From Halobacteriovorax sp. GB3 (GTDB taxonomy: Bacteria; Bdellovibrionota; Bacteriovoracia; Bacteriovoracales; Bacteriovoracaceae), in NCBI RefSeq assembly GCF_028649655.1, contig NZ_JAQSLN010000003.1, positions 744,001 to 808,000 of the forward strand: a stretch of 64,000 bases of DNA, in the 5' to 3' direction. Shown piece after piece: positions 1 to 64,000 of the stretch. Both the position numbers and the translations under genes were made by a program. The number at the start of each line of letters is the position of its first letter. The stretch's first letter is position 1. Under the pieces are notes generated by a model. It was not told the origin of the DNA and did not search any database. It saw nothing but the letters and a program-made list of their open reading frames with translations.

Positions 1-1670
1 TATGGTTTTACATTGCAACAATCGTAACAGTTGCAGTACTTCACATTGTGAACTCAATTTCACTACCAGTTGACTTCATGCAATCTTATCCAGTTTATGC
101 TGGTGTTCAAGATGCACTTGTTCAATGGTGGTATGGACACAATGCTGTTGCCTTCTTTTTAACAACACCATTTCTAGGGATTATGTATTATTTCATCCCT
201 AAAGCGGCCAATAGACCGGTATACTCTTACCGTCTATCAATCATCCACTTCTGGTCACTTGTTTTTATCTACATTTGGGCAGGACCTCACCACCTCCTTT
301 ACTCAGCAGTACCTGAGTGGGTACAGACAACAGGGATGGTTTTCTCAGTTATGCTTTGGATGCCTTCTTGGGGTGGTATGATCAATGGTCTTCTAACTTT
401 GCGTGGAGCATGGGATAAAGTTAGAAAAGATCCAGTACTAAAGTTCTTTGCAACGGCCGTGACTTTCTATGGTATGGCAACGTTTGAAGGACCACTACTT
501 TCACTTAAATCAGTTAACTACATGGGGCACTTCACTGACTGGATTGTTGGACACGTTCACGCGGGAACAATTGGTTGGAACTACATGATGGTTGCTGGTA
601 TGCTTTACTTTCTTGTTCCAAAACTTTTTAGAACAAAACTTTACTCAGTAAAGCTAGCAAATGTTCAATTCTGGTCAGCAACAATTGGTCTTCTACTTTA
701 TATGATGTCAATGTGGGTTGCGGGAATTACTCAAGCTCTTATGTGGAGAGCAATCGATGAAACAGGTAAGCTTGTTTATCCAAACTTCATTGAAACAGTT
801 ATTAAAATCATTCCAATGTACTGGGTACGTGCTATTGGTGGAACATTCGTTCTTCTTGGTTTCCTTGTTATGGTTTATAACCTCTACAAGACAATTAAAG
901 CAGCTCCTAAAGCTGAAAAAGAAGAGGAGTTTTTGGCACCAGCAATGGATAGCTCATCACTTGAGCCAAATGCGACTGCTCACAGAAAACTAGAGGGTCT
1001 TCCAATTCTCTTCACTATCTTAACAACTCTAGCAATTATTGTTGGTGGTGCTGTTGAGATTATCCCATCACTTATCTCTGATAAGTTTGTTGAGAAGAAC
1101 CCAAAAGTAAAGCCATACACGCCTCTTGAAATTGCAGGTCGTGACATCTTCATAAAAGAAGGATGTTATGTGTGTCACTCACAACACATTCGTCCTACTC
1201 CTGAAGAGTATCTAAGATATGGAAAACCATCTGAAGCGGCCGACTCTGTTTACGATCGTCCATTCCAGTGGGGTTCTCGTCGTATTGGTCCTGACCTCGC
1301 AAGAGAAGGTGGAAAGCGTAACAACATGTGGCACTACAAGCATATGATCAATCCGAGAGAAGTTACTCAAGGATCAATTATGCCGAACTACCCGTGGTTA
1401 GCAAAAAACAAAATTCAATACAACACTCTTAAAAGAAAGCTCAAAGTCATGAAGGCCCTTGGTGTTCCTTACAGTGATGAGCAGATCGAAAATGCAGTTT
1501 CTATTGCGCAAACACAAGCGCAAGAGGTTGCCGAAGATCTAGCAAGTTCTGGTGTTGACATGAGTATTAAGAACAAAGAAATGGTTGCTCTCATTGCTTA
1601 TCTACAACGTTTAGGAGTGGATACAGCTGAAGAGGAAACTCAAGAGAATGTTGCCGAGAGCGAGCAATAA
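1..1670 (+). CDS. ccoNO: cbb3 cytochrome c oxidase, fused subunits I and II (CcoNO), 5' partial
   Basis: Catalytic heme-copper subunit CcoN fused to the c-type cytochrome subunit CcoO. The reading frame is open to base 3, so the true start lies outside the window. The GTG at 48 is an internal codon. Seen in the CcoN part: WYGHNAV and GPHH, the usual CuB histidines, and [11 protein letters not shown] near residue 170 counted from the GTG, a heme-ligand region. After a linker and a new membrane helix (about residues 318-342) comes a CcoO domain with the heme motif CYVCH near residue 375 and a candidate axial Met in IMPNYPW. Usually ccoN and ccoO are separate genes. Here no stop or frameshift separates them. 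The protein acts in the inner membrane, reducing O2 with high affinity and pumping protons. ccoQ follows after 16 bp. Confidence 0.95.
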
Positions 1671-1686
1671 TCACAAAGGATCGAGT

Positions 1687-1884
1687 ATGTTTAAAGAAGT
1701 GATGGCAAATATAAATAGCCACTGGTATCCGACACTAGGACTATTTCTCTTCTTTTCTATCTTTATTGGCGCCACATTGTGGACCATGAGAAAGGAGAGC
1801 CACAAAATTTATGATGAGGCCTCTAACCTTCCTCTAGAAGATGGAACTACTCTTTCATCTATGAATTCTAAAGGAGCTAAATGA
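1687..1884 (+). CDS. ccoQ: cbb3 oxidase small subunit CcoQ/FixQ
   Basis: A 65-residue protein with one central membrane helix (about residues 13-33) and a short charged cytoplasmic tail, as expected for CcoQ, which stabilises the cbb3 complex. The start at 1687 is chosen because AAAGGA lies at 1675-1680. An upstream in-frame start at 1648 would overlap ccoNO and has no ribosome-binding site. The stop TGA overlaps the ccoP start as ATGA, so the two are translationally coupled. The identification rests mostly on position between ccoNO and ccoP, because CcoQ sequences are poorly conserved. Confidence 0.82.
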   Translation: MFKEVMANINSHWYPTLGLFLFFSIFIGATLWTMRKESHKIYDEASNLPLEDGTTLSSMNSKGAK

Positions 1885-2483
1885 TGAGCGACGATAAAAA
1901 GAAAGTTCATCTTCTGGATGACGAAAAACACCTCGTCTTAGATCATGACTATGATGGGATCCATGAGCTAAACCATCCTCTACCAAGCTGGTGGGTTGGA
2001 ACTTGGATTATCTCAATTATTTTCTCTGTTCCCTACTTCATGTACTTTCATGTCGCAGGTGGAGATGGTCTAAGAGCAACGTATGAAAAAGACCTAGCTA
2101 AGATTAAAGAAATCAAGGCCGAGCAAGCGAAACTTCTTGGTGATTTCAAGCTTGCTAGCTATGAAGCATGGACAAAGAATAACGATGCCCTTGGTATTGG
2201 AAAACAAGTCTATGTTGAAAACTGTCTCACTTGCCACGCTGAAGGCGGTGGTGGTGACATCGGGCCAAACCTAACTGATAAGTATTGGCTTAATGTAAAA
2301 GACAGAGTTCCAAGTGAGCTATACCGTGTCGTCAACAAAGGTGTTGAAGAAAATGGTATGCCAGCTTGGGGTGAGATCTTAAGCCAAGAAGACATGTACG
2401 CAGCTGTTGCCTATGTCATCTCGCTTAAGGGAACAACTCCTCCGAAGGCAAAAGAGCCTCAAGGGGAAAATATCGAGAAATAA
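1881..2483 (+). CDS. ccoP: cbb3 oxidase cytochrome c subunit III (CcoP), single-heme form
   Basis: A 200-residue protein with an N-terminal soluble part, one membrane helix (about residues 35-60) and a cytochrome c domain with one CLTCH heme motif near residue 114, followed by IGPNLTDKYW and a Met in GMPAWG, the classic CcoP layout. Most CcoP proteins carry two CxxCH hemes in about 300 residues. Here only one heme motif exists and the protein is correspondingly short. It delivers electrons from soluble cytochrome c to CcoO/CcoN. Two ATGs sit side by side. The second, at 1884, has better spacing from AAGGAG at 1871-1876. It overlaps ccoQ by 4 nt. Confidence 0.92.
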   Translation: MMSDDKKKVHLLDDEKHLVLDHDYDGIHELNHPLPSWWVGTWIISIIFSVPYFMYFHVAGGDGLRATYEKDLAKIKEIKAEQAKLLGDFKLASYEAWTKNNDALGIGKQVYVENCLTCHAEGGGGDIGPNLTDKYWLNVKDRVPSELYRVVNKGVEENGMPAWGEILSQEDMYAAVAYVISLKGTTPPKAKEPQGENIEK

Positions 2484-2496
2484 TCTCAAATTTGAT

Positions 2497-2548
2497 GACC
2501 GTCATGGCCCACTTTTGGAGCCTGGACTAAAGTGAAGTCATGGCGGTT
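2497..2548 (+). other. Inverted repeat between ccoP and ccoG
   Basis: A 10-bp imperfect arm at 2497-2506 (GACCGTCATG) pairs with 2539-2548 (CATGGCGGTT) if two G-T pairs are allowed, around a 32-nt loop. No T-run follows, so it is not a standard terminator. It could be an mRNA processing or stability element separating structural genes from assembly genes, or the leader of ccoG. Function unknown. Confidence 0.3.
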
Positions 2549-2582
2549 ATTACAAGCGAATGCTAAAAAATAGGATAATAAA

Positions 2583-4007
2583 ATGAGCAAGAAAAACAAA
2601 TTTGATCTTCATGAGTCTAGGCTTGGAACAACTGGCGAACATGGAGAGAGAGTTTATCTATTCCCAGAAGAAGTAAAAGGAATTTGGAGAACAAGAAGAA
2701 AGTATTTCTATTGGTTTCTCATCTTTCTTTATATGATCCTTCCATGGATCAATATTGGAGGAAAGCAATCTGTTCTCCTCAATATTCCAGCAAGAGAATT
2801 CACATTCTTTAGTTATACATTTTATGCACACAATGCCCCCCTACTACTCTTTGTCCTTTTAGGCTTTCTCTTTACTATTGGATTTATCACCAGTATCTGG
2901 GGAAGAGTTTGGTGTGGTTGGGCCTGTCCACAAACCGTTTTCATTACATCAATATATTTAAAAATCGAGGGCCTTGTTGAAGGAAAACCTCGACAAAGAC
3001 AAAAGCTAAGCGCTAGTCCATGGAGCTTTGAAAAAGCTTGGAAGAAATCACTTAAGTGGTTTCTCTTTCTCGTTGTCTCCATGCATATATCTCATTCATT
3101 TTTAGGTTACTTTGTTGGTGCGAGAAAGTTATTTTGGATTACTCTTTCGCCTCCAAGCGAGCACATGACTCTTTTTCTTTTCATGTGGTTTTTAACACTT
3201 CTTTTTCTTCTCGACTTTGGATGGTTTAGAGAACAGTTCTGTATTATTGCCTGCCCTTACGGAAGAATACAATCCGTTATGATGGATGAGCACTCTATGG
3301 CCATTATCTATGATGAGAAGCGTGGAGAGCCAAGAAGAGAGCCAGGCATGGAAAAAAATGAGCATGGTGATTGCATCAATTGCTTTGCCTGCGTTAAGGC
3401 CTGTCCAACAGGTATAGATATTCGCCGAGGGGTTCAATTGGAATGTATCGCTTGTACTAATTGTATTGATGCCTGTGATGACATTATGGAAAAAGTTCAT
3501 AAACCTAAAGGACTTATTCGCTACGATACTCAAGCAAGTCTAGAGGGACAAAAAACAAAAATATTAAGACCTAGAAACCTTGTTTACCTCACGGCAATCA
3601 TCGGGATTATTATTGGGTTTGTGGTCTCACTTCAAGTCTCAAGAGAGTTTAACGCTACATTTGTTCGTGGCCCTGGAGACATTTATAAAGAAGTCACTCT
3701 CCCTGGTGGTCAAAGAGAAATTAGAAATCTCTATCAAGTAAATCTTGAGAACGAAGCGAAGACTCATCTTCATATAAGAGTTCAAATTAAAGATGAAAAG
3801 CTTAGAGAACGCATTACATTAGTTCTGCCAAGAAACCCATTTAAAATGGAAAAGGCCTATCGCAAGAAGAATATTTTCTTTAAATTCCCTCCATCAATTC
3901 TAGATAAGGGATCAAAGACAGTAACTCTTCAGTTCATCGATATCTCTAAAAAAAGTGAAGAACTTATTTTAGAAAAGGAAGTTAAGCTTGCCGGACCTCT
4001 CAAATAA
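2583..4007 (+). CDS. ccoG: cbb3 oxidase assembly polyferredoxin CcoG (FixG/RdxA)
   Basis: A 474-residue inner-membrane iron-sulfur protein. Seen: several membrane helices in the first 230 residues, the NapH/FixG signature CGWACPQTVF near residue 113, a second cysteine cluster CIIACPYG, then two ferredoxin-like clusters (CINCFACVKACP and CIACTNCIDACD). After another helix comes a periplasmic immunoglobulin-like tail (about residues 345-474) typical of FixG_C. CcoG is reported to reduce Cu(II) during delivery of copper to CcoN. The last 20 nt overlap the next gene, implying coupled expression. Length and motif order are normal for the family. Confidence 0.95.
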   Translation: MSKKNKFDLHESRLGTTGEHGERVYLFPEEVKGIWRTRRKYFYWFLIFLYMILPWINIGGKQSVLLNIPAREFTFFSYTFYAHNAPLLLFVLLGFLFTIGFITSIWGRVWCGWACPQTVFITSIYLKIEGLVEGKPRQRQKLSASPWSFEKAWKKSLKWFLFLVVSMHISHSFLGYFVGARKLFWITLSPPSEHMTLFLFMWFLTLLFLLDFGWFREQFCIIACPYGRIQSVMMDEHSMAIIYDEKRGEPRREPGMEKNEHGDCINCFACVKACPTGIDIRRGVQLECIACTNCIDACDDIMEKVHKPKGLIRYDTQASLEGQKTKILRPRNLVYLTAIIGIIIGFVVSLQVSREFNATFVRGPGDIYKEVTLPGGQREIRNLYQVNLENEAKTHLHIRVQIKDEKLRERITLVLPRNPFKMEKAYRKKNIFFKFPPSILDKGSKTVTLQFIDISKKSEELILEKEVKLAGPLK

Positions 4008-4689
4008 TTTTTTAACAACATCGATCTACTTGCTCCCTTGGGTTGCTTTTATGGCAGGCCTTGGGGGCTCGCTCCACTGTGTGGGGATGTGTGGTGGACT
4101 CGTTGCGGCCTGTGCTCCAACGAAGAAGAGTATTGCCACCTATCAAGTGGGAAGACTTTTTGGTTATCTTCTCCTTGGATTAATTGGTGGTGCAATAGGC
4201 TCTCTTTTGAGATTTCGCCTCTCCCATGGAGAATCATCTCTATTAGCAGCTTTCTCTATCGGTGCTCTTCTTATCTATTGGGGAGTACAATCCTATAGAG
4301 GAAAAAAAGCTGAAATGCCTCTTCCTAAGTTTGTTGAAAAAACTCATCGAAGTCTATGGATTCGATCAATGAATCTCTTTCAAGATCAGAATTCTGCAAA
4401 ATCGATGAGCGTTGGTTTCCTCTCAATACTTCTTCCCTGTGGGATGCTCTATGGAGTAATCATAAGTGTCTCGGCCCTTCAAAGTCCTGCTTTAGCGGCC
4501 ATGCTCATGTTCTTTTTCTGGTTAGGCACATTGCCGGCCATGGGACTTGCTCCAGGAATCATTCAAAAAGTAATCAAACCAATTTTTAAAAAAGCCCCCA
4601 AACTAAGCTCAATATTTCTCATTGCCATCGGGCTTAGTACGATTTCATTTAGAGTCTGGGGACTCTACCAAGAGCATTTTTGTCATTAA
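3988..4689 (+). CDS. DsbD/TauE-like membrane protein of the cbb3 assembly cluster
   Basis: A 233-residue polytopic membrane protein with paired motifs GSLHCVGMCGG (about residue 30) and LLPCGMLYG (about residue 150). Each carries the conserved Cys-Gly or Pro-Cys of the DsbD_2/UreH-like transmembrane family (often labelled sulfite exporter TauE/SafE). Genes of this type commonly sit beside ccoG and are thought to serve copper or reductant transport for cbb3 maturation. That role is inferred from context. The start is a TTG at 3988 inside the end of ccoG, preceded by GGAAG at 3977-3981. An internal ATG at 4051 would remove part of the first helix. Confidence 0.82.
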   Translation: MPDLSNNFLTTSIYLLPWVAFMAGLGGSLHCVGMCGGLVAACAPTKKSIATYQVGRLFGYLLLGLIGGAIGSLLRFRLSHGESSLLAAFSIGALLIYWGVQSYRGKKAEMPLPKFVEKTHRSLWIRSMNLFQDQNSAKSMSVGFLSILLPCGMLYGVIISVSALQSPALAAMLMFFFWLGTLPAMGLAPGIIQKVIKPIFKKAPKLSSIFLIAIGLSTISFRVWGLYQEHFCH

Positions 4690-4702
4690 AAAGGAATCCA
4701 AT

Positions 4703-4813
4703 ATGAGCAAAGAAAAATTTGATCTAGAAAAGTATGCATTCAATGGCCTGATTTTTTCAGTGATCATTCTCTTCCCACTTTTACTTATGTTCTTAACTTG
4801 GAAGTATTGGTAA
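4703..4813 (+). CDS. 36-residue single-pass membrane peptide
   Basis: A very small gene 13 bp after the previous stop, with AAGGA at 4691-4695 placed 7 nt before its ATG. The product has a charged N-terminus (MSKEKFDLEKYAF), one hydrophobic helix and an aromatic end (TWKYW). Its position at the end of the cco cluster and its clear ribosome-binding site suggest a real microprotein, possibly a CcoS- or CcoQ-like assembly helper, but I recognise no family. Confidence 0.5.
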   Translation: MSKEKFDLEKYAFNGLIFSVIILFPLLLMFLTWKYW

Positions 4814-4935
4814 TAAATAAATTCGTATACTTACAGGTGTTTAAAAACTGACATTCAAAGCATTTTTTACAAATCTTATAGAATATTTCTGACTATAGGC
4901 CCATATATAAGCTTAGAACATAGTAAAGGAAACTT

Positions 4936-5961
4936 ATGCGTTTTAAGACTTTGATTATTTTTGGTCTACTCTTTTCCCTTCAGGGATTTGCTAGCGAGAA
5001 ATGTCACCGCCTTATTCAAAAATATTTTAATAAATCCATGGACGTGCGCCTTGGGCTTCGAGACACACTTGATCAAAAGAAATTTAAATCTCTTGGAATG
5101 GAGTTTGAAGGTGTCGTCGTTCAGAATCTTACTTATTTTCAAATTAGTGAGCAGGTCCAAAAAGCTCTTAAAGATCTAGGCCTGGATGCACAAATCAAAG
5201 AGATTGGTGAATTCAATGATCACTATGAAATTCAATATTACAGTGGTGGTGAGCTTAAAAAAGTTTCTGTTCTCACAGATGGCTCGCTCATTAGTACGAC
5301 ACTTGGCTATCCGGTAGAAATTACTTCTCCCATCATGAGAAATACTACAGAAGTGTGGCAATACCTCTCACTCATTCAAATGCTTGGAAGACGTATTGAC
5401 TTAAGGGCAGAAGAAGATTTTGGTGGAATTCATGTTCACTACGGTGCCAAAGATTTAACGACGGAGCAATTATCTCACATTTTGAAAGTTTTCTATGTTG
5501 CCGAACATAAAATTATCGAAAAGTTTGAAGTAAAAGAGACGAGACAGATATCTCAAATGAATAATGTCCCAAATGCTATTCACATTTTATCGACCCATTA
5601 TAAAAAGGGGACTCTTGTCAAAGATATCTTCGATGAAGTTCCTCTTGATAGAACTCTCATTGCCTATAAACCAGAGACGATGACAATAGAACTTAGGATC
5701 TTTAATAGCAATTTTCTATCCGATGAGCACTTTGCCAATATTGATTTTTCAGTCAACCTCTTGGATGATCTTCTAAAGAATAAAGACAATATTGAAGATG
5801 TTTCAAAGGAGTACAGAGAAGCGGCCCTTGAGAAAGGATTCGACTTTAGCTCCCTATCAAAGGGCTATCACATCAATCAAGATATTGAAGAGAGCTACCA
5901 GGCACAAGACCCCTATCTAGCTCAATTTATGGCCTTAAAAAATGGTGAAGAAGACAAGTAA
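4936..5961 (+). CDS. Exported amidoligase-like protein (glutamine synthetase/GCS fold)
   Basis: A 341-residue protein beginning with a signal peptide that probably ends at FAS-EK. The body carries the ordered motifs of the amidoligase family: GMEFEGV near residue 54, DGSL and then PVEITSPI near residues 115-130, GIHVHYG near residue 165 and IELRIFN near residue 255. These match the metal/ATP-binding acidic and HxH residues of the carboxylate-amine ligase superfamily. Known family members act in the cytoplasm and form amide bonds with ATP, so a signal peptide is odd. SD AAAGGAA at 4924-4930. It appears to be a single gene. Family assignment comes from motif order by eye. The substrate is unknown. 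Confidence 0.68.
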   Translation: MRFKTLIIFGLLFSLQGFASEKCHRLIQKYFNKSMDVRLGLRDTLDQKKFKSLGMEFEGVVVQNLTYFQISEQVQKALKDLGLDAQIKEIGEFNDHYEIQYYSGGELKKVSVLTDGSLISTTLGYPVEITSPIMRNTTEVWQYLSLIQMLGRRIDLRAEEDFGGIHVHYGAKDLTTEQLSHILKVFYVAEHKIIEKFEVKETRQISQMNNVPNAIHILSTHYKKGTLVKDIFDEVPLDRTLIAYKPETMTIELRIFNSNFLSDEHFANIDFSVNLLDDLLKNKDNIEDVSKEYREAALEKGFDFSSLSKGYHINQDIEESYQAQDPYLAQFMALKNGEEDK

Positions 5962-6024
5962 ACTCAAGTGATGGCCAGTGTCTTTCTCTTTTAGTAAAAT
6001 AAAAAATACTGGGAGAGAAACGCT

Positions 6025-6972
6025 ATGCGACAAGATTTTACCTACACGGATTCACCTAATCCTCATGCACAGAGGTCTAAGGAAATCATTAAAAAATATC
6101 CAAAGGTTAGAGAACTCATTGGTCCCTATCCTCTTTCGGCCCTCTACATCGTTCTCATTACTCTCTTACAAGTGGGACTGGCCTACGGACTAAAGGATCA
6201 AAGCTGGGCGCTCATTTGCCTTATTGCCTTTATGATAGGAGCAATTTGTAATCACGCGCTCTTTGTTATGCTACACGAGGCCTGTCACAACTTAGTTTTT
6301 AAATCCAATTGGTCGAATAAAGTCATGGGAATCGTTTGTAACCTTGCCCAAGGTTTTCCAAGTGCTATTGCTTTTAGAACGTTTCATCTTCTCCATCACT
6401 CTAATCTCAACGAATATGAACACGATGCCGACTTGGCCTTTCACTTTGAAGCAAAGCTTGTGAAAAATATTTGGTGGAGAAAAATTATTTGGTATGTGCT
6501 TTTTATGTTTATTGAAGCCGTTCGTCCGATGAAATTGAAAAGTGGAAAGGTCTTCGATCCATGGTCACTGGCCAATATCATTATCGTTGTTGCTTTTGAT
6601 TTTCTCATCTTCAAGCTCTTTGGAACGAAGGCCCTATGCTATCTTTTGATTTCATCTTTTTTCAGTGTTGGTCTTCACCCTGTTGGGGCCAGATGGGTTC
6701 AAGAGCACTATACATTTAAAGAAGGACAAGAAACTTATAGCTACTATGGTATCTTGAATAAATTTAGCTTTAATATCGGTTATCATAATGAGCACCACGA
6801 CTTATTTCGTATTCCTTGGATTCACCTTCCAAAACTCAAGGCCATGGCACCTGAATATTATGAGCCTCTCTACGCGCACAAATCGTGGACGAAACTTCTT
6901 TTAACTTTTATATTTAGTAAGAATATGGACCTCTACGCAAGAATTGTAAGAGATAAAACAAGAAAGGCCTAA
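6025..6972 (+). CDS. Sphingolipid (dihydroceramide) delta-4 desaturase/C4-hydroxylase-like membrane enzyme
   Basis: A 315-residue integral membrane di-iron enzyme. Three histidine boxes are visible: HEACH (near residue 90), HLLHH (near 128) and HNEHH (near 259). Regions around them match eukaryotic DEGS/DES1 closely: an N-terminal YTDSPNPHAQR, a GQETYSYYG stretch before the third box, LPKLKAMAPEYYEPL and SWTKLL after it. The expected reaction is introduction of a 4,5 double bond, or a C4 hydroxyl, into the long-chain base of a ceramide. Sphingophosphonolipids with a hydroxylated base are recorded for Bacteriovorax stolpii (recollection), which fits. SD GGGAG at 6011-6015. A thioredoxin gene follows after 2 bp, forming a two-gene operon. 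Confidence 0.85.
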   Translation: MRQDFTYTDSPNPHAQRSKEIIKKYPKVRELIGPYPLSALYIVLITLLQVGLAYGLKDQSWALICLIAFMIGAICNHALFVMLHEACHNLVFKSNWSNKVMGIVCNLAQGFPSAIAFRTFHLLHHSNLNEYEHDADLAFHFEAKLVKNIWWRKIIWYVLFMFIEAVRPMKLKSGKVFDPWSLANIIIVVAFDFLIFKLFGTKALCYLLISSFFSVGLHPVGARWVQEHYTFKEGQETYSYYGILNKFSFNIGYHNEHHDLFRIPWIHLPKLKAMAPEYYEPLYAHKSWTKLLLTFIFSKNMDLYARIVRDKTRKA

Positions 6973-6974
6973 CG

Positions 6975-7412
6975 ATGGATCATCAACTAACACTTGAAAA
7001 CTTTGAAGCAACTGTACAAGCGCAACAACGCCCTTATGTTATTCAATTTTTTTCAACGACCTGTGGTCCTTGTCAAACAATGAAGCCTGTCATTGAAAAG
7101 CTTCGCGCTGAAAATGATTCTCTCAATGTCTTTACAGTCAATACCAATGAAGAACCTGAAATCTCGGCCCATTTTGGAATTCGCTCAGTTCCAACGATCC
7201 ACGTTTGTGAAGGAAGAGAGATTCTCTATTCTTTTCATGGAGTGACTCCCTTTCGCGATCTTCAATTTGTACTAGAGAATATCGATGATATTCACTTTAG
7301 AACAACTGGTGAATTTAAAAGAGATAACGAAAAGAAAGACTACACCTTCTCTTTGATCGTCATTGGTCTTCTCGCAATTTTTATAGGACTCTTTGTCTTT
7401 TTACCAAAGTAG
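6975..7412 (+). CDS. Thioredoxin with C-terminal membrane anchor
   Basis: A 145-residue protein: a thioredoxin fold with the redox motif CGPC near residue 34 and the cis-proline loop SVPTIHV near residue 75, then a charged linker and one hydrophobic helix (about residues 124-142) at the extreme C-terminus. There is no signal peptide, so the thioredoxin domain should face the cytoplasm with the tail in the membrane. It sits 2 bp after the desaturase gene and is probably cotranscribed. It could keep a membrane enzyme, perhaps the desaturase, reduced. That partnership is inferred from gene order only. Confidence 0.85.
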   Translation: MDHQLTLENFEATVQAQQRPYVIQFFSTTCGPCQTMKPVIEKLRAENDSLNVFTVNTNEEPEISAHFGIRSVPTIHVCEGREILYSFHGVTPFRDLQFVLENIDDIHFRTTGEFKRDNEKKDYTFSLIVIGLLAIFIGLFVFLPK

Positions 7413-7417
7413 AGAGC

Positions 7418-8113
7418 TTAGGCACTTTTTTTGTATTCTGGCGCTCTATTTTGATCTTTCTGAATTCGATTAAGATAAAAAGTTGCAACATTATCCATTC
7501 CAAGACCACGATAGAATTTTTCTAAGACTTCAAGGTAAGCGATATTTATATCGACTATCTTTGAAGCGCGAGAAATATATTTGATGGCCATACCATACTC
7601 CCCTAGCGAAGCCTGAACGATTGTTCGATAGAGATAAGTAAGTTCCTGCTTAGGATAAATGTCTTCTGCTTCATCGAGATAGTGCTCAGAGATCAGCATC
7701 TGTTTAGAATACTTCTTACTATCAGTTAAGCGCAGTCCTTTTTCAAAACTTAAAATAGACAGACCGATGGTTGCAAAAAATGAAATTTCTTTTTGTCTCT
7801 CATCTTCGTCTTCATTATCGCGAGAACGTGCATATTCAAAAAAGCGAAAGGCCTTTTCAAGATTTCCACTATCGAGAAGATCGTTACTTCGACAAAGAGA
7901 AATACCTACGGCCAGGGACTCTACAGGAGAGAGAAACTCTATATTTGTATTAACCCAATACTCACAATCTCTCGCTGAAAACTGAGAGAGCGTATCGAAA
8001 ATGTCAAAGGCAAAAATACTGAGCGCCGGAATTGGCGATAAAAAACGATGGAGGTTCTTAGTATAGAAAGAGTAGTAAGAAACACCCTTGCCACGATTGA
8101 GATCTGTCACCAT
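7418..8113 (-). CDS. Cytoplasmic helical-repeat protein of unknown function
   Basis: A 231-residue protein without a signal peptide or membrane segment. The second half is built of paired amphipathic helices (about residues 60-220) resembling divergent TPRs, for example the SLGEYGMAIKYISRAS segment. I recognise no enzyme motif. A good ribosome-binding site (GGAGAGGG) precedes the ATG. The gene converges on the thioredoxin gene with 5 bp between stops. Possibly a scaffold or interaction protein. Confidence 0.65.
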   Translation of the reverse strand: MVTDLNRGKGVSYYSFYTKNLHRFLSPIPALSIFAFDIFDTLSQFSARDCEYWVNTNIEFLSPVESLAVGISLCRSNDLLDSGNLEKAFRFFEYARSRDNEDEDERQKEISFFATIGLSILSFEKGLRLTDSKKYSKQMLISEHYLDEAEDIYPKQELTYLYRTIVQASLGEYGMAIKYISRASKIVDINIAYLEVLEKFYRGLGMDNVATFYLNRIQKDQNRAPEYKKSA

Positions 8114-8248
8114 TTTCCCTCTCCTTGATTAAGCACTCTTTATTATCGGGTAAAGAAAAATCTAGGGCAAATCTTGATTTCTACCAAGAAGAAGGAATTC
8201 TAAGTTATTGAAAATAATCCCTAGCGCCAAGAGAATTGTGCAAAATTC

Positions 8249-8725
8249 TTAGTTTATCTGACACTCTCTCATGACATTGAGTAGCTCTGGGTCTTCAAGC
8301 TTTATCATCGGGCGAATAAAGCGTACGACACTACCATTCTTTCTTAAGATATTCACAAGACGACACAAGAGCACCTTAGGGTGTTGCCCATCATCAATGC
8401 GCTTTACGGAAGTAATATCGTATTTTGAAGAATAAAAAACACGAAAGAGGTGTTCTTTGTATTCGAGTTTTACCTGCTGACCTGAGAAGTTCTGCATCTC
8501 TCTTCCAAGAGCATCATCATGAACGGAGAAATCCCAAGTCAAATGATCACCACTACCAAGATCAAGTGTTCCCTCATAGGTCTTAAAAAGCACACCTTTT
8601 TTAGTGATCTTCACTAATTTACCGGCCCTTAGTCCATTAGAAACTGGAAACGATAAAATCCCCCAGCCAATGGCCGCAAAGATGGCAATGAGAATGAGAA
8701 AGACAAAGAAAATCTTTTTTTTCAT
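8249..8725 (-). CDS. Membrane-anchored small protein of the family often mislabelled 6-phosphogluconate dehydrogenase
   Basis: A 158-residue protein with an N-terminal membrane anchor (about residues 4-24) and a beta-rich exported domain. The stretch GLRAGKLVKITKKGVLFKTYEGTLDLG is split here as GLRAGKLVKI and TKKGVLFKTYEGTL. It matches a small envelope family common in Bacteroidetes and Bdellovibrionota that databases sometimes name 6-phosphogluconate dehydrogenase. No Rossmann nucleotide-binding motif is present, so that enzyme name is not supported. One Cys pair (residues about 121 and 155) could form a disulfide. SD AAGGTAAG precedes the ATG. It is divergent from the antiporter gene. Confidence 0.7.
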   Translation of the reverse strand: MKKKIFFVFLILIAIFAAIGWGILSFPVSNGLRAGKLVKITKKGVLFKTYEGTLDLGSGDHLTWDFSVHDDALGREMQNFSGQQVKLEYKEHLFRVFYSSKYDITSVKRIDDGQHPKVLLCRLVNILRKNGSVVRFIRPMIKLEDPELLNVMRECQIN

Positions 8726-8854
8726 GAACTTACCTTATGTCAGTGATTTACTCGTAAATTCTAATGAGAAACTTCTCGTTTGAAAAGCTCTCAATATAAA
8801 TGCTTGGATTTAAACGTTTCGCCGTTTAGAATATTCAAGGTAAAAGGAGTTTAC

Positions 8855-10603
8855 GTGGCCAAAGGACCTTCAGAAGTAATGACTTATCTCGATCTCATCG
8901 TACCTGCCGTAGGTGTAGCAATGATGCTTTGCCTCCTGGGACGAAAGCTCGCAAAGAAATTCAATATTCCAAAAGTTTCGATCTTCATATTTATCGGTAT
9001 CTTTCTTGGACCGACGGGAATTAATCTCTTTAAAAACGAAATGGTCTATTCACTCGACCTATTCACAGAGGCCGCACTCGGACTTATTCTCTTCAATATT
9101 GGAGGAGCTTTTAATAAAGACCTTCTCGCAAAAATTGACAGGCGAAGGATGCTCTTTGCTTTTTCAATGATTACATTCGTCTTTTTAATTACCTTTACCA
9201 TATTCTTTCTTCTCTCACTCTTTGATGCAAGTTTCACTCTGCAAGAACGATTGGCCATTAGTCTCTTTCTTGGTGTGATTTCAATAGAGGCTGCCCCTCC
9301 AACGACTCTTCTAGTCATGAGAGAATTTGATGCAAAAGGTGTCATGAGCCAAATCATCATGATCTATCTGGCCATTGGTACTTTCATGGCGATTATTGGG
9401 GCCAAGATATTTACAATTATCTTTGAAATTTTTGGAGTCTGGGCCTCTGTTGGGGCCGACAGTACCACAAAGATTTTAATGCTCATTTGGTCCATTGTCG
9501 GATCCCTTGGGGCCGGTGTGCTCTTGGGTCTAGGGCTAAGTTGGTGGGAACGTAAAGAAACTAACTTCAGCGATATCTTCTTTGTCATCGTAACCGTCAT
9601 TGTCTTTGGTCAAAGTCTTGCCCACTTTTTAAATTTTGACCCTCTTTTGATTTCCCTTACACTAGGCTTCACACTGGTTAACTCAAGTGATGTAGGAATG
9701 AAAATCCATAACTCTTTTCAAAGTATGGGACTTTCTATCTATGCCCTTTTCTTCGTTATTGCCGGTGCCCACATTCATCTTCAAGAGCAAATACCGACAA
9801 TGGGAATCGTTGGAATGAGCTACATTCTTGCTAGGATTGCCAGTGTCTATTTCTCCGCGAGACTCTCAGAGCGCCTCTTTGATAGAGATTCAAATATTGG
9901 ACATGGACTTGGTCAATCAGTTCTCTCCCATGCCGGTGCCGCACTTGCGATTGTTTCTACAATTAGCTCACGTGAAGAAAAAACAGCACAAACGGTCGTA
10001 ACGATTATTATGACCTCAATTTTTGTCTTTGAAATTCTCGGGCCATTTGCTCTAAAACACAGTCTCTTTAAAGCAGGAGAAGTTGGGGCCACAGGTGATG
10101 ATGCAAAAGATAAAACTTTAAAAACAGAAAAGTCTTTTAAAGACTTAACTAAAACTCTGAAAAAGAATATTGGAATCAGTAAAGAAAAGACTCAGCATGC
10201 GATCATCAATTCAATTGCAGATCTCGTCGTAACTGACATCGTGGCCATCAAGCACAATGCCACTCTTAAAACAGTTAAACAATTCCTCGATCAGCACTAT
10301 ACCTTCTATCCTATTGTAAATGAGCAAATGGAATACTTAGGTAGTATTGATATCGATGTCTTTAAGAAGTTTATGGCCGAAGAAGATACAAGCTTCATTT
10401 TAGCTGAAAATCTAGTTGGAGATACGACCTGTATACCTCTCAATACGCCATTAAACGAAGTCCTTCATACTTTTGAGACCCATGGACAACAGGCACTTCC
10501 CGTTGTTGCTGACAATACCAGAAAATTTATTGGAATCCTCTTTTACAAGGATGTCCTAATCCACGTTGATGAAAAGAAAAATGAATCGAAATTCATTGGC
10601 TAA
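8855..10603 (+). CDS. Cation:proton antiporter (CPA2/KefB type) with C-terminal CBS pair
   Basis: About 582 residues. The first 400 are a polytopic Na+(K+)/H+ exchanger domain: repeated hydrophobic helices, FIGIFLGPTG near the start and LSHAGAALAIV late, with acidic residues inside helices. Residues about 455-580 form two CBS motifs (ADLVVTDIVAI onward, ending GILFYKDVLIHV), which usually bind adenine nucleotides and gate transport. The start is placed at GTG 8855 because AAAGGAG at 8842-8848 lies 6 nt upstream. Starting at the ATG at 8780 would add 25 residues without a ribosome-binding site. Likely role: pH, Na+ or K+ homeostasis in the inner membrane. Confidence 0.85.
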   Translation: MAKGPSEVMTYLDLIVPAVGVAMMLCLLGRKLAKKFNIPKVSIFIFIGIFLGPTGINLFKNEMVYSLDLFTEAALGLILFNIGGAFNKDLLAKIDRRRMLFAFSMITFVFLITFTIFFLLSLFDASFTLQERLAISLFLGVISIEAAPPTTLLVMREFDAKGVMSQIIMIYLAIGTFMAIIGAKIFTIIFEIFGVWASVGADSTTKILMLIWSIVGSLGAGVLLGLGLSWWERKETNFSDIFFVIVTVIVFGQSLAHFLNFDPLLISLTLGFTLVNSSDVGMKIHNSFQSMGLSIYALFFVIAGAHIHLQEQIPTMGIVGMSYILARIASVYFSARLSERLFDRDSNIGHGLGQSVLSHAGAALAIVSTISSREEKTAQTVVTIIMTSIFVFEILGPFALKHSLFKAGEVGATGDDAKDKTLKTEKSFKDLTKTLKKNIGISKEKTQHAIINSIADLVVTDIVAIKHNATLKTVKQFLDQHYTFYPIVNEQMEYLGSIDIDVFKKFMAEEDTSFILAENLVGDTTCIPLNTPLNEVLHTFETHGQQALPVVADNTRKFIGILFYKDVLIHVDEKKNESKFIG

Positions 10604-10630
10604 TGTACCTTATTTTATTAGACTCTGCCT

Positions 10631-11290
10631 ATGAACGAACAAATTGAAAAAACAGATGTAAAAACGCCAAAGGCCACGAGAAAAGATATTCACCTACCGA
10701 GGAGACTCTTTCATTTAACAATGGGAGTTGGCAGTGGAACAATCTACGCTCTTTTTTTAACACACAATCAGGCCGTATACATTCTTGGTACTTGCGCTTG
10801 TTTGCTCTATATTTTTGAACAAGTTCGCCTTAACTATCCAGAGTATTCAGGAACTCTCTCTAGAGTCACGAAGTACTTTCTAAGGGCCGAGGAACAACTT
10901 AAGGAATCGGCGAGTATTCCTTTTGTCATGGGACTTCTTTTAACAATTCTTACCTTTCCAAAAAGTGTCTCGCTCGTTGCCATTTACACTCTGGCCATCT
11001 CTGATCCCCTTTCAGCAATTATTGGAATCAAATTTGGTCGAACACGCATCGTTCCTCATAAGTCATTAGAGGGCTCTCTCGCCTTTTTCTTGTCGTGCTT
11101 TTGCATCATCTGTTTTGTTTATTCACCTTACTTGGAAACAAAGTCGTGGACACTTCTCTTTGTTGCCTTTGCTGTTTCATTTTCAGTATCTGTCTTTGAA
11201 ATGCTACCTATTAAGCTCGATGACAATCTAACCATCCCCATTTTTAGTGCTGTTACGATGTGGCTGGCCCAGACTCTACTTCTTCTATAA
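10631..11290 (+). CDS. CTP-dependent lipid kinase of the dolichol/phytol kinase family
   Basis: A 219-residue membrane protein of the SEC59/VTE5/DGK1 group in the phosphatidate cytidylyltransferase superfamily. Visible hallmarks: PRRLFHLTMG near residue 24, the central loop ISDPLSAIIGIKFGR with HKSLEGS about 10 residues later (the CTP-binding region), and a late LPIKLDDNLTIP. Seven or so hydrophobic helices lie between. Substrate may be an isoprenoid alcohol or diacylglycerol and cannot be told from sequence. It lies 27 bp after the antiporter and its stop is 11 bp before the next start, so coexpression with the esterase is likely. Confidence 0.8.
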   Translation: MNEQIEKTDVKTPKATRKDIHLPRRLFHLTMGVGSGTIYALFLTHNQAVYILGTCACLLYIFEQVRLNYPEYSGTLSRVTKYFLRAEEQLKESASIPFVMGLLLTILTFPKSVSLVAIYTLAISDPLSAIIGIKFGRTRIVPHKSLEGSLAFFLSCFCIICFVYSPYLETKSWTLLFVAFAVSFSVSVFEMLPIKLDDNLTIPIFSAVTMWLAQTLLLL

Positions 11291-11301
11291 AAGGGATTTT
11301 C

Positions 11302-11943
11302 ATGGAAGTTAAAGAACTCCTACAAAACATACCCCTAAACCAGAAGGTTTGCTATCTTGGAAATCAAGAAGACCCAAAAAGGGTCTATTTGCTCTTGCAC
11401 GGTTTTTCACTAACCGGACAATTTATGATTGATTTCTTTAAATCAATTTTAAAAGAAGATGAACTTCTCATTGCACCCAATGCCCCGTTTCCTGCTCCTG
11501 TTCAAACAAAGTCGGGATATAAAGAAGGATACTCATGGTATTTCTTTGATTCGAAGAAAAACCACTACTATATCGATTACCAGAGCGCCTATGCTTGTCT
11601 CTATCCTCTTCTTCTAGATTATAAAGAAGTAGAGACGACTCTCATTGGTTATTCACAAGGAGGCTATCTTGCTCCTTATTTCGCGGCAAATTATCAAGAT
11701 CAATTAAATATAAAGCAGGTCATCACACTCGGAGCTTCAAGAAGGGCCGATTACATACCTGAAAAGCTCGATTTTGATCTCTATTGTATAAATGGAAGTT
11801 TTGATACGATTGTTGAATATAAAAAAGCTATCGAATTATTAGGGCCCTTGTTGAAAAAAGCACAGAGATCAAAACAAATTACGATTGAGCAGGCCCATCG
11901 TCTTAATCCCGAGTACCTCAACTCTCTAAAGAATCTTCTTTAA
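11302..11943 (+). CDS. Alpha/beta hydrolase, phospholipase/carboxylesterase family
   Basis: A 213-residue cytoplasmic esterase-like enzyme. The oxyanion-hole region LLLHGFS is near residue 30, the nucleophile elbow GYSQGG near residue 116, the acid in GSFDTIV near residue 170 and the His in EQAHRLNPE near residue 202: a complete catalytic triad in the right order. ATG at 11302 is chosen over 11260 because AAAAGGGA sits upstream and the earlier start would run through the lipid-kinase gene. Substrate is unknown. Lysophospholipids or short acyl esters are usual for the family. Confidence 0.82.
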   Translation: MEVKELLQNIPLNQKVCYLGNQEDPKRVYLLLHGFSLTGQFMIDFFKSILKEDELLIAPNAPFPAPVQTKSGYKEGYSWYFFDSKKNHYYIDYQSAYACLYPLLLDYKEVETTLIGYSQGGYLAPYFAANYQDQLNIKQVITLGASRRADYIPEKLDFDLYCINGSFDTIVEYKKAIELLGPLLKKAQRSKQITIEQAHRLNPEYLNSLKNLL

Positions 11944-11964
11944 GTATTTTTTAAATGAAAAAAA

Positions 11965-12963
11965 TCAATTGAGATTCTTTCCCTTAATCATATTCATCAC
12001 CTTAGTTTTACGATCTTGATCGAGCTCTCTTACCGTCCAATAATCCACATGAGAAAGTGGATCTTGTAAATTAAATCGAATTGACCAAATAGGTTTGATT
12101 TCATTGGGTACGAGTGAGTAGCGCAAATCACCAATCTCGCCCTCTTTCCATTCAAAGAGAAATTCGTCGCTAAAGAAATTAAATCTTTTCAGATCATGAA
12201 ACTGCTTATTGCTAACGATTTCTTTTTTAGACTCTATATCTAGGGCCTTGACACTCTCACCCGCATAAAATGTAATGTCCCCACTCCAAGAAACACGAAG
12301 AGCATCGACAAAGAACTCTTCACCACTCTTATAGACACTTCTCCATAAAATATTATTGAAGGCCGTTGGCTTAACAATCATTTTTGAGATTGTATGAGAA
12401 CGTGATTTTGCAATCTTTTCAATATAGTTTTTGGCGCGCATTTGTTGGATCTTTCCAAATCCAATATAGATTATGAAAAAAGAAAGACCAATAGCAGAGT
12501 AACGACGCTTTCTAAGCTTCAGGCCCAAAAGACAAAGAATAAGAAAAGGCATTGTCGCTAAAGGATCAATCACAGCAACGATATTCCACGCCTCTCTAGC
12601 ATTTGAAAAAGGCCACAATAAATGTGTTCCATAATTAGTACAAGCGTCAAGAAGACCATGGGTTGCATAACCTAAGAAACAAAAAAGATAAGTACTTTTA
12701 AAACTTAGCTTTGATTTCTTTTTAAAAATAAAATGAAGGAGTACAGCGACAATTAAAGCGCCAAAGGGAATGAAGGCCAAGGAATGCGTTATTTGTCTGT
12801 GATACTCAAGAGTGAAAAGAGGATCAGTTTTAGAGCGAATAATATAATCAAGATCAGGGGCCATTCCAGCAAGAGCGCCAAAGAAGCTTGCCCAAACAAT
12901 GTGCTTTTTAAAATAAGATTGACCGACGCTAGCGCCTAAGACGGCCTGAGTAACTGGATCCAT
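11965..12963 (-). CDS. YdjM-type membrane-bound metal-dependent hydrolase
   Basis: A 332-residue inner-membrane protein of the LexA-binding, YdjM-like family. Hallmarks are the N-terminal MDPVTQAVLGA, GMAPDLDYI with the metal-binding Asp pair near residue 35, YHRQITHSL near residue 54 with conserved His residues, and ATHGLLDACTNYGT near residue 103. Four or five membrane helices are followed by a soluble C-terminal domain (about residues 190-330). The family is believed to be a phospholipase-C-like hydrolase. The true reaction is not established. SD AGAGG before the ATG. It converges on the esterase gene. Confidence 0.82.
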   Translation of the reverse strand: MDPVTQAVLGASVGQSYFKKHIVWASFFGALAGMAPDLDYIIRSKTDPLFTLEYHRQITHSLAFIPFGALIVAVLLHFIFKKKSKLSFKSTYLFCFLGYATHGLLDACTNYGTHLLWPFSNAREAWNIVAVIDPLATMPFLILCLLGLKLRKRRYSAIGLSFFIIYIGFGKIQQMRAKNYIEKIAKSRSHTISKMIVKPTAFNNILWRSVYKSGEEFFVDALRVSWSGDITFYAGESVKALDIESKKEIVSNKQFHDLKRFNFFSDEFLFEWKEGEIGDLRYSLVPNEIKPIWSIRFNLQDPLSHVDYWTVRELDQDRKTKVMNMIKGKNLN

Positions 12964-13324
12964 ATAAACCTCTAATCGTTTAAATATACAACGCTTTGAT
13001 GAGTTTTGTCATGATTATAAGGCACTCTCTTGTTTTTTTACACCATTCGTTTTTATTTGATTTTCACTCTCATTTTGGATGCCTAAACTACCAAGATTAA
13101 TGCAAAAAACAATTTTCTTTAAAAATTAGCTAAGGCCTTTCGTTTACTAAAATCCTCACTTTGCTACTCTGTCTCTAGCTTGGAAAAGGAATTTCAAAAA
13201 CTCAGATTTTGTTGTAGTCCGTTAGTTCAATTAGTACGTCAGTCGTTTGCAAAATCATGAGAGTTTCCGGAAGTTGTTGTTCTAGAAGGTTTGAGCACAA
13301 CTACCGCAGAAGAAGGGCCACCCC
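12964..13324. promoter_or_regulatory. 361-bp leader region of the gliding-like operon and promoter region of the YdjM-type gene
   Basis: No gene is visible. The region must hold the divergent promoters of the YdjM-type gene and of the long plus-strand operon. I found no convincing -35/-10 pair. A short inverted repeat (AGTTGT at about 13272, ACAACT at about 13297) lies just before the first operon gene. The start codon at 13325 has only a weak AAGAAGG upstream, so leader-level control of the operon is possible. Confidence 0.35.
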
Positions 13325-14653
13325 ATGTTCTGCAATACAAAAAACTCTCTGTTCGTTGGTTTATGTGTAACGTTTTTACTCGCTTCATGTAATCAGCAAG
13401 AATTTTATGAAAAAGAATTTCTCGATGGTGCGGCCATTGATAAGCCGAGTACAGAACTACCTTCTGGTGAAGTTTCAAATCCAGACAATGGTGATGGAAA
13501 TGGTACTGTAACGACTCCAGGTAATGGAGGCGGAGATAACTCAACGACAACTCCAGATGATAATGATGATGGAGATAGCTCAACAACGAATCCGGATAAT
13601 GGTGGTGGTGATAACACAACGACTAATCCAGATAACGGGGGTGGAGATAATGGATCAACAGACCCTGATGATGGTGACGATAACACGACAACTAATCCAG
13701 ATAATGGTGGTGGTGATAACGGTACAACTGAGCCAGATGATGGTGGTGATAATTCAACAACTGACCCTGATGAAGGCGAAGATAACAATGGCCCAAGCTA
13801 TGACATCATTACAAATAACTTTGTTCAAAATATTGAAGAACAAGGAAAAGTAGACATTCTATGGGTTGTTGATGACTCAGGTTCTATGAGTGATGAACAA
13901 AACAGCCTAGCAAGAAATTTTGAGATGTTCATTGGAGAATTCATCCAAAAGGATGTTGATTTTAAAATGGCCATCACAACAACAGATGCGACAAGTAGAC
14001 AAAATGGAAAATGGAACTGTAATCCAGATCTACTAGATAAACAATCAGCTGATAAGAGTGAGTCAAAATTTATTCGTGACTTCCAAAGATGTATTAAAGT
14101 TGGAACGAGAGGAAGTGGATACGAAAAAGGACTACACACAGCTGAATCATTCTTTAAAAGATACGAGACACCATCAAACAAAACGTTTTTAAGAGAAGAT
14201 GCCTTCTTAGTGATTGTTTTTGTCTCAGATGAAGAAGATCAGTCTAAAAAAGCATCAGATGACTACTTAAACTTTTACCGTTCACTTAAAAAAGATGAAG
14301 GGAAACTAAAAGTCTTCTCTATTGTCACAAAAGAAAAAGTGAATAGATGGGAAACGGTTGGACATAGATACCTTAACGTATCTGAAAAAACAGGTGGTTC
14401 AACAGCTGATATAAAAGAAGATTTCTACTATGTATTAAGAGATATGGGTGGAAAGATTGTTGATTTACTCGACAAATTCGCCCTAGCAAGAATACCTGCA
14501 ACAAGTGACATTGAAGTCAAAGTTAACGGAACGATCCAAACAGAAGGATATGAACTTGATCAACAAACAGGTTCAGTATCATTTCTCTCAGGATATGTAC
14601 CAGAGCAAGGAGCTCAAATTGAGATTACGTATAAAGTATTAAAGGATAATTAA
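13325..14653 (+). CDS. VWA-domain outer-membrane lipoprotein, CglB-like candidate adhesin
   Basis: A 442-residue lipoprotein. Signal peptide ends in lipobox LASC with the acylated Cys at residue 22. Residues about 45-160 are an Asp/Asn/Gly/Thr-rich repeat spacer. A von Willebrand A domain follows, with metal-ion-dependent adhesion motif D183-x-S185-x-S187 (VVDDSGSMS), a Thr loop (TTTDAT) and VSDEED as the third MIDAS loop. The C-terminal 60 residues are beta-rich. First gene of a ten-gene operon whose other products resemble the Myxococcus gliding machine. There the VWA lipoprotein CglB is the surface adhesin coupled to the motor. That functional equivalence is inference. A general VWA lipoprotein is the alternative. 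Confidence 0.85.
   Translation: MFCNTKNSLFVGLCVTFLLASCNQQEFYEKEFLDGAAIDKPSTELPSGEVSNPDNGDGNGTVTTPGNGGGDNSTTTPDDNDDGDSSTTNPDNGGGDNTTTNPDNGGGDNGSTDPDDGDDNTTTNPDNGGGDNGTTEPDDGGDNSTTDPDEGEDNNGPSYDIITNNFVQNIEEQGKVDILWVVDDSGSMSDEQNSLARNFEMFIGEFIQKDVDFKMAITTTDATSRQNGKWNCNPDLLDKQSADKSESKFIRDFQRCIKVGTRGSGYEKGLHTAESFFKRYETPSNKTFLREDAFLVIVFVSDEEDQSKKASDDYLNFYRSLKKDEGKLKVFSIVTKEKVNRWETVGHRYLNVSEKTGGSTADIKEDFYYVLRDMGGKIVDLLDKFALARIPATSDIEVKVNGTIQTEGYELDQQTGSVSFLSGYVPEQGAQIEITYKVLKDN
13460..13800 (+). repeat. In-gene low-complexity repeats encoding an Asp/Asn/Gly/Thr spacer
   Basis: About eight tandem degenerate units of 11-15 codons with the theme PDNGGGDN then TTT or STT. The nucleotide units (for example AATCCAGATAATGGTGG) are near-identical, so unit number may vary by slippage between strains. 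The spacer would be highly acidic and flexible, and the D/N-G-D pattern could bind calcium. It separates the lipid anchor from the VWA head. Confidence 0.8.
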
Positions 14654-14655
14654 TC

Positions 14656-15372
14656 ATGGCAAAGAAAGTATCGACCTTCCTTCTTCTCACCATTTTTAAT
14701 GCCATGACACTTGGAGAGGTTAAGGCAGAGGAAAAAGACTTGTATAAGTTCCTCTGGCTTGACCCTGACAAGTCAGTTTACGTCTTGCAAAACAAGATGT
14801 TTCCTAAGAGAGGTACTACTTACATGGAGTTGGGGTACCTCTCTCATTTATCAGCGGAGTACCAAGATACGACAGGTGCTTCACTCAAGGTCGGTCACTT
14901 TCTTAACGAACAATGGGCCATCGAGCTTATGTTTAGAAAATACTCTAACTCTGATAACGATGCCCTAACAAGTATTAGAGAAATAAACCAAACTGTACCA
15001 TTTGTGAGAAGACCACTTCAATCAACTTCTCTACTAGCAAAATGGTCTCCTTTCTATGGAAAGATCAATACATTCAATAAGATTTTCTATTTTGACTGGC
15101 ACTTTGCAGCTGGACCAAGTCTTATTGAGACAGAAAGTAATGCAAAAACAGTCGCAGACCCTAATAGTGATACTCGCTACGATAGCGAATCGACAATAGG
15201 TGCCACTGTTAAAACAGGAGTTCGCTTTCACTTAAATAAAAATTGGCAAATCAATATAGATTACGTCAAAGATTTCTATCAAGCACCTGGTGTACTCGTT
15301 GATGGAGTACAAAGACCAGATAAGTGGAGAAATCAAAGTGACGTTATCTTTTCTATTGGTTTTTCATTCTAA
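14656..15372 (+). CDS. Outer-membrane beta-barrel protein (myxobacterial-type gliding/OMP family)
   Basis: A 238-residue exported protein. Signal peptide cleaves near VKAEEKD. The mature part alternates polar and hydrophobic residues and ends with a terminal aromatic strand (VIFSIGFSF), the outer-membrane insertion signal. The start of the mature chain (YKFLWLDPDKSVYVLQNKMF, then PKRGTTYMELGY) recalls the OMP_myx_plus family, which includes barrels of the Myxococcus Glt/CglE set (recollection). It begins 2 bp after the VWA lipoprotein stop, so the two are tightly coupled. Likely the outer-membrane partner of the motor complex. Confidence 0.8.
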   Translation: MAKKVSTFLLLTIFNAMTLGEVKAEEKDLYKFLWLDPDKSVYVLQNKMFPKRGTTYMELGYLSHLSAEYQDTTGASLKVGHFLNEQWAIELMFRKYSNSDNDALTSIREINQTVPFVRRPLQSTSLLAKWSPFYGKINTFNKIFYFDWHFAAGPSLIETESNAKTVADPNSDTRYDSESTIGATVKTGVRFHLNKNWQINIDYVKDFYQAPGVLVDGVQRPDKWRNQSDVIFSIGFSF

Positions 15373-15391
15373 TTGAACGTGGAAGTTGAAA

Positions 15392-16822
15392 ATGAAATAT
15401 ACGATCTTATTCCTCACATTCATAGCACTACAAAGCCAGGCCAGCTATTTAAAGGCGAAGAAGATATATTCTAGTGATTTCTCTAAAGAGAGAGAGCTAA
15501 AAATCTTTAAAGAGCTTTTTCAATCACGCTATTATCATGCTGCTGCGACCTTCCTTAGCGACTATATAGAAAAAGGTGAACAAGTACCTGAAGAACTTAC
15601 TGAATGGGTTGATACACTTGTAATAAAGACAGGTCATGAGGTTTTTGATTCTGTTAGTCCAAAGGACTTAGTGCGACAGAATTCTTGGGCCTTAAAATTT
15701 GTAGCAGCAAATAATCTTTTCAAAAATAATAATTACAATGGAGCAATCCGAGCAATACAAGGATATCCGAAAGATCATAAATTCGCTTCTGAGGCCTATT
15801 TAACGCTTGGCCTCTCTTATGCAAACTTGAGAAATATCGTGAAATCAAATACGCAGCTCGATCTTTGTAGCGAGGTTGCAAATACGTTTGCAAAAGAAGC
15901 TAAGAATGAAAGAATTAAGCGTTATTACACGATACTTTCAGAAAAATGTATTATCAATAAAGGTAGAAATTATTTTTTAGAAAAAAGTTATAAAAAGGCC
16001 CTTGCACAGTACAATTTAATTCCAAAGACTTCATACACATGGCCGTATAACTTAATGGAAATGGCCTGGTCACATTTCTACCTTGAAGATTACAATAGAG
16101 TTCTTGGACTACTGATTACATACAAGTCCCCTCTTATGACAAGCTACTTCTTTCCAGAAGCAGAGTACTTGAGTGCAATTAGTTACTTGAAAATGTGTCT
16201 CTATGATGACTCATCTATTGTTATCGACAAATATACAAATCATTACAAAACAAGAACAAAAGAATTAAAAAAACTCCTTACACAACATAGTAAATCGGAA
16301 ACATATTTTTTGAAACTTGCTCTCACTGATTTAAAAAAATCTGACAAGGTTCACCCATTTATTAGAAATCTCATAACACAGATAAGAAAGAGAATTCGTT
16401 ACTCTCTTGATGTTATCAATCTCAAGAGATCGATTCTCGAATTGAATGTCATTAAAAAGAATAAAAATGATCGTTTCCAACAAGAGTTAGGACAAAGAGT
16501 AAATTCACTCATTAATTGGAAAAGAAGAAAACTTAATCACTTTGTGAAAAGAGAAATGTTTACTTTCATCAATCAAATCCACAGATTTAGCTACGAGCTC
16601 TTTAACGTTTCACTAGAGGTTATTAGTAACAAGAAAGATCTTCTCTACAGAGGTCAAAAGCTGAGTGCAAATCGTGAAAGAGGTAGCTTAGATAATGTTA
16701 AAAGAGAAGAGCTTCAACATTTTTGGTCATTCAAAGGTGCTTTTTGGGCAGACGAACTTGGTGACTACTCTTTTGGACTGAAATCAAATTGCAAAGTTCA
16801 AAAAATGGAGAAGAACTCATGA
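15392..16822 (+). CDS. Exported TPR-like repeat protein
   Basis: A 476-residue protein with a signal peptide (cleavage near SQAS) and helical repeats in the first 290 residues, for example NNYNGAIRAIQGYP, SYKKALAQYNLIP and DYNRVLGLL, spaced like TPR units. A lysine-rich helical segment follows (about 330-430). The ATG at 15392 is preceded by GGAAG at 15381-15385. A TTG at 15386 would only add two residues. The stop overlaps the next ATG (ATGA). Periplasmic TPR proteins are structural parts of the Glt envelope complex. That role is inferred from context. Confidence 0.75.
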   Translation: MKYTILFLTFIALQSQASYLKAKKIYSSDFSKERELKIFKELFQSRYYHAAATFLSDYIEKGEQVPEELTEWVDTLVIKTGHEVFDSVSPKDLVRQNSWALKFVAANNLFKNNNYNGAIRAIQGYPKDHKFASEAYLTLGLSYANLRNIVKSNTQLDLCSEVANTFAKEAKNERIKRYYTILSEKCIINKGRNYFLEKSYKKALAQYNLIPKTSYTWPYNLMEMAWSHFYLEDYNRVLGLLITYKSPLMTSYFFPEAEYLSAISYLKMCLYDDSSIVIDKYTNHYKTRTKELKKLLTQHSKSETYFLKLALTDLKKSDKVHPFIRNLITQIRKRIRYSLDVINLKRSILELNVIKKNKNDRFQQELGQRVNSLINWKRRKLNHFVKREMFTFINQIHRFSYELFNVSLEVISNKKDLLYRGQKLSANRERGSLDNVKREELQHFWSFKGAFWADELGDYSFGLKSNCKVQKMEKNS

Positions 16823-17073
16823 AAATGGCCATCATATCAACAATGCTCTTTCTCTTTTTTAGAGTTGCTATCGCAGATGCTAAAGACAACGTCATTATTA
16901 AATATAAGAAATATGACGAAATTGATCTCGGTAATCTCGAAATTAAAGGAAAGCTCCTAGCTCCAGGAGATCTCTCAGTACAAGAGAGAGACAGAGTTAA
17001 ATTTTCAAGAAAACTATACTTAAGAGATGACTATTTAAAAGAACAAATTAAAGAAGTCTATTACTTGCGTTAA
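16819..17073 (+). CDS. Small exported protein of the gliding-like operon (CglF-like candidate)
   Basis: An 84-residue protein with a signal peptide (ending near IADAKD) and a short charged mature part that includes LEIKGKLLAPGDLSVQERDR. The ATG overlaps the upstream stop, indicating coupling, and GGAGAAG precedes it. Its size, export and position between the barrel/TPR genes and the TolQ-like motor gene recall the small exported CglF of Myxococcus. The match is by context and size, and sequence similarity could not be tested. Confidence 0.6.
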   Translation: MKMAIISTMLFLFFRVAIADAKDNVIIKYKKYDEIDLGNLEIKGKLLAPGDLSVQERDRVKFSRKLYLRDDYLKEQIKEVYYLR

Positions 17074-17097
17074 TCGCAAGATTCATGGGGGGAAGAC

Positions 17098-17766
17098 ATG
17101 GAAAATGAAATCGCACAAGCAGCAACTGAACCAGGTTTTTTACAAGCACTCGCTACATTCATGGACGAAGGAGGGATCTTCATGTGGATTATCTTCTTCG
17201 TATGGACAATGGGGCTTGCCATTTCAGTAGAACGATTTAAATCACTTATTAGCTATGACTTAGACGGTAGTAAACTCATGGCCCTAATTAGAACGAACGT
17301 TTTAAATAACAATGTAAAAGATGCTATTGGCGCATGTTCAAATTCGAATGCACTTTTACCACAAGTACTAAGATCAGGGCTTAAAAGAGCGAATCAGGAG
17401 AAAGAGCAGATAAAGGATGCTATTGATGCGACAATCATGGAAGTCGCACCTAGAGTAGAAAAAAGAATGAATTATCTTGCTCTCGTTGCAAATATCTCTA
17501 CTCTCGTAGGTCTTCTTGGAACAATTTATGGTCTTATTCAATCATTTGCAGCCGTTGCAGGTGCCGATCCATCGATGAAAGCGAAACTTTTGGCCCTTGG
17601 TATTTCCAAGGCCATGAATACAACAGCACTTGGTTTGATTTCGGCCATTTCAATTCTTGTCATTCACTCATTTCTTACAAGTAAGGGTGAAAAAATTCTC
17701 AACGATCTCGAAGAGTATTCTATTAAGATCATTGACCTTCTTGGAACACAAAGAAAGGCCTCTTAA
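17098..17766 (+). CDS. TolQ/ExbB/MotA-family proton channel subunit (AglR-like)
   Basis: A 222-residue inner-membrane protein with three helices: about residues 25-45, 125-150 and 170-195. The TolQ/ExbB signature is clear, with NISTLVGLLGTIYGLIQSF in helix 2 and ISKAMNTTALGLISAIS in helix 3, including the conserved Thr residues of the proton path. It pairs with two TolR-like genes immediately downstream, the same one-to-two arrangement as AglR with AglQ and AglS in the Myxococcus gliding motor. SD GGGGGAAG upstream of the ATG. Generic Tol-Pal or TonB motors are less likely given the neighbours. Confidence 0.88.
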   Translation: MENEIAQAATEPGFLQALATFMDEGGIFMWIIFFVWTMGLAISVERFKSLISYDLDGSKLMALIRTNVLNNNVKDAIGACSNSNALLPQVLRSGLKRANQEKEQIKDAIDATIMEVAPRVEKRMNYLALVANISTLVGLLGTIYGLIQSFAAVAGADPSMKAKLLALGISKAMNTTALGLISAISILVIHSFLTSKGEKILNDLEEYSIKIIDLLGTQRKAS

Positions 17767-17790
17767 TTGAGATAAAGTGGTGGAGTCTCT

Positions 17791-18261
17791 ATGAAAAGAA
17801 GAATGAAACAGCCAGAAAAATTAAATTTAATTCCGATTTTAGATGCCGTTTTTATCTTTATTTTCTTTCTCTTAATGTCGGCACAATTTGTTCAAATTCA
17901 TGAAATAAGAACAGACCGCCCACTTGTTAAAGATGTATCAGAGAAAAAAGATAAGACGCCACCACTGAATTTAACGTTAAAAGTGACTCAAGCGCAAATT
18001 AAGGTGATTACAGGTCTCGAAGAGAAAGTTGTTAAGCAATTCAATATTAATAAAGAAGATTCAAAATACTTAGATGATTTAAATAAGCTTCTTGGACAGA
18101 TAAAAACGAAGCATCCCAAAGAGACAACAATCATAATTAAACCTGACCGTCGTGTTAAATATGCTCAAATCATAAAAATCGTCGATCACAGTAAATGGCT
18201 TGTCGCGGAGAACTCAATCAACCAAGAACTTTTTAGCAATGTTATTTTTGAATCAAATTAA
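17791..18261 (+). CDS. TolR/ExbD-family motor subunit, first copy (AglQ/AglS-like)
   Basis: A 156-residue protein with a short basic N-terminus, one membrane helix containing the proton-accepting Asp (LIPILDAVFIF, residue about 18) and a periplasmic domain ending in the usual beta-alpha fold (TIIIKPDRRVKYAQIIKIVD). It forms the stator with the upstream TolQ-like subunit, converting proton flow to movement of the periplasmic domain. It starts 24 bp after the TolQ-like gene and 11 bp before a second, diverged copy. Confidence 0.86.
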   Translation: MKRRMKQPEKLNLIPILDAVFIFIFFLLMSAQFVQIHEIRTDRPLVKDVSEKKDKTPPLNLTLKVTQAQIKVITGLEEKVVKQFNINKEDSKYLDDLNKLLGQIKTKHPKETTIIIKPDRRVKYAQIIKIVDHSKWLVAENSINQELFSNVIFESN

Positions 18262-18272
18262 TAGAGGCAATG

Positions 18273-18794
18273 ATGAGAAGAACAAAGAAAAGATATACTA
18301 GAGAGAGAAAAGAGATGGAAGTAGACATTACTTCCCTACTCGACATTCTCGTTATTCTCTTAGTTTTTCTTTTAAAAAGTTACAACCCATCTGATTTGAA
18401 ACTTGATGTTGTGAAAGACCTTAGTTTAGCAAAATCACATGCAAAAGACTTAGGAAATAAGACGGTCATTATCCAGGTTGATAAAAAGAACAACATTTTT
18501 ATCAACAATAAAGAGACAACAAATCTTGTAAAAAAATCAGCTTGGAGATCTGAGCTAACATCAGAACTAAAAAAGATATCAGATAAAAACAAAAGAGAAA
18601 TTGCACAAATTAAAACGAATGATTTTAGTTCAATGAGAAAGGAATTAATCAAAAAGAAAGAAGAAACGATGGAGAGGGTAAATATTGTTTTACATGAAGA
18701 CCTTCCCTACGAAACTCTAGATAAAGTTATGCAAGTTGCCGCTAATTCTGGATTCCACAAATTCAGCTTTATCGTGCAATCAAAACTGAACTAA
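18273..18794 (+). CDS. TolR/ExbD-family motor subunit, second copy (AglQ/AglS-like)
   Basis: A 173-residue protein with one helix holding the essential Asp (ITSLLDILVILLVFL, residue about 24) and a periplasmic domain with a lysine-rich insertion (about residues 95-135) before the terminal LPYETLDKVMQVAANSGF. It differs clearly from the first copy, so the motor probably contains two non-identical TolR subunits. Two ATGs stand side by side. The second, at 18273, is better spaced from GAGG at 18264-18267. Confidence 0.86.
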   Translation: MRRTKKRYTRERKEMEVDITSLLDILVILLVFLLKSYNPSDLKLDVVKDLSLAKSHAKDLGNKTVIIQVDKKNNIFINNKETTNLVKKSAWRSELTSELKKISDKNKREIAQIKTNDFSSMRKELIKKKEETMERVNIVLHEDLPYETLDKVMQVAANSGFHKFSFIVQSKLN

Positions 18795-18803
18795 GAGGTA
18801 GAA

Positions 18804-21638
18804 ATGAAAAGCTTATTCATCACCATGATGATTTTAATGACTTCATTAAGCTTTTCAATGGATGAAAAGAATAAAAGGATATGGAATCTCCTACTTAAAG
18901 AAGAAAAAACAATCAAGTCTCTTGGTCGTCTCGATACAGGATTAAGATATCGTCTACTGGAGATCGAATCTGAAAAACTACGTATTATACGTGATAGAGA
19001 AAATGAAAAAGTATTGAAAACGGGAAAACGTACAAAAGGTTACTATAAAGAGACCCGCGCGAGAGCAGTAAGAATACAAAAAATGGCAAAGGCCATCATC
19101 ACTAAAAACCCATACTTCGTTCATATACCTGATATTTACTACACTCTAGGTATGAACTCACGCGACCTTGGAAAACACAAGCAAAGTGCATTTTATCTGA
19201 ATAAGGCCCTTAAACTTTCAAAAGGAAAAGGTGCTCTACTCTATAAAATCCACGTAGCTCTTGGTGAGTACTACTACAATAATAAGAAATTTAAGCGTGC
19301 AATATGGCATTATAAGTATGTCATCAATAATATGGCCGACGAATGGACAACAAAGAACTATTATAACTATGCATGGTGTCTTCTACTGAATAAAAATATT
19401 CATGAAGGAATTGATGCTCTCATGAAAACATATGAATTATCAGTTGATCGTAGATATATTGATGTCTCATCTCAAGTTCTTGATAGTGCTGCAAGCTTCT
19501 TTGTAAAAGGACATCGTATTGAAGAAGCTCTCAACTTTTATAAGAAAAATGCACCTAAAGAAAGTGAATATTTCATTAAGCTTGCCAAGAAAACAAATAC
19601 GAGTATTGGTGTTAAAAAAGCTAACGAAGTTTACACTTTTGCTATTAATCATTTTCAAGACATTGGTGAGATCAATGAAAGAATCAATGTGGAAATGGAT
19701 CAAGTTTCATATCACTTAGAAACAAAAGAATACGCCAATTTTGAATCACTCTCGGAAAAGCTAATTAAAGAACAAAAGATTCTCTCACAAGAACAAAAGA
19801 AAGAACTAACTGAGCTTCTGACACAAAGAGCTGGATACCTACAAACAGTCATTTCTAAAAATGGTATCTATGAATATAAGCAAAGTGATCTAATAAGTAT
19901 CAATAAACTCTTTTCCCTTTTAAGAGAAGTCAATCCAACACTTACGCATAAGTATTACTTCTTAGAAGGTGAAACACACTATGGTCTTAAAATGTATAAA
20001 GAGGCCTTAAAAAGATATACGAATTCACTAAAGGCCACAAAGAAGACAAAAGTAGAAGAGAAGTTTAAAAAAGACCTCTACACATCACTTCTTGCCTCAA
20101 TTAACGAAGGGCAATTTAAGAAAAAAGAAAAAAATCATTACCTGATTTATGCTTATACAAACTTCTTATTGGATTTTCCTGCAAAGAAAGAGAGTCCACT
20201 TATATATAAAGATCTTTTTAGAATTTACCTCGAGAAAAAGAGTTTCAAAAAGGCCGACAAGATCATCACGATCTATAACAAAAACTTAAAAAAGGACCTT
20301 AAGATTCAAAGAGAACTCTTTAAGAATTTATTAAGTCAACTTTTAAAAGAAAAGAATGTTTCTTTATTAACAACACATGTAAATCGCATTAGAAGTGGAC
20401 ATTTAAGCTTTGATCAAAAATATTTAAACAAAGTCACAATGGCCCTAGGTCACCTTCTCTTTTCTCAATATGATCTTCTAGCAACATCGGGGAAATTTCA
20501 AGATGCTGAAAAAGGTTATACAAAAGTATATAGTTCAAAAGTCTTACCCAATGTACTGAAAGGAATCAGTGCTCATAACCTCTCGATTCTCAATATGAAA
20601 AGAGATCGTAGTCTTGATGCTTGGAACTGGCATTTCCAAGCATCAAAACTTTTAGGAGCTAAAGAGATCAATGAGAGAGAAGAGAACTTTGCTTTACTTG
20701 CTCAATCTTTTTTTGACAGAGAAAATTATAAATTATCAGAGAATATGGCCTCATGGTATTTCTCTAAGTTCTGTCTTAGTAAGAAGAAAATTAAAAATGA
20801 TGTTTATTCGACATTATTAATTTCTCAACATTTTAATAGCAAAAACAGGGACATCAAAAACCATCTAGCAAAAGGTAGCTTCTGTCGCATTAAAGAGAAA
20901 ACGATTAAAGATGGTCTCTTTTTTATAGCAAGAAATACTTTTCTTTTTAACAAAGAAGAGCTTTTAAAAATAACTCTTATGTCAGGAAAGAAATATCGAG
21001 ATATATTCTCTCCACTCATTGAAGATCTTGCCTCTCATTATGAGAATGCATACGACTTTGATAAAGCTCTTTCTTACTCAAAATTTCTTTCAGAAAAATC
21101 GATCCAACGTATCTTTGCTAAGAAACAAAAATCAGAAAACCTAAATGAACTAGAAGGTGAACTTAAGAAATTTCAATTAAGAGACTGGGGTTCAAAGAAG
21201 TTTGAAGAAGTCGCCTTTAACAACTGGCTTGAATATAATATGCATACACTTGAAAAGAGTATGATAAAGTATGATTCATTTTTGGGGTCTCTAAATGCCA
21301 GTCAAGCACTTCGTTTCAATCAAACATATGATCTCGTCTTTAAAAATGAAGCAAAGAAACTAACAAATCTCACTTTAAAAGGTCTCTCACCTAAAGAAGA
21401 GGCCATGGTAAAGAGAGAGCTCGTTAAGATTCAAGCACAGGTTCTTTCGAGATTGGAAGCAAAAACAAAGAAAATTTATCAATCATATAAGAAGTCGAAT
21501 CCTTTGGATTACAACAATTTCTCTTCTTCCAAGCTGAGAGAAGTTGTTGATTTCCAGAGGTTTCCACATTTTAGTCACCACTTGGCCGGTGCAATCGACC
21601 AAGGGTGGCTAAATATTATCAAAGGAGATAAAAAATGA
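18804..21638 (+). CDS. Giant exported TPR protein (944 residues) of the gliding-like operon
   Basis: Signal peptide (cleavage near LSFSMDE) followed by helical repeats along most of the length. TPR-like units are visible around residues 110-190 (HKQSAFYLNKALKLSKG, KRAIWHYKYVINNM), 390-420 (MYKEALKRYTNSLKATK) and 590-640. Very lysine-rich and without enzyme motifs. It fits a periplasmic scaffold like the large TPR proteins of the Glt complex (AgmK/GltI type). Function inferred from context. SD AGAGG 5-6 nt upstream. Its stop overlaps the next start by 4 nt. Confidence 0.8.
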   Translation: MKSLFITMMILMTSLSFSMDEKNKRIWNLLLKEEKTIKSLGRLDTGLRYRLLEIESEKLRIIRDRENEKVLKTGKRTKGYYKETRARAVRIQKMAKAIITKNPYFVHIPDIYYTLGMNSRDLGKHKQSAFYLNKALKLSKGKGALLYKIHVALGEYYYNNKKFKRAIWHYKYVINNMADEWTTKNYYNYAWCLLLNKNIHEGIDALMKTYELSVDRRYIDVSSQVLDSAASFFVKGHRIEEALNFYKKNAPKESEYFIKLAKKTNTSIGVKKANEVYTFAINHFQDIGEINERINVEMDQVSYHLETKEYANFESLSEKLIKEQKILSQEQKKELTELLTQRAGYLQTVISKNGIYEYKQSDLISINKLFSLLREVNPTLTHKYYFLEGETHYGLKMYKEALKRYTNSLKATKKTKVEEKFKKDLYTSLLASINEGQFKKKEKNHYLIYAYTNFLLDFPAKKESPLIYKDLFRIYLEKKSFKKADKIITIYNKNLKKDLKIQRELFKNLLSQLLKEKNVSLLTTHVNRIRSGHLSFDQKYLNKVTMALGHLLFSQYDLLATSGKFQDAEKGYTKVYSSKVLPNVLKGISAHNLSILNMKRDRSLDAWNWHFQASKLLGAKEINEREENFALLAQSFFDRENYKLSENMASWYFSKFCLSKKKIKNDVYSTLLISQHFNSKNRDIKNHLAKGSFCRIKEKTIKDGLFFIARNTFLFNKEELLKITLMSGKKYRDIFSPLIEDLASHYENAYDFDKALSYSKFLSEKSIQRIFAKKQKSENLNELEGELKKFQLRDWGSKKFEEVAFNNWLEYNMHTLEKSMIKYDSFLGSLNASQALRFNQTYDLVFKNEAKKLTNLTLKGLSPKEEAMVKRELVKIQAQVLSRLEAKTKKIYQSYKKSNPLDYNNFSSSKLREVVDFQRFPHFSHHLAGAIDQGWLNIIKGDKK

Positions 21639-22480
21639 AAGTCCTTCATACACTTCTCTTTCTTATTTTTGTCTCATGTGCTCGATCACCCTTAAAAGTG
21701 TACACAAGTGCTAGTAAGGAATCTGTTTTTCATAAAGATGGTCTTTGGAAAATCTCATCAGAAAAAGTAGAAATCCTTCTTGAGTCGCAAGAGGAACTTC
21801 ACGTCAGAGCACTACTGATGTGTCACGAGCAAAAAACAGATGAAGCATTGTCTCTCATTTTTGAAAACTTTAAGTCAACTTCAAAAGATAATGAAATTTA
21901 CAATATCATCTCAGTTTGTCACATTTTGAACAAGGACTATGAAAAGGCACTTCTAGCCGTAGAAAAAGGTTTGGCCTTAGAAAGAAAAAATAAGAAGCTT
22001 CTCTTAAAGTTAAAGCACAACAAAGCGCTTATCTTCCATAAAATTGGACACTTCAATGAAGCGAGAACTCTTTATACAGAAGTGTTAGAAAAAGCACCTA
22101 ATCTTTATACGACATCTTTCAATTTAGGTTTACTCTATCTTCAATTTAATCTCACTCAAGAGGCCCTTGCTCAACTAGAGCCTCTTATGAATATTGCACC
22201 AAAAGACATTGATCTTTTAAGTTCAATTGCTCTTATTCATGCCCTTGAAGGACGTTACAACAAGGCCCTCTCCCTTTTCGAGCTGATCGACATGGATAGT
22301 CGACAGAGGGAGGATATCGCACTTTACTACGCGGTATCCCTTGTAGGGGCCAAGAGATTTGAAGAGGCAAAAGTTGTATTAAAAAATCAAAATGTTCCCT
22401 TTATCAAAGAAATTAGACTCATGAGTCGCAAATTACAAGATATGGTGGACACTAAACTTCAAACAATAGCATCGAAATAA
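21635..22480 (+). CDS. TPR lipoprotein (AglT/GltE-like)
   Basis: A 281-residue lipoprotein: signal peptide with lipobox FVSC, acylated Cys at residue 15. Residues about 55-260 form TPR repeats with canonical A/G-x-Y-A spacing (HFNEARTLYTEVLEKAPN, ALIHALEGRYNKALSLFELI). Overlaps the giant TPR gene by 4 nt and precedes the FHA gene by 13 bp. AglT/GltE in Myxococcus is an outer-membrane TPR lipoprotein of the gliding complex, which this resembles in domain type and operon position. Confidence 0.8.
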   Translation: MKVLHTLLFLIFVSCARSPLKVYTSASKESVFHKDGLWKISSEKVEILLESQEELHVRALLMCHEQKTDEALSLIFENFKSTSKDNEIYNIISVCHILNKDYEKALLAVEKGLALERKNKKLLLKLKHNKALIFHKIGHFNEARTLYTEVLEKAPNLYTTSFNLGLLYLQFNLTQEALAQLEPLMNIAPKDIDLLSSIALIHALEGRYNKALSLFELIDMDSRQREDIALYYAVSLVGAKRFEEAKVVLKNQNVPFIKEIRLMSRKLQDMVDTKLQTIASK

Positions 22481-22493
22481 AAGGGATATCGTC

Positions 22494-24314
22494 ATGTTAG
22501 CAACAAAACTCGACACTATCACTCTCTATCGCATCGTTGTTTACAAGGAAGGATGTGAAGAGCTCTCATTCAAGGTAGACAGAGACCGAGCTATTATTGG
22601 TAGTGCAAAATCATGTGATTTTATAATTGAAGATCAATTCGTGTCTCATTATCACGCAATGATTGAACATTGCGATGATGGAATCAATGTTAAAGACCTC
22701 GGTAGTATAAATGGGATTTTAATCAATGGAAAGAAGACAGAGCAAGGATTCGCTCTTCCAGGAGATATCATTGAAATTGGTCCAAATAAATTTCTTGTTG
22801 AACAATTTGAATCTGATGAAAGTGGCTTCACTAAGATAGATGAAAAAACAAAACAATATCACAAGAAATCAATCAATGACCTACCTCCTCTACCTCCTAA
22901 GGAAGGTCTCGAAGTTATTGATGGAGAATATTGTGATATCAAATTTGATCAAAACCTCTATCGCCCAACGGACACACTACTTTTTGAAGCAATCGCTCTA
23001 GATGACTACATCAATTTTGATGAAAGAAACGATGCGACTGGAATTATTAAAGCGAACTCAACTGGCCAATCTCTTGAAGTTACAATTACATCAATGGGTG
23101 TGGCCCTAAGTGTTGACTATGTATCTCTTAAGAATAAGTCCATTCAACTAAGTGGAAATTTCGATACACAAAAAGAGATTTACCTACCTATTCTGGAACA
23201 GAATCAAACTCTTGAACTTGCAAGCGTGAAAGACAAAAATATTTCTCTCAATGAACTAGAAGGCTTCACACGACTCATTAGTGGTGATTTTAACATCTAT
23301 ACAAAAGGTACAGTTCAAATATTTGTTCGTATTTCAAATCATCCACCGACACTAAAAATGGCCGACCTTATTGAGAGAGATCCTAACTTCTATAAACAAA
23401 CAGGTTCAGTTTTTGGTGGATTCATGGCCTTGATGCTGCTGATTCTTTTTGTCGATACACCAGAACCTCCAAAACCAGAAAAAAAGAGAACAGTTATTTT
23501 TAAACAAACAGTTGTTAAAGGACCAACAGTTACAGAGAAGGCCTCACAAAATCCTGCGAATATAAACAAAGACCAAGGTATTCAAAAGAAGCAAATCTCC
23601 AATGAAGCACCAAAGATGGCAAAAGCAAAGTCACTCCCATCAAAAACGAAGACTGTTCAAAAGAAAGTCCAAGCACCAAGTAAGAGTGTTGCAAAAAAAG
23701 TTCAAAAGAAAAAATTTAATTTTAAAGTTGCTAAAGGTGTAACAAAGTTCCTTAAAAAGAAAGTAAACTTTAAACTTGATCCATCACAAAGTACAAACAA
23801 CACTTCAAGCTCGTCATTAAAAGTTGCTGCAGCATCCAGTGCTAAAAGTGCAAATAAAAGTTTCTCTACTCAAATTAGTGATGGAAGCTCAAATCTTGGA
23901 AGTAATTCAATTGGAAATGCAGCTCTATCAGCTGGAGCAAAAGGGCTTGCAGCAAAGAGTGGAATCAACACGGCCTACTCTGCACCAAAAACTGTCGTTC
24001 TTGGATCTATTGACCCAGAACTCCTTAGAAAGATTCTAAGAGAATACTTACCTCAATTTCACTACTGCTATCAAAATGAACTCGATACAAAGCAAGACTT
24101 GATCAAAGGCGTAATCGACTTAAAGTTTAGAATCAATGGAAGTGGAAAGGTATCAAATATCGATATTGCCTCTAAGAAAACGGCATTTTCAAGAAAGGGT
24201 GTTAACTGTATGGCCCAAGTTCTCAAGATGATCGATTTTCCAAGACCAAAAGGTGGAGGAATTGTCGATGTTAAACAACCACTTAATTTTCAATCTGAAA
24301 GAAGTAGAATTTAA
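22494..24314 (+). CDS. FHA-domain protein with TonB-like (AgmX/PglI) C-terminus, GltG-like
   Basis: A 606-residue inner-membrane bridging protein. FHA domain at about residues 15-105 with GSAKSCDF, FVSHYHA and SINGILINGK, the phospho-threonine-binding loops. A beta-rich cytoplasmic segment follows, then one helix (about 303-320), a Lys/Pro/Ser-rich periplasmic stalk (about 325-490) and a terminal TonB-like domain (about 500-600) with HYCYQNEL, LKFRINGSGKV and VNCMAQVLKMIDFPRPKGGG, the AgmX/PglI C-terminal pattern with its Cys pair. In Myxococcus, GltG and GltJ with this architecture link motor to envelope. FHA input suggests control by a Ser/Thr kinase. Last gene of the operon. Confidence 0.85.
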   Translation: MLATKLDTITLYRIVVYKEGCEELSFKVDRDRAIIGSAKSCDFIIEDQFVSHYHAMIEHCDDGINVKDLGSINGILINGKKTEQGFALPGDIIEIGPNKFLVEQFESDESGFTKIDEKTKQYHKKSINDLPPLPPKEGLEVIDGEYCDIKFDQNLYRPTDTLLFEAIALDDYINFDERNDATGIIKANSTGQSLEVTITSMGVALSVDYVSLKNKSIQLSGNFDTQKEIYLPILEQNQTLELASVKDKNISLNELEGFTRLISGDFNIYTKGTVQIFVRISNHPPTLKMADLIERDPNFYKQTGSVFGGFMALMLLILFVDTPEPPKPEKKRTVIFKQTVVKGPTVTEKASQNPANINKDQGIQKKQISNEAPKMAKAKSLPSKTKTVQKKVQAPSKSVAKKVQKKKFNFKVAKGVTKFLKKKVNFKLDPSQSTNNTSSSSLKVAAASSAKSANKSFSTQISDGSSNLGSNSIGNAALSAGAKGLAAKSGINTAYSAPKTVVLGSIDPELLRKILREYLPQFHYCYQNELDTKQDLIKGVIDLKFRINGSGKVSNIDIASKKTAFSRKGVNCMAQVLKMIDFPRPKGGGIVDVKQPLNFQSERSRI

Positions 24315-24319
24315 TAAAA

Positions 24320-25483
24320 CTAAATGAGCTTATGAATACGCTTTAAAAGTTGGGGGTTCTTTTGAACCTCCTGCTTCATTTTAGCGATCCCATAAATAAC
24401 AGATGAATGATCCCTATTGAAAACTTCTGCAATCCTCATGACATTTAGTCCATTCTTTTCTTTAAGAATATACATGGCCACATGCCTAGCGAAAGTAACA
24501 GATTTCTTTCTCATAGGAGAAGTAAGAAGGTCACGATCTATAGCAAAGTCACGAGCGACTCGAGAGATAATTTTTTGACAATTATCATTTCGATCGAGAA
24601 CTCTCCCTAAACTCTTTAACTCATTGAGCGCCGTTTCAAGAGTGATAGGCTCACCATAGACATCATAAAAACTTTTAAGCTTATAAAGAGCACTCTCAAG
24701 TCCATAGACGTGAAAGTCAAAACTATCGGCCACGAGGTCTTTAGCGTCATCGGAAATGACCATATCAAGTCTCTCACACTTATCTTCAACAATTTGACGC
24801 GAGAGCTTTCTATCGAGACGATCAATTTTGTGAATAAGTGTACTAGAGAGTCTGGCCTTTAATTTATCGCAAACATTAGAAATATGTTTTGGAAGATGAT
24901 TTGCACAAATAATAACTTTGATTTCACCCATCTTTGCATAATCAATTAAACGACATAGCATACTTTGCTGCTTCTCGCCTAAAGTAATTTCATCAAAGTC
25001 ATCAATAAGAAGAACATCATAACTCAAAAGCTCATTGATAGACTTGAAATGGTCTAGAATTAAATCAATTGAAGAAATATAAAATGACTTACCCTGCTGC
25101 ATTAATTCATTTCCAGCAGCATGAAGAAGGTGTGACTTACCAAGGCCACTCATGGCCATGATATAGACCACACCATATTCGCATTTGCCTTCAGTTAAAA
25201 ACTGTCTAACAGCATGACAAGCAAGCCTATTAGATTCCCCCAGACAAAAGCTATTGAAAGTTTTTGAATGATCAACAAGACCACAGAAGCGATCCATTTG
25301 CGCGGACGGATTCACCTTAGAAGTGCGAGGGTACTTCTTACGTACAACCTTGCGCTTCTTCTCTCCAACAATTGTTGGTACGACTGTCTCTGATATATAA
25401 CTCAAAAGATCAAGCTGAACCATTTCGGTTTTCACTTGTTTGACATCAGATTTCCTTATCCCTACGGCTTTTGTTTTTCCCAT
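24320..25483 (-). CDS. DnaA paralogue lacking domain I
   Basis: A 387-residue DnaA-family AAA+ protein. Seen: a basic N-terminal tail instead of the usual domain I; Walker A MSGLGKSHLLHA near residue 110; Walker B VLLIDDFDE near 156; box VII with a candidate arginine finger in DKLKARLSS near 207; and a full C-terminal DNA-binding domain with FNRDHSSVIYG near 364 (DnaA signature, usually RDHTTV). The sensor II region reads HVYGLESAL, lacking the usual Arg. Normal DnaA is about 450 residues and lies beside dnaN, so this is probably a second, specialised copy that binds DnaA-box-like DNA. It converges on the gliding-like operon with 5 bp between stops. Confidence 0.85.
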   Translation of the reverse strand: MGKTKAVGIRKSDVKQVKTEMVQLDLLSYISETVVPTIVGEKKRKVVRKKYPRTSKVNPSAQMDRFCGLVDHSKTFNSFCLGESNRLACHAVRQFLTEGKCEYGVVYIMAMSGLGKSHLLHAAGNELMQQGKSFYISSIDLILDHFKSINELLSYDVLLIDDFDEITLGEKQQSMLCRLIDYAKMGEIKVIICANHLPKHISNVCDKLKARLSSTLIHKIDRLDRKLSRQIVEDKCERLDMVISDDAKDLVADSFDFHVYGLESALYKLKSFYDVYGEPITLETALNELKSLGRVLDRNDNCQKIISRVARDFAIDRDLLTSPMRKKSVTFARHVAMYILKEKNGLNVMRIAEVFNRDHSSVIYGIAKMKQEVQKNPQLLKRIHKLI

Positions 25484-25606
25484 AATCCATTACAGTTGCT
25501 CATGATTTAGAGACCTACGATACTAAGGAAAAAAAAAGAAAGGTCAATTCATTTTTACAGAAAAATGACCATTAAATATTTAAAAGAACAGTGATAAAAT
25601 AAGATT

Positions 25607-26320
25607 ATGAGCAAAAAGAACTTTACAAATATTGTCATTCTAACAGGGGCAGGAATTTCTGCTGAATCAGGAATAAAAACTTTTCGCGACCAAAACGGTC
25701 TTTGGGAAAATCATGACATCTTGGATGTTGCAACACCCCAGGGCTTTGAGCGCGATCCAGAACTTGTACACCGCTTTTACAATCTAAGAAGAGCACAATT
25801 ACTAAGTGATGAGGTTAAGCCAAATCAAGCGCACTTCGCACTTGCTCGTTTAGAAAAAGAATTCAATGGCCAAGTAGTCATTGTAACCCAAAATGTAGAC
25901 AACCTTCATGAGAAGGCCGGCAGTAAAAATGTTCTTCACATGCACGGCGAGCTTTTGAAAATGCGCTGCTCAAAATCAAAACAATCCTTTTCAATTAGTA
26001 AAGATATTACCAGTGCAAGAGCATGCCCATGTTGTTTAGAAGAAGGAAATTTAAGGCCGCATATCGTTTGGTTTGGCGAGAGACCTTTCCATATGAATGA
26101 AATTCAACAGGCACTTAGCACATGCGATCTCTTTCTTTCTATTGGAACTTCTGGTCAAGTTTATCCAGCGGCCATGTTTGTTGATTTAGCAAAAGAAAGC
26201 CTAGCTCATACAGTTGAATTTAATACGAACTCAACTGATGTCAGTGATAAATTTGATGAACATAGATTGGGAAAGGCCGGCGTAGAAGTTGAAAAATTTG
26301 TTGATGAGCTTCTTAGCTAA
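25607..26320 (+). CDS. cobB: NAD-dependent protein deacylase, CobB/sirtuin class III
   Basis: A 237-residue cytoplasmic sirtuin. Motifs: GAGISAESGI (NAD binding) near residue 14, TFRD, FYNLRRAQL near 63 where the Tyr and Arg match the succinyl-lysine-binding pair of CobB/SIRT5, TQNVDNLHEKAGS near 95, catalytic His in HMHGE, and SIGTSGQVYPAA. The zinc site has one Cys (MRCSKS) plus CPCC instead of four classic positions, as in E. coli CobB. No ribosome-binding site. A TAAAAT hexamer ends 6 nt before the ATG, suggesting a leaderless mRNA. Confidence 0.92.
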   Translation: MSKKNFTNIVILTGAGISAESGIKTFRDQNGLWENHDILDVATPQGFERDPELVHRFYNLRRAQLLSDEVKPNQAHFALARLEKEFNGQVVIVTQNVDNLHEKAGSKNVLHMHGELLKMRCSKSKQSFSISKDITSARACPCCLEEGNLRPHIVWFGERPFHMNEIQQALSTCDLFLSIGTSGQVYPAAMFVDLAKESLAHTVEFNTNSTDVSDKFDEHRLGKAGVEVEKFVDELLS

Positions 26321-26895
26321 ATTCGCCCCCAAAAATAACCAAGCCTAAAGGCAAAGGTATATTGTTCGAATTGCTCTCGGTAATACCTCGGGCCTATCAG
26401 CACGTAAAATCTTCTCGATAAAAAACCAATCCAAGCAAAGTCAATCTTACGAACTTCAGTAGTTCTAATTGTATCGAGAACTCCTGGCGAAGTCATTTTC
26501 TTAGCGGCACCACCAAAACCACCAGTTAAGACAAAAGCTCCAATAGGAGTATGAGTTGAAAGCTTTAAATTACCAAGTACAGAAAGCCTTCGAAGCTTTA
26601 TATCAGGATACCTTGTACCATCTTCTCTAGTGGAAAGTGTTGAAAAAGTATGCCTATCAAGATGAATTGAAGGACTAAGTTTCAAATTCATTCCCCATCT
26701 TCCATGTTGCTTTGGGTGCTGAATATTTCGAACAGAAATAGAAACATCAGATAAACGGGCCTTATTTTCATACAGGACATCATCGATTTCAGCACGCGAA
26801 ACCGTATACTTCACATTCACTGACCCACTATTTAGCAGAGAACAAGAAGAAAACATAAAGACAAAGAAAATTATGGTAATATTTGTTAAGCCCAT
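26317..26895 (-). CDS. Lipoprotein of unknown function
   Basis: A 192-residue lipoprotein: hydrophobic signal with lipobox FSSC, Cys at residue 18. The mature part is rich in alternating strands and ends with aromatic, strand-like segments (RFYVLIGPRYY, FAFRLGYFWG), suggesting a small beta-barrel or an outer-membrane-associated beta protein. No family recognised. It overlaps the cobB stop by 4 nt in convergent orientation. A TATAAT lies 10 nt upstream of its ATG. Confidence 0.62.
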   Translation of the reverse strand: MGLTNITIIFFVFMFSSCSLLNSGSVNVKYTVSRAEIDDVLYENKARLSDVSISVRNIQHPKQHGRWGMNLKLSPSIHLDRHTFSTLSTREDGTRYPDIKLRRLSVLGNLKLSTHTPIGAFVLTGGFGGAAKKMTSPGVLDTIRTTEVRKIDFAWIGFLSRRFYVLIGPRYYREQFEQYTFAFRLGYFWGRI

Positions 26896-26966
26896 CTCTA
26901 TTAAGATTATAGAATAGAGAGGCCACTTAACTCAAACTGAAATAATATCCTCATCAAGGCTAAATA

Positions 26967-27362
26967 ATGAGAATCATCACGATATTAATATTTTCACTCT
27001 TTTTTATGACTTCAGCACTTGGAAAAACAAGTAAACTCACTGAAGAACAGAAAATTCAAAAACTCATAAGCGCAATATCAAAGGCAAAAGCGAGCTTTGA
27101 GAGAAATGGATCAATTCACTCAGCTAAAGAAGCCGGGGATCATGTGAGCTTTAAATACAAAACCGCTACTAGCCCACTCTTTTTCTTTCGCTCTGACGAA
27201 GAAATAACGGCTAAAAATTTCATTGATAAAATTGCTTCAAAATCGTCATCAACTGGAGAGGAATATTATATTATTCACGAAGAGTCGAAAAAAAGAGAGA
27301 AGCTTGGAACGTGGCTCTTTAGAAAACTAAAAGAGATTAATTCATCTCAATCAGCTCCATAA
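26967..27362 (+). CDS. Exported DUF5329-family protein
   Basis: A 131-residue exported protein with a signal peptide (cleavage near SALGKT). The mature part carries the DUF5329 pattern: EEQKIQKLISAI, then FERNGSIHSAKEAGDH, then AKNFIDKIASKSSSTGEEY, then a Trp-containing TWLFRKLKEI. The biochemical role of the family is unknown. The 3' end overlaps the convergent recQ gene by 26 bp. Confidence 0.75.
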   Translation: MRIITILIFSLFFMTSALGKTSKLTEEQKIQKLISAISKAKASFERNGSIHSAKEAGDHVSFKYKTATSPLFFFRSDEEITAKNFIDKIASKSSSTGEEYYIIHEESKKREKLGTWLFRKLKEINSSQSAP

Positions 27363-29172
27363 AAAGGTCACCATATTTTTTAAGTTTTGATTTTCCAACC
27401 CCATTAATTGAAAGAAATTCTTGCGGGCTCGAAGGTCTACTTTGGGCCATTTCATAAAGGGCCGTGTCGTGGAAAACCTTATAAGCAGCAATTCTTTTTC
27501 GATCAGCAATTTTCTTTCTTAAATCGCGAAGCTTCTCAAAAAGGGCCTGATCCGTAACATTATTTTTTATTAAGGCCTTCTTTCTCTTTGTCTTTGCTCT
27601 ACCCATGGCAGATTTTGAGGATGATGCTCTGGTCTCTTTCACCTTAACAAAAGGAGATCTTGAAAAATAGATTTTCTTTTCATCACGAAGAATGGCCAGA
27701 GCGTTTTGTCTAATTTTTAATTGAAAGTGAGAATCGGCATCAAGCTTTATAAGACCACTTGATCGCATTTGCCTTAAAATAAATCGCCATGATTTATAAA
27801 GATCTTTATCCGTTGAATCTTGGTTTAACCTTTGTAGAACTCTTCTTATAACCTCATTGCTTGTGATCAATTGGTTTGCTTCATAAATCTCGCTAAGGGC
27901 CATGATTGTCAGCTCTGTTCCATCAAAAAGATCTTCTTTATCTAGTGAGCCAAGACAGCGATCACAATTTCCGCAATACTCATCACTAACCTCATCAAAA
28001 TGATCGAGAACAACTTGTCTTCGACAACTCATCGTCTCACAAAGTGAGAGCATCGTTTCAACCTGCTCTTTTAGGTGCTCAGCATACTCAATTCCATGAT
28101 CATTATTTCTCATCATATTGATAAGCTTAGTCGCATCGGACTCACTATAGAGTAATAACGAAGTACTTTCGAGAGAGTCTCTACCGGCCCTACCAATTTC
28201 TTGATAATAAGATTCGATACTTTTTGGCATATCTAAATGACAAACAAAGCGTACATCAGGTCGATCAATACCCATACCAAAAGCAATTGTAGCGACCATA
28301 ATGACCCCTTCATCTAAACTGAAGGCCTCTTGATATTTTGCTCTTATTTTTTGCGACATACCTGCATGGTAGGGATAAGCATTGATTCCTTGCTCACAAA
28401 GATAGGCTGCGACTTCCTCAACTTTACGTCGAGAGAGACAATAAATAATTCCTGTATCATACTCATCAAACTGATCGAGAAAGTCCATCAACTGATCTTT
28501 CCACGCTTTTCTTTTTTCAATAAGCATTTGGATATTTGGTCGATCAAAAGATGTAAAATATACTTTCGCACTACCCATACCAAGCTCTTCAACAATATCT
28601 CGCTGAGTGAGTTTATCGGCCGTAGCCGTTAAGGCCATCATGGGTACATCGGGAAAATGCTTTTTTAAAAGCTGTAGTTTTAAATAATCGGGCCTAAAAT
28701 CATGACCCCACTTTGAAACGCAATGGGCCTCATCAATGGCAATAAGAGAAAGAGGATGTCTCTTTAAAAGATCTATTGTTCGACTATTCTGAAGCCGCTC
28801 AGGTGATAAGTAGAGAAAGTCTAACTCTCCCTGAACAAACTCTCTTTCGACTTCTAAGACTTCACGATAAGTGAGTGTTGAGTTTAAAAATCTCGCTTTA
28901 AGACCCATTTCACACAGGGCCTCGACTTGATCTTGCATAAGAGAGATCAGAGGTGAAACAACGAGACCAACGCCTTTTCTAACAAGTGAAGGAACTTGAA
29001 AGCAAAGCGATTTCCCCCCTCCTGTAGGCATAAGAGCGAGAACGTCACCTCCACTTAGGGCCTGCTCAATAACTTGAGATTGACCTTTTCTAAAGTCACT
29101 GTGTCCAAAGACATCTCGAAGTACCAATCGGGCCTGATCCATTGAATATTGAGCGTGTTCAAAGAGAAGCAT
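27337..29172 (-). CDS. recQ: ATP-dependent DNA helicase RecQ
   Basis: A 611-residue SF2 3'-5' helicase. Motif 0 FRKGQSQVIE, Walker A MPTGGGKSLCFQ near residue 50, DEAH box IDEAHCVSKWGHDF near 147, motif VI YYQEIGRAGRDS near 325, zinc-binding RQC cysteines (CRRQVVLDHF and CGNCDRC) near 390-410, winged helix, and a C-terminal HRDC domain (SPQEFLSINGVGKSKLKKYG). It repairs and restarts forks. Last gene of a three-gene operon after fadI and the CBS gene. Its first codon is 37 bp downstream of the CBS stop. Confidence 0.95.
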   Translation of the reverse strand: MLLFEHAQYSMDQARLVLRDVFGHSDFRKGQSQVIEQALSGGDVLALMPTGGGKSLCFQVPSLVRKGVGLVVSPLISLMQDQVEALCEMGLKARFLNSTLTYREVLEVEREFVQGELDFLYLSPERLQNSRTIDLLKRHPLSLIAIDEAHCVSKWGHDFRPDYLKLQLLKKHFPDVPMMALTATADKLTQRDIVEELGMGSAKVYFTSFDRPNIQMLIEKRKAWKDQLMDFLDQFDEYDTGIIYCLSRRKVEEVAAYLCEQGINAYPYHAGMSQKIRAKYQEAFSLDEGVIMVATIAFGMGIDRPDVRFVCHLDMPKSIESYYQEIGRAGRDSLESTSLLLYSESDATKLINMMRNNDHGIEYAEHLKEQVETMLSLCETMSCRRQVVLDHFDEVSDEYCGNCDRCLGSLDKEDLFDGTELTIMALSEIYEANQLITSNEVIRRVLQRLNQDSTDKDLYKSWRFILRQMRSSGLIKLDADSHFQLKIRQNALAILRDEKKIYFSRSPFVKVKETRASSSKSAMGRAKTKRKKALIKNNVTDQALFEKLRDLRKKIADRKRIAAYKVFHDTALYEMAQSRPSSPQEFLSINGVGKSKLKKYGDLFMELIEMN

Positions 29173-29209
29173 GCCTTATTTTAAAGCTAAAATTACTTAT
29201 CGAAAAGAC

Positions 29210-30139
29210 CTACATAGTCGCTTTAACATTGAGAATAAAGGCCATGAATCGAATAATGTCCAACAGCGTTATAAGACCAATAGGAAAGCCCTCTTCATCG
29301 GCAACGATAATATTGCGATAGCGGTAGTGAAACATATTGCGAAGAGCGCTACCAATATAGTGCCTCTCACCAAATATGTGAGGACAAGGTGTCATAAAAT
29401 TCTTTACAGGACTGATGAGACTATAATTTGGAAAGACATCTTTGATAAAGTCTCTCTCTGTAAGAATACCGACAATTTTTGTTTCATAAGACATGACCAC
29501 AGCACAACCTGTTTTCTTCTCACACATCAACTCAACGACACGTTTCATTGAATCATTTTCATCGACGATAACAAAGTTTGTGCTATAAATTTGACCGGCA
29601 TTACAGTAGAGAATTTTATTAGAAAGAAGTCCCATGATCTCATCGAGATTCACATGAAAATCCTCTTCTAAAATACGAAAGTGCTTGGATTCCCACCGAT
29701 CAATAATTGGAAATTCTACTAATTGTTTTTCTAGGCCCTGAAAAAGAAAGCGAAGTAGATCACGTATCGACATCATACGTACGCATTCATTATCGATAAT
29801 GGGAATGTGGCGAATATCTTTACCTTTAAATATGGCAAGACAGTCATAGAGAGTTTTATCGACTGTAAGTTTCTTTACTCTCTCAGTAAATATAACATCA
29901 ACAGTTTTATCTTTTAATTCTTTATAATTTAAAAACGCTTTAAATAAGAGATCCTTTTCAGAGATAATCCCCTCAATTGAAGAGCTCTCTCCAAAAACAA
30001 GTGATCCCCAATTATTATTCGCCAAAATATCCAAACACCCTTGCACAGTACTTGAAGTGGGAAGGAGCTTCACTTCATGAAGCCCCATATCACCTAATTT
30101 TGTTTCGAATAATTCTTTAACGTCTCTATCGTCATTCAT
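29210..30139 (-). CDS. Multi-CBS-domain regulatory protein
   Basis: A 309-residue cytoplasmic protein made of two CBS pairs: residues about 20-125 (GSLVFGESSSIEGIISEKDLL, cut here as GSLVFGESSS and IEGIISEKDLL, and IRHIPIIDNECVRMMSIRDLL likewise in two halves) and about 175-300 (VGILTERDF, PIGLITLLDIIRF). CBS pairs bind AMP/ATP or SAM and regulate partner enzymes. No catalytic domain is attached. It starts immediately after the thiolase stop, so the pair is cotranscribed. The target is not evident. Confidence 0.82.
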   Translation of the reverse strand: MNDDRDVKELFETKLGDMGLHEVKLLPTSSTVQGCLDILANNNWGSLVFGESSSIEGIISEKDLLFKAFLNYKELKDKTVDVIFTERVKKLTVDKTLYDCLAIFKGKDIRHIPIIDNECVRMMSIRDLLRFLFQGLEKQLVEFPIIDRWESKHFRILEEDFHVNLDEIMGLLSNKILYCNAGQIYSTNFVIVDENDSMKRVVELMCEKKTGCAVVMSYETKIVGILTERDFIKDVFPNYSLISPVKNFMTPCPHIFGERHYIGSALRNMFHYRYRNIIVADEEGFPIGLITLLDIIRFMAFILNVKATM

Positions 30140-31408
30140 TTATTTTTCAACGATAGCCGTCACACCCATTCCACCTGCTGTACAGATAGAAATAAGTCCA
30201 CGACCAGATCCTTTCTCGTTTATGATTTTAGCAAGAGCGCCAAGGATACGAGATCCAGTTGCAGCAAATGGGTGTCCAATGGCAAGCGATCCACCTTTTA
30301 CATTCAGCTTTTCTCTATCAATACTTCCAAGAGCACTATCTAGACCTAATTTAGTTTTACAAAACTCTTCACTCTCCCAGGCCTTCAACGTACAAAGAAC
30401 TTGAGCAGCAAAAGCTTCATGAATTTCATAGAAATCAAAATCCTGTAATGTAATTCCGGCTTGCTTTAATAGCTTTGGAACAGCGTAAGCTGGTGCCATG
30501 AGAAGACCCTCTTCACCCATATAATTAACGGCAGCCGATTGCATAAATGTTAAATAAGCTAAAACCTCAAGTCCGTTCTCTTTTGCATAATCTTCGCTAC
30601 AAAGAAAAACACAACTGGCGCCATCACTTAGTGGAGTTGAATTCCCGGCAGTAAGCGTTCCTTTTTCAGATTTATCGAATGCAGGTCTTAGTTTTGAAAG
30701 TTTTTCAACTGTAGTATCGCCTCTTAGAATATTATCTTTCTTAACCCCGCTGTACTCAAAAATGAGATCATCATAAAAGCCTTCTTCATAGGCTTTCGAA
30801 GCTTTTTGATGAGATTCATACGCAAGTTGATCTTGTTCCTCTCTAGAAATATTCCAAGTCTTCGCCATATCTTCACAAGATTGTCCCATCGACTTACCTG
30901 TTCTTGGTTCTTTAACCGCTGGAAACTTTGGCATGAGTTCTTTAAAAGAAAAACCTTTCAGGGCCTTTAACTTATCCCCTGTCGTTCTCGAGTAATTCAT
31001 CTTCGCCATACGATCAGAGAATTTTTTAGAGAATTCTACAGGAATATCACTATTTGTATCAACACCGCCAGCGATTCCACAATCAATTTGTCCAAGTGCA
31101 ATTTTATTAGCAATATTAATCGCTGATTCAAGAGATGTTCCACAGGCCTTTTGAATATCTGTTGCAGGTGTTGCTAGAGAAAGCCCACTTTCTACAACAC
31201 ACTCTCTTGCTAGAGAGAAATCAGCAGCATGTTTTGAAACGGCACCCAGATAAACTTCCCCAACTTCTTTGCCTTGTAGATTCATTTTTTCAACAAGCGC
31301 TTTTAAAGAAGCACTCATTAATTCTAAATTTGATTTTTTTAGATAATTTGATCCAGAACGACAAAAAGGAATTCTCGCTGAATCGATTATACAGACCCTT
31401 TTACTCAT
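30140..31408 (-). CDS. fadI: Acetyl-CoA C-acyltransferase (thiolase, FadI type)
   Basis: A 422-residue thiolase catalysing the last step of fatty-acid beta-oxidation, or acetoacetyl-CoA formation. Active-site Cys in KACGTSLES near residue 89, NEAFAAQ-type segment here HEAFAAQ, second triad residue in GHPFAATGSR near 373 and the C-terminal CTAGGMGV Cys. Length and the insertion around residues 140-170 match FadI-like long forms. SD GGAG before the ATG. It heads the operon with the CBS and recQ genes. No fadJ is adjacent. Confidence 0.9.
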   Translation of the reverse strand: MSKRVCIIDSARIPFCRSGSNYLKKSNLELMSASLKALVEKMNLQGKEVGEVYLGAVSKHAADFSLARECVVESGLSLATPATDIQKACGTSLESAINIANKIALGQIDCGIAGGVDTNSDIPVEFSKKFSDRMAKMNYSRTTGDKLKALKGFSFKELMPKFPAVKEPRTGKSMGQSCEDMAKTWNISREEQDQLAYESHQKASKAYEEGFYDDLIFEYSGVKKDNILRGDTTVEKLSKLRPAFDKSEKGTLTAGNSTPLSDGASCVFLCSEDYAKENGLEVLAYLTFMQSAAVNYMGEEGLLMAPAYAVPKLLKQAGITLQDFDFYEIHEAFAAQVLCTLKAWESEEFCKTKLGLDSALGSIDREKLNVKGGSLAIGHPFAATGSRILGALAKIINEKGSGRGLISICTAGGMGVTAIVEK

Positions 31409-31585
31409 GTATTTCTCCGATTTAAGTTTAACTCCCTATTATTGTAAACGCTTTCCAATTTTCTTTGAAGTAATTCATGACAAATATCAAATTTTAAGTT
31501 GAAATAAATAAGAGGCATTACACTTTGGTGGAAATAAAATCACACCGAAACGTATGTACTTAAAACAATTTCAGCGGAGGAATAT

Positions 31586-31855
31586 ATGAAGTACACAATC
31601 TCTTTTAGAAATCTAGAACACACTCCTTCTCTTGATGAGATGATTAAGCAAAAATCAGAAAAGCTTAAAAAGTTTCTCACAGCAAGTGCTGAACTTGAGT
31701 GGGTATGCTGGGTTGAAGACAATGATCAAGTTGCTGAATTGAAAGTTCACGATAAAAAAGACAACTTTATTGCCAAAGCAAAGTCAGAAGATCTCTATAA
31801 GACAATGGATCTTGTGATCAATAAAATGTCTAACCAAATCTCTCACAAACACTAA
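31586..31855 (+). CDS. hpf: Ribosome hibernation promoting factor, short form
   Basis: An 89-residue protein of the HPF/RaiA sigma-54-modulation family. KQKSEKLKKFL near residue 21, a central beta sheet (AELKVHDKKDNFIAKAKS) and the SEDLYKTMDLVINKMSNQI helix all match. It binds the 30S decoding site and dimerises or silences ribosomes in starvation, relevant for the non-growing attack phase of a predator (inference). Strong SD GGAGG at 31575-31579. A strong terminator follows. It stands alone, not next to rpoN. Confidence 0.9.
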   Translation: MKYTISFRNLEHTPSLDEMIKQKSEKLKKFLTASAELEWVCWVEDNDQVAELKVHDKKDNFIAKAKSEDLYKTMDLVINKMSNQISHKH

Positions 31856-31858
31856 ATG

Positions 31859-31886
31859 AAAAGGCCCTCAATAGAGGGCCTTTTTT
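31859..31886 (+). terminator. Bidirectional intrinsic terminator after hpf
   Basis: An 11-bp perfect stem (AAAAGGCCCTC with GAGGGCCTTTT), loop AATA, followed by a T-run on the plus strand. The A-rich left flank gives a T-run for the convergent ATP-grasp gene. Confidence 0.9.
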
Positions 31887-32715
31887 AAAAAAGAAATTCT
31901 TCTATCTTGCGGGCAAATTCTTCACTAGACTCTTTGTGAAAGCGAAAGAAAAGCTCAGGTTCAAAGGCCTCAAGCTCCATGAGATACAGGTCATCATTAA
32001 AAATAACGACATCAACTCGAACATATAAAAATGAACGATTCGTCAGTTTGAGCATTTTATTTACTTTTGAAATTTCTTCATCTGTAGGATTATAAGCCTT
32101 AACACTTCCCCCATGCTCATCTTGAATTCGAAACTCACCCTCTTTTGCTGTTTTTTGGACAGCATGAGAAAATTCATTATCAAAATAAATAAATGAAAAC
32201 TCTCCCTCACTCTTTATTGATTCAACAAATGGCTGAATCATAACGGCTTGGTTATAAAGTACTTCTAACTTAGAAAGATCTGATGATCCTTTAATTAAAA
32301 AAGTATCTCTTCCACTGGCACCAACTATCGGTTTTACGACGAAAGGAAACTCAATGGCATCCAGATTTTTCAATGAAAATGAGTCAACATAAGTTGTCGG
32401 AACAACCTTTATTCCACTCTTTTGCAACTCTTCTAAGTAACGCTTATTCAAGTTCCAACGAATGAGATCAACGGGGTTATAAACTTTGCATTTTTTAGAT
32501 TCAATGAGATTTAAAAGTGATAAAAAATCTTCTTTAAAAAGCGAATAATTCCAAGGCGTCCTTATGAGAATACGATCGCCCTCAATAGGTCTATAAGACT
32601 GCCAGTCCCGCGCCTGAATCTCAATTCCACGACGATTAAGAGATTCTTTCAAGTTCAAGTCGTCATAGTAGAGATCTTTTAAGCGAGATTCTGTGAGAAT
32701 GATCAATTCTTTCAT
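31885..32715 (-). CDS. ATP-grasp ligase of unknown substrate (DcsG/glutathione-synthetase-like)
   Basis: A 276-residue cytoplasmic enzyme. IRTPWNYSL near residue 52 is typical of the cycloserine-synthetase-like ATP-grasp group. Lys-containing FPFVVKPIVGASGRDTF near 125 and MIQPFV near 160 form the ATP pocket. FSFIYFDNEFSHAVQK and the Mg-binding MELEAFEPELFF near 250 complete the fold. Product would be an amide or peptide bond. It overlaps the upstream hydrolase gene by 4 nt, so the pair is an operon, perhaps for a small modified peptide. Confidence 0.78.
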   Translation of the reverse strand: MKELIILTESRLKDLYYDDLNLKESLNRRGIEIQARDWQSYRPIEGDRILIRTPWNYSLFKEDFLSLLNLIESKKCKVYNPVDLIRWNLNKRYLEELQKSGIKVVPTTYVDSFSLKNLDAIEFPFVVKPIVGASGRDTFLIKGSSDLSKLEVLYNQAVMIQPFVESIKSEGEFSFIYFDNEFSHAVQKTAKEGEFRIQDEHGGSVKAYNPTDEEISKVNKMLKLTNRSFLYVRVDVVIFNDDLYLMELEAFEPELFFRFHKESSEEFARKIEEFLF

Positions 32716-33566
32716 TTAAAGCTCTTTGCTAAAAAATCAGAAATAATCTTCTTCGTTAATTCTTTATTCTCTCTAAATGAACTATGTGAACATCCCTTGA
32801 TTACTTTAAAAGTCGAGCCCTTCACTCTAGAAGCAAAGACTTTTGCTGACTCAGGGGTGGCCTCATCGTATTGACCTGAAAAGAAAAGTGTTGGCACTTT
32901 AATCTTTTTTAGAATGCTTTGACCGTTATACTTTTTCAAAGTTCCAGTTGGACAAAACTCACTTGGCCCCCACATATAGAGATAGAGCTTTTCATTGAAC
33001 CGGGCCTTAGACTTCTTCTTCTTTTCATAGGCCTTAAGATCACGACAAACATGTCGCTTATAATAAGTATCAATTGCTTCTTTATATACTTTAGAGTCTG
33101 TAGCTCCAACTTTTTCACAACAATGAATAATTTCTTGCGTCTTCTTTGGTAGTTTCGAAATGAGGCGCTTAGCATCTTCGACCCAATGCTTAGAGCAAAT
33201 GAGTGAAGAGTGAAACATGAGCCCCTTAACTCTTTTAGGGTTCCTCTTGTAATACTCTAAAATAAGAGTCCCACCCCATGAGCTTCCATAGAGAATAACT
33301 TCTTCAAACCCAAGATGATTTAAAAGCTCATCTAAGTTTTGACAAAAAGTCTCAATCGTCCATTTAGATTGATCAATATCGCTCGAGCGCCCTGAACCAA
33401 TTTGGTCGTAAACGACAACCTGCCTATCTGTAGCTAGTTCGAGAAGTGGTTTAATTGATAAGTGAGTCCCACCCGGTCCACCATGGGCCCCGACAATAGG
33501 AGTTTCTCCCCTCTTACCCTTTTTTAAATAATAAGTTGTTCCAAGTTTTGTTTTTAATACTGCCAT
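32712..33566 (-). CDS. Alpha/beta hydrolase, proline iminopeptidase-like
   Basis: A 284-residue enzyme. HGGPGG (oxyanion hole) near residue 28, nucleophile elbow GSSWGG near 95, acid in SGQYDEATPE near 225 and catalytic His in GCSHSSF near 253 give a full triad; HGGPGG is the proline-iminopeptidase hallmark. Start set at the ATG at 33566. A TTG two codons earlier has no support. A TAGAAT hexamer ends 6 nt before this ATG with no ribosome-binding site. Operon with the ATP-grasp gene by 4-nt overlap. Divergent from the persulfide-sensor gene. Confidence 0.85.
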   Translation of the reverse strand: MAVLKTKLGTTYYLKKGKRGETPIVGAHGGPGGTHLSIKPLLELATDRQVVVYDQIGSGRSSDIDQSKWTIETFCQNLDELLNHLGFEEVILYGSSWGGTLILEYYKRNPKRVKGLMFHSSLICSKHWVEDAKRLISKLPKKTQEIIHCCEKVGATDSKVYKEAIDTYYKRHVCRDLKAYEKKKKSKARFNEKLYLYMWGPSEFCPTGTLKKYNGQSILKKIKVPTLFFSGQYDEATPESAKVFASRVKGSTFKVIKGCSHSSFRENKELTKKIISDFLAKSFK

Positions 33567-33616
33567 GGCCAAATTCTAGCCTTTAGCTACTGTAAAGACA
33601 ATACTTTAGAGCTTAC

Positions 33617-33659
33617 TTGACCTTCATATTAAAATATTATAATATATTAATATGAAGGT
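33617..33659 (+). promoter_or_regulatory. Promoter and palindromic operator of the BigR/SqrR-like operon
   Basis: Perfect 13-bp inverted repeat, ACCTTCATATTAA at 33620-33632 and TTAATATGAAGGT at 33647-33659, with a 14-bp AT-only spacer. A candidate -35 TTGACC (33617-33622) and -10 TAATAT (33640-33645, 17-bp spacing) overlap it, and the ATG at 33652 lies inside the right arm, 6 nt after the -10. A repressor bound here would block its own transcription, the usual design for ArsR-family autorepressors. Confidence 0.75.
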
Positions 33660-33954
33660 AAAAGATCTTGAAAAAGTACTTAAACAATCGCCCATCGTTG
33701 CAGAGTTATTTAAAACGCTCTCTCACCCTAAAAGATTGCAAATTTTATGCTTTCTTTCTATGCAAGAACATACTGTTGGGGAGCTAGAACAAATGACTCA
33801 ATGTTCGCAGTCTCAAGTTTCTCAATTTCTAAAAAGTTTAGAATCAGAAGGTCTTGTCTCTAAAATCATTGATGGGAAATTTAGACGCTATCAATTAAAA
33901 GATCAAAAAATCAAAAAATTAATGAATGCTCTTTATGAGATTTACTGTCAGTAA
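33652..33954 (+). CDS. ArsR-family persulfide-responsive repressor, BigR/SqrR-like
   Basis: A 100-residue winged-helix repressor. SHPKRLQIL near residue 24, VGELEQMTQCSQSQVSQFLKSL (recognition region, cut here after VGELEQ) and FRRYQLKD wing. Cys33 and Cys99 are 66 residues apart, the same spacing I recall for the tetrasulfide-forming Cys pair of SqrR (41/107) and BigR (42/108). The next two genes are YeeE/YedE transporters, the usual BigR partners. It should release DNA when reactive sulfur species link the cysteines. Metal-sensing ArsR motifs (ELCVCDL-type) are absent. Leaderless-looking start. Confidence 0.82.
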   Translation: MKVKDLEKVLKQSPIVAELFKTLSHPKRLQILCFLSMQEHTVGELEQMTQCSQSQVSQFLKSLESEGLVSKIIDGKFRRYQLKDQKIKKLMNALYEIYCQ

Positions 33955-33972
33955 AAAGCAATGGAGTTTACT

Positions 33973-34395
33973 ATGACAATCAGTACTGAATTCACCCCCC
34001 TACTCTCCCTTGTTGGAGGAATGCTTATTGGTCTCTCAGCTACCGTCTTTCTAGCTTCTCTTGGAAAAATTGCAGGAATTAGCGGCATAGCAAGAAATGC
34101 GATTCTCTCAGATAAGGGAGATAGACTTTGGCGATGGCTCTTTCTTTTAGGATTAGTTTTTGGAGGATTTATCACTGTTATTGTGAAACCTGATCTCAGT
34201 GCTGCGACAATGGAATTTGACACGCTCAAGCTCGTCCTTGGCGCCATTCTCGTAGGAGCTGGTACAACGATTGGTTCTGGATGTACAAGTGGTCACGGCA
34301 TATGCGGACTATCACGTCTCTCTGTTCGTTCACTCATTGCAACATTAACATTCATGTTCTTTGGCCTTCTCACTGTCTTTGTACTTGGTCAATAA
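33973..34395 (+). CDS. YeeE/YedE-family sulfur transporter half (PmpA-like)
   Basis: A 140-residue membrane protein with about four helices. GGMLIGLSATVF near the start and GAGTTIGSGCTSGHGICGLSRLS (cut after GSGCTSGH) with the signature Cys residues of YeeE/YedE thiosulfate or sulfur importers. Start at ATG 33973, 6 nt after GGAG at 33963-33966; the earlier ATG at 33961 lacks a site. Works with the next gene as a two-half transporter. Confidence 0.88.
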   Translation: MTISTEFTPLLSLVGGMLIGLSATVFLASLGKIAGISGIARNAILSDKGDRLWRWLFLLGLVFGGFITVIVKPDLSAATMEFDTLKLVLGAILVGAGTTIGSGCTSGHGICGLSRLSVRSLIATLTFMFFGLLTVFVLGQ

Positions 34396-34405
34396 GGAGA
34401 TCAAC

Positions 34406-34825
34406 ATGCGAAATTTAATTGCTCTTGTTTCTGGATTACTTTTTTCTCTTGGCCTTGGATTATCGGGAATGATGAGCCCAAAAAAAGTATTAGGATTTTT
34501 AGATATCACAAGAAATTGGGACCCGAGTCTTGGTCTTGTTATGGGTGGGGCACTCCTTATAACATTTTTTAGCTTCCCACTTATATTAAAGAGAAAATCT
34601 CCTTTTTTTGATCAGAGTTTCTCTCTTCCTGCACTCAAGCAAATAACTCCAAGTCTTGTCATAGGCTCGGCCATGTTTGGTATTGGATGGGGGCTCATTG
34701 GTCTATGTCCAGGGCCGGCCATTGCCAATCTCCTAAGTGGAAACCTTCAAGCAGTACTATTTGTCGTGCTCATGGTCACTTCGATGGTAATAACAGATCT
34801 TTTAATGAAGAAAATGAAATCTTAA
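34406..34825 (+). CDS. YeeE/YedE-family sulfur transporter half (PmpB-like)
   Basis: A 139-residue membrane protein, second half of the YeeE/YedE pair. LGLGLSGMMSPKKVLGFLD near residue 20 is diagnostic, followed by GIGWGLIGLCPGPAIANL near 97 with the conserved Cys-Pro-Gly-Pro. ATG at 34406 follows AAGGAGA at 34394-34400. Located 10 bp after the first half, so the three genes form one persulfide/thiosulfate operon. A role in export or import of sulfane sulfur is inferred from the regulator. Confidence 0.88.
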   Translation: MRNLIALVSGLLFSLGLGLSGMMSPKKVLGFLDITRNWDPSLGLVMGGALLITFFSFPLILKRKSPFFDQSFSLPALKQITPSLVIGSAMFGIGWGLIGLCPGPAIANLLSGNLQAVLFVVLMVTSMVITDLLMKKMKS

Positions 34826-34901
34826 CAGAAAATTAAACCGATACTATTTACTTCTTGCCTATAATCCTAGAGTTAAAACTTTAAACTTATAGGTAAGAAG
34901 T

Positions 34902-35036
34902 ATGAAAGCATTCTTTCGTCTCATCATCATCTCAAAAGCTCTTCTAGGAGCGATGACATTTTTTATCATCCAACAAATTATCAATTCTTCTGGCGATTGT
35001 GATTACATTCTAGATAGTGGTAAGATTGACTCCTAG
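34902..35036 (+). CDS. Possible 44-residue membrane peptide
   Basis: A short frame with AGGTAAG at 34891-34897 before its ATG. The product is mostly a hydrophobic helix (AFFRLIIISKALLG, FFIIQQII) with a short acidic tail containing one Cys. It lies between the YeeE/YedE pair and the MipA-like gene. Nothing further identifies it, and it may be a chance frame. Confidence 0.35.
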   Translation: MKAFFRLIIISKALLGAMTFFIIQQIINSSGDCDYILDSGKIDS

Positions 35037-35060
35037 AGTAAACTTTGTCACCATATAAAA

Positions 35061-35804
35061 GTGAAAATTTTAACACTAGCATCACTATTTATATTTTTCT
35101 ATTCAGCAGAAATTAAGGCCCAACAAAATGGGAAAAAATTTTTTGGCTTCTCTCTTGGAGCAGGGGCTGCTGTGAAAAGAAATATTCGCTTTGACAACAC
35201 TTATGATCGCTCTGATAAACCGACAAATATAAATTACTTCCCTTTTGCTACAATAAAGATTGGCCCTCTAAGACTATCAGGGCGAGGTATAGAAGCAAGT
35301 ACTTGGTTTGCTGCTCCTTTTATCAGACCTTTTGTCTTACTTACTCGTTCCGGTGATCGCTACTACGGACCAGAAATGGATCGGAGAAAAGACTCTTGGT
35401 TTCTGGGTGGAGGTATTAATATCCTCTTTCTGCGCCTTTCGTTTCTTAAAGATGTGCAATCAAGAAGTCATGGTTCACTATACTCAGCAAGCCTTGGCCA
35501 TCGAATTATGATCGACAAGTGGTTCTTGAGGCCGAGCTTAACAATGACCTATAACAACCAAAAATATAATAATTATTACTATGGCGTACGACCTCATGAG
35601 GTCTCCCTGGAACGACCTGAGTATACTGCCCATGGAGCCTTTTCTTATACTCTAAGCTTACTTACAAACTACAGTATTACTGACCACTGGAAAGTCTTCT
35701 CGACAGTTTCTCACTCAATTTTGGGAAGTGTTGTAAGGAACTCACCGACGACGAGAACAGACCGAGTGAATTCCTTCTTTCTAGCTTTGTTTTACCAGTT
35801 CTAA
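35061..35804 (+). CDS. MipA/OmpV-family outer-membrane protein
   Basis: A 247-residue exported barrel starting at GTG. Signal peptide cleaves near IKAQQNG. GFSLGAGAAVKRN at the mature start, YYGVRPHEVSLERPEY near residue 177 and the closing VVRNSPTTR then LALFYQF match MipA/OmpV, which scaffold murein enzymes or act as porins. No clear ribosome-binding site. Convergent with the HD-type gene, 1 bp between stops. Confidence 0.8.
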   Translation: MKILTLASLFIFFYSAEIKAQQNGKKFFGFSLGAGAAVKRNIRFDNTYDRSDKPTNINYFPFATIKIGPLRLSGRGIEASTWFAAPFIRPFVLLTRSGDRYYGPEMDRRKDSWFLGGGINILFLRLSFLKDVQSRSHGSLYSASLGHRIMIDKWFLRPSLTMTYNNQKYNNYYYGVRPHEVSLERPEYTAHGAFSYTLSLLTNYSITDHWKVFSTVSHSILGSVVRNSPTTRTDRVNSFFLALFYQF

Positions 35805-35805
35805 A

Positions 35806-37179
35806 TTACTTTCTCTTAGGCCTAACAACAGCCTTTAACAAAGAGACAACTTTCTTATAAGTTGAGAGCTGATATTTTGGCTCAAGCTCATCAAAAATTT
35901 CTCTCGCACTGATTTTGCCGGTTTCTAATTGAATTAAGAGTCGAGTGACAAAGTCTTCAATAACAACAAAGACTAACGCCATCGGTGAAATATTACTTGA
36001 AGGTTTCTCAGCGAACCCTACTCCATTGATCACACCATGATGCTGACGAATAATGACATCTGCACCTGCAGGAGCTTTTGGAAATTGCTGAACCATTGTA
36101 GAAATTTTATTAGCGTGCTCTTTGACTAGTGTCACTTTAAAGCCGGGAAGATTAGCATTTGCAAGATCTTCATTTGAATTAATCTTAAGTAATTCATCAT
36201 CTTTTAAGAGGATATCGTGAAAGAAAGAGACGAAAGCTATCTTTTCAAAATTTGCTTTTAATTGCTTTTGACTCTGTCCCCATTCCATATGAGGAATGAT
36301 CTGATGAGCGAACAATGAGATTAGATAACTTCTCTTATATGAGAAACTATCCTGGTTTTTTAAAAGGTCCCTTAAAAGTTCACCAAAAGTCGTATCCTCG
36401 ATATTTTTCATCATCGAGCCTATTGTGACATTAGACATATTAACTAATTGATCAGAAACCCCAAGATCATCGATAAGATTTTGACTAATTCCATAGGAGT
36501 CAGTCGTGACTTCGATATGGTCCTTTATTTTCTTCGTCTTTACGACTTTATCAACAGATTGAGACATGAGGTGATTGAGAAAAATATCGTGATCTTCTCT
36601 TCTTACAAAAAAAGAATCAAGATTCATTAGCTCATACTTTTGAATGACATCTTTATCGAAAGTATCACCCATTTTAATTCTCTTAACATAGTGATCCATT
36701 CCCTCTTTCTGTATCTTAATATAGACATCGCAGCAGCAACTGGTCATAAGATAGAAATTGCTTAGAGGGACTGGTAAAAACTCTGGCGCCTTTAACTCTT
36801 CCATCCTCTTTGTACCAAGATCGAGAAGATCCTTAATGGCGATAAATAAGTCATTAACTCTAAAGCGATCAGTAAGACTTCTTAGGTGATTGTAATTGAA
36901 ATCGACACTACCGAATGATACGATCGGTTTTTCACATTTTAAGTCATAGATCTTATTAAAGGCCAACTGAGCAAAGTAGATTCGCTCATCATCAGTCTCA
37001 TATAAGTTTCTGGCCAGAACAATCGAGAATGTTGACGGTATGGCCATTAAACGCTCGAGTTCTTCTTCACTACTTCCGACATGAACAGTCACACTGAACT
37101 CTTTCTCAAGCACTGGCTTAAGGATGTCGATAACCCTTTGTTCTTTTTCTAGCAGAATAAAATCTTTCATCCCTTTCAT
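35806..37179 (-). CDS. HD-GYP-like protein with divergent N-terminal domain
   Basis: About 457 residues, cytoplasmic. The C-terminal half (about 280-440) keeps metal-dependent phosphohydrolase features: FFHDILL, EHANKIS and IIRQHHGVINGVGF, resembling the HHExxDGxGYP core of HD-GYP phosphodiesterases but with GVGF instead of GYP. The N-terminal 120 residues look receiver-like (FILLEKEQRVIDIL, IVLARN) without a clear phospho-Asp pocket. Could hydrolyse or only bind cyclic di-nucleotides. Start taken at ATG 37179. A TTG at 37194 or ATG at 37170 are alternatives. Confidence 0.68.
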   Translation of the reverse strand: MKGMKDFILLEKEQRVIDILKPVLEKEFSVTVHVGSSEEELERLMAIPSTFSIVLARNLYETDDERIYFAQLAFNKIYDLKCEKPIVSFGSVDFNYNHLRSLTDRFRVNDLFIAIKDLLDLGTKRMEELKAPEFLPVPLSNFYLMTSCCCDVYIKIQKEGMDHYVKRIKMGDTFDKDVIQKYELMNLDSFFVRREDHDIFLNHLMSQSVDKVVKTKKIKDHIEVTTDSYGISQNLIDDLGVSDQLVNMSNVTIGSMMKNIEDTTFGELLRDLLKNQDSFSYKRSYLISLFAHQIIPHMEWGQSQKQLKANFEKIAFVSFFHDILLKDDELLKINSNEDLANANLPGFKVTLVKEHANKISTMVQQFPKAPAGADVIIRQHHGVINGVGFAEKPSSNISPMALVFVVIEDFVTRLLIQLETGKISAREIFDELEPKYQLSTYKKVVSLLKAVVRPKRK

Positions 37180-37268
37180 TATACCGGAAATCAATAAGTT
37201 AATATGAAATGAATCTTTTTTCCTAGAATCGACCTTAAATTGAAATCAAAATCAAGGTAATATAACCT

Positions 37269-38359
37269 ATGTTTAATCAATTTAATCTGAAAGGCACACA
37301 TAAAATTAAAAAGCATCCCCTATTTGAAAAACTACGTTATTTTCAGACGGAACTTTTTTTTACCTTAGGTTTTTTGTTTGATATTTTCACTCTTGGTCGA
37401 ATAGATGACCGTTTCAATATTTATGGCCAATCATTTTACTTAACTATTCTCTACTCTATTTTTACGATTCAACTTTTAGAAATAGAATTTAAAAGAGCTC
37501 TCTTTCAAAAGTTCGCCCTTTATCTAGATGATCTCCTTCACTTTTTAACGGGTTCTCTTTTGAGTGCATATAGTATTTTTTATTTCAAATCCTCATCTCT
37601 TTCTAACTCCTTTATTTTTATGGCCATCATTCTTGCCTTTCTCTTTCTCAATGAAACAGAATTTTTTAAAACGAGAGGCCTTAGCGTAAAGAGCATTCTC
37701 ATCTCACTGTGTACGATTAGTTTTTTAACCTATTTCATTCCAATGACGATAGGCCGTCTCGGCGGGGATCTCTTCTTCCTCTCAACAACACTCTCACTAA
37801 TATCTCTCTTTCCCCTTGCTTACCTCTTACACAAAAGGCGACAAGGCGATCTATTGAAAGTCATCTCTTCTTCATGGTGTGGCGTCATAATCATTTTTAA
37901 TCTCCTCTATCTTGCAAAGATGATTCCTCCGGTTCCACTTTCTCTAACGAAGATTGGAGTTTTTTATAAAATAGAAAAAGAAAATAGTGACTACCTACTT
38001 TCTCAAAAAAAAGAATTTTTCGATAATATGAAATTTGGCGAATCGAATTTTGAATACAGAGAAAATGATCGCGTCTATTTGTATACAAGTGTTTTTGCCC
38101 CAAGTGAGTTTCAAGATACGGTCTTTGCAGTTTGGCAAAAAAAGATCACAAAGGAATTTGGCAAACCAGTGACAGAATCCCTTTGACCCTCATAGGAGGT
38201 CGAGTTAAAGGGTTTCGAGCAACGACTTACAAGTCAAATTATACACAAGGAAATTGGCGCGTTTTAATTGAAACGAGATCCGGCAGAGAGATTGGAAGAA
38301 AGTACTTTATGATTTCAAAGGCCGATGAGGAAATAGAACTCAAAAAAATAAAAGAGTAA
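37269..38359 (+). CDS. DUF2914 membrane protein, joined by a -1 frameshift
   Basis: Six or more membrane helices (residues about 25-225), then a DUF2914 domain. In the first frame the protein reads to a TGA at 38184-38186 (305 residues), truncated in the middle of the domain. The rest of the domain (IWQTSDRIPL, IGGRVKGFR, YKSNYTQGNWRV, IETRSGREIGR) is in the -1 frame up to 38359. Slipping at A-AAA-AAG (38138-38144) gives a continuous VWQKKDHKGIW through the expected site. Either programmed frameshifting, a recent pseudogene, or a sequencing error in seven As. TAATAT ends 5 nt before the ATG, with no ribosome-binding site. The family function is unknown. Confidence 0.75.
38137..38184 (+). other. 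Candidate -1 programmed frameshift site
   Basis: Slippery heptamer A AAA AAG at 38138-38144 in correct phase (CAA AAA AAG in the zero frame), identical to that of E. coli dnaX. Five nt later, a 9-bp stem with one mismatch (AAAGGAATT 38150-38158 with AATCCCTTT 38176-38184) and a 17-nt loop could act as stimulator. The zero-frame stop follows at 38184-38186. Confidence 0.5.
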
Positions 38360-38377
38360 GGGCCGAAAGGCCCTTTT
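38358..38377 (+). terminator. Bidirectional intrinsic terminator after the DUF2914 gene
   Basis: AAGGGCC and GGCCCTT form a 7-bp perfect stem with a GAAA tetraloop, overlapping the TAA stop, then TTTT. The A-rich left flank (T-rich on the other strand) would also serve the convergent ABC permease gene. Confidence 0.85.
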
Positions 38378-38385
38378 CACTCGAT

Positions 38386-39192
38386 TTAGATAGACTTTTT
38401 AGAAAAGAAATAATTAAAGATAAAAAAGATAAGCGCCAAGCTCACTCCAAAATGAGCAAGGTGATAAAAAAGGGTTTCGATATTCTCGAGATTGCCCTGT
38501 CTAATATTACTTTCAAAAATCCCTATTACATTTGTATGTGGTAAAAAAGCATAAAAACCAAGTGCAATAGCATTGATAATATTGAAATCTTTAAAGACCT
38601 CACCTATCCCAACATTGTAAACATAGGCCGAACTGTAACCATTAACCGCCCCTAAAAAGAGAACAAAAATAAATGTGGGAAGTCGACTAAACTTAGTCGA
38701 CAACATAACTCCTAGAAAAATTGAAAAAAGTAATGAGAAAGAACTTAAGAAAAAGGTAAAAATAAACTTTGAAGAAAAAACAAAGTCAGAGACCATAATG
38801 CTTAGTCCCATCGTAGAATAAGAAAAAGTAAAAAGAAAAAAGCATAGACACATAAGCCATGCACCAAGAATTCTTCCTATTAAATAATCACGTCTTCTAA
38901 TTGGCATACTAAGAATAAGGGGAAGTGTTCCACTTGAGATATCGTTTCTTACACAATTTATTCCAAGAATAAGCCCAACAATAGACGTCCAAACCGTTGT
39001 CGTTGTATAAACGGCATCGAGGATATAGGTGGCGATCAGAGCTGATGAGTCTTCATGAACGTAGTTTTTCATAAGAAAATTAATCGCCAAAAGACCAATG
39101 GTGATAATGACAAAACTCATTACCGCAAGAAAAACGACTCCACGATTTCTAAATTCATTCTTAAACGTATTTTTTATAATACTAGCAATCAT
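38386..39192 (-). CDS. ABC transporter permease (ABC-2/NosY type)
   Basis: A 268-residue membrane protein with six helices. The ABC-2 pattern is visible: an N-terminal FKNEFRNRG amphipathic stretch before helix 1, and CVRNDISSGTLPLILSMPIRRRDYLIGR (cut after SGTLPL) with the coupling RRRDYLIGR loop near residue 100. It overlaps the ATPase gene by 4 nt. Substrate unknown. Such pairs beside envelope genes often move lipids or peptides. Confidence 0.85.
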   Translation of the reverse strand: MIASIIKNTFKNEFRNRGVVFLAVMSFVIITIGLLAINFLMKNYVHEDSSALIATYILDAVYTTTTVWTSIVGLILGINCVRNDISSGTLPLILSMPIRRRDYLIGRILGAWLMCLCFFLFTFSYSTMGLSIMVSDFVFSSKFIFTFFLSSFSLLFSIFLGVMLSTKFSRLPTFIFVLFLGAVNGYSSAYVYNVGIGEVFKDFNIINAIALGFYAFLPHTNVIGIFESNIRQGNLENIETLFYHLAHFGVSLALIFFIFNYFFSKKSI

Positions 39193-39899
39193 TGCTGAAC
39201 CTCTTTAACTCTTTTTATGAAATAATCCTCTAGTCCATCCTGCAATTGCGAATCATTCAAATATCCGTCAAAGAGAAGCTCCCCTTTATTGATAAGAAGA
39301 ACTCTATCGCAAACCTTCTCCATTTCAGAAAGGATATGGGTGTTAATTAGAACAGTTGCTCCCTGCCCTTTTAGTTCAACAAAAAGATCCTTTACTTCCC
39401 TAATACCTATTGGGTCTAGGCCAGAAAAGGGCTCATCAAAAATATAAAAGCTTTTTTTAGAAGCAATCATTGAGGCAAGAGCAACTCGTTGCATTTGTCC
39501 CTTAGAAAGTTCTTTCATTTTTCTATGCTTAAGATCAAGGATTCCAAGTTTATCAAGAGCGCGATCTAAATCAGCACTCATCATTATCTCAGACCTAAGT
39601 TCACTAAAAAACTGAAGCGTACTTTCTACAGTATAAAAGTCATAGAAATTAAACTTCTCAGGAAGATAGGCAATCCCCTTTCTCATGAAATGGTCTTTGG
39701 AACTAACTCCTTCCAAAAGGATTTCCCCTTGATCTTGAAAAACAAGCCCCATAAGGCACTTAACAAAAGTACTTTTCCCGGCACCATTAGGTCCAATCAA
39801 AGCTGTAATTTCACCCTTATTAAGTTGGAAGCTAACATCTTTGAGCGCTTTTAATTGACCATAGGACTTCGTAAGATTATTGACATTGAGATGGGACAT
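39189..39899 (-). CDS. ABC transporter ATP-binding protein
   Basis: A 236-residue ATPase. Walker A GPNGAGKST near residue 37, Q-loop GLVFQDQG, signature LSKGQMQRV near 130 (the usual SGG replaced by SKG, common in NosF-like pairs), Walker B FYIFDEPFSGLD and switch His in INTHILSE. It energises the permease encoded next. Start ATG overlaps the thioesterase stop by 1 nt, as part of the six-gene operon. Confidence 0.93.
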   Translation of the reverse strand: MSHLNVNNLTKSYGQLKALKDVSFQLNKGEITALIGPNGAGKSTFVKCLMGLVFQDQGEILLEGVSSKDHFMRKGIAYLPEKFNFYDFYTVESTLQFFSELRSEIMMSADLDRALDKLGILDLKHRKMKELSKGQMQRVALASMIASKKSFYIFDEPFSGLDPIGIREVKDLFVELKGQGATVLINTHILSEMEKVCDRVLLINKGELLFDGYLNDSQLQDGLEDYFIKRVKEVQQ

Positions 39900-40291
39900 T
39901 AATCATTCTCACTTGAATCGATTGAACGTGGTTTTCTATTTTCATCAACAGCAACGTAAGTAAAAACCCCCTCCGTTACAATTGTTCTCTCTGTTTCATT
40001 GCGGCGAATAACCCAGGCTTCAATCTTAACGGCCAAAGAAGTATTTCCCTCTTTTACTGTTTCGCAATATCCACAAACGACATCACCAACTAAGACAGGT
40101 CTATGAAATGTCATTGAATCTACGGCAACAGTAACCGTTCTCCCCTGGCAGCGCTTACCCGAGTAAATACCGCCGGCAATATCCATTTGTGATAATACCC
40201 AACCACCAAAGATATCTCCATTAGGGTTTGTATCACCTGGCATGGCCAGAGTTCGAACACATAATTCACCTTTTGGTTGACGTTCAGACAT
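39899..40291 (-). CDS. Acyl-CoA thioesterase, YciA-like hotdog fold
   Basis: A 130-residue cytoplasmic enzyme. DTNPNGDIFGGWVLSQMD with the catalytic Asp near residue 26 (here quoted in one 18-residue piece), VAVDSMTFHRPVLVGD and the C-terminal TYVAVDENRKPR define the YciA acyl-CoA hydrolase family. SD GGAG precedes the ATG. It lies between tgpA and the ABC ATPase. Hydrolyses acyl-CoA thioesters. Why it is inside this operon is not obvious. Confidence 0.88.
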   Translation of the reverse strand: MSERQPKGELCVRTLAMPGDTNPNGDIFGGWVLSQMDIAGGIYSGKRCQGRTVTVAVDSMTFHRPVLVGDVVCGYCETVKEGNTSLAVKIEAWVIRRNETERTIVTEGVFTYVAVDENRKPRSIDSSEND

Positions 40292-40300
40292 GGTGTACTC

Positions 40301-42214
40301 CTATTTTTCATTCGATAAATATTTTTTACAAAGCTCGATAAAAGAGACAAAATCATCTCTTTTTGGGCCCTTTGCATATTTAAGGTAATTATACCTTCTT
40401 ACTATCAAATACTCTATTTCTAAACGCTTAGAATTTTTTGATATCTCTTTCATATATAATTCATGGCCAAGGTTTGTGCTTTTAGTAACTCCACTATCCC
40501 TTTCAATCTTTCTCATCACTTTTTCAAAGACTCTCTGATAAGGAGCTTTTCTCCAGTTAAGAACATAAACAAGATAAAGGACGAGGAGCGAAACGATAAA
40601 AAAACTAAACATGAAAGAGAAGAGAACAAACTTTGAGGGTTTCTTGCCAAAGATCTTTGTCAGAAGCTCCATTTGGTTCTCTTTGTCGTAGTTAAGAAAG
40701 TAAGTATTTAAATTAAAATAAACGAGATCAACAAATAAACGCAATTCATTCAAAAGTGTATCACGAGAACTGCCAGTGCTTAGATTCTCAGAACTTCTTT
40801 GATAAAAGAAATTTGCACCCATAGTGATTCTTTCTGGTGCAATATATTGAACGGGATCGACTCTTTTCCAATGACCATCTTTTGAAAGGAACTCAACCCA
40901 CGCGTGAGCATCGCGACTTGTAACGATGATATACTCTCCCATCGAATTATAGCGTCCTCCCTGATAACCGCCAACGATACGTGAAGGTATCCCCAAGACT
41001 CGAAATGCATAAGCAACACTAGCCGCATAATGTTCACAGAATCCCTTCTTTGTATTAAAGAAAAAATCCTCCAACTTATCTCCTTTCAAATCACCAGGCT
41101 CAAGAGAATACTCGTAATTGTTTTTAGCAAGATAAGATAAAACGGCCTTTACTTTTTTATTCCTTCCATCAAGCTTTGAGAAGGTCTCTCTAATAAAGCT
41201 TTTGAAACGTTCACTTCCACTAGGGATTTGAAGATACTTATCAAGATTTTCCTTGGCCGGATAATAAAGAAGGCCCTTGGATCGATGGCCAGTAAAGCGC
41301 AATTTTTCATCACGATAAGAAAAGAGAAGAAAGTTTTTGCCTGATCCACGAAACTCTCTGGCCGCGGAGAGACTCTTAATGCGATAGGTATCCTCTAATG
41401 TGAAGACGTGACCATTGTCATAATTATCAAAGCTAACTCGGTACTTAGACTCATTAGTGCCCCGCTTGAATTCATCTCTAGCAATTTTTCCTTGCTTCCA
41501 TTTTAACCCTTCATTTTCATGATAAATTGTTCCACGCCAATAGAGCCCCTCGATCTCACTTGTCTCATCGATTCGAGCACGAAATACCGTCTCGTCACTA
41601 AGAGCTAATTTGGAAATATCACCAGGATTCAACTCTTTTGAAAATCCACTCTTTCCCTGATTATTCAGCTTCCCAATAAAGAAGCTATTCATTTGTAGTC
41701 GTGGAAAAAGAAAAAAGAAGAGCAATGTTAGAGGAATTGAAAACACAAGATACTTTTTCAATAGTCCAAATGTGTTGAATGAGTGTTCTCTCTCAAAACG
41801 AACTTTAACCATTGAAGCAAACATCAATGAAAGAAGAGCTAAGCAATAAAGAACAAGAGAGATGCTCTCAGTATTTAGCATGTGACCTACAAGTTGCAAG
41901 ATCACAATAAGAAGAAAAAGAAAATAGTCTCTTCGAGATTCAATCTCAAAAGTCTTTACGAGAGTTAATAAGCTTAAGAGAAACACCCCTCCTTCAATAC
42001 TTCTAAGAGTTCCATATTCAAGCCAATAAACCCCAACACTTACTACAAGAAGAATGTGAACAATATAAGAGTGAATCTTGTAATATTTCTGACTAACGAA
42101 AGAGAGAATTAAAAGAGCTAAAAGACATAAATTGATGACCAGTGGAGCTCGCGTGCAAAAAGGCAAATAAACAAAGAGACTAAAAAAAAGGGAGTACAAG
42201 TATTCTTTTTTCAT
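40301..42214 (-). CDS. tgpA: TgpA-type transglutaminase-like membrane protein
   Basis: A 637-residue protein. Residues 1-190 hold about six helices (DUF3488-like), then an extracytoplasmic transglutaminase core with Cys in KKGFCEHYAASVAYAFR near residue 395, His in RDAHAWVEF near 436 and Asp in RVDPVQY near 455, the complete triad. A last helix (about 545-565) leads to a cytoplasmic tail. Acts on proteins or peptidoglycan-linked substrates at the outer face. It overlaps the DUF58 gene by 4 nt, the standard moxR/DUF58/tgpA set. Confidence 0.88.
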   Translation of the reverse strand: MKKEYLYSLFFSLFVYLPFCTRAPLVINLCLLALLILSFVSQKYYKIHSYIVHILLVVSVGVYWLEYGTLRSIEGGVFLLSLLTLVKTFEIESRRDYFLFLLIVILQLVGHMLNTESISLVLYCLALLSLMFASMVKVRFEREHSFNTFGLLKKYLVFSIPLTLLFFFLFPRLQMNSFFIGKLNNQGKSGFSKELNPGDISKLALSDETVFRARIDETSEIEGLYWRGTIYHENEGLKWKQGKIARDEFKRGTNESKYRVSFDNYDNGHVFTLEDTYRIKSLSAAREFRGSGKNFLLFSYRDEKLRFTGHRSKGLLYYPAKENLDKYLQIPSGSERFKSFIRETFSKLDGRNKKVKAVLSYLAKNNYEYSLEPGDLKGDKLEDFFFNTKKGFCEHYAASVAYAFRVLGIPSRIVGGYQGGRYNSMGEYIIVTSRDAHAWVEFLSKDGHWKRVDPVQYIAPERITMGANFFYQRSSENLSTGSSRDTLLNELRLFVDLVYFNLNTYFLNYDKENQMELLTKIFGKKPSKFVLFSFMFSFFIVSLLVLYLVYVLNWRKAPYQRVFEKVMRKIERDSGVTKSTNLGHELYMKEISKNSKRLEIEYLIVRRYNYLKYAKGPKRDDFVSFIELCKKYLSNEK

Positions 42215-43146
42215 ACATCCCCTCTATAGCGAGCAATCTCAATGAGACATCTTTTTTTAAACTCTTCTCCCTTACCTGGGCCTAAAGTTCTCCTTCCAAA
42301 TGAGACACTGAAATCTTGATCGACTTTGGTCATCTCAATAATTTGATAAGTTAGTTTTTGGAGCTTTTCTTCTATATTTCCAGAAAGTAAATCAAGCTGA
42401 AGATCTTTTTTGGGAGCGAGGTTCTTTGAAAACTCTTTTATATAGAGCTTTTCATTATATGAATAGCGCTTCCAATCAAGTCGACTTGACAGATTATCTC
42501 CTTGATACTCTCTTAGATGGGAGAATTGATCTCCTCCTTGTTTGTACTTACCTTTGAGGGATTCTTTTTCGATAAGATCAAATTGATCGTCTTTTACAGG
42601 CTCATTTAATACATAAATTCGATTAGCTAAACGAACGTAAAACCAGGCCCTAAAGAGAGAGAATGGAAAATCAGTATAGACTTTAATTCGATCAATTTTT
42701 AAAACCTTTCTCTGCCACAATCTTGGTCTGAATTCTACTTTTTTTAAGGAATCAGCTTCTAATAACTCTAATGATTCAACTTGAAGATCTTTTATATCAA
42801 ATTCGAGGGAATAACGATTCTCTTTAGCATGATTAGCGAGAATCAATTTGCCACTATCCTGATATCCACAAATTAAAACTTGCTCATCAGAAAAATCAAC
42901 ATCAATATCTTTTAATGAAAAATTTGTTGAAAAACATACACAGATAAGAAATGAAAAAAAGAGAAAAGAAACGGTATAGGCCAGCGAGTTTCCGTAGGTC
43001 ATGGCCAGAAGAAAGCAGATAAAAATTCCTCCACAGTAATAGAGACCAATCTTTGTTGGAAATATATATATCCGCCTATCTTTAACAAAAGATTTAAAAA
43101 AGAGTTTTCGATAAAAAGAATATTTTTCTTTAAGTGCTCTCATCAA
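42211..43146 (-). CDS. DUF58 membrane-associated protein
   Basis: A 311-residue protein with two N-terminal helices (about 28-75), a beta domain, and the DUF58 signature GGDQFSHLREYQGDNLSSRL (20 residues) near 215, followed by DWKRYSYNEKLYIKEF. This is the partner that MoxR ATPases act on, linked to VWA-like chaperone functions. It overlaps both moxR and tgpA by 4 nt. Starts MM; the second Met is equally plausible. Confidence 0.85.
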   Translation of the reverse strand: MMRALKEKYSFYRKLFFKSFVKDRRIYIFPTKIGLYYCGGIFICFLLAMTYGNSLAYTVSFLFFSFLICVCFSTNFSLKDIDVDFSDEQVLICGYQDSGKLILANHAKENRYSLEFDIKDLQVESLELLEADSLKKVEFRPRLWQRKVLKIDRIKVYTDFPFSLFRAWFYVRLANRIYVLNEPVKDDQFDLIEKESLKGKYKQGGDQFSHLREYQGDNLSSRLDWKRYSYNEKLYIKEFSKNLAPKKDLQLDLLSGNIEEKLQKLTYQIIEMTKVDQDFSVSFGRRTLGPGKGEEFKKRCLIEIARYRGDV

Positions 43147-44063
43147 GGTCTTACTTTAAGAACCATCTCTTTTACAATATTGATTCCATAGACAAGTCCT
43201 CTTTCAAAACCAACTCGATGACCTAAAACGTAAGGACAAAGCCCTTGAATATCTTCTAAAATAACATAGTCACGATCATAGAGATAGGCGCGTGCCTTTG
43301 CGGCGAGAATAAGATCTTTGGCCGCCCTTGTTGAAAGCGCAAAACTTTCTTCTAAATGATTTCTCCCGTAATCCATGAGATTTAGAACGTAATCATAGAG
43401 TTCTTCTTTTACATGGACTTTAAGAACTTCATTTTGATGAAAAATAAGCTGGTCTTTCATCATGACAGGTAGGACATTTTGAAGTCTCTCTTTTACATGA
43501 GTTGATTTTAAAATTTCTTTTTCTGCTTTTCGATCTGGAAGCCCCAGACTTATCCCCATGAAGAAGCGATCAAGTTGAGACTCTGGTAGTGGTGATGTCC
43601 CAATTTGTTGGAAAGGGTTCTGAGTTGCAAAAACTAAAAAAGGTCCATCCATTTTAAAGTCTTCCCCATCGATGCTAATGTGATGTTCTTCCATAACTTG
43701 TAAAAGAGCACTCTGCGTTTTAGGAGAGGCCCTATTTAATTCATCGGCAAGAACAAGCTCTCCAAAAATAGGTCCTTTTTTAAAAACAAACTCACCTTTG
43801 TTCTTATCATATAAATTGAAACCTAAAATATCAGAGGGCAATAGATCGTTGGTAAATTGAATACGCGAGAAGTTAAGGCCTAATAACTTTGAAACAAGCT
43901 GGACCAGTGTGGTCTTTCCAACTCCAGGAATATCTTCAATCAAAAGATGACCGCGACAGAGGGCCGCGATAAGGCTCAATTCGAGTTCATCATTCTTTCC
44001 AATGAGAATCTCACTGGCCTTTTCCATAAACTGTTGAAAATCGACTTTAAGAGGGCGTAACAA
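43143..44063 (-). CDS. MoxR-family AAA+ ATPase
   Basis: A 306-residue ATPase. Walker A EDIPGVGKTTLVQ near residue 43, pre-sensor FTNDLLPSDILG, Walker B VLADELNRASPKTQSAL near 105, EEHHISIDG, sensor 1 FATQNP near 133, second region of homology with the candidate arginine finger ESQLDRFFM, then the AAA_lid helices. Head of the six-gene minus-strand operon. MoxR proteins mature or assemble partner complexes. Confidence 0.93.
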   Translation of the reverse strand: MLRPLKVDFQQFMEKASEILIGKNDELELSLIAALCRGHLLIEDIPGVGKTTLVQLVSKLLGLNFSRIQFTNDLLPSDILGFNLYDKNKGEFVFKKGPIFGELVLADELNRASPKTQSALLQVMEEHHISIDGEDFKMDGPFLVFATQNPFQQIGTSPLPESQLDRFFMGISLGLPDRKAEKEILKSTHVKERLQNVLPVMMKDQLIFHQNEVLKVHVKEELYDYVLNLMDYGRNHLEESFALSTRAAKDLILAAKARAYLYDRDYVILEDIQGLCPYVLGHRVGFERGLVYGINIVKEMVLKVRP

Positions 44064-44258
44064 GAAAACTCCTTTTTCTAGACACTTGGCCTATAAATAA
44101 CAAGAAAAACTGGCAATCCTTGTTGATTTAAGAGGTTAAAACTTAAATTCAATTATTTTAATCTTACCATAATTCAGGTTCTTATGCATTTTTGAAAAAG
44201 CTTACTTCGTCTGATGGTAAAAATCTCTAACAATAGAACTAACCCTTCTAGATCCATA

Positions 44259-44287
44259 TTGAACGTCAGCGCCCTTGGAACTAGAAC
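44259..44287 (+). promoter_or_regulatory. Candidate sigma-70-type promoter for the lytic transglycosylase gene
   Basis: TTGAAC at 44259-44264 and TAGAAC at 44282-44287 are separated by 17 bp, giving a start site near 44294 and a leader of about 12 nt. No ribosome-binding site is obvious. Placed by eye only. Confidence 0.4.
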
Positions 44288-44305
44288 TCATGAAACTTTG
44301 CTCCT

Positions 44306-45385
44306 ATGAAAGACAAAAGATGTACAATCACGAAGATGCTACTGCCCTATTTGGCGATCACACCAACACTTATCTCCTGTGCTGGACCGATGAGTCCATT
44401 TGGTGCGCACAATCCGTTTACGGCAAAAAATGTTGAGTATTTTGCTCATGATAAAACAGAGGCACTTCGCGATCTTTCTAGTGAGAGAGTTGCAAAAATT
44501 GAGTTCTATCCAAGTCATATGAATTATCACGACAAAGGAAGTGTTCAGATAAAAATCACTTCTCCTGTGCAGCTAACAGAAGAGTCTAAATTTCAAATAT
44601 TCTATAATAATCTCAATGTAACGAGTGATGTCGTAAAGAAGTCTCAAGTCGAAATCTCTGCTGATGGAAAGCAATATCTTGTGACGATTCCAAGAATCAA
44701 GCTTCCGGCCCATAAAGGACACGACGTTTCGGTTCGCTTCATTGGAAAAGACTTTATTTTAGAAAAAGAATATCCAAGACCGACGTGTCGTCTCGATAAA
44801 TTAAATCCCATTGTCGATACTTACCCATTCAATGTAAAAAAGAGTTTCATCTCTTCTCTGCAAAATTATGGAAAACAAAAAGAGCTCAATCCCTCTTTAA
44901 TGGCTGGACTTATTGCTAAGGAATCAGGCTTTAATACAAAGGCCGTCAGCTGGGCCAAGGCCATTGGCCTTACACAAATCACAGAATTAGCAGAGTCTCA
45001 TGTTCTGGATCAATATAAAAATTGGCCAGAATATCCAGACTTAGACAACTACAGTGTCGCAACGATTAAAACCTTAATTAAATTAGGTAAAGTTAATGAG
45101 AATAATGAATGGCGACTTAATAAGAGATACTCCATTCTCGGTGGAATCAGTTATATCCGCTACATCGAATCTTATTGGGATCGATACCCTGAGCATATCG
45201 CACGCTTTGGATTAACAGATTTAGTATTGGCAAGTTACAACTCTGGCCCCTACCGTGTACGAAGAGAAATAGAAAAACTTGGAGATTCATGGCTCCAATC
45301 CAACCAACTTAATGAAGCAAGAAAATATGTAAAAATGGTAAAAAGCTACTGCTACCATTTTTCAAATGGTGAGAGGTATTTATGA
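44306..45385 (+). CDS. Lipoprotein lytic transglycosylase (SLT family)
   Basis: A 359-residue lipoprotein: lipobox LISC with Cys at residue 25. A beta domain (about 60-170) precedes a Slt domain: catalytic Glu in LIAKESGFN near residue 207, AKAIGLTQIT near 218 and ASYNSGP near 309, in family order. It cleaves glycan strands of murein, forming 1,6-anhydro ends. For a predator such enzymes can remodel its own or prey wall (inference). It overlaps the PilZ gene by 4 nt. Confidence 0.88.
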   Translation: MKDKRCTITKMLLPYLAITPTLISCAGPMSPFGAHNPFTAKNVEYFAHDKTEALRDLSSERVAKIEFYPSHMNYHDKGSVQIKITSPVQLTEESKFQIFYNNLNVTSDVVKKSQVEISADGKQYLVTIPRIKLPAHKGHDVSVRFIGKDFILEKEYPRPTCRLDKLNPIVDTYPFNVKKSFISSLQNYGKQKELNPSLMAGLIAKESGFNTKAVSWAKAIGLTQITELAESHVLDQYKNWPEYPDLDNYSVATIKTLIKLGKVNENNEWRLNKRYSILGGISYIRYIESYWDRYPEHIARFGLTDLVLASYNSGPYRVRREIEKLGDSWLQSNQLNEARKYVKMVKSYCYHFSNGERYL

Positions 45386-46107
45386 GAGAGAGACCACTTA
45401 TTTATAATGGATTAAGTCTTTTTAACTTTATTGTGGCCATTGCAATCCCATTACAGATTGCCCTTATCTTTAAACATGGTCCTAATGAGTTTAATTATAT
45501 CTTGGATAAGATTACATTCACAAATTGGATTGTTATGATTACTTGTGCAATGAGTTCTGTGGCCTTTTACCACGCTCATAAATCTTTGCGCTTCTTGATT
45601 CCTCTTACAATGGTTTCTGTCTTTATTAACAATCTCATTATCGCAAGATATGGAATGGATTTTTCGGCAGAGACGATTTTCTTTTCAACAATTATTTTTT
45701 TAGCAATTCAGGGCTCACTCTTTTTAGCAAAAGAGAGTAACCTCATAAGAAATCAACATATGCGTTGGTGGCTTATTCCAAAGAGATACCCAATACACTC
45801 AAAAGTTTTTCTCATTAAAGGCGAAGAAAAGATTCTTCTTGGAGAGACTTATGACATATCAACGACAGGGCTCTTTCTAAAATATGATGCTCACTTCAAA
45901 GAAGAGCATGTACCTGTTCTTACAACTGGCGAAGACCTCCATATAGAAGTTGATATAGACGAGCACGCCCATATTATTTCCGATGCCACAGTTGTAAGGA
46001 AGTCTCTTGCTAAAGGTACTTATCCCGCGGGTATTGGAATGAGGTTCAAAGATCTTTCAACCAAAGAGTATATTAAGCTCAATAGTGCGCTCATCATGGC
46101 GCACTAA
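45382..46107 (+). CDS. Membrane protein with C-terminal PilZ domain
   Basis: A 241-residue protein: four helices in the first 115 residues, then a cytoplasmic PilZ-like domain with TYDISTTGLFL (the D/NxSxxG strand) near residue 157, an acidic insert and closing GIGMRFKDLS. An RxxxR motif is not clean (a basic IPKRYPIHSK lies before the domain), so c-di-GMP binding is uncertain. Coupled to the lytic transglycosylase by a 4-nt overlap, hinting at signal-controlled wall cleavage. The 3' end overlaps the convergent RND gene by 14 bp. Confidence 0.72.
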   Translation: MRERPLIYNGLSLFNFIVAIAIPLQIALIFKHGPNEFNYILDKITFTNWIVMITCAMSSVAFYHAHKSLRFLIPLTMVSVFINNLIIARYGMDFSAETIFFSTIIFLAIQGSLFLAKESNLIRNQHMRWWLIPKRYPIHSKVFLIKGEEKILLGETYDISTTGLFLKYDAHFKEEHVPVLTTGEDLHIEVDIDEHAHIISDATVVRKSLAKGTYPAGIGMRFKDLSTKEYIKLNSALIMAH

Positions 46108-48397
46108 TTTTATCCTTCTCTTTTGTAAAAGCTAATATTAGCGCTGGTAGGACGACGAGATCGCAAACTAGCGCTATTGTTAGCACTAATGCGCACAGAA
46201 TACCAAAATTAATATTGGGAACTAAGTGGGCAAACATAAAAATACCAAAGCCCGACACGAGAATGACAGTCGTTACAATGAGAGCAAAGCCTGTTGTATA
46301 GAAAACATTCACAAGAGCACTAAAACAATCCATCCCGCGACTTTTTAAATCTTTATAGTGCGAGAGAAAATGAATCGTATCATCTACTGCAATACCAAGG
46401 GTGACACTCGCCACTAAAGCGCATCCAACATCAATTGGCTTATTAAGGATTGTTAAAAGACCTCCTCCAATAATGATAGGAACAAAGTTTGGAATGAGGG
46501 AGAGAAGTCCCGTTGAAAAAGATCGAAAGATAATCATTAAAAGTACAGTGATAAACAAGAGCGCCATTCCCATACTCTTAAAAAAAGTATCAACCACATA
46601 ACTATTCATTCGATGAAAGAGCACAGGTTTACCTGTCACTTCCATCTTCATATCCATTTCCTTGGCCTTTTTCTCAATCACCTCAACTTTTTCTAAGCTT
46701 TCTTTTGAAGACTGAAGATCCCAAATGAGACTCATGCGAAGAAGTCTATTTTTCAAATCGATTCTATTATTAATATCCATTCCTTGAGGAAGAGACATGG
46801 TATAGAGAAAAAGCTCCTGTGCGATCACATCTTTTTGATCACTAATTTTATAATGTGCCTCCTCTCCTCCATTCAAGGATTGGTTCACTTCTTTTAAGAT
46901 ATCAACGACACTCACAGCTTTATTGACATAATTTTCAGATTCAACCCACTGTTGAAAAGCTTCAATCTTCTTTAAAAACTCAGGTTCTTTCACTCCCTCC
47001 AAAGAAGAGGAATCAAAAATTAATTCAGGACCACCTGAACCTCCAAAATTGGATAGAACGAATTGATTGCTATGAGTTATAGGATCATCATCTCGAAAAT
47101 AATCATAGGGATTAGAATTTACTTCATTTTGTAAGGCCAAGTAAAAAGCACCACAAGTAATTAGATAAGACAGTCCAATAACAAGATAACGAATTTTGTA
47201 GATAAAACGTAAATAACGAGCAATTTTGTCTTTACTCAAAAGGTTCTTATCAAGAACGCTCTCACGCGCTGAGTCCTTTGTTAAATACAAAATCGGTACA
47301 GCATAGAAATAGCTAAAAAAGAGAGCACAAATTGTCCCAATCCCCGCAAGTAGCCCAACATCTTTAACAGGAACGATTTCAGAATTCATAAGACTAAAAA
47401 AACCGATGGCCGTGGAAAGACTTGTAAGAGTGATAGGCCAAATATTTTTTACGAGCGACATCGTACAGGCTTCTTCTAATTCCATGCCCTCTGTCCTATT
47501 CTTATAGAACGATGCCAAGATGTGGACAGAATCAGCAATAGAAATTGCAATCAAAACACTTGGAAGAATGAAAGTGAGTGTATTGACTTTCAGTCCAAGC
47601 AGACCGATAAGCCCTCCAGTGAAAGAAAGACTTGCACCAATAATACAAAAGGGAATAAAAATTCCATTAAAACTTCTAAAACAAAATAAGAGATAAAAGA
47701 GAATAAGAAGAAGAAGTATGGGAACCATTTGCTGAATATCGCCAAATGAGAGGGCCTGAAAGTGATGACTTACAGAGGGCTGTCCTAGTAAGTGAATTTT
47801 CACCCCTTCGTTATTTTCAAATTCTTTTAGTGCCTTGAGAGCTCCTTCATAAACTTTATTAAAATCAGTCTCCTCTCCAGGGACATAGGCTAGCCTTCCA
47901 TAGACAATGGCACTTTTAAAATCTTTTGAAACATACATGCGAGAAATAACATCATGATCTCGGGCCTGCTTTTCTCTTGAAAGTAGAATCTCACGATCAT
48001 CAAGAGTGTCCAAAGGGATGAAGGGTTCTGTCATAATGTCATCGCCCTCGGCCTGAGTCCAATGGTAGTTTGTTAAAGACTCAACTCGAATAACACTTGG
48101 AATCTCCCACATCTTTTCAGTGACATCATTTAATAATTGAAGAGTCTTTGGATTAAAAATATTACTCTCAGTTTGCAGAGCAACAACTAAACTCTCGTCA
48201 TTACCAAAATTCTTTTCAAATTCATTGAGAGAAACAATATAAGGGTCTGATTGGCGAAACCAAACTTTCGCTCCAAAATCAAATTCTATTTGAAAGAGAA
48301 ATGGACTAAGCATTAAGATCAAAAAAAGACCGATAGCAAGATGTGTTTTTGGATAGCGAGTTGGTAGCTTTGCCAGATAGATTTTAAAATTCTTCAT
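46094..48397 (-). CDS. RND/MMPL-family exporter (HAE3-like)
   Basis: A 767-residue inner-membrane protein with two repeats of one helix, a large periplasmic loop and a five-helix bundle (about residues 15-385 and 390-760). Charged residues in helix 4 of each repeat (ISIADSVHIL near 295, GIAVDDTIHFLSHY near 677) are the Asp relay of proton-driven MMPL transporters. Substrates of this class include hopanoids and lipids. No periplasmic adaptor or TolC gene adjoins, typical of HAE3. Confidence 0.88.
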   Translation of the reverse strand: MKNFKIYLAKLPTRYPKTHLAIGLFLILMLSPFLFQIEFDFGAKVWFRQSDPYIVSLNEFEKNFGNDESLVVALQTESNIFNPKTLQLLNDVTEKMWEIPSVIRVESLTNYHWTQAEGDDIMTEPFIPLDTLDDREILLSREKQARDHDVISRMYVSKDFKSAIVYGRLAYVPGEETDFNKVYEGALKALKEFENNEGVKIHLLGQPSVSHHFQALSFGDIQQMVPILLLLILFYLLFCFRSFNGIFIPFCIIGASLSFTGGLIGLLGLKVNTLTFILPSVLIAISIADSVHILASFYKNRTEGMELEEACTMSLVKNIWPITLTSLSTAIGFFSLMNSEIVPVKDVGLLAGIGTICALFFSYFYAVPILYLTKDSARESVLDKNLLSKDKIARYLRFIYKIRYLVIGLSYLITCGAFYLALQNEVNSNPYDYFRDDDPITHSNQFVLSNFGGSGGPELIFDSSSLEGVKEPEFLKKIEAFQQWVESENYVNKAVSVVDILKEVNQSLNGGEEAHYKISDQKDVIAQELFLYTMSLPQGMDINNRIDLKNRLLRMSLIWDLQSSKESLEKVEVIEKKAKEMDMKMEVTGKPVLFHRMNSYVVDTFFKSMGMALLFITVLLMIIFRSFSTGLLSLIPNFVPIIIGGGLLTILNKPIDVGCALVASVTLGIAVDDTIHFLSHYKDLKSRGMDCFSALVNVFYTTGFALIVTTVILVSGFGIFMFAHLVPNINFGILCALVLTIALVCDLVVLPALILAFTKEKDKISAP

Positions 48398-48460
48398 AGT
48401 TAAAATCTAGCATGAGCACTTTTAAATTTCACGAGTATTTTTCTAGACAAATCTTAAGAT

Positions 48461-48512
48461 AAAAAAGGGCCTTCGAGTTGTATTTGTGGTGACAAGGGAT
48501 ACTCGAAGGCCC
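48461..48512 (-). terminator. Intrinsic terminator of the dsbA-like gene
   Basis: Perfect 12-bp inverted repeat GGGCCTTCGAGT (48467-48478) and ACTCGAAGGCCC (48501-48512) with a 22-nt loop. Reading the minus strand, the hairpin is followed by TTTTTT (48461-48466), so it ends the dsbA-like transcript. Confidence 0.9.
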
Positions 48513-48540
48513 ATGAGAGAGGGACTGAGCACTCAGCAAG

Positions 48541-49338
48541 CTAGAGTGCTAGTTTGTTTCTATTTTTTAATTCATTAATCACACGCTCGAAATGATCTAT
48601 TGGATAAGCTCCGCGAACAGGAATACCATTTACGACAAAGCCTGGAGTACCTTGAATATTGAATTTCTTGGCCTCTTCCATATCTTGTTCAATTCTCTTA
48701 TTCACTCGCTCGGAATCTAGATTCTTCTTAAGGTTTTTCATATTAACCCCAAGTTTTTTTGCGACTTTTGAAAGATACTTCTCGCCATTTTTAAGCTTGG
48801 CCTGATTGTTGAAAACTTCATCATGAAAAGCAAAGGCCTTACTTTCATCTTGAATACGAATAGCTTCATAGTATTTAGCAGCAATCATCGCCTGAGGGTG
48901 AAAGCTCAGTGGAAGATGCTTATAAACGAGTCGAATTTGACCTTTATAGCGCTTCATCAACTCACTAATCGTGGCCATACTCCTAGAACAAAATGGGCAT
49001 TGAAAATCGGTATATTCAACAATCGTAATCGGAGCATTCTTATCTCCACGAAATGTTTCATCTTTTCTAATACTAGGTTTTAGAGGGTTTTCAAAAGACT
49101 GAAGAAATTGTTTCTCACGCTCTTGCTGCTCTTTAGCTGCTATATCTTTGCGCGCTTTTTGAACCATACGCTGGAAGGTTTCAACAAATTGAGTTGGATT
49201 TTCTTCCATGATTTTTGTGATAACTTCTGGATCTTCTTTTAAAATTTTTGAAATGCGCTGCTTTAAACTGTCATCACTTTCTTTACATGAGACCAGTAAA
49301 AGCGCCATTGTCATGATCCACATTTTACTTTTAGACAT
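48541..49338 (-). CDS. DsbA-family thiol oxidoreductase lipoprotein
   Basis: A 265-residue lipoprotein with lipobox LVSC (Cys at residue 18), a charged coiled-coil segment (about 25-85) and a DsbA thioredoxin fold: active site DFQCPFCSRS near residue 113, helical insert, cis-Pro in IQGTPGFVVNG near 228. It belongs to the BdbD/DsbG-like group that matures disulfides of exported proteins. 75 bp downstream of the response-regulator gene, same strand. Confidence 0.9.
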   Translation of the reverse strand: MSKSKMWIMTMALLLVSCKESDDSLKQRISKILKEDPEVITKIMEENPTQFVETFQRMVQKARKDIAAKEQQEREKQFLQSFENPLKPSIRKDETFRGDKNAPITIVEYTDFQCPFCSRSMATISELMKRYKGQIRLVYKHLPLSFHPQAMIAAKYYEAIRIQDESKAFAFHDEVFNNQAKLKNGEKYLSKVAKKLGVNMKNLKKNLDSERVNKRIEQDMEEAKKFNIQGTPGFVVNGIPVRGAYPIDHFERVINELKNRNKLAL

Positions 49339-49413
49339 AGTGTCCTCCCTTTGCTCTTTAACGATTATGCCAATGAGAGAGGACTTCTATGTCAATTCAA
49401 TGAAAAATAATTG

Positions 49414-50088
49414 TCAATTCGAGAATTTAAATCGGTATCCGATCCCGCGAACGGTCTCAATAAGCTCGTCTGCAAGCTTTTGGCGCAATTGTAGTACATG
49501 TGTATCAACAGTTCTCGTTGATGGATAATTCTCATAACCCCAAACCTTATTGAGGATTTCATCGCGCGAAAAGGCCCTATTAGGTGTTTCTGCTAGAAGT
49601 TTTAAAAAGTCGAATTCCATCTTTGTTAATTCAACTTTGTTTCCTTCAAAACTGACTTCTCTAGTATCAATATCAATCTCTAGTGTACCTCGGATAATTT
49701 TACTTGAAGGTGCAATATCCGAATGAGGAGCAGGATTTCTTAATTGAACACGCATTCTTGCAATTAATTCTCGCGGTTCAAAAGGTTTAGTCATATAATC
49801 ATTGGCGCCTGTTTCTAGTCCAATAACTTTATCGATGAGATCGGCCCTGGCCGTAAGCATAATAACAGGAACAGTATTTCCCTCACCTCTTAGCTCTTTT
49901 AAGAAATCGATCCCTTGACCATCTGGTAACATCCAGTCCAAAACGACAAGTTCAATATCGCCATTCATCTTCTCTCTCGCTTGTTCAAGAGAAGTGCTCC
50001 AGAGAACGTCCATTCCTTCACCCTTTAAGTAACTCTCGAGTGAAGTTCCTAAGTTTTGGTCATCTTCAACCATCAGAACTTTGGCCAT
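49414..50088 (-). CDS. OmpR/PhoB-family response regulator
   Basis: A 224-residue regulator. Receiver domain: acidic pair VEDDQN near residue 9, phospho-acceptor VVLDWMLPDG near 53, LTARAD near 80, MTKPFEPREL near 101. Winged helix: RTVDTHVLQLRQKL near 195 and TVRGIGYRF at the end. Encoded 15 bp after the sensor kinase, so the two form a pair. No target can be told from this window. Confidence 0.95.
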   Translation of the reverse strand: MAKVLMVEDDQNLGTSLESYLKGEGMDVLWSTSLEQAREKMNGDIELVVLDWMLPDGQGIDFLKELRGEGNTVPVIMLTARADLIDKVIGLETGANDYMTKPFEPRELIARMRVQLRNPAPHSDIAPSSKIIRGTLEIDIDTREVSFEGNKVELTKMEFDFLKLLAETPNRAFSRDEILNKVWGYENYPSTRTVDTHVLQLRQKLADELIETVRGIGYRFKFSN

Positions 50089-50103
50089 TTGATACTCCTA
50101 ATC

Positions 50104-51675
50104 TTATCGATTCAAAACAACTTTAAACGTTGTCGGATTTTTACAAAAAATTAATTTCCCATCCATCTCTTTAACGACTTTTGAGACAATATTCATTCCA
50201 AGCCCTGATCCAGAGCTTTTATTCCCTTTTACAAACTCACTCGTTAACTCTTCAAGCGATTCAAATTGACACGAGCCTTGGTCTTGAACAGTGAAACTTA
50301 CACTCTTTTCTTTCACTTCAACTTGGAAAAGAACAGGTACCTGACCATGATTGAAACTATTTTCAATTAAGTTCTTTAAAACAATAAGTAGCCAATATAG
50401 ATCTACATGGATGGCCCTATCAGCGCCCAAGAACTCATAGCGAAAGTCATCGCCTTTCTCATCTTCAAAAGTAAAAACAATCTCATCGAGCATTCCAGCA
50501 ATCGAAGGATACTTCTCTTCATTCAAATGGATAAGCTTTGAACTCTCCTGAAACTTTAAATAATTGCGACTCTTTTCCGTTAGACGCTGCAATCGATAGA
50601 TCTCACTTGACATGCGTAGAAACACTTCTTGCATTTGATCATCAAGTTTATCAAAGTGCTTATTCATCTCTTCAATAGAAAGTAAGAGTGATGTAATAGG
50701 CGTTCTAAATTCATGAGTTAAAACCTGCAAGGCCAACTTCTTTCTCTCCTCTTCTTGTCTTTGGTTTTTAATTTTAACAAGAAGAAGACGAACCACAAGA
50801 ACACAAATAACAATGAGTCCCACAAAGAAAGTGACTGTAGAAAAGTTAGCAAGTTTAAAAATATGCTTAACGTTGTAATCCCAACACAACTCTCCATCAC
50901 GATAGAAACAAGGTCTTCCCTGCTTATAATTTTGCACCATAAAGGGAGAATCTTTAACAAAGCTATCGAGGTCCTCTCGATCGTAAAAACGATACTCAAG
51001 AATAGGCACAAGCCCAGGGTATTTGATTCTCGCTAGCAGATAGTTCTTTGTAAGAATTGTCCCCTCTCCACGCGAAAGGGAAACCATAGAATCATAATCC
51101 AACTTAACGAGAAGATCATAAATGCCCCCGAGACTTCCCACTTCTTCGTGGAGAACAGAAAGCTCAGTAATATGAAAAAAGCGAAGATGTGATCGCACCC
51201 AAGTGCGCGTTCTATTTCTCTCTTTATTTAAACGAAAAGCAAGATAGGCGTAACTTTGTCCACTTGGGTGAATAAAAGGAGCTATTTGAAAAAATGACTC
51301 TGGTATATGAGAGCGCTTACCGCAACGATACTCTTCCCATAACCAAACCTTTTCAAAACCAGGCTCGTTAACAAGAACTTCAAAGTCCTGATAACAATCT
51401 TCACTCGAATAGTAATTGATCGTCTTATTTACGCTTTCAGCAGGTGTCGTATAGAGAGGATCTATGAGTCGAATTTGGTGGCGTGAGTAATAAATTGAAT
51501 TGAAGTTGATTATGGCACGAGGAGTGACCTTCTTTTGAAAGTCTAATTTCAACTCATTAATCTCGACAATATCTTGTAGCGTTGGCGTGTAAGAGCCTTG
51601 TAGAAAAAGAGCAAAATAACCTGTCGCGAAGGCCATTGTCACAGCTGTTAATATTAAAACCAAATACAATCTCAA
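50104..51675 (-). CDS. Membrane sensor histidine kinase with large periplasmic domain
   Basis: A 523-residue kinase. Helix 1 (about 4-26), periplasmic sensor of about 240 residues with four Cys (DCYQDFE, YRCGKRS, GRPCFY, ELCWDY) and PFIHPSGQSYAYLAF, helix 2 (about 275-298), then H box HEFRTP (His near 321), N box NLIENSFNHG, G1 QDQGSC and G2 GSGLGMNIV. The sensor resembles the DUF3404/VxrA type known to respond to cell-wall stress in Vibrio. That link is tentative. No HAMP is evident. Confidence 0.88.
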   Translation of the reverse strand: MRLYLVLILTAVTMAFATGYFALFLQGSYTPTLQDIVEINELKLDFQKKVTPRAIINFNSIYYSRHQIRLIDPLYTTPAESVNKTINYYSSEDCYQDFEVLVNEPGFEKVWLWEEYRCGKRSHIPESFFQIAPFIHPSGQSYAYLAFRLNKERNRTRTWVRSHLRFFHITELSVLHEEVGSLGGIYDLLVKLDYDSMVSLSRGEGTILTKNYLLARIKYPGLVPILEYRFYDREDLDSFVKDSPFMVQNYKQGRPCFYRDGELCWDYNVKHIFKLANFSTVTFFVGLIVICVLVVRLLLVKIKNQRQEEERKKLALQVLTHEFRTPITSLLLSIEEMNKHFDKLDDQMQEVFLRMSSEIYRLQRLTEKSRNYLKFQESSKLIHLNEEKYPSIAGMLDEIVFTFEDEKGDDFRYEFLGADRAIHVDLYWLLIVLKNLIENSFNHGQVPVLFQVEVKEKSVSFTVQDQGSCQFESLEELTSEFVKGNKSSGSGLGMNIVSKVVKEMDGKLIFCKNPTTFKVVLNR

Positions 51676-51877
51676 AAGAAATCCCTTTAATCCATGTCAC
51701 CTATGGAAGATCATCCCCTCTCAACAACAATTGATTGTCAAAGGGATGTCATTTTATTGTGAGTGATTAAAAATAACATAGAAAAAATAAGATGTATTGT
51801 CCCTTCATTGCGCATTTTTGCCTTAATTGGTATAAAGAGAAGCTCTAAAACTAATACAAAATAACGAAAGGATATTT

Positions 51878-52651
51878 ATGTTAATTCTTGGTATAGACCT
51901 CGAAGGAATGAGTGAGAATCTCGTTGAAAATGGTGTGAATCTAGACAAAGATCGCGTTACAGAAATTGGTGCCGTTCTTTGGGATACAAGAATTAATCAA
52001 CCCATCAAAGTCTATTCTGAGCTAATCGATGAAAAAGACCGTCTGCCAATGACTGAAGAAATCATCGATCTCACAGGAATTGACGATCAGCTTTTAGAAG
52101 AATGGGGTCTTAAGGGCGAAGAGATTCAAATGGCGCTAAATCGCCTGGCCATCATTATGAAAAAGGCCGATTTCCTCATGGCCCACAATGGCGAGAAGTA
52201 TGACAAACCAATGTTAGAAGCTCTTTTTAAGCGCTTTGACGTGGCCTTTCCACAGAAAGTTTGGATTGATACAGTCTTTGATATTGAATACCCTAAAAAG
52301 ATTCATCAAAAGAATATGGCCGCACTTGAGCACGCTCACGGCTTTATTAACCCATTCCCACATAGGGCCGTCACTGATGTTCTCTCTATGCTTAAGATTG
52401 CTTCACACTACGATTTTGAGCGTATGGCAACGCTTGCAAGCTCAAGCAAGGTTAGAATCGTTGCAAAATTAAAGGCACCTAATTGGAAAGATAAAGAACA
52501 AGTTGAGACCTTTAATAAGATTAAAAATCGCGTATCACGTGCTCGTTTTCAGTGGAATCCAGGTAATAAGACTTGGTCAAAAATGATTCATAAAGTTCTT
52601 CTCGACGAGGGAAGCATCAACTATGAATTTGACTGGTACGAAGAGAAATAG
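51878..52651 (+). CDS. DEDDh-family 3'-5' exonuclease with C-terminal extension
   Basis: A 257-residue protein. DnaQ-like core: Exo I GIDLEG near residue 5, LTGIDDQLL, Exo II AHNGEKYDKPML near 108, Exo III HRAVTDVLSML near 160. The last 70 residues form a small extra domain with RARFQWNPGNKTWSKM, the kind of aromatic WxP/K-W pattern seen in DUF5710-like modules. Digests DNA or RNA ends. The substrate is unknown. Ends in an intrinsic terminator. Confidence 0.85.
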   Translation: MLILGIDLEGMSENLVENGVNLDKDRVTEIGAVLWDTRINQPIKVYSELIDEKDRLPMTEEIIDLTGIDDQLLEEWGLKGEEIQMALNRLAIIMKKADFLMAHNGEKYDKPMLEALFKRFDVAFPQKVWIDTVFDIEYPKKIHQKNMAALEHAHGFINPFPHRAVTDVLSMLKIASHYDFERMATLASSSKVRIVAKLKAPNWKDKEQVETFNKIKNRVSRARFQWNPGNKTWSKMIHKVLLDEGSINYEFDWYEEK

Positions 52652-52662
52652 AGAACTCAATA

Positions 52663-52695
52663 GGGGCTTTTGATGTCAGAAGCCTCTTCTTTTCC
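52663..52695 (+). terminator. Intrinsic terminator after the exonuclease gene
   Basis: GGGGCTTTT (52663-52671) and AGAAGCCTC (52678-52686) form a 9-bp stem with two G-T pairs, loop GATGTC, followed by TTCTTTT. Confidence 0.7.
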
Positions 52696-52843
52696 TCCTC
52701 CCCCCTCAATACATCTGACGTAAACACCTAAAATAACGACAAACATGTAAGACTTTCATGATGTAAGAAATTGTCGGCCCAAACTCCTAACTCCCGTTCA
52801 CAGATAGTGCTAAAACCTCTCTACAAATTTAGGGGAGAAGAAC

Positions 52844-53602
52844 TTGAAAAACTTTATCTGGGCATTGGCCGTACTTTCAATGGGTGTACATGCAAAAGTC
52901 GAATTTAAAAATAAGACTGTGCAAAAGTTTGTAAATGAAAATTGTGAGGAATCTGACACTTGTTCACTGAAAAGCTTTACACTCAAATCTAACGACTACA
53001 TCACAACACTAGGTGCAGATCGTTACTATGGAAGTCAGGCCCATGCCTTTTTTGAAACAGATAAAGTTTCAAATCTTACGGACTATGGTGTCGTTCAATT
53101 TATTAAAGGTTGTGCCTTCAGATCGATGAAAAATGAAGATGGAACCGTTAAAAAATGGCGTGGTATAGTTCGTGAGTTTTTTGGAAACATGCAAGTCTTT
53201 CATCACCCTGAATGGGTCATCGACTCTGTAGATGTCGATGCCATGTACAACAACTATACTTCTGAAGATAGACATGGGGCCCATAGATGGAACTCTAAAA
53301 AGTATTCTACAGAAAAAGAAACTGAGCACTACTTTTTAAATAAAAGGCCTACAAACCCAGTTCTCTACGTTCGTGACATGCCTTCAATGGGTTCTTACGA
53401 CGATGTTTTAGGAGCTTCAAACGTAAGCCTACAGTTTAAAACTTGTCTCTATAAAACTTCTGATATACCTGAATCGACAACTCCAGACGATCTCCGATTC
53501 GCGCAACCAATCTCCTGTCTGGAGTGGTCGAGTTCATTCGTATTTAATCACGATAGCAAGCATTTTGAATCGCCAAAAGATATCGATCCATTCTGTTTGT
53601 AG
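52844..53602 (+). CDS. Exported protein of unknown function
   Basis: A 252-residue protein starting with TTG after a strong AGGGGAG (52831-52837). Signal peptide cleaves near VHAKVEF. The mature part has six Cys (for example NENCEESDTCS, SCLEWSS, FCL at the end), likely paired in disulfides, and many aromatic residues. No family recognised. It could be a secreted or periplasmic enzyme or structural protein. Confidence 0.65.
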   Translation: MKNFIWALAVLSMGVHAKVEFKNKTVQKFVNENCEESDTCSLKSFTLKSNDYITTLGADRYYGSQAHAFFETDKVSNLTDYGVVQFIKGCAFRSMKNEDGTVKKWRGIVREFFGNMQVFHHPEWVIDSVDVDAMYNNYTSEDRHGAHRWNSKKYSTEKETEHYFLNKRPTNPVLYVRDMPSMGSYDDVLGASNVSLQFKTCLYKTSDIPESTTPDDLRFAQPISCLEWSSSFVFNHDSKHFESPKDIDPFCL

Positions 53603-53654
53603 TGAGAGGGAATGGGAGGTTGTTTCCTCCCTTTTTTTTCATTAAAATCAATTC

Positions 53655-54152
53655 ATGACAATACCTAGACTTTGCCCAGAACGACCATTTCCAAGCTACC
53701 GCTTTACTCCAAAGAAAAACCCACACCCTCTCAAAGAAGGTGGTCATAGTTTTGGTGAAGCAGAACCCGTCGCTAGCCCCATGGACTCATCAAGACCTTA
53801 TGAAAGTGAATTTTTTCTCTATGCCCTCGATCTCTTTAATCACGGCTATTACTGGGAATCTCATGTCTATCTCGAGGCCCTTTGGAATGCTCACGAGCGC
53901 AAGGGTGATCTCGCCCATCTCTTTTTAGGGCTGATAAAATTGGCCGCAGCGGGTGTGAAGTGGCGCCTAGGCCATGATTCCCCGACCCTTGGTCATCTTA
54001 AAAGAGCAAAAGAGCATTTCGAAAATTTAAGTACTTACCAGATTGCAGGGCTTAGCAAACAAGAGCTCATTGAATTAGTTGATTCTATCAAAGTGCCACT
54101 TTTAGATGGTGAAATCGTCTATAATTTTACAATAACCCCACAGAATGACTAA
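53655..54152 (+). CDS. DUF309-family protein
   Basis: A 165-residue cytoplasmic protein. LFNHGYYWESHVYLEALW near residue 58 and HLFLGLIKLAAAGVKW near 90 are the DUF309 core, a helical metal-binding-like fold. The N-terminal 50 residues are Pro-rich. A -35 TTGTTT (53620-53625) and -10 TAAAAT (53643-53648, 17-bp spacing) place the start of transcription at or next to the ATG, with no ribosome-binding site. Function of the family unknown. Confidence 0.8.
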   Translation: MTIPRLCPERPFPSYRFTPKKNPHPLKEGGHSFGEAEPVASPMDSSRPYESEFFLYALDLFNHGYYWESHVYLEALWNAHERKGDLAHLFLGLIKLAAAGVKWRLGHDSPTLGHLKRAKEHFENLSTYQIAGLSKQELIELVDSIKVPLLDGEIVYNFTITPQND

Positions 54153-54277
54153 TGAGTCACAACAAGAATTCTTGTAATTATTCCGTTACTTCTAATCTAT
54201 GTCATGAAATCTAAATTTATCCTTAATAAACGACCAATAGAAGGTCAATGAATTAAAAGGTTGCTATCATATACTTC

Positions 54278-55141
54278 ATGAAGACAATCTTAATTTTATT
54301 TTTACTCTCACCATTTTTTAACCTTCAAAGAACTCTCGCTCAGCCAGAGAAGACAGAGCTTAATATGCTCGAGGAAGAGTTGATACAAAGAGAGCTACCA
54401 AATCAAAGAGTCATCAACGTTACTGGTCACCCAGATTACCCACCAGTGATTTGGTACAACAAGAAGTCAGAAAAAACTCAAGGGGTTTCAGTAGAGCTTT
54501 TAAAGCTCATCCTCGACCCTATTAAAGTACAAGTGAAAATGAAACACGTCTCTTCTTGGGGCCGCGCTCAAGAGGAAGTAAAAAACGGACGAGTTGACCT
54601 TCTTCTTCCTCCTTATATCTCTCCGGAGAGAAAGAAAATCTACGCCTTTACTAAAGAACCATTTCTCATGGATGACTCTGTTATCTTTGTAAAAAAGGGC
54701 TCAAAGTTCCCTTTCAAAAGTTATACAGACTTAGTTGAAAGAAAAGGTGTCATGATTATTAATGATAGCTTTGGTCATGAATTTGATAATTTCGCCAAGT
54801 CAAAACTCAATATTAGCTACCTTACAAAAACAGCACAGTGTTTTGAGTTTCTTCTTAAAGATCGTGCCGAATACTTTGTCGCAGGAAAGAATGCTGGAAT
54901 AGTGACGGCCAATGAAATTGATGTCATCTCTAAAATTGATATTCTTGAAAACCCCGTCATATCAACGGGTATGTACATAGCCGTTTCAAAGAAGTCTCCA
55001 TGGAATATCCAAGAGCTTCTTAGTTATATTGATTTAAAGATTGAACAATTCAAAAATGATGGGACGATTAAAAGAATTGAACTCAAGTATAGTAAGTCTT
55101 TTACTAAAGAGTACTCACTTTCATACTTTGATGTTCAGTGA
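54278..55141 (+). CDS. Periplasmic solute-binding protein (SBP_bac_3-like)
   Basis: A 287-residue exported protein, signal peptide cleaved near TLAQPEK. NVTGHPDYPPVIW near residue 48, GVSVELLKLIL, GRVDLLLPPYISPERKKIYAFTKEP (cut after LLLPPYIS) and SGKNAG-type hinge segments fit the family-3 extracellular binding proteins that capture amino acids. No permease or ATPase gene is nearby, so it may act in sensing rather than transport. TATCAT lies 7 nt before the ATG. The end overlaps the convergent globin gene by 7 bp. Confidence 0.78.
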   Translation: MKTILILFLLSPFFNLQRTLAQPEKTELNMLEEELIQRELPNQRVINVTGHPDYPPVIWYNKKSEKTQGVSVELLKLILDPIKVQVKMKHVSSWGRAQEEVKNGRVDLLLPPYISPERKKIYAFTKEPFLMDDSVIFVKKGSKFPFKSYTDLVERKGVMIINDSFGHEFDNFAKSKLNISYLTKTAQCFEFLLKDRAEYFVAGKNAGIVTANEIDVISKIDILENPVISTGMYIAVSKKSPWNIQELLSYIDLKIEQFKNDGTIKRIELKYSKSFTKEYSLSYFDVQ

Positions 55142-55569
55142 TTTCTCATGTGCTCAGCAAAGCGCTTGAATGACTCCCACAGGTAGCCATCAAACTCTTC
55201 ATTGAGTTTTAAATCATCCATGGCCTTTCTCATACACAAAAGCCACTCATCGCGCTCAATCGTTGTTATTTTAAATGGCATATGACGCATTCTCATTCTT
55301 GGATGGCCATACTTTTCCATAAAAAGTTGAGGACCTCCGAACCAGCCAGAAAGAAACATCTTAAGTTTCATCTTTGCCCCTTCAAGGCTTTGACCGTGAA
55401 GATCACGACACCTCTTTGCCTCATCTAATGTGTCCATATAAAAGTAAAAACGTTCGACCAATTTATTAAGGCCCTTTTCTTCGCCAATCAGAAGATAGGG
55501 AGTCACCTGATCGGCACTTACTTTTTCAGGTCGCTTCAAGAGTTTTTTGATTTTATTTAAGACGTTCAT
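55135..55569 (-). CDS. Truncated hemoglobin, group 2
   Basis: A 144-residue heme protein. YLLIGEEKGLNKLVERFYFYMD (quoted in two parts: YLLIGEEKGL and NKLVERFYFYMD), KMFLSGWFGGPQLFMEKYG with the group 2 Trp and Gly-Gly, then PRMRMRHMPFKI with the proximal His and ERDEWLLCM match trHbO proteins. Binds O2 or NO and may protect the cbb3 oxidase from nitric oxide (inference). Start set at ATG 55569. A GTG at 55587 would add six residues. Confidence 0.88.
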   Translation of the reverse strand: MNVLNKIKKLLKRPEKVSADQVTPYLLIGEEKGLNKLVERFYFYMDTLDEAKRCRDLHGQSLEGAKMKLKMFLSGWFGGPQLFMEKYGHPRMRMRHMPFKITTIERDEWLLCMRKAMDDLKLNEEFDGYLWESFKRFAEHMRNH

Positions 55570-55637
55570 ATGAGGGCACACTAGCACAGAGAAGCTTTCT
55601 TGTGGACTCTTTTTAAAATGATCTTCATAATGAAACT

Positions 55638-56162
55638 ATGTTTTATTTACTTATAAAGAATCAATTATCAAAGCATAAATTTAGTTATTTAGATGCCCTA
55701 GATCCCAGTTCTCGATTAGAGAAAACTCTCGCACATGGCCAAGAGAAAAAAGAGCGTCGAAAAAGTGATAACTTCAATCTCTATGCAATTAATCTCATGA
55801 GCACTCCTGCTCACTGTGTGCAAAAAGAAACCCCTCTTCCCGAAGTAAAAAAGCTTATGCGTGAAAAGGAAATACGCCACATCCCCGTTTTGGATTCAGC
55901 TCAATTGGTTGGTCTCATTTCTGATCGCGATCTTTTAAAACTCGACTCTAGTGGTACCTTTTCTTTTCTAAAGGCCAATGAAATTATGAGCGATCTACTT
56001 ATTGCAACAGACGAGGAATCTTCTCTAGAAGAACTTGCCTGTGTGCTCGCAACAGAAAAAGTAAGCTGTCTTCCAGTTATCGACCAAGAGAAAAAAGTTG
56101 TAGGCATTATTAGTTATATCGATTTGCTGAGTGCTTTAAAGAAATACCGCCTCATTCCCTGA
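55638..56162 (+). CDS. CBS-domain pair protein
   Basis: A 174-residue cytoplasmic protein. A basic linker (about 1-45) leads to two CBS motifs: MSTPAHCVQKETPLPEVKKL (20 residues) with LVGLISDRDLL, and IMSDLLIATDEESSLEELA with VVGIISYIDLLSAL. Binds adenine nucleotides. The target is unknown. No ribosome-binding site: CATAAT (55626-55631) ends 6 nt before the ATG. The stop overlaps a GC-rich hairpin. Confidence 0.85.
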   Translation: MFYLLIKNQLSKHKFSYLDALDPSSRLEKTLAHGQEKKERRKSDNFNLYAINLMSTPAHCVQKETPLPEVKKLMREKEIRHIPVLDSAQLVGLISDRDLLKLDSSGTFSFLKANEIMSDLLIATDEESSLEELACVLATEKVSCLPVIDQEKKVVGIISYIDLLSALKKYRLIP

Positions 56163-56169
56163 GGCGGTA
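56145..56169 (-). terminator. Hairpin between convergent CBS and 95-residue genes
   Basis: Perfect 10-bp stem TACCGCCTCA / TGAGGCGGTA with loop TTCCC, overlapping the CBS stop. On the minus strand it is followed by TTTCTTT, so it most likely ends the minus-strand transcript; the plus side lacks a T-run. Confidence 0.6.
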
Positions 56170-56176
56170 ATGTGAA

Positions 56177-56464
56177 CTAGGCCATCATAGCTAGTTCATA
56201 GCTTGAAAAGTCAAAAATACTCTTTGTCAGAAGGTTTGAGTGAGTACAATCATGCTTTATAACATCAAGAGCGATCCTCCCCGTTTGCGTTGTGATAACT
56301 TCAATTCCTTTTAAACTAAAACTTAAATTGCCCCCTTCAAGTTTCTTATGTGATCCAAAGGCCAATGTATCCAACACTTCGCTTATCGTGACATTATTCT
56401 CACGTGCACTTTCAATACAATTTGCCGTAAATGTTACGCCAGCATCTAAGTGATATGAATTCAT
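56177..56464 (-). CDS. Small protein of unknown function, divergent from the RHH gene
   Basis: A 95-residue cytoplasmic protein with a good SD (AAGGAG, 8 nt before the ATG). Residues about 25-75 (ISEVLDTLAFGSHKKLEGGN, then LSFSLKGIEVITT, GRIALDVI) suggest a short helix plus beta-hairpin fold, loosely like DUF4258. The gene is separated from the ribbon-helix-helix gene by two AGTGTGTA palindromes and may be controlled by it. Function unknown. A toxin role would be speculation. Confidence 0.6.
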   Translation of the reverse strand: MNSYHLDAGVTFTANCIESARENNVTISEVLDTLAFGSHKKLEGGNLSFSLKGIEVITTQTGRIALDVIKHDCTHSNLLTKSIFDFSSYELAMMA

Positions 56465-56526
56465 TGAAACTCCTTGGATTGAGTAATGTTGTTCGTTGAA
56501 TGTCAGTATGAAGGATTTAAAAATAA

Positions 56527-56557
56527 AGTGTGTACTGTTTTACGAAAAATACACACT
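56527..56557. promoter_or_regulatory. AGTGTGTA palindrome I (candidate operator)
   Basis: AGTGTGTA at 56527-56534 and TACACACT at 56550-56557, 8-bp perfect arms, 15-bp spacer. It lies about 63 bp upstream of the minus-strand 95-residue gene. Confidence 0.55.
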
Positions 56558-56686
56558 ACTCCACACTTTCAAATAGTTAGTGTTGATATTAGTGTATTAC
56601 CAAGGAATCTGCGTGGCTCAAATAGTGCAAATATATCGTTGCAGTCAACATATAAACATAGACTTAGCATTTTTCTAAAGATTTTA

Positions 56687-56713
56687 TACACACTCTCGAA
56701 AAGATAGTGTGTA
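56687..56713. promoter_or_regulatory. TACACACT palindrome II (candidate operator)
   Basis: TACACACT at 56687-56694 and AGTGTGTA at 56706-56713, same octamer as palindrome I in opposite order, 11-bp spacer, ending 14 bp before the ATG of the RHH gene. Binding here would block its expression. Confidence 0.6.
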
Positions 56714-56727
56714 ACAAAGGTTTTGCC

Positions 56728-57033
56728 ATGAAAAAGAAAATGAAGCGTTGTAATGTCATTATCCCTGAAGACTACCATGAGGCCATCAGTAAAAGAGGTC
56801 TTAAATTAAGTGGTGTGATTCGTGAGGCCCTTGAAGATCAGCTCAATCCCAATACGATTACGCTTTCAGTAAGTGAAGAAGTTCACAGTATTTATATGGA
56901 GCTTTTTAACGATGCCCGTGCCGATGACAAGGACTTTGAACCCTATCTAAAAAGAGCGCTTAAAGAGTATGTGAACGATCTCCTAGAGCGTCAAAATGAA
57001 AAACTTTTAAAGTTAAAAAATAAACTTACATAG
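56728..57033 (+). CDS. Ribbon-helix-helix-like DNA-binding protein
   Basis: A 101-residue protein. The N-terminus KRCNVIIPEDYHEAISKRG and LSGVIREALEDQL look like a ribbon-helix-helix fold (strand, helix, helix). The remaining residues are helical and lysine-rich. Start ATG 56728 follows AAAGG with 7-8 nt spacing; an earlier GTG at 56707 lies inside the operator palindrome. Probably binds the AGTGTGTA sites upstream and controls both divergent genes. This assignment is inference. Confidence 0.65.
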   Translation: MKKKMKRCNVIIPEDYHEAISKRGLKLSGVIREALEDQLNPNTITLSVSEEVHSIYMELFNDARADDKDFEPYLKRALKEYVNDLLERQNEKLLKLKNKLT

Positions 57034-57128
57034 GCCAACATAACAGAGTCCTAACTTTACAAATTTTTTACTTTTCAGCTATAAGCTCCCAAACACAACA
57101 CAACACAATACAGATATGGGAGAAACAC

Positions 57129-57590
57129 ATGAAATTACTAATTGCAGCACTTGTTGCTCTAAGCTCACAAGCATTTGCCGTTGAATTCAAAGCGACTTCA
57201 ACTCTTTACACTCAATCAGAATACTCACTAGTAACAACACTCAACATTCAAATTCTTGGTGTTGATCCAGCACTAAAGCTAGCTGCTGTAGAAGTTAATG
57301 GAATACAAAAAGAAGTAAAACTAGAAGTACTTAAAACAGAAACTCGCGGAGTTGCTCTTTATACGGAGTACAAGGCCTATGTAAAAGAAGACCTCATCTC
57401 TAATGGTGCAAGCTGTGATGAGTTTGAAGAAGTTAACTACATCGTAGAATTTTCTTCACAAAAATCACCAATGAACTCTCTTCCAGCTCTTAACAACATC
57501 CTTAGCGTTAAAGCACAGAGCGTATATCTCTACGACATTTGTCACGACACTAAACCACAAGTTAATACAGTTTATTACGTAAAAAAATAA
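57129..57590 (+). CDS. Exported protein of unknown function
   Basis: A 153-residue protein with a signal peptide (cleavage near AFAVEFK). The mature part is beta-rich with two Cys (SNGASCDEF, YDICHDT) that may form a disulfide. GGGAG at 57118-57122 before the ATG; a strong terminator follows. No family recognised. Confidence 0.68.
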   Translation: MKLLIAALVALSSQAFAVEFKATSTLYTQSEYSLVTTLNIQILGVDPALKLAAVEVNGIQKEVKLEVLKTETRGVALYTEYKAYVKEDLISNGASCDEFEEVNYIVEFSSQKSPMNSLPALNNILSVKAQSVYLYDICHDTKPQVNTVYYVKK

Positions 57591-57593
57591 AAA

Positions 57594-57617
57594 AAGGCCA
57601 TCCTAAGGGATGGCCTT
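57594..57617. terminator. Bidirectional terminator between the exported-protein and subtilase genes
   Basis: Perfect 10-bp stem AAGGCCATCC / GGATGGCCTT, loop TAAG, flanked by A-run on the left (T-run for the minus strand) and CTTATTC on the right. Confidence 0.88.
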
Positions 57618-57641
57618 CTTATTCGTCTTTGACGTTATTTC

Positions 57642-58925
57642 TTAAAGATCTTTTACAAGATTAAAAGCATCCACTCTTCCGTTTGACTCAGAGATTCCAC
57701 GAAGCGAACCATTATCTACAGAAGTTCTAATAACTAAGTCTCTCGCTTGCGCCGGACTCATATTTGGAGCTTTTGTTCTTAGTAGTCCCATCATTCCTGC
57801 AACAAATGGAGTTGCCATCGATGTTCCACTCATTTTCTTATAACCACCATTTGGTACAGTTGAAAGAATATTTGAACCTGGAGCAAAAACATGAACTGTT
57901 TCTTGACCATAGTTAGAAAAACTTGAACGTTTTCCCTTCCCAGCATGTGAACCTACAGTGATAACGTTATCAACTTTATAATTTGCTGGATACGTTGGTC
58001 TAGCATCGTTGTCAGAGCGACTATTTCCTGCAGCAGCAACAAAGATAATTCCCTTTTCATTAGCTCTTTCAATAGACTCTTTTAAGGCCTGAGACTTCTC
58101 TCCTCCACCCCAAGAGTTACTTAGTACATGAGCCCCCATCTGAACAGCATAATCAATTGATTTAATCGCACCAATCGTCTCACCTGAACCACGAGCAGAA
58201 AGGAACTTAAGTCCCATTATGCGAACGTTGGCCATAACACCCATTACACCTTCACCATCGTGAGCAGCTCCAATAACACCTGCACAGTGAGTTCCGTGAG
58301 CATTATCATCCATTGGATCACCATCGTTATTTACAAAGTCATATCCATAAACATCATCAACGAATCCGTTTCCATCATCATCAACGCCTTCAATACCATT
58401 CAATTCTTTATCGTTAGTCCACATTTGTGTTCTAAGATCTTGGTGCGAGTGATCAACTCCTGTATCAATAACAGCAACGATGACTTCTCTAGAACCTTTT
58501 GTAATTTCCCATGCCTTCTCAGCATTGATATCTTCACCTTCTTTTCCAGATGAGAACCAACCACCAGAGTTACGCCCAGTATTCTTTAGACCCCATTGCT
58601 TATCAAAACTTGCATCTTTTACAGATTCAACAACATTTGAAACAGTCGTAGGGTTAATAGAGTAAATGTAATTTGGTTCTACATACTCTACTTCAGGATG
58701 GTTTCTAAGCTCTTCTAGAGCATTAGAAGCAACAAGACCAGCAAAGGGCCTTACCACTGCAAAGTGACCTGCGAGACCTTTATACTCATCAATCTTATCA
58801 AAGCTCATCGATTTCTGACTCATAAGTGAGCTTCCCTCTTTAAGCTTAACAATGTATCCGTTAAAATCGGCCGCGAATGCCGTTGTTGAAAGCGCTGCAG
58901 ATAGCGCAAGAGTCATTAATTTCAT
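57642..58925 (-). CDS. Secreted subtilisin-like serine protease (S8)
   Basis: A 427-residue preproenzyme. Signal peptide (cleaved near AFAADFN), an inhibitor I9-like propeptide (about 20-85, GYIVKLKEG to VEYVEPNYIYS), then the S8 domain: catalytic Asp in VIDTGVDH near 155, His in HGTHCAGVIG near 210, oxyanion Asn in AAAGNS near 300 and Ser in GTSMATPFVAG near 370. An Asp/Asn-rich loop (GVDDDGNGFVDD) looks like a Ca2+ site. No C-terminal domain. Likely digests prey or environmental protein (inference). Confidence 0.95.
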   Translation of the reverse strand: MKLMTLALSAALSTTAFAADFNGYIVKLKEGSSLMSQKSMSFDKIDEYKGLAGHFAVVRPFAGLVASNALEELRNHPEVEYVEPNYIYSINPTTVSNVVESVKDASFDKQWGLKNTGRNSGGWFSSGKEGEDINAEKAWEITKGSREVIVAVIDTGVDHSHQDLRTQMWTNDKELNGIEGVDDDGNGFVDDVYGYDFVNNDGDPMDDNAHGTHCAGVIGAAHDGEGVMGVMANVRIMGLKFLSARGSGETIGAIKSIDYAVQMGAHVLSNSWGGGEKSQALKESIERANEKGIIFVAAAGNSRSDNDARPTYPANYKVDNVITVGSHAGKGKRSSFSNYGQETVHVFAPGSNILSTVPNGGYKKMSGTSMATPFVAGMMGLLRTKAPNMSPAQARDLVIRTSVDNGSLRGISESNGRVDAFNLVKDL

Positions 58926-59050
58926 ACAATCTTCCTTGATCTATAAAAATTCCTTGAATCATTATGATTTATGAGGAGAATCAATATGGCAAATAAATGT
59001 AAGTTTTTGTAACAACAAGTATTTAAATAATAAAAAGGTCAATTAATTCA

Positions 59051-59740
59051 ATGAGTGAAGTAAAAAAAGAAAAGAAAGAAAATGGTCTCGTTAATATTCT
59101 CATTAACGTCATCATCCCATCAGTTATTCTCACGAAGTTTAGTGGCGAAGAACATCTCGGACAGCAACTAGGTCTAGTTGTCGCACTTGCCTTTCCAATT
59201 GCCTACGGTGGTTATGATTTCATCCAAAAAAAGAAAGTGAACTTCTTCTCTGCCCTTGGTCTTATAAGTGTTCTTATGACAGGGGGAATTGGACTTCTCA
59301 ATCTCAATAGACAATGGATGATCGCAAAAGAAACGGGAATTCCACTCATCATGGGCCTCGCTGTTATTGGTTCACAGTTTACAAAAGTTCCTCTCGTTAG
59401 AACTTTCATGGGTCAGATTCTCGATCTTGAAAAAATTGACTCGGCCTTTAAAGAAAAAGGTCACGAAGATGAATTCGAAAAAAATCTTATCAAGGCTTCC
59501 TATTATCTCGCAGGAACCTTCTTTGTCTCGGCCATTCTCAACTATGTTCTCGCGGTTCGAGTTCTCGTTGGTGAACCAGGGACGAGCGAATTCAATGAGT
59601 CCCTTGGAACAATGACGGCCCTTAGCTTCCCTGTTATAGCCGTTCCCACAACAATAATGGTTGGAATCATTCTATTTAAACTTTTAAACTCAATTAAGTC
59701 AGTTGCTGGTTTAGAATTTGAAGAAGTGATTAAGCAATAA
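59051..59740 (+). CDS. VC0807-family membrane protein
   Basis: A 229-residue inner-membrane protein with about six helices and a charged cytoplasmic loop (about 125-150). The pattern NILINVIIPSVILTKFSG, FPIAYGGYDF and GIGLLNLNRQWMIAKETGIPLIMG (cut after GIGLLNLNRQWMI) matches the VC0807 family. Function unknown. Standalone gene with a hairpin downstream. Confidence 0.75.
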   Translation: MSEVKKEKKENGLVNILINVIIPSVILTKFSGEEHLGQQLGLVVALAFPIAYGGYDFIQKKKVNFFSALGLISVLMTGGIGLLNLNRQWMIAKETGIPLIMGLAVIGSQFTKVPLVRTFMGQILDLEKIDSAFKEKGHEDEFEKNLIKASYYLAGTFFVSAILNYVLAVRVLVGEPGTSEFNESLGTMTALSFPVIAVPTTIMVGIILFKLLNSIKSVAGLEFEEVIKQ

Positions 59741-59756
59741 TCCTTTCTGTCCAAAA

Positions 59757-59777
59757 TGGCGGCATTTTTTGCCGCCA
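59757..59777. other. GC-rich hairpin after the VC0807-family gene
   Basis: TGGCGGCA and TGCCGCCA form an 8-bp stem with a T5 loop. No T-run follows on the plus strand, and only ATTTT on the minus strand, so termination would be inefficient or factor-dependent. Confidence 0.45.
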
Positions 59778-59851
59778 AAACCTTAGGCCCAACTTTAGCC
59801 CTTCTTTCTTTGTTAAAATGACGATGAGGGTATTTAACAAGGAAGGTTTCA

Positions 59852-60469
59852 ATGTCTCTTTTAAAAAGAATTCCAAATCCGATCGTTAAGCGAAAAGAAG
59901 AAGTCTACAAGCAGACTATTCTTGCCCGATATTTTCATGACCTAGAAGGTGAACCAGACTTCCCTCTCAATCTCGCCCTTATAAGTTATGAAAAACTACA
60001 GGAAACAACTGGCTCACAAGAAGAGCTATTTCGCTACATGGCCGAAGATTGTATTTTTACATCACTCTATGCAACGTTCTACGAAGAGCTCTTTGCCGTC
60101 ATTCAGCAAAATCCAGAATACGCACTTCCTCTTGTTGAGAAATTTTCTTCACAACAAGAAGAAAGAGAGCAAATCATTGCTGAGCAAGCTGAGCTTCATA
60201 TGAATTTCATTGAATCAAAAGGACTCTGTCCAGGATGTGCTTGCTGCGATAATCACGCAGATGTTGCAGACCTTATCACTTATTACCAACGTGGAGATAT
60301 CGACTTCTTTACGACTCTCTACATTGGAATGCAGACGATTCAATTTTCGATGGAACATATTCTCTATGATGTTATTCCAAGTAACCCATCGATGACAGAC
60401 GAGCTAACAAAGCACAACGTTTTACAATTGAGACAATATATTTTTGATTATGTAGAAGAAAGAATATAA
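59852..60469 (+). CDS. Cytoplasmic protein with a cysteine cluster, function unknown
   Basis: A 205-residue helical protein. Its one distinctive motif is GLCPGCACCDNHADV near residue 125 (Cys-x2-Cys-x-Cys-Cys plus His), which could bind Zn or an iron-sulfur cluster. The C-terminal half is strongly helical (FFTTLYIGMQTIQF, LQLRQYIFDYVEE). GGAAGG upstream. A clean terminator follows. No family recognised. Confidence 0.65.
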   Translation: MSLLKRIPNPIVKRKEEVYKQTILARYFHDLEGEPDFPLNLALISYEKLQETTGSQEELFRYMAEDCIFTSLYATFYEELFAVIQQNPEYALPLVEKFSSQQEEREQIIAEQAELHMNFIESKGLCPGCACCDNHADVADLITYYQRGDIDFFTTLYIGMQTIQFSMEHILYDVIPSNPSMTDELTKHNVLQLRQYIFDYVEERI

Positions 60470-60473
60470 AAAA

Positions 60474-60499
60474 AGGGGCATCAAACGATGCCCTTTTTT
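60474..60499. terminator. Bidirectional intrinsic terminator
   Basis: GGGGCATC / GATGCCC, 7-bp perfect stem plus flanking A-T pairs, loop AAAC, followed by six Ts on the plus strand and an A-run (T-run for fabH) on the left. Confidence 0.9.
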
Positions 60500-60500
60500 A

Positions 60501-61517
60501 TTAGTAACGATAGATTGATGATCCCCAAGTAAATCCAGAACCAAAGGCCGCAGATGCAACAAGCATCCCTCTTTTTAAGGCACCGGCCTTAACAGCATCT
60601 CTCATTCCAAGAGGAATTGTTGCTGCCGTAGTATTTCCATATTTTTGAATTGTATTAAAAACTTTCTCTTCAGGAATTCCAAGAATCTCAGCAACCTTAG
60701 AATTAATTCGTAAGTTCGCTTGGTGAAAAAGAAAGAGATCAATATCAGAAAGCTCTACACCTACTTCTTTACAAGAGTTCAAAAGTGTTTCCGCCATTCT
60801 CTTTGTCGCATGAACAAAAACAGTTTTACCATTCATAGAAGCATAGTGCGCTCCCTCAGCAAGCATTTGCTCATTGATACGACTATCAACAGGAAAACCA
60901 GTTCCTGGAGCAGGAAGCCAAAGCTCTTTAGCATATTTCCCATCTGCGTGAAGATGACTAACAAGAATATGACCATCCTTACTTGGATCTTTTACCTCTG
61001 TTCTTTGAAGAATAACAGCACCAGCACCATCTCCAAAAAGAACAGAAACACCTCTTCCATTTGGAGTTTTATCAAGTCCTTTGGAATGAATCTCAGCTCC
61101 AATAACAAGAATATTTTTATAAGTTCCACATCTTAAATATTGATCGGCCATACTCATGGCATAAATAAAACCAGAACACTGCTGACGAATATCAAAAGCT
61201 GGAATATTACTAAGTCCAAGTTTCGCTTGTAAAAAACAGCCCGCACCTGGAAAGTCGTGATCAGGACTGAGTGTTGCAAAAACAATCATATCAATTTCAG
61301 ACTTATCAATCCCCGCATCCGCTAGTGCCTCTTCTGTTGCTTTAAGAGCGAGATCACTTGTCGATTGCTCTTTAGAAACCCAATGACGTTGTTCAATACC
61401 AGTGCGTTGAACAATCCATTCATCAGATGTATCTAGCATTTTTTCAAGATCAGTATTCTTGAAAACATTTTCAGGAACATACCCACCAACACCGGCAATG
61501 CGACTTTTGTAATTCAT
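60501..61517 (-). CDS. fabH: 3-oxoacyl-ACP synthase III
   Basis: A 338-residue KAS III. Active Cys in DIRQQCSGFIYAM near residue 115, His in FHQANLRI near 265 and Asn in YGNTTAATIPLG near 293, a full Cys-His-Asn triad. TSDEWIVQRTGIEQRHW near residue 30 is the family signature. Starts fatty-acid synthesis by joining acetyl- or branched acyl-CoA with malonyl-ACP. Not next to other fab genes, so it may be an extra copy or one with different primer choice. Confidence 0.93.
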   Translation of the reverse strand: MNYKSRIAGVGGYVPENVFKNTDLEKMLDTSDEWIVQRTGIEQRHWVSKEQSTSDLALKATEEALADAGIDKSEIDMIVFATLSPDHDFPGAGCFLQAKLGLSNIPAFDIRQQCSGFIYAMSMADQYLRCGTYKNILVIGAEIHSKGLDKTPNGRGVSVLFGDGAGAVILQRTEVKDPSKDGHILVSHLHADGKYAKELWLPAPGTGFPVDSRINEQMLAEGAHYASMNGKTVFVHATKRMAETLLNSCKEVGVELSDIDLFLFHQANLRINSKVAEILGIPEEKVFNTIQKYGNTTAATIPLGMRDAVKAGALKRGMLVASAAFGSGFTWGSSIYRY

Positions 61518-61666
61518 ATAAGTTTCCTTTCATTAAATGATATTTCCTCTTATTTTAGCGCACAAAAAGTTTTTCGACAAAGGAAGATAAGAAGAGGGAA
61601 GAATTTATTGGCCAAACAAGATTTTCATGTTACGATTTTAATATATTCCACGGAAGGAAAATTATC

Positions 61667-62518
61667 ATGTCTAGGCCTAGGCTTTTTACTTTTACTCTCA
61701 TGTTATTGCCACTACTCAGTGCCAATGCAAAGTTGAATCAACACAATTACTATCCACAAAAATTAATTAAGGTCACAGAACAAGAAACGATCAATAAAGG
61801 CGAGCTAAAAGAGCACCTTTATAACGTTCTTAGTAAAGTTCACATGAAAACCAGTGGAGAGGATAAAATTGTTGAGCAATGCCCTCTAGAAGAAAGTTGT
61901 TACTCTCAGTTGAAAACACTTAGTTATAGAGAGGCCCGACAAATTCTTTTTGGACAGTTACATCTTGAACAAACAAATCAGGGTCCAATCGTTCGCGACG
62001 TTTATTGTAACAATGATTACAATTCATCACATGGTGTTGGGAAAAATCAAATACCGAATCACAAATTTATAAACTGTGAACACACCTGGCCACAGAGTAA
62101 ATTCAATTCAAGAATGGATAAGAATCTCCAAAAGACCGATCTTCACCACCTCTACCCTGTCATGTCGAGGGCCAACTCAACTCGTTCCAATAAAATCTTT
62201 GGAGAAATCTCCAATGGAACTGTGGTAAACTCTCAGTGTAAGGACTCACGTAAAGGGACGATCGATGGAACGAGAATCAGCGGATACGAACCACCTATAG
62301 AACATCGTGGAAATGTCGCTCGCGCTCTGTTTTACTTTTCTGTTCGTTACAAAACAACAATCACTGATGTAGAAGAAGAGTTTCTAAGAAAGTGGCACAA
62401 AGAAGATCCTGTTGATGAAGCTGAGAGAATTCGTAACCAGAGAATTTATGAGATCCAGCGAAATAGAAATCCCTTTATTGATGATCCCCAATTAGTTAAT
62501 CAAATCAAAGATTTTTAA
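61667..62518 (+). CDS. Exported endonuclease I (EndA/NucM family)
   Basis: A 283-residue secreted nuclease with a signal peptide (cleavage near SANAKLN). Core: LSYREARQILFG, VRDVYCNNDYNS, INCEHTWPQSKF near residue 142 with the catalytic His, and KTDLHHLYPVMSRANSTRSN (20 residues) with the metal-binding His/Asn. Cys residues may form the known disulfide. Degrades DNA nonspecifically, fitting digestion of prey DNA (inference). SD GGAAGGA. The next gene starts directly at the stop. Confidence 0.92.
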   Translation: MSRPRLFTFTLMLLPLLSANAKLNQHNYYPQKLIKVTEQETINKGELKEHLYNVLSKVHMKTSGEDKIVEQCPLEESCYSQLKTLSYREARQILFGQLHLEQTNQGPIVRDVYCNNDYNSSHGVGKNQIPNHKFINCEHTWPQSKFNSRMDKNLQKTDLHHLYPVMSRANSTRSNKIFGEISNGTVVNSQCKDSRKGTIDGTRISGYEPPIEHRGNVARALFYFSVRYKTTITDVEEEFLRKWHKEDPVDEAERIRNQRIYEIQRNRNPFIDDPQLVNQIKDF

Positions 62519-62971
62519 ATGAAGTATTTAATTCCTTTTATCGCAATCTTTATCGTTGGCTGTGCCACAACGACTCCTAAGAAATATCGCAAATTAACCC
62601 CGCAAAAACGTCTTAGTGCCGAAGAGCGTAGAAAACAAGCTGTTTTAAATTACTATAAAAAGCTTAGGGCCAATGCCATGAAGCGCGGTCAATATATCAA
62701 TAAATCTAAGAAGCGCTATAGCTACATTCCAAAAAGAAAAATGCAAAGAAAGCCCTCAAGGCCTGCTATTCAATTTGTTGATAAGAAATCGCAGAAAGTT
62801 GAAATTGAGCAAAACATGATTTTCTTTTGCATGGAAAAGAGAAAATCAAATCGCTTTGATCAAAACAACAGTTGTGAATCGTATGCTAAGAATATTTTTG
62901 ATGACTGTTCTATTCGGTATGCTGATGGAGATCCCAGACTCACACGTTGTGTAAAGTCTGGGTTAAGATAG
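62519..62971 (+). CDS. Basic lipoprotein of unknown function
   Basis: A 150-residue lipoprotein: lipobox IVGC, Cys at residue 15. Very Lys/Arg-rich in the first 90 residues (TPKKYRKLTPQKR, YIPKRKMQRKPSR), then a small domain with four Cys (FFCMEKRK, NNSCESY, DDCSIRY, TRCVKS) that may be disulfide-bonded. The ATG directly follows the endonuclease stop, so both are coexpressed. Basic charge may bind DNA or murein. Confidence 0.7.
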   Translation: MKYLIPFIAIFIVGCATTTPKKYRKLTPQKRLSAEERRKQAVLNYYKKLRANAMKRGQYINKSKKRYSYIPKRKMQRKPSRPAIQFVDKKSQKVEIEQNMIFFCMEKRKSNRFDQNNSCESYAKNIFDDCSIRYADGDPRLTRCVKSGLR

Positions 62972-62974
62972 AAA

Positions 62975-63133
62975 TTAATTAATTGTTTTGGCTTCTTTCT
63001 TTGTTTCTTCAGGTTGAATGGCTAGCTCGATTGCTGCTTCCTCTACTGAAGGATCTTTCTTAGGAAGTCTTGCTCCCATGAGAAGAGACTCTGATTCGAT
63101 TTCCTCTAGTCTCAATCTTTCTTTTAAACTCAT
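62975..63133 (-). CDS. 52-residue small acidic protein with perfect Shine-Dalgarno
   Basis: Reading the minus strand, AAGGAGG (63141-63147) stands 7 nt before the ATG at 63133, the best ribosome-binding site in the window. The product (MSLKERLRLEEIESESLLMG at the start, ending KEAKTIN) is charged and helical with no membrane segment. An open frame upstream ends in TGA overlapping this ATG (GTATGA), which could indicate translational coupling. No family recognised. Confidence 0.55.
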   Translation of the reverse strand: MSLKERLRLEEIESESLLMGARLPKKDPSVEEAAIELAIQPEETKKEAKTIN

Positions 63134-63258
63134 ACTAAATCCTCCTTATTTTCTGTTCTCTTCATGGCCTTCTGCCATAAGGTTTGGCGGTCTAAAGCAT
63201 CGTCGCTTCTTCCAGTTTTCGTCTCACAAATGACCTGCTTATTTTCGACTAAACCAAA
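63130..63258 (-). other. Open frame without a standard start codon upstream of the small gene
   Basis: From a TAG at about 63259 to TGA at 63130-63132, about 42 codons with protein-like composition (for example RSDDALDRQTLWQKAMKR). No ATG, GTG or TTG until codon 32. It could be a remnant or a coding leader using ATT. The rest of 63134-63368 shows only AT-rich promoter-like DNA for the next gene. Confidence 0.2.
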
Positions 63259-63368
63259 CTAATTTAAAATACCACTAAGCCTCACGGATTGTCAATTTAC
63301 GGGGCTTTTCTGCCTATTTTAAGTACTCGAAATTATTAATTTTTTCTAAAGATTCCTTTGTAAATTTA

Positions 63369-63395
63369 TTGTCAAATTTTATAAGTCGTTATAAT
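63369..63395 (+). promoter_or_regulatory. Promoter of the DTW-domain gene
   Basis: TTGTCA at 63369-63374 and TATAAT at 63390-63395, 15-bp spacing. The start codon at 63405 is 9 nt after the -10, so the mRNA would have almost no leader. Confidence 0.6.
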
Positions 63396-63404
63396 CTCTG
63401 GCCC

Positions 63405-63977
63405 ATGCAAAGCAACAAACGTACTCTATGTCCAAAATGTGAAAGGCCCGATCGCGTCTGCCTTTGTGAATTTGTTAAACCATTTGAAACTAAAATTCAT
63501 TTTCTTATTCTGCGTCATAAAACTGAAGTCAAACATGCTTTCAATACCGCAAAGCTTTGCGCACTGAGTATCTCAAACCTTCTGATCGAAGACGGTGAAG
63601 ACTTCTCACACAATGAAACTCTCCTTGCCTTTTTAAAGCACAAACCTCTTTTGGTTTATCCAGGCAAGGACACAATGGATCTTTCCGCTCTAACGCCTCT
63701 AAAATCGCCCACAAAGCACTTTATTTTAATTGATGGAACTTGGTCTAAGGCCAATAAAATCTATCTTACAAACAAAATTTTGCACGCTCTTCCTAAGCTC
63801 TTAATTGATACTAAAAGTGAGAGTGACTACCTGATTCGAAAGTCGAATAAAGAAGGTGGGATCTCTACTCTCGAATGTGTTTCAGAAATTGGAAAAGCTC
63901 TTGATTGCGAAGTTGATTACTCCACTTTAGATGAATTATTTCTGGGGATGGTCTCTTTGCAAAAGAGTTTTCATTAA
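63405..63977 (+). CDS. DTW-domain tRNA-uridine aminocarboxypropyltransferase
   Basis: A 190-residue enzyme of the TapT/DTWD family that transfers the 3-amino-3-carboxypropyl group of SAM to uridine in tRNA (acp3U). Zinc-type N-terminus CPKCERPDRVCLCE near residue 9, RHKTEVKHAFNTAKL near 37 (SAM region) and the name-giving LIDGTWSKANKI near 110. ATG at 63405 fits the first residues before the Cys cluster; the TTG at 63369 lies inside the promoter. Standalone, near the right end of the window. Confidence 0.9.
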   Translation: MQSNKRTLCPKCERPDRVCLCEFVKPFETKIHFLILRHKTEVKHAFNTAKLCALSISNLLIEDGEDFSHNETLLAFLKHKPLLVYPGKDTMDLSALTPLKSPTKHFILIDGTWSKANKIYLTNKILHALPKLLIDTKSESDYLIRKSNKEGGISTLECVSEIGKALDCEVDYSTLDELFLGMVSLQKSFH

Positions 63978-64000
63978 GCTTTCCAAAGACTGTCCAGATT

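Follow-up and report, generated by a model that had tools for sequence, protein, structure and literature searches.

In Myxococcus xanthus the genes of the Agl-Glt machine lie in the clusters G1, G2 and M1, and the VWA adhesins CglB and CglD, which operate with this machine, are encoded elsewhere (PMC3169522, PMC4488436), in agreement with the scattering over several loci that the original prediction had stated. In the model proposed for M. xanthus, CglB is retained by Glt (PMC13104615). Gliding-operon annotations for Bdellovibrio clusters of this kind date back to 2008-2011, and the operon described here is a variant of that known type. In strain HD100, insertions in Bd1481 (aglR) and in Bd1483 both lessen biofilm predation (PMC2277423); Bd1483 is assigned by position as the VWA gene of its cluster. 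Bd1480 (aglQ) is induced on surfaces and its expression is lower in non-gliding bd0367 mutants (PMC9140294). An insertion in Bd0838 (aglS) leads to an attachment defect (PMC6561027). It has also been reported that delta-bd1483 of HD100 shows no predation defect, and that Bd0875 acts at the invasion interface (PMC11003981). A 2026 review lists the motor, the adhesins and the force path of Bdellovibrio gliding as unidentified and as a major open challenge (PMC13104615).

The locus lies in the window, i.e. the whole stretch of 64,000 nucleotides that was analysed. Ten ORFs on the plus strand, at 13325-24314, form a tightly packed predicted operon, and all ten were found where the original prediction had placed them. 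The gaps or overlaps of a few bases it described were seen throughout (-4 to +24 bases), except for the CglF ORF, which as called from TTG 16789 overlaps GltC by 34 bases. The CglF start is likely to be ATG 16819 or 16825, judging from the GGAGAAG ahead of it. The operon is flanked by a YdjM-like gene (11965-12963) and a DnaA-like gene (24320-25483), both on the minus strand. A terminator-like hairpin (8 pairs, 5 GC, T-rich tail) follows gltG at 24352..24371 on the plus strand; it is a consensus match only, and such sites as a class were not above background (8 found versus 6.2 expected from shuffles). A promoter scan was uninformative (26 sites versus 36 expected from shuffles), and an Rfam search of the window gave no match. 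Identical ten-gene order was observed in 17 of 36 genomes of the same family, and because the order recurs in these 17 other genomes the arrangement is not a matter of chance.

The first gene (13325..14653) encodes a VWA/MIDAS lipoprotein of 442 aa. Its lipobox (LASC22) is followed by a disordered tether of ~130 residues rich in Asp, Gly, Asn and Thr and then by the VWA domain, which sits inserted in a small beta domain formed by the N- and C-terminal parts. The MIDAS is intact (D183-S185-S187, T220, D302), and the D-S-S triad is kept in all 130 aligned homologues. The AlphaFold2 (AF2) model has pLDDT>90 from ~160 to ~440, and its best PDB folds are integrin beta headpieces, with probability 1.00 but TM ~0.3; a sequence search against the PDB gave no meaningful match. 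Pfam VWA also gave no significant match, and the VWA assignment, which bears out the earlier one, is made because of the match to NF052240 (MIDASAdhsBdello, 8e-19), the confident AlphaFold2 VWA domain and the intact MIDAS. At 68 bits the NF052240 score misses the cut-off of 700, whereas Bd0875 itself scores 730.7, and in the tree the two types of protein form separate clades. The CglD model gave 2e-6 and 25.9 bits against a cut-off of 400. No CglB model appeared among the matches to E 0.05. The likeness to CglB that had been suggested was therefore overstated, and CglB as the parent family is without support, the adhesin-model matches being to MIDASAdhsBdello and CglD only, far under their cut-offs. 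By its predicted structure this protein is a putative integrin-like surface adhesin. No other VWA gene of its family was detected elsewhere in the genome.

The motor genes encode an AglR-like TolQ/MotA-ExbB-type ring protein of 222 aa (17098..17766; PF01618 3e-27) and two TolR-like proteins, one in the AglQ slot (17791..18261; PF02472 5e-14) with transmembrane D18 and one in the AglS slot (18270..18794; PF02472 1e-14) with transmembrane D25. The channel-lining T142 and T176 of the AglR-like protein are present in 75 of 75 homologues, D25 is Asp in 70 of 70, and D18 is Asp in all 58 homologues outside the Bd1473-type clade. Upstream of the motor lie an eight-stranded GltA/GltB-like outer-membrane beta-barrel (OMP_myx_plus; 14656..15372), supported by a TIGR04565 match above cut-off (9e-31) and by an AF2 model with pLDDT 88, and a GltC-like exported protein of 478 aa (15386..16822). 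The latter matches NF033756 (gliding_GltC, 6.8e-28) over residues 117-470, and since its score falls under the equivalog cut-off it is counted as a homologue rather than an equivalog. The small exported CglF/GltF-like protein (16819..17073) gave 3.5e-4 with NF033764 (gliding_CglF) and occupies the same slot in relatives. Downstream follow a GltD-like periplasmic TPR protein of 944 aa (18804..21638; TPR_2 1e-7) and a GltE-like TPR lipoprotein of 281 aa with lipobox FVSC (21635..22480), for which TPR matches were found and the direct GltE model is weak (0.005). The profiles of the two families retrieve the large TPR protein (3e-47) and the GltE counterpart (4e-20) of the Bd0828-type cluster, so that both are identified by homology and position relative to that cluster. 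The last gene (22494..24314) encodes GltG, with an FHA domain (7.5e-12), one TM segment (~308-326), a linker and a C-terminal AgmX/PglI domain (NF033760 2e-32; NF033768 7e-17, above cut-off). This product had been called an FHA/TonB-C bridge; the FHA part stands, but the C-terminus is a GltG/AgmX-PglI domain with no Pfam TonB_C match.

The Group B set of Luciano 2011 (GltC, GltD, GltE, GltG, AglR/Q/S) is thus represented in full, together with GltF/CglF and a single GltA/B-type barrel. No counterparts of GltH, GltI, GltJ and GltK were found among the ten genes; the same four are reported absent from Bdellovibrio, which glides (Luciano 2011). It should be noted that the operon has one barrel versus two in the Bd0828-type cluster and that polarity factors such as MglA are encoded outside it, an MglB-MglA-like pair being located elsewhere in the genome; with no GltH/I/J/K counterparts found inside it either, the proposal that the machine is self-contained is unproven. 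Of the 24 relatives with the VWA gene, 22 have it next to Glt genes, as the proposed linkage of adhesin and motor would have it, and in two relatives (L100 and L108) the cluster is kept and the upstream VWA is absent. Each linked cluster type has its own parallel VWA clade, the fit between VWA and motor having been judged by eye. The motor of the genome's own second cluster (L003) falls in the sister clade of the window motor. AU tests disfavoured grouping the window motor with Bd0828 (p-AU 0.044) or with one Myxococcus motor (0.009), and orthology to Bd0828/AglRQS is disfavoured accordingly; for the alternative to these as sister, the Bd1473 type, support was just 41/6.

These observations point to one PMF-driven trans-envelope traction unit that would pull or cluster a tethered integrin-like adhesin for gliding and/or prey contact, and we consider this account probable. 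We infer that the products form a complex in which the inner-membrane TolQ-TolR-TolR proton motor would drive GltG, whose FHA domain is predicted to lie in the cytoplasm and whose C-terminal domain in the periplasm, with a single TM helix between them. Force could then pass through the TPR proteins GltD and GltE, with GltC and CglF, to the barrel, and the outer-membrane module may hold, expose or drag the VWA lipoprotein. The MIDAS adhesin on its flexible tether would grip a surface or another cell, resulting in surface traction, i.e. gliding or pulling against prey. The account is favoured because of the GltC, CglF, GltG and OMP family matches together with the conserved order and VWA linkage, the parallel VWA clades, the conserved MIDAS and motor residues and the predicted integrin-headpiece-like fold and tether. 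It is also favoured because in the genome identified as HD100 a VWA gene is linked to three of its four Agl/Glt clusters, because TolQR-TolA/B-like, ExbBD-type and MglB-MglA-like genes lie separately in the genome, and because of the HD100 data on Bd1481, Bd1483, Bd1480 and Bd0838 and the M. xanthus CglB model. Counted against it were the delta-bd1483 result, the failure to identify GltH/I/J/K counterparts in the operon, the clusters with no linked or upstream VWA (L003, L100, L108) and the AU tests.

The tolQ and exbB models do match the motor proteins, and HD100 clusters were once named 'tonB-like' (PMC2797640), so a Tol-Pal or TonB-type nutrient or envelope system could have been mistaken for gliding genes. 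This is highly improbable. The window motor scores 70 bits with the tolQ model against a cut-off of 221, versus 215 for the genome's Tol-Pal-type TolQ; a separate TolQR-TolA/B-like locus (L001) and ExbBD-type loci exist elsewhere; the operon contains no TonB-dependent receptor, TolB or Pal; and four other products match Glt/Cgl/OMP_myx models. The better match to Tol-Pal or TonB that would have spoken against the original prediction did not occur; that identity is refuted at the sequence level, and by its sequences the operon belongs to the Agl/Glt family. It is unlikely, though less so, that the operon encodes a Glt/Nfs-like transport system by which a polysaccharide or coat is moved or anchored at the cell surface, with the VWA protein binding polymer rather than a foreign surface. 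Agl-Nfs machinery has been reported to rotate a carbohydrate polymer at the surface of M. xanthus spores (PMC3858216), but no polysaccharide genes were found in the operon or the flanking genes examined, and the attached gene encodes a MIDAS adhesin. A real though lesser possibility is that the same machine serves prey contact and not gliding, clustering or tensioning the VWA protein where the cell meets its prey, as it attaches or enters. The attachment-defective Bd0838 insertion, the role of the VWA relative Bd0875 and the membership of Halobacteriovorax in the family of the source genome are consistent with this. However, in HD100 the characterised VWA-linked cluster is induced on surfaces and the mutant in its VWA gene shows normal prey invasion, and gliding and prey traction may be one and the same.

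As a putative traction unit, the operon is a candidate for the machine with which Bdellovibrio-like predators glide and grip their prey. A fixed operon with a complete Agl/Glt motor and one MIDAS lipoprotein names candidates for motor and adhesin together, and it connects two literatures treated apart in the cited papers, on Agl/Glt 'gliding' operons and on the MIDAS adhesins of predators. The pairing could be general in Bdellovibrionota, most Agl/Glt motors sharing their operon with an integrin-like VWA lipoprotein of their own that evolved separately, and the Bacteriovoracaceae ten-gene operon being the most compact complete form; on this we are evenly divided. Under such a rule, with three of four clusters VWA-linked in HD100 and one of two here, each machine would be a traction unit dedicated to one kind of surface, and the VWA protein of the ten-gene operon would be the adhesin of a gliding or prey-gripping engine.

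The compact VWA-bearing arrangement is real but not unique, as the three VWA-linked clusters of HD100 show. Like the window operon, Bd1473-Bd1483 (L112) has the VWA gene first, followed on one strand by TolQ, two TolR, large TPR, GltG, barrel and GltC genes. Its gene order differs, a 206-aa ORF lies between VWA and TolQ, its GltG, at 488 aa, is shorter, with a match confined to the C-terminal part of the GltG model, its TolR1 type has lost the channel Asp (Ala in 11 of 11) that the window TolR1 retains, and its VWA falls in a separate clade. Bd0828-Bd0838 (L111) shares a full-length FHA GltG, GltC, GltD, GltE, barrel and TolQ-TolR-TolR, but has two barrels, places the motor genes last and has no VWA inside, with Bd0875 ~40 kb away. 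The second cluster of the source genome (L003; G000:C2 ~38.9-49.3 kb) has all core genes, arranged as OMP-GltC-GltD-GltE-CglF-GltG, the motor genes being on the opposite strand, and no VWA was detected in the 20-kb stretch examined; since no VWA is linked to the machinery that it retains, a motor of this type does not require the adhesin. M. xanthus has counterparts of AglRQS, GltC, GltD, GltE, GltF/CglF, GltG and the GltA/B-type barrel, and the window VWA protein is ~440 aa against ~1124 positions of the CglD model. The vWA force transducers of PVC and proteobacteria are likewise encoded beside TolQ/TolR-like motors, but these proteins are tethered in the inner membrane (PMC12204202), whereas the VWA lipoprotein of the window has a long disordered tether.

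All ten ORFs of the operon predicted at window positions 13325-24314 were found there, head to tail on the plus strand and flanked on both sides by minus-strand genes, with intergenic gaps that range from -4 to +24 bases if CglF is taken to start at the ATG at 16819/16825. A DnaA-like protein of 387 aa with ATPase and C-terminal HTH domains is encoded at 24320-25483 on the minus strand, convergent toward the operon end. The original prediction was of an Agl-Glt-like gliding motor operon with its own VWA adhesin, and HMM searches agree with the Agl/Glt assignment. NCBIfam models matched the barrel (OMP_myx_plus, 9e-31, over cut-off), the GltC-like protein (gliding_GltC, 6.8e-28), the CglF-like protein (gliding_CglF, 3.5e-4), GltG (gliding_GltG, 2e-32) with its C-terminal domain (AgmX/PglI, 7e-17, over cut-off), and the VWA protein encoded at 13325..14653 (MIDASAdhsBdello, 8e-19; CglD, 2e-6). 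Because most of the NCBIfam scores are below equivalog cut-offs, the operon proteins are regarded as homologues, not equivalogs. Pfam searches identified MotA_ExbB in the TolQ-like motor protein (3e-27), one ExbD match in each of the two TolR-like proteins, and FHA and TPR domains among the other products. GltD and GltE were assigned by homology and position against the Bd0828-type cluster (3e-47 and 4e-20, respectively).

No better match to a Tol-Pal or TonB system was found. Tol-Pal identity was rejected, as the tolQ model gives 70 bits for the window TolQ and 215 for the TolQ of a separate locus (L001), which also encodes TolR, a TonB_2-domain TolA-like protein and a beta-propeller TolB-like protein. 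An ExbB-ExbD pair is also located apart from the operon (L002).

The predicted linkage of the VWA gene with Glt genes was borne out by a synteny survey of 36 same-family genomes. A VWA homologue (E < 1e-20) is present in 24 of them and adjoins Glt genes in 22 of these 24, and the exact order of all ten genes is found in 17. Among named genomes, the operon is carried by Halobacteriovorax marinus (L131) and by several MAGs of the Bacteriovoracaceae. The excess over a rough null of ~1.4% per genome (random VWA position in 3.4 Mb, with anything up to 12 kb from a cluster counted as linked) is plain, though kinship voids a binomial p-value. Two loci (L075, L134) lack the window-type motor and keep VWA, barrel, GltC, CglF, GltD and GltE; after GltE come a TolQ/TolR pair of another kind and a short, FHA-less GltG. 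Thus, the outer part of the machine appears separable from the motor. Genome G004 (L090/L219) has a VWA-OMP-GltC-CglF-GltD-GltE operon with no motor gene between CglF and GltD, and its GltG is on a different contig.

The window's genome contains a second Agl/Glt cluster (L003, G000:C2, ~38.9-49.3 kb), with motor genes on the opposite strand. The motor of L003 forms the sister group of the window type, with support values of 100/99 and 95/84 within a 100/100 clade. VWA was not detected in the stretch of L003 read, and the whole genome yielded a single VWA gene of this family. Elsewhere (L210) an MglA-like GTPase gene adjoins a Roadblock-domain MglB-like gene and recR; published work describes loss of mglB from B. 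bacteriovorus and a divergent mglB in B. marinus.

The MIDAS triad D183-S185-S187 is retained in 130/130 homologues having residues there and D302 in 130/132. AlphaFold2 predicts a signal/lipobox N-terminus, a disordered Asp/Gly/Asn/Thr-rich tether (~23 to ~155) and, with high confidence, a VWA domain flanked by strands on its N- and C-terminal sides. This agrees with the MIDAS fold inserted into a small beta domain published for Bd0875/Bd1483 (PMC11003981). Among PDB structures, integrin beta headpieces matched best; as TM-scores are near 0.3 despite a probability of 1.00, the likeness is modest and one of domain arrangement. Eight strands are predicted for the barrel. TolQ T142/T176 are present in 75/75 TolQ proteins, and both TolR proteins of the window-type motor retain Asp. 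In Bd1473-type clusters (L112, L115-L120, L167, L195, L206, L207) the first TolR-like protein, the Bd1480 'aglQ' slot in HD100, has Ala for the channel Asp (11/11) and the second keeps Asp. On sequence, this motor is predicted to be asymmetric, with one proton-binding TolR.

Published B. bacteriovorus data suggest what such a machine could do. Insertions in Bd1481 (aglR) and Bd1483 each weaken biofilm reduction (PMC2277423), Bd1480 is surface-induced and less expressed in non-gliding bd0367 mutants (PMC9140294), and a Bd0838 (aglS) insertion impairs attachment (PMC6561027). From these data, we infer that the operon probably encodes a motor-adhesin traction unit, which may serve gliding or prey grip, although normal prey invasion by delta-bd1483 (PMC11003981) counts against this.

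Linkage extends beyond the family. In the genome that we take to be B. bacteriovorus HD100 (G088), the Bd0875 model gives the standalone VWA gene a score of 730.7. With locus tags assigned by coordinates and literature, not from annotation, the VWA gene is first in the Bd1473-1483 cluster and last in the Bd2368 and Bd0412 clusters; none lies within the Bd0828-0838 cluster. VWA protein clades correspond to cluster type, the fit being judged by eye. Myxococcota-type MAGs (L178, L196, L153) encode ~1000-aa VWA proteins close to OMP/GltC genes, the gene in L178 being divergent from a Glt cluster, and a Pseudomonadota MAG (L202) has TolQ, TolR and two tandem VWA proteins.

The four HD100 clusters were described as tonB/agl operons in 2010 (PMC2797640); a description from 2011 has them as expanded core complexes, and Bd1483 was placed in a gliding cluster in 2008 (PMC2277423). 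VWA genes in gliding loci are not new as a general idea, because one such gene, bd3099, was already named among the HD100 gliding gene clusters (PMC9140294). No paper stating a VWA linkage across Agl/Glt cluster types was found in the literature covered, which took in few subscription journals or preprints. New here are the conserved ten-gene Bacteriovoracaceae form of the operon, the VWA linkage across Agl/Glt cluster types, and the joining of the Agl/Glt gliding-operon and predator MIDAS-adhesin literatures.
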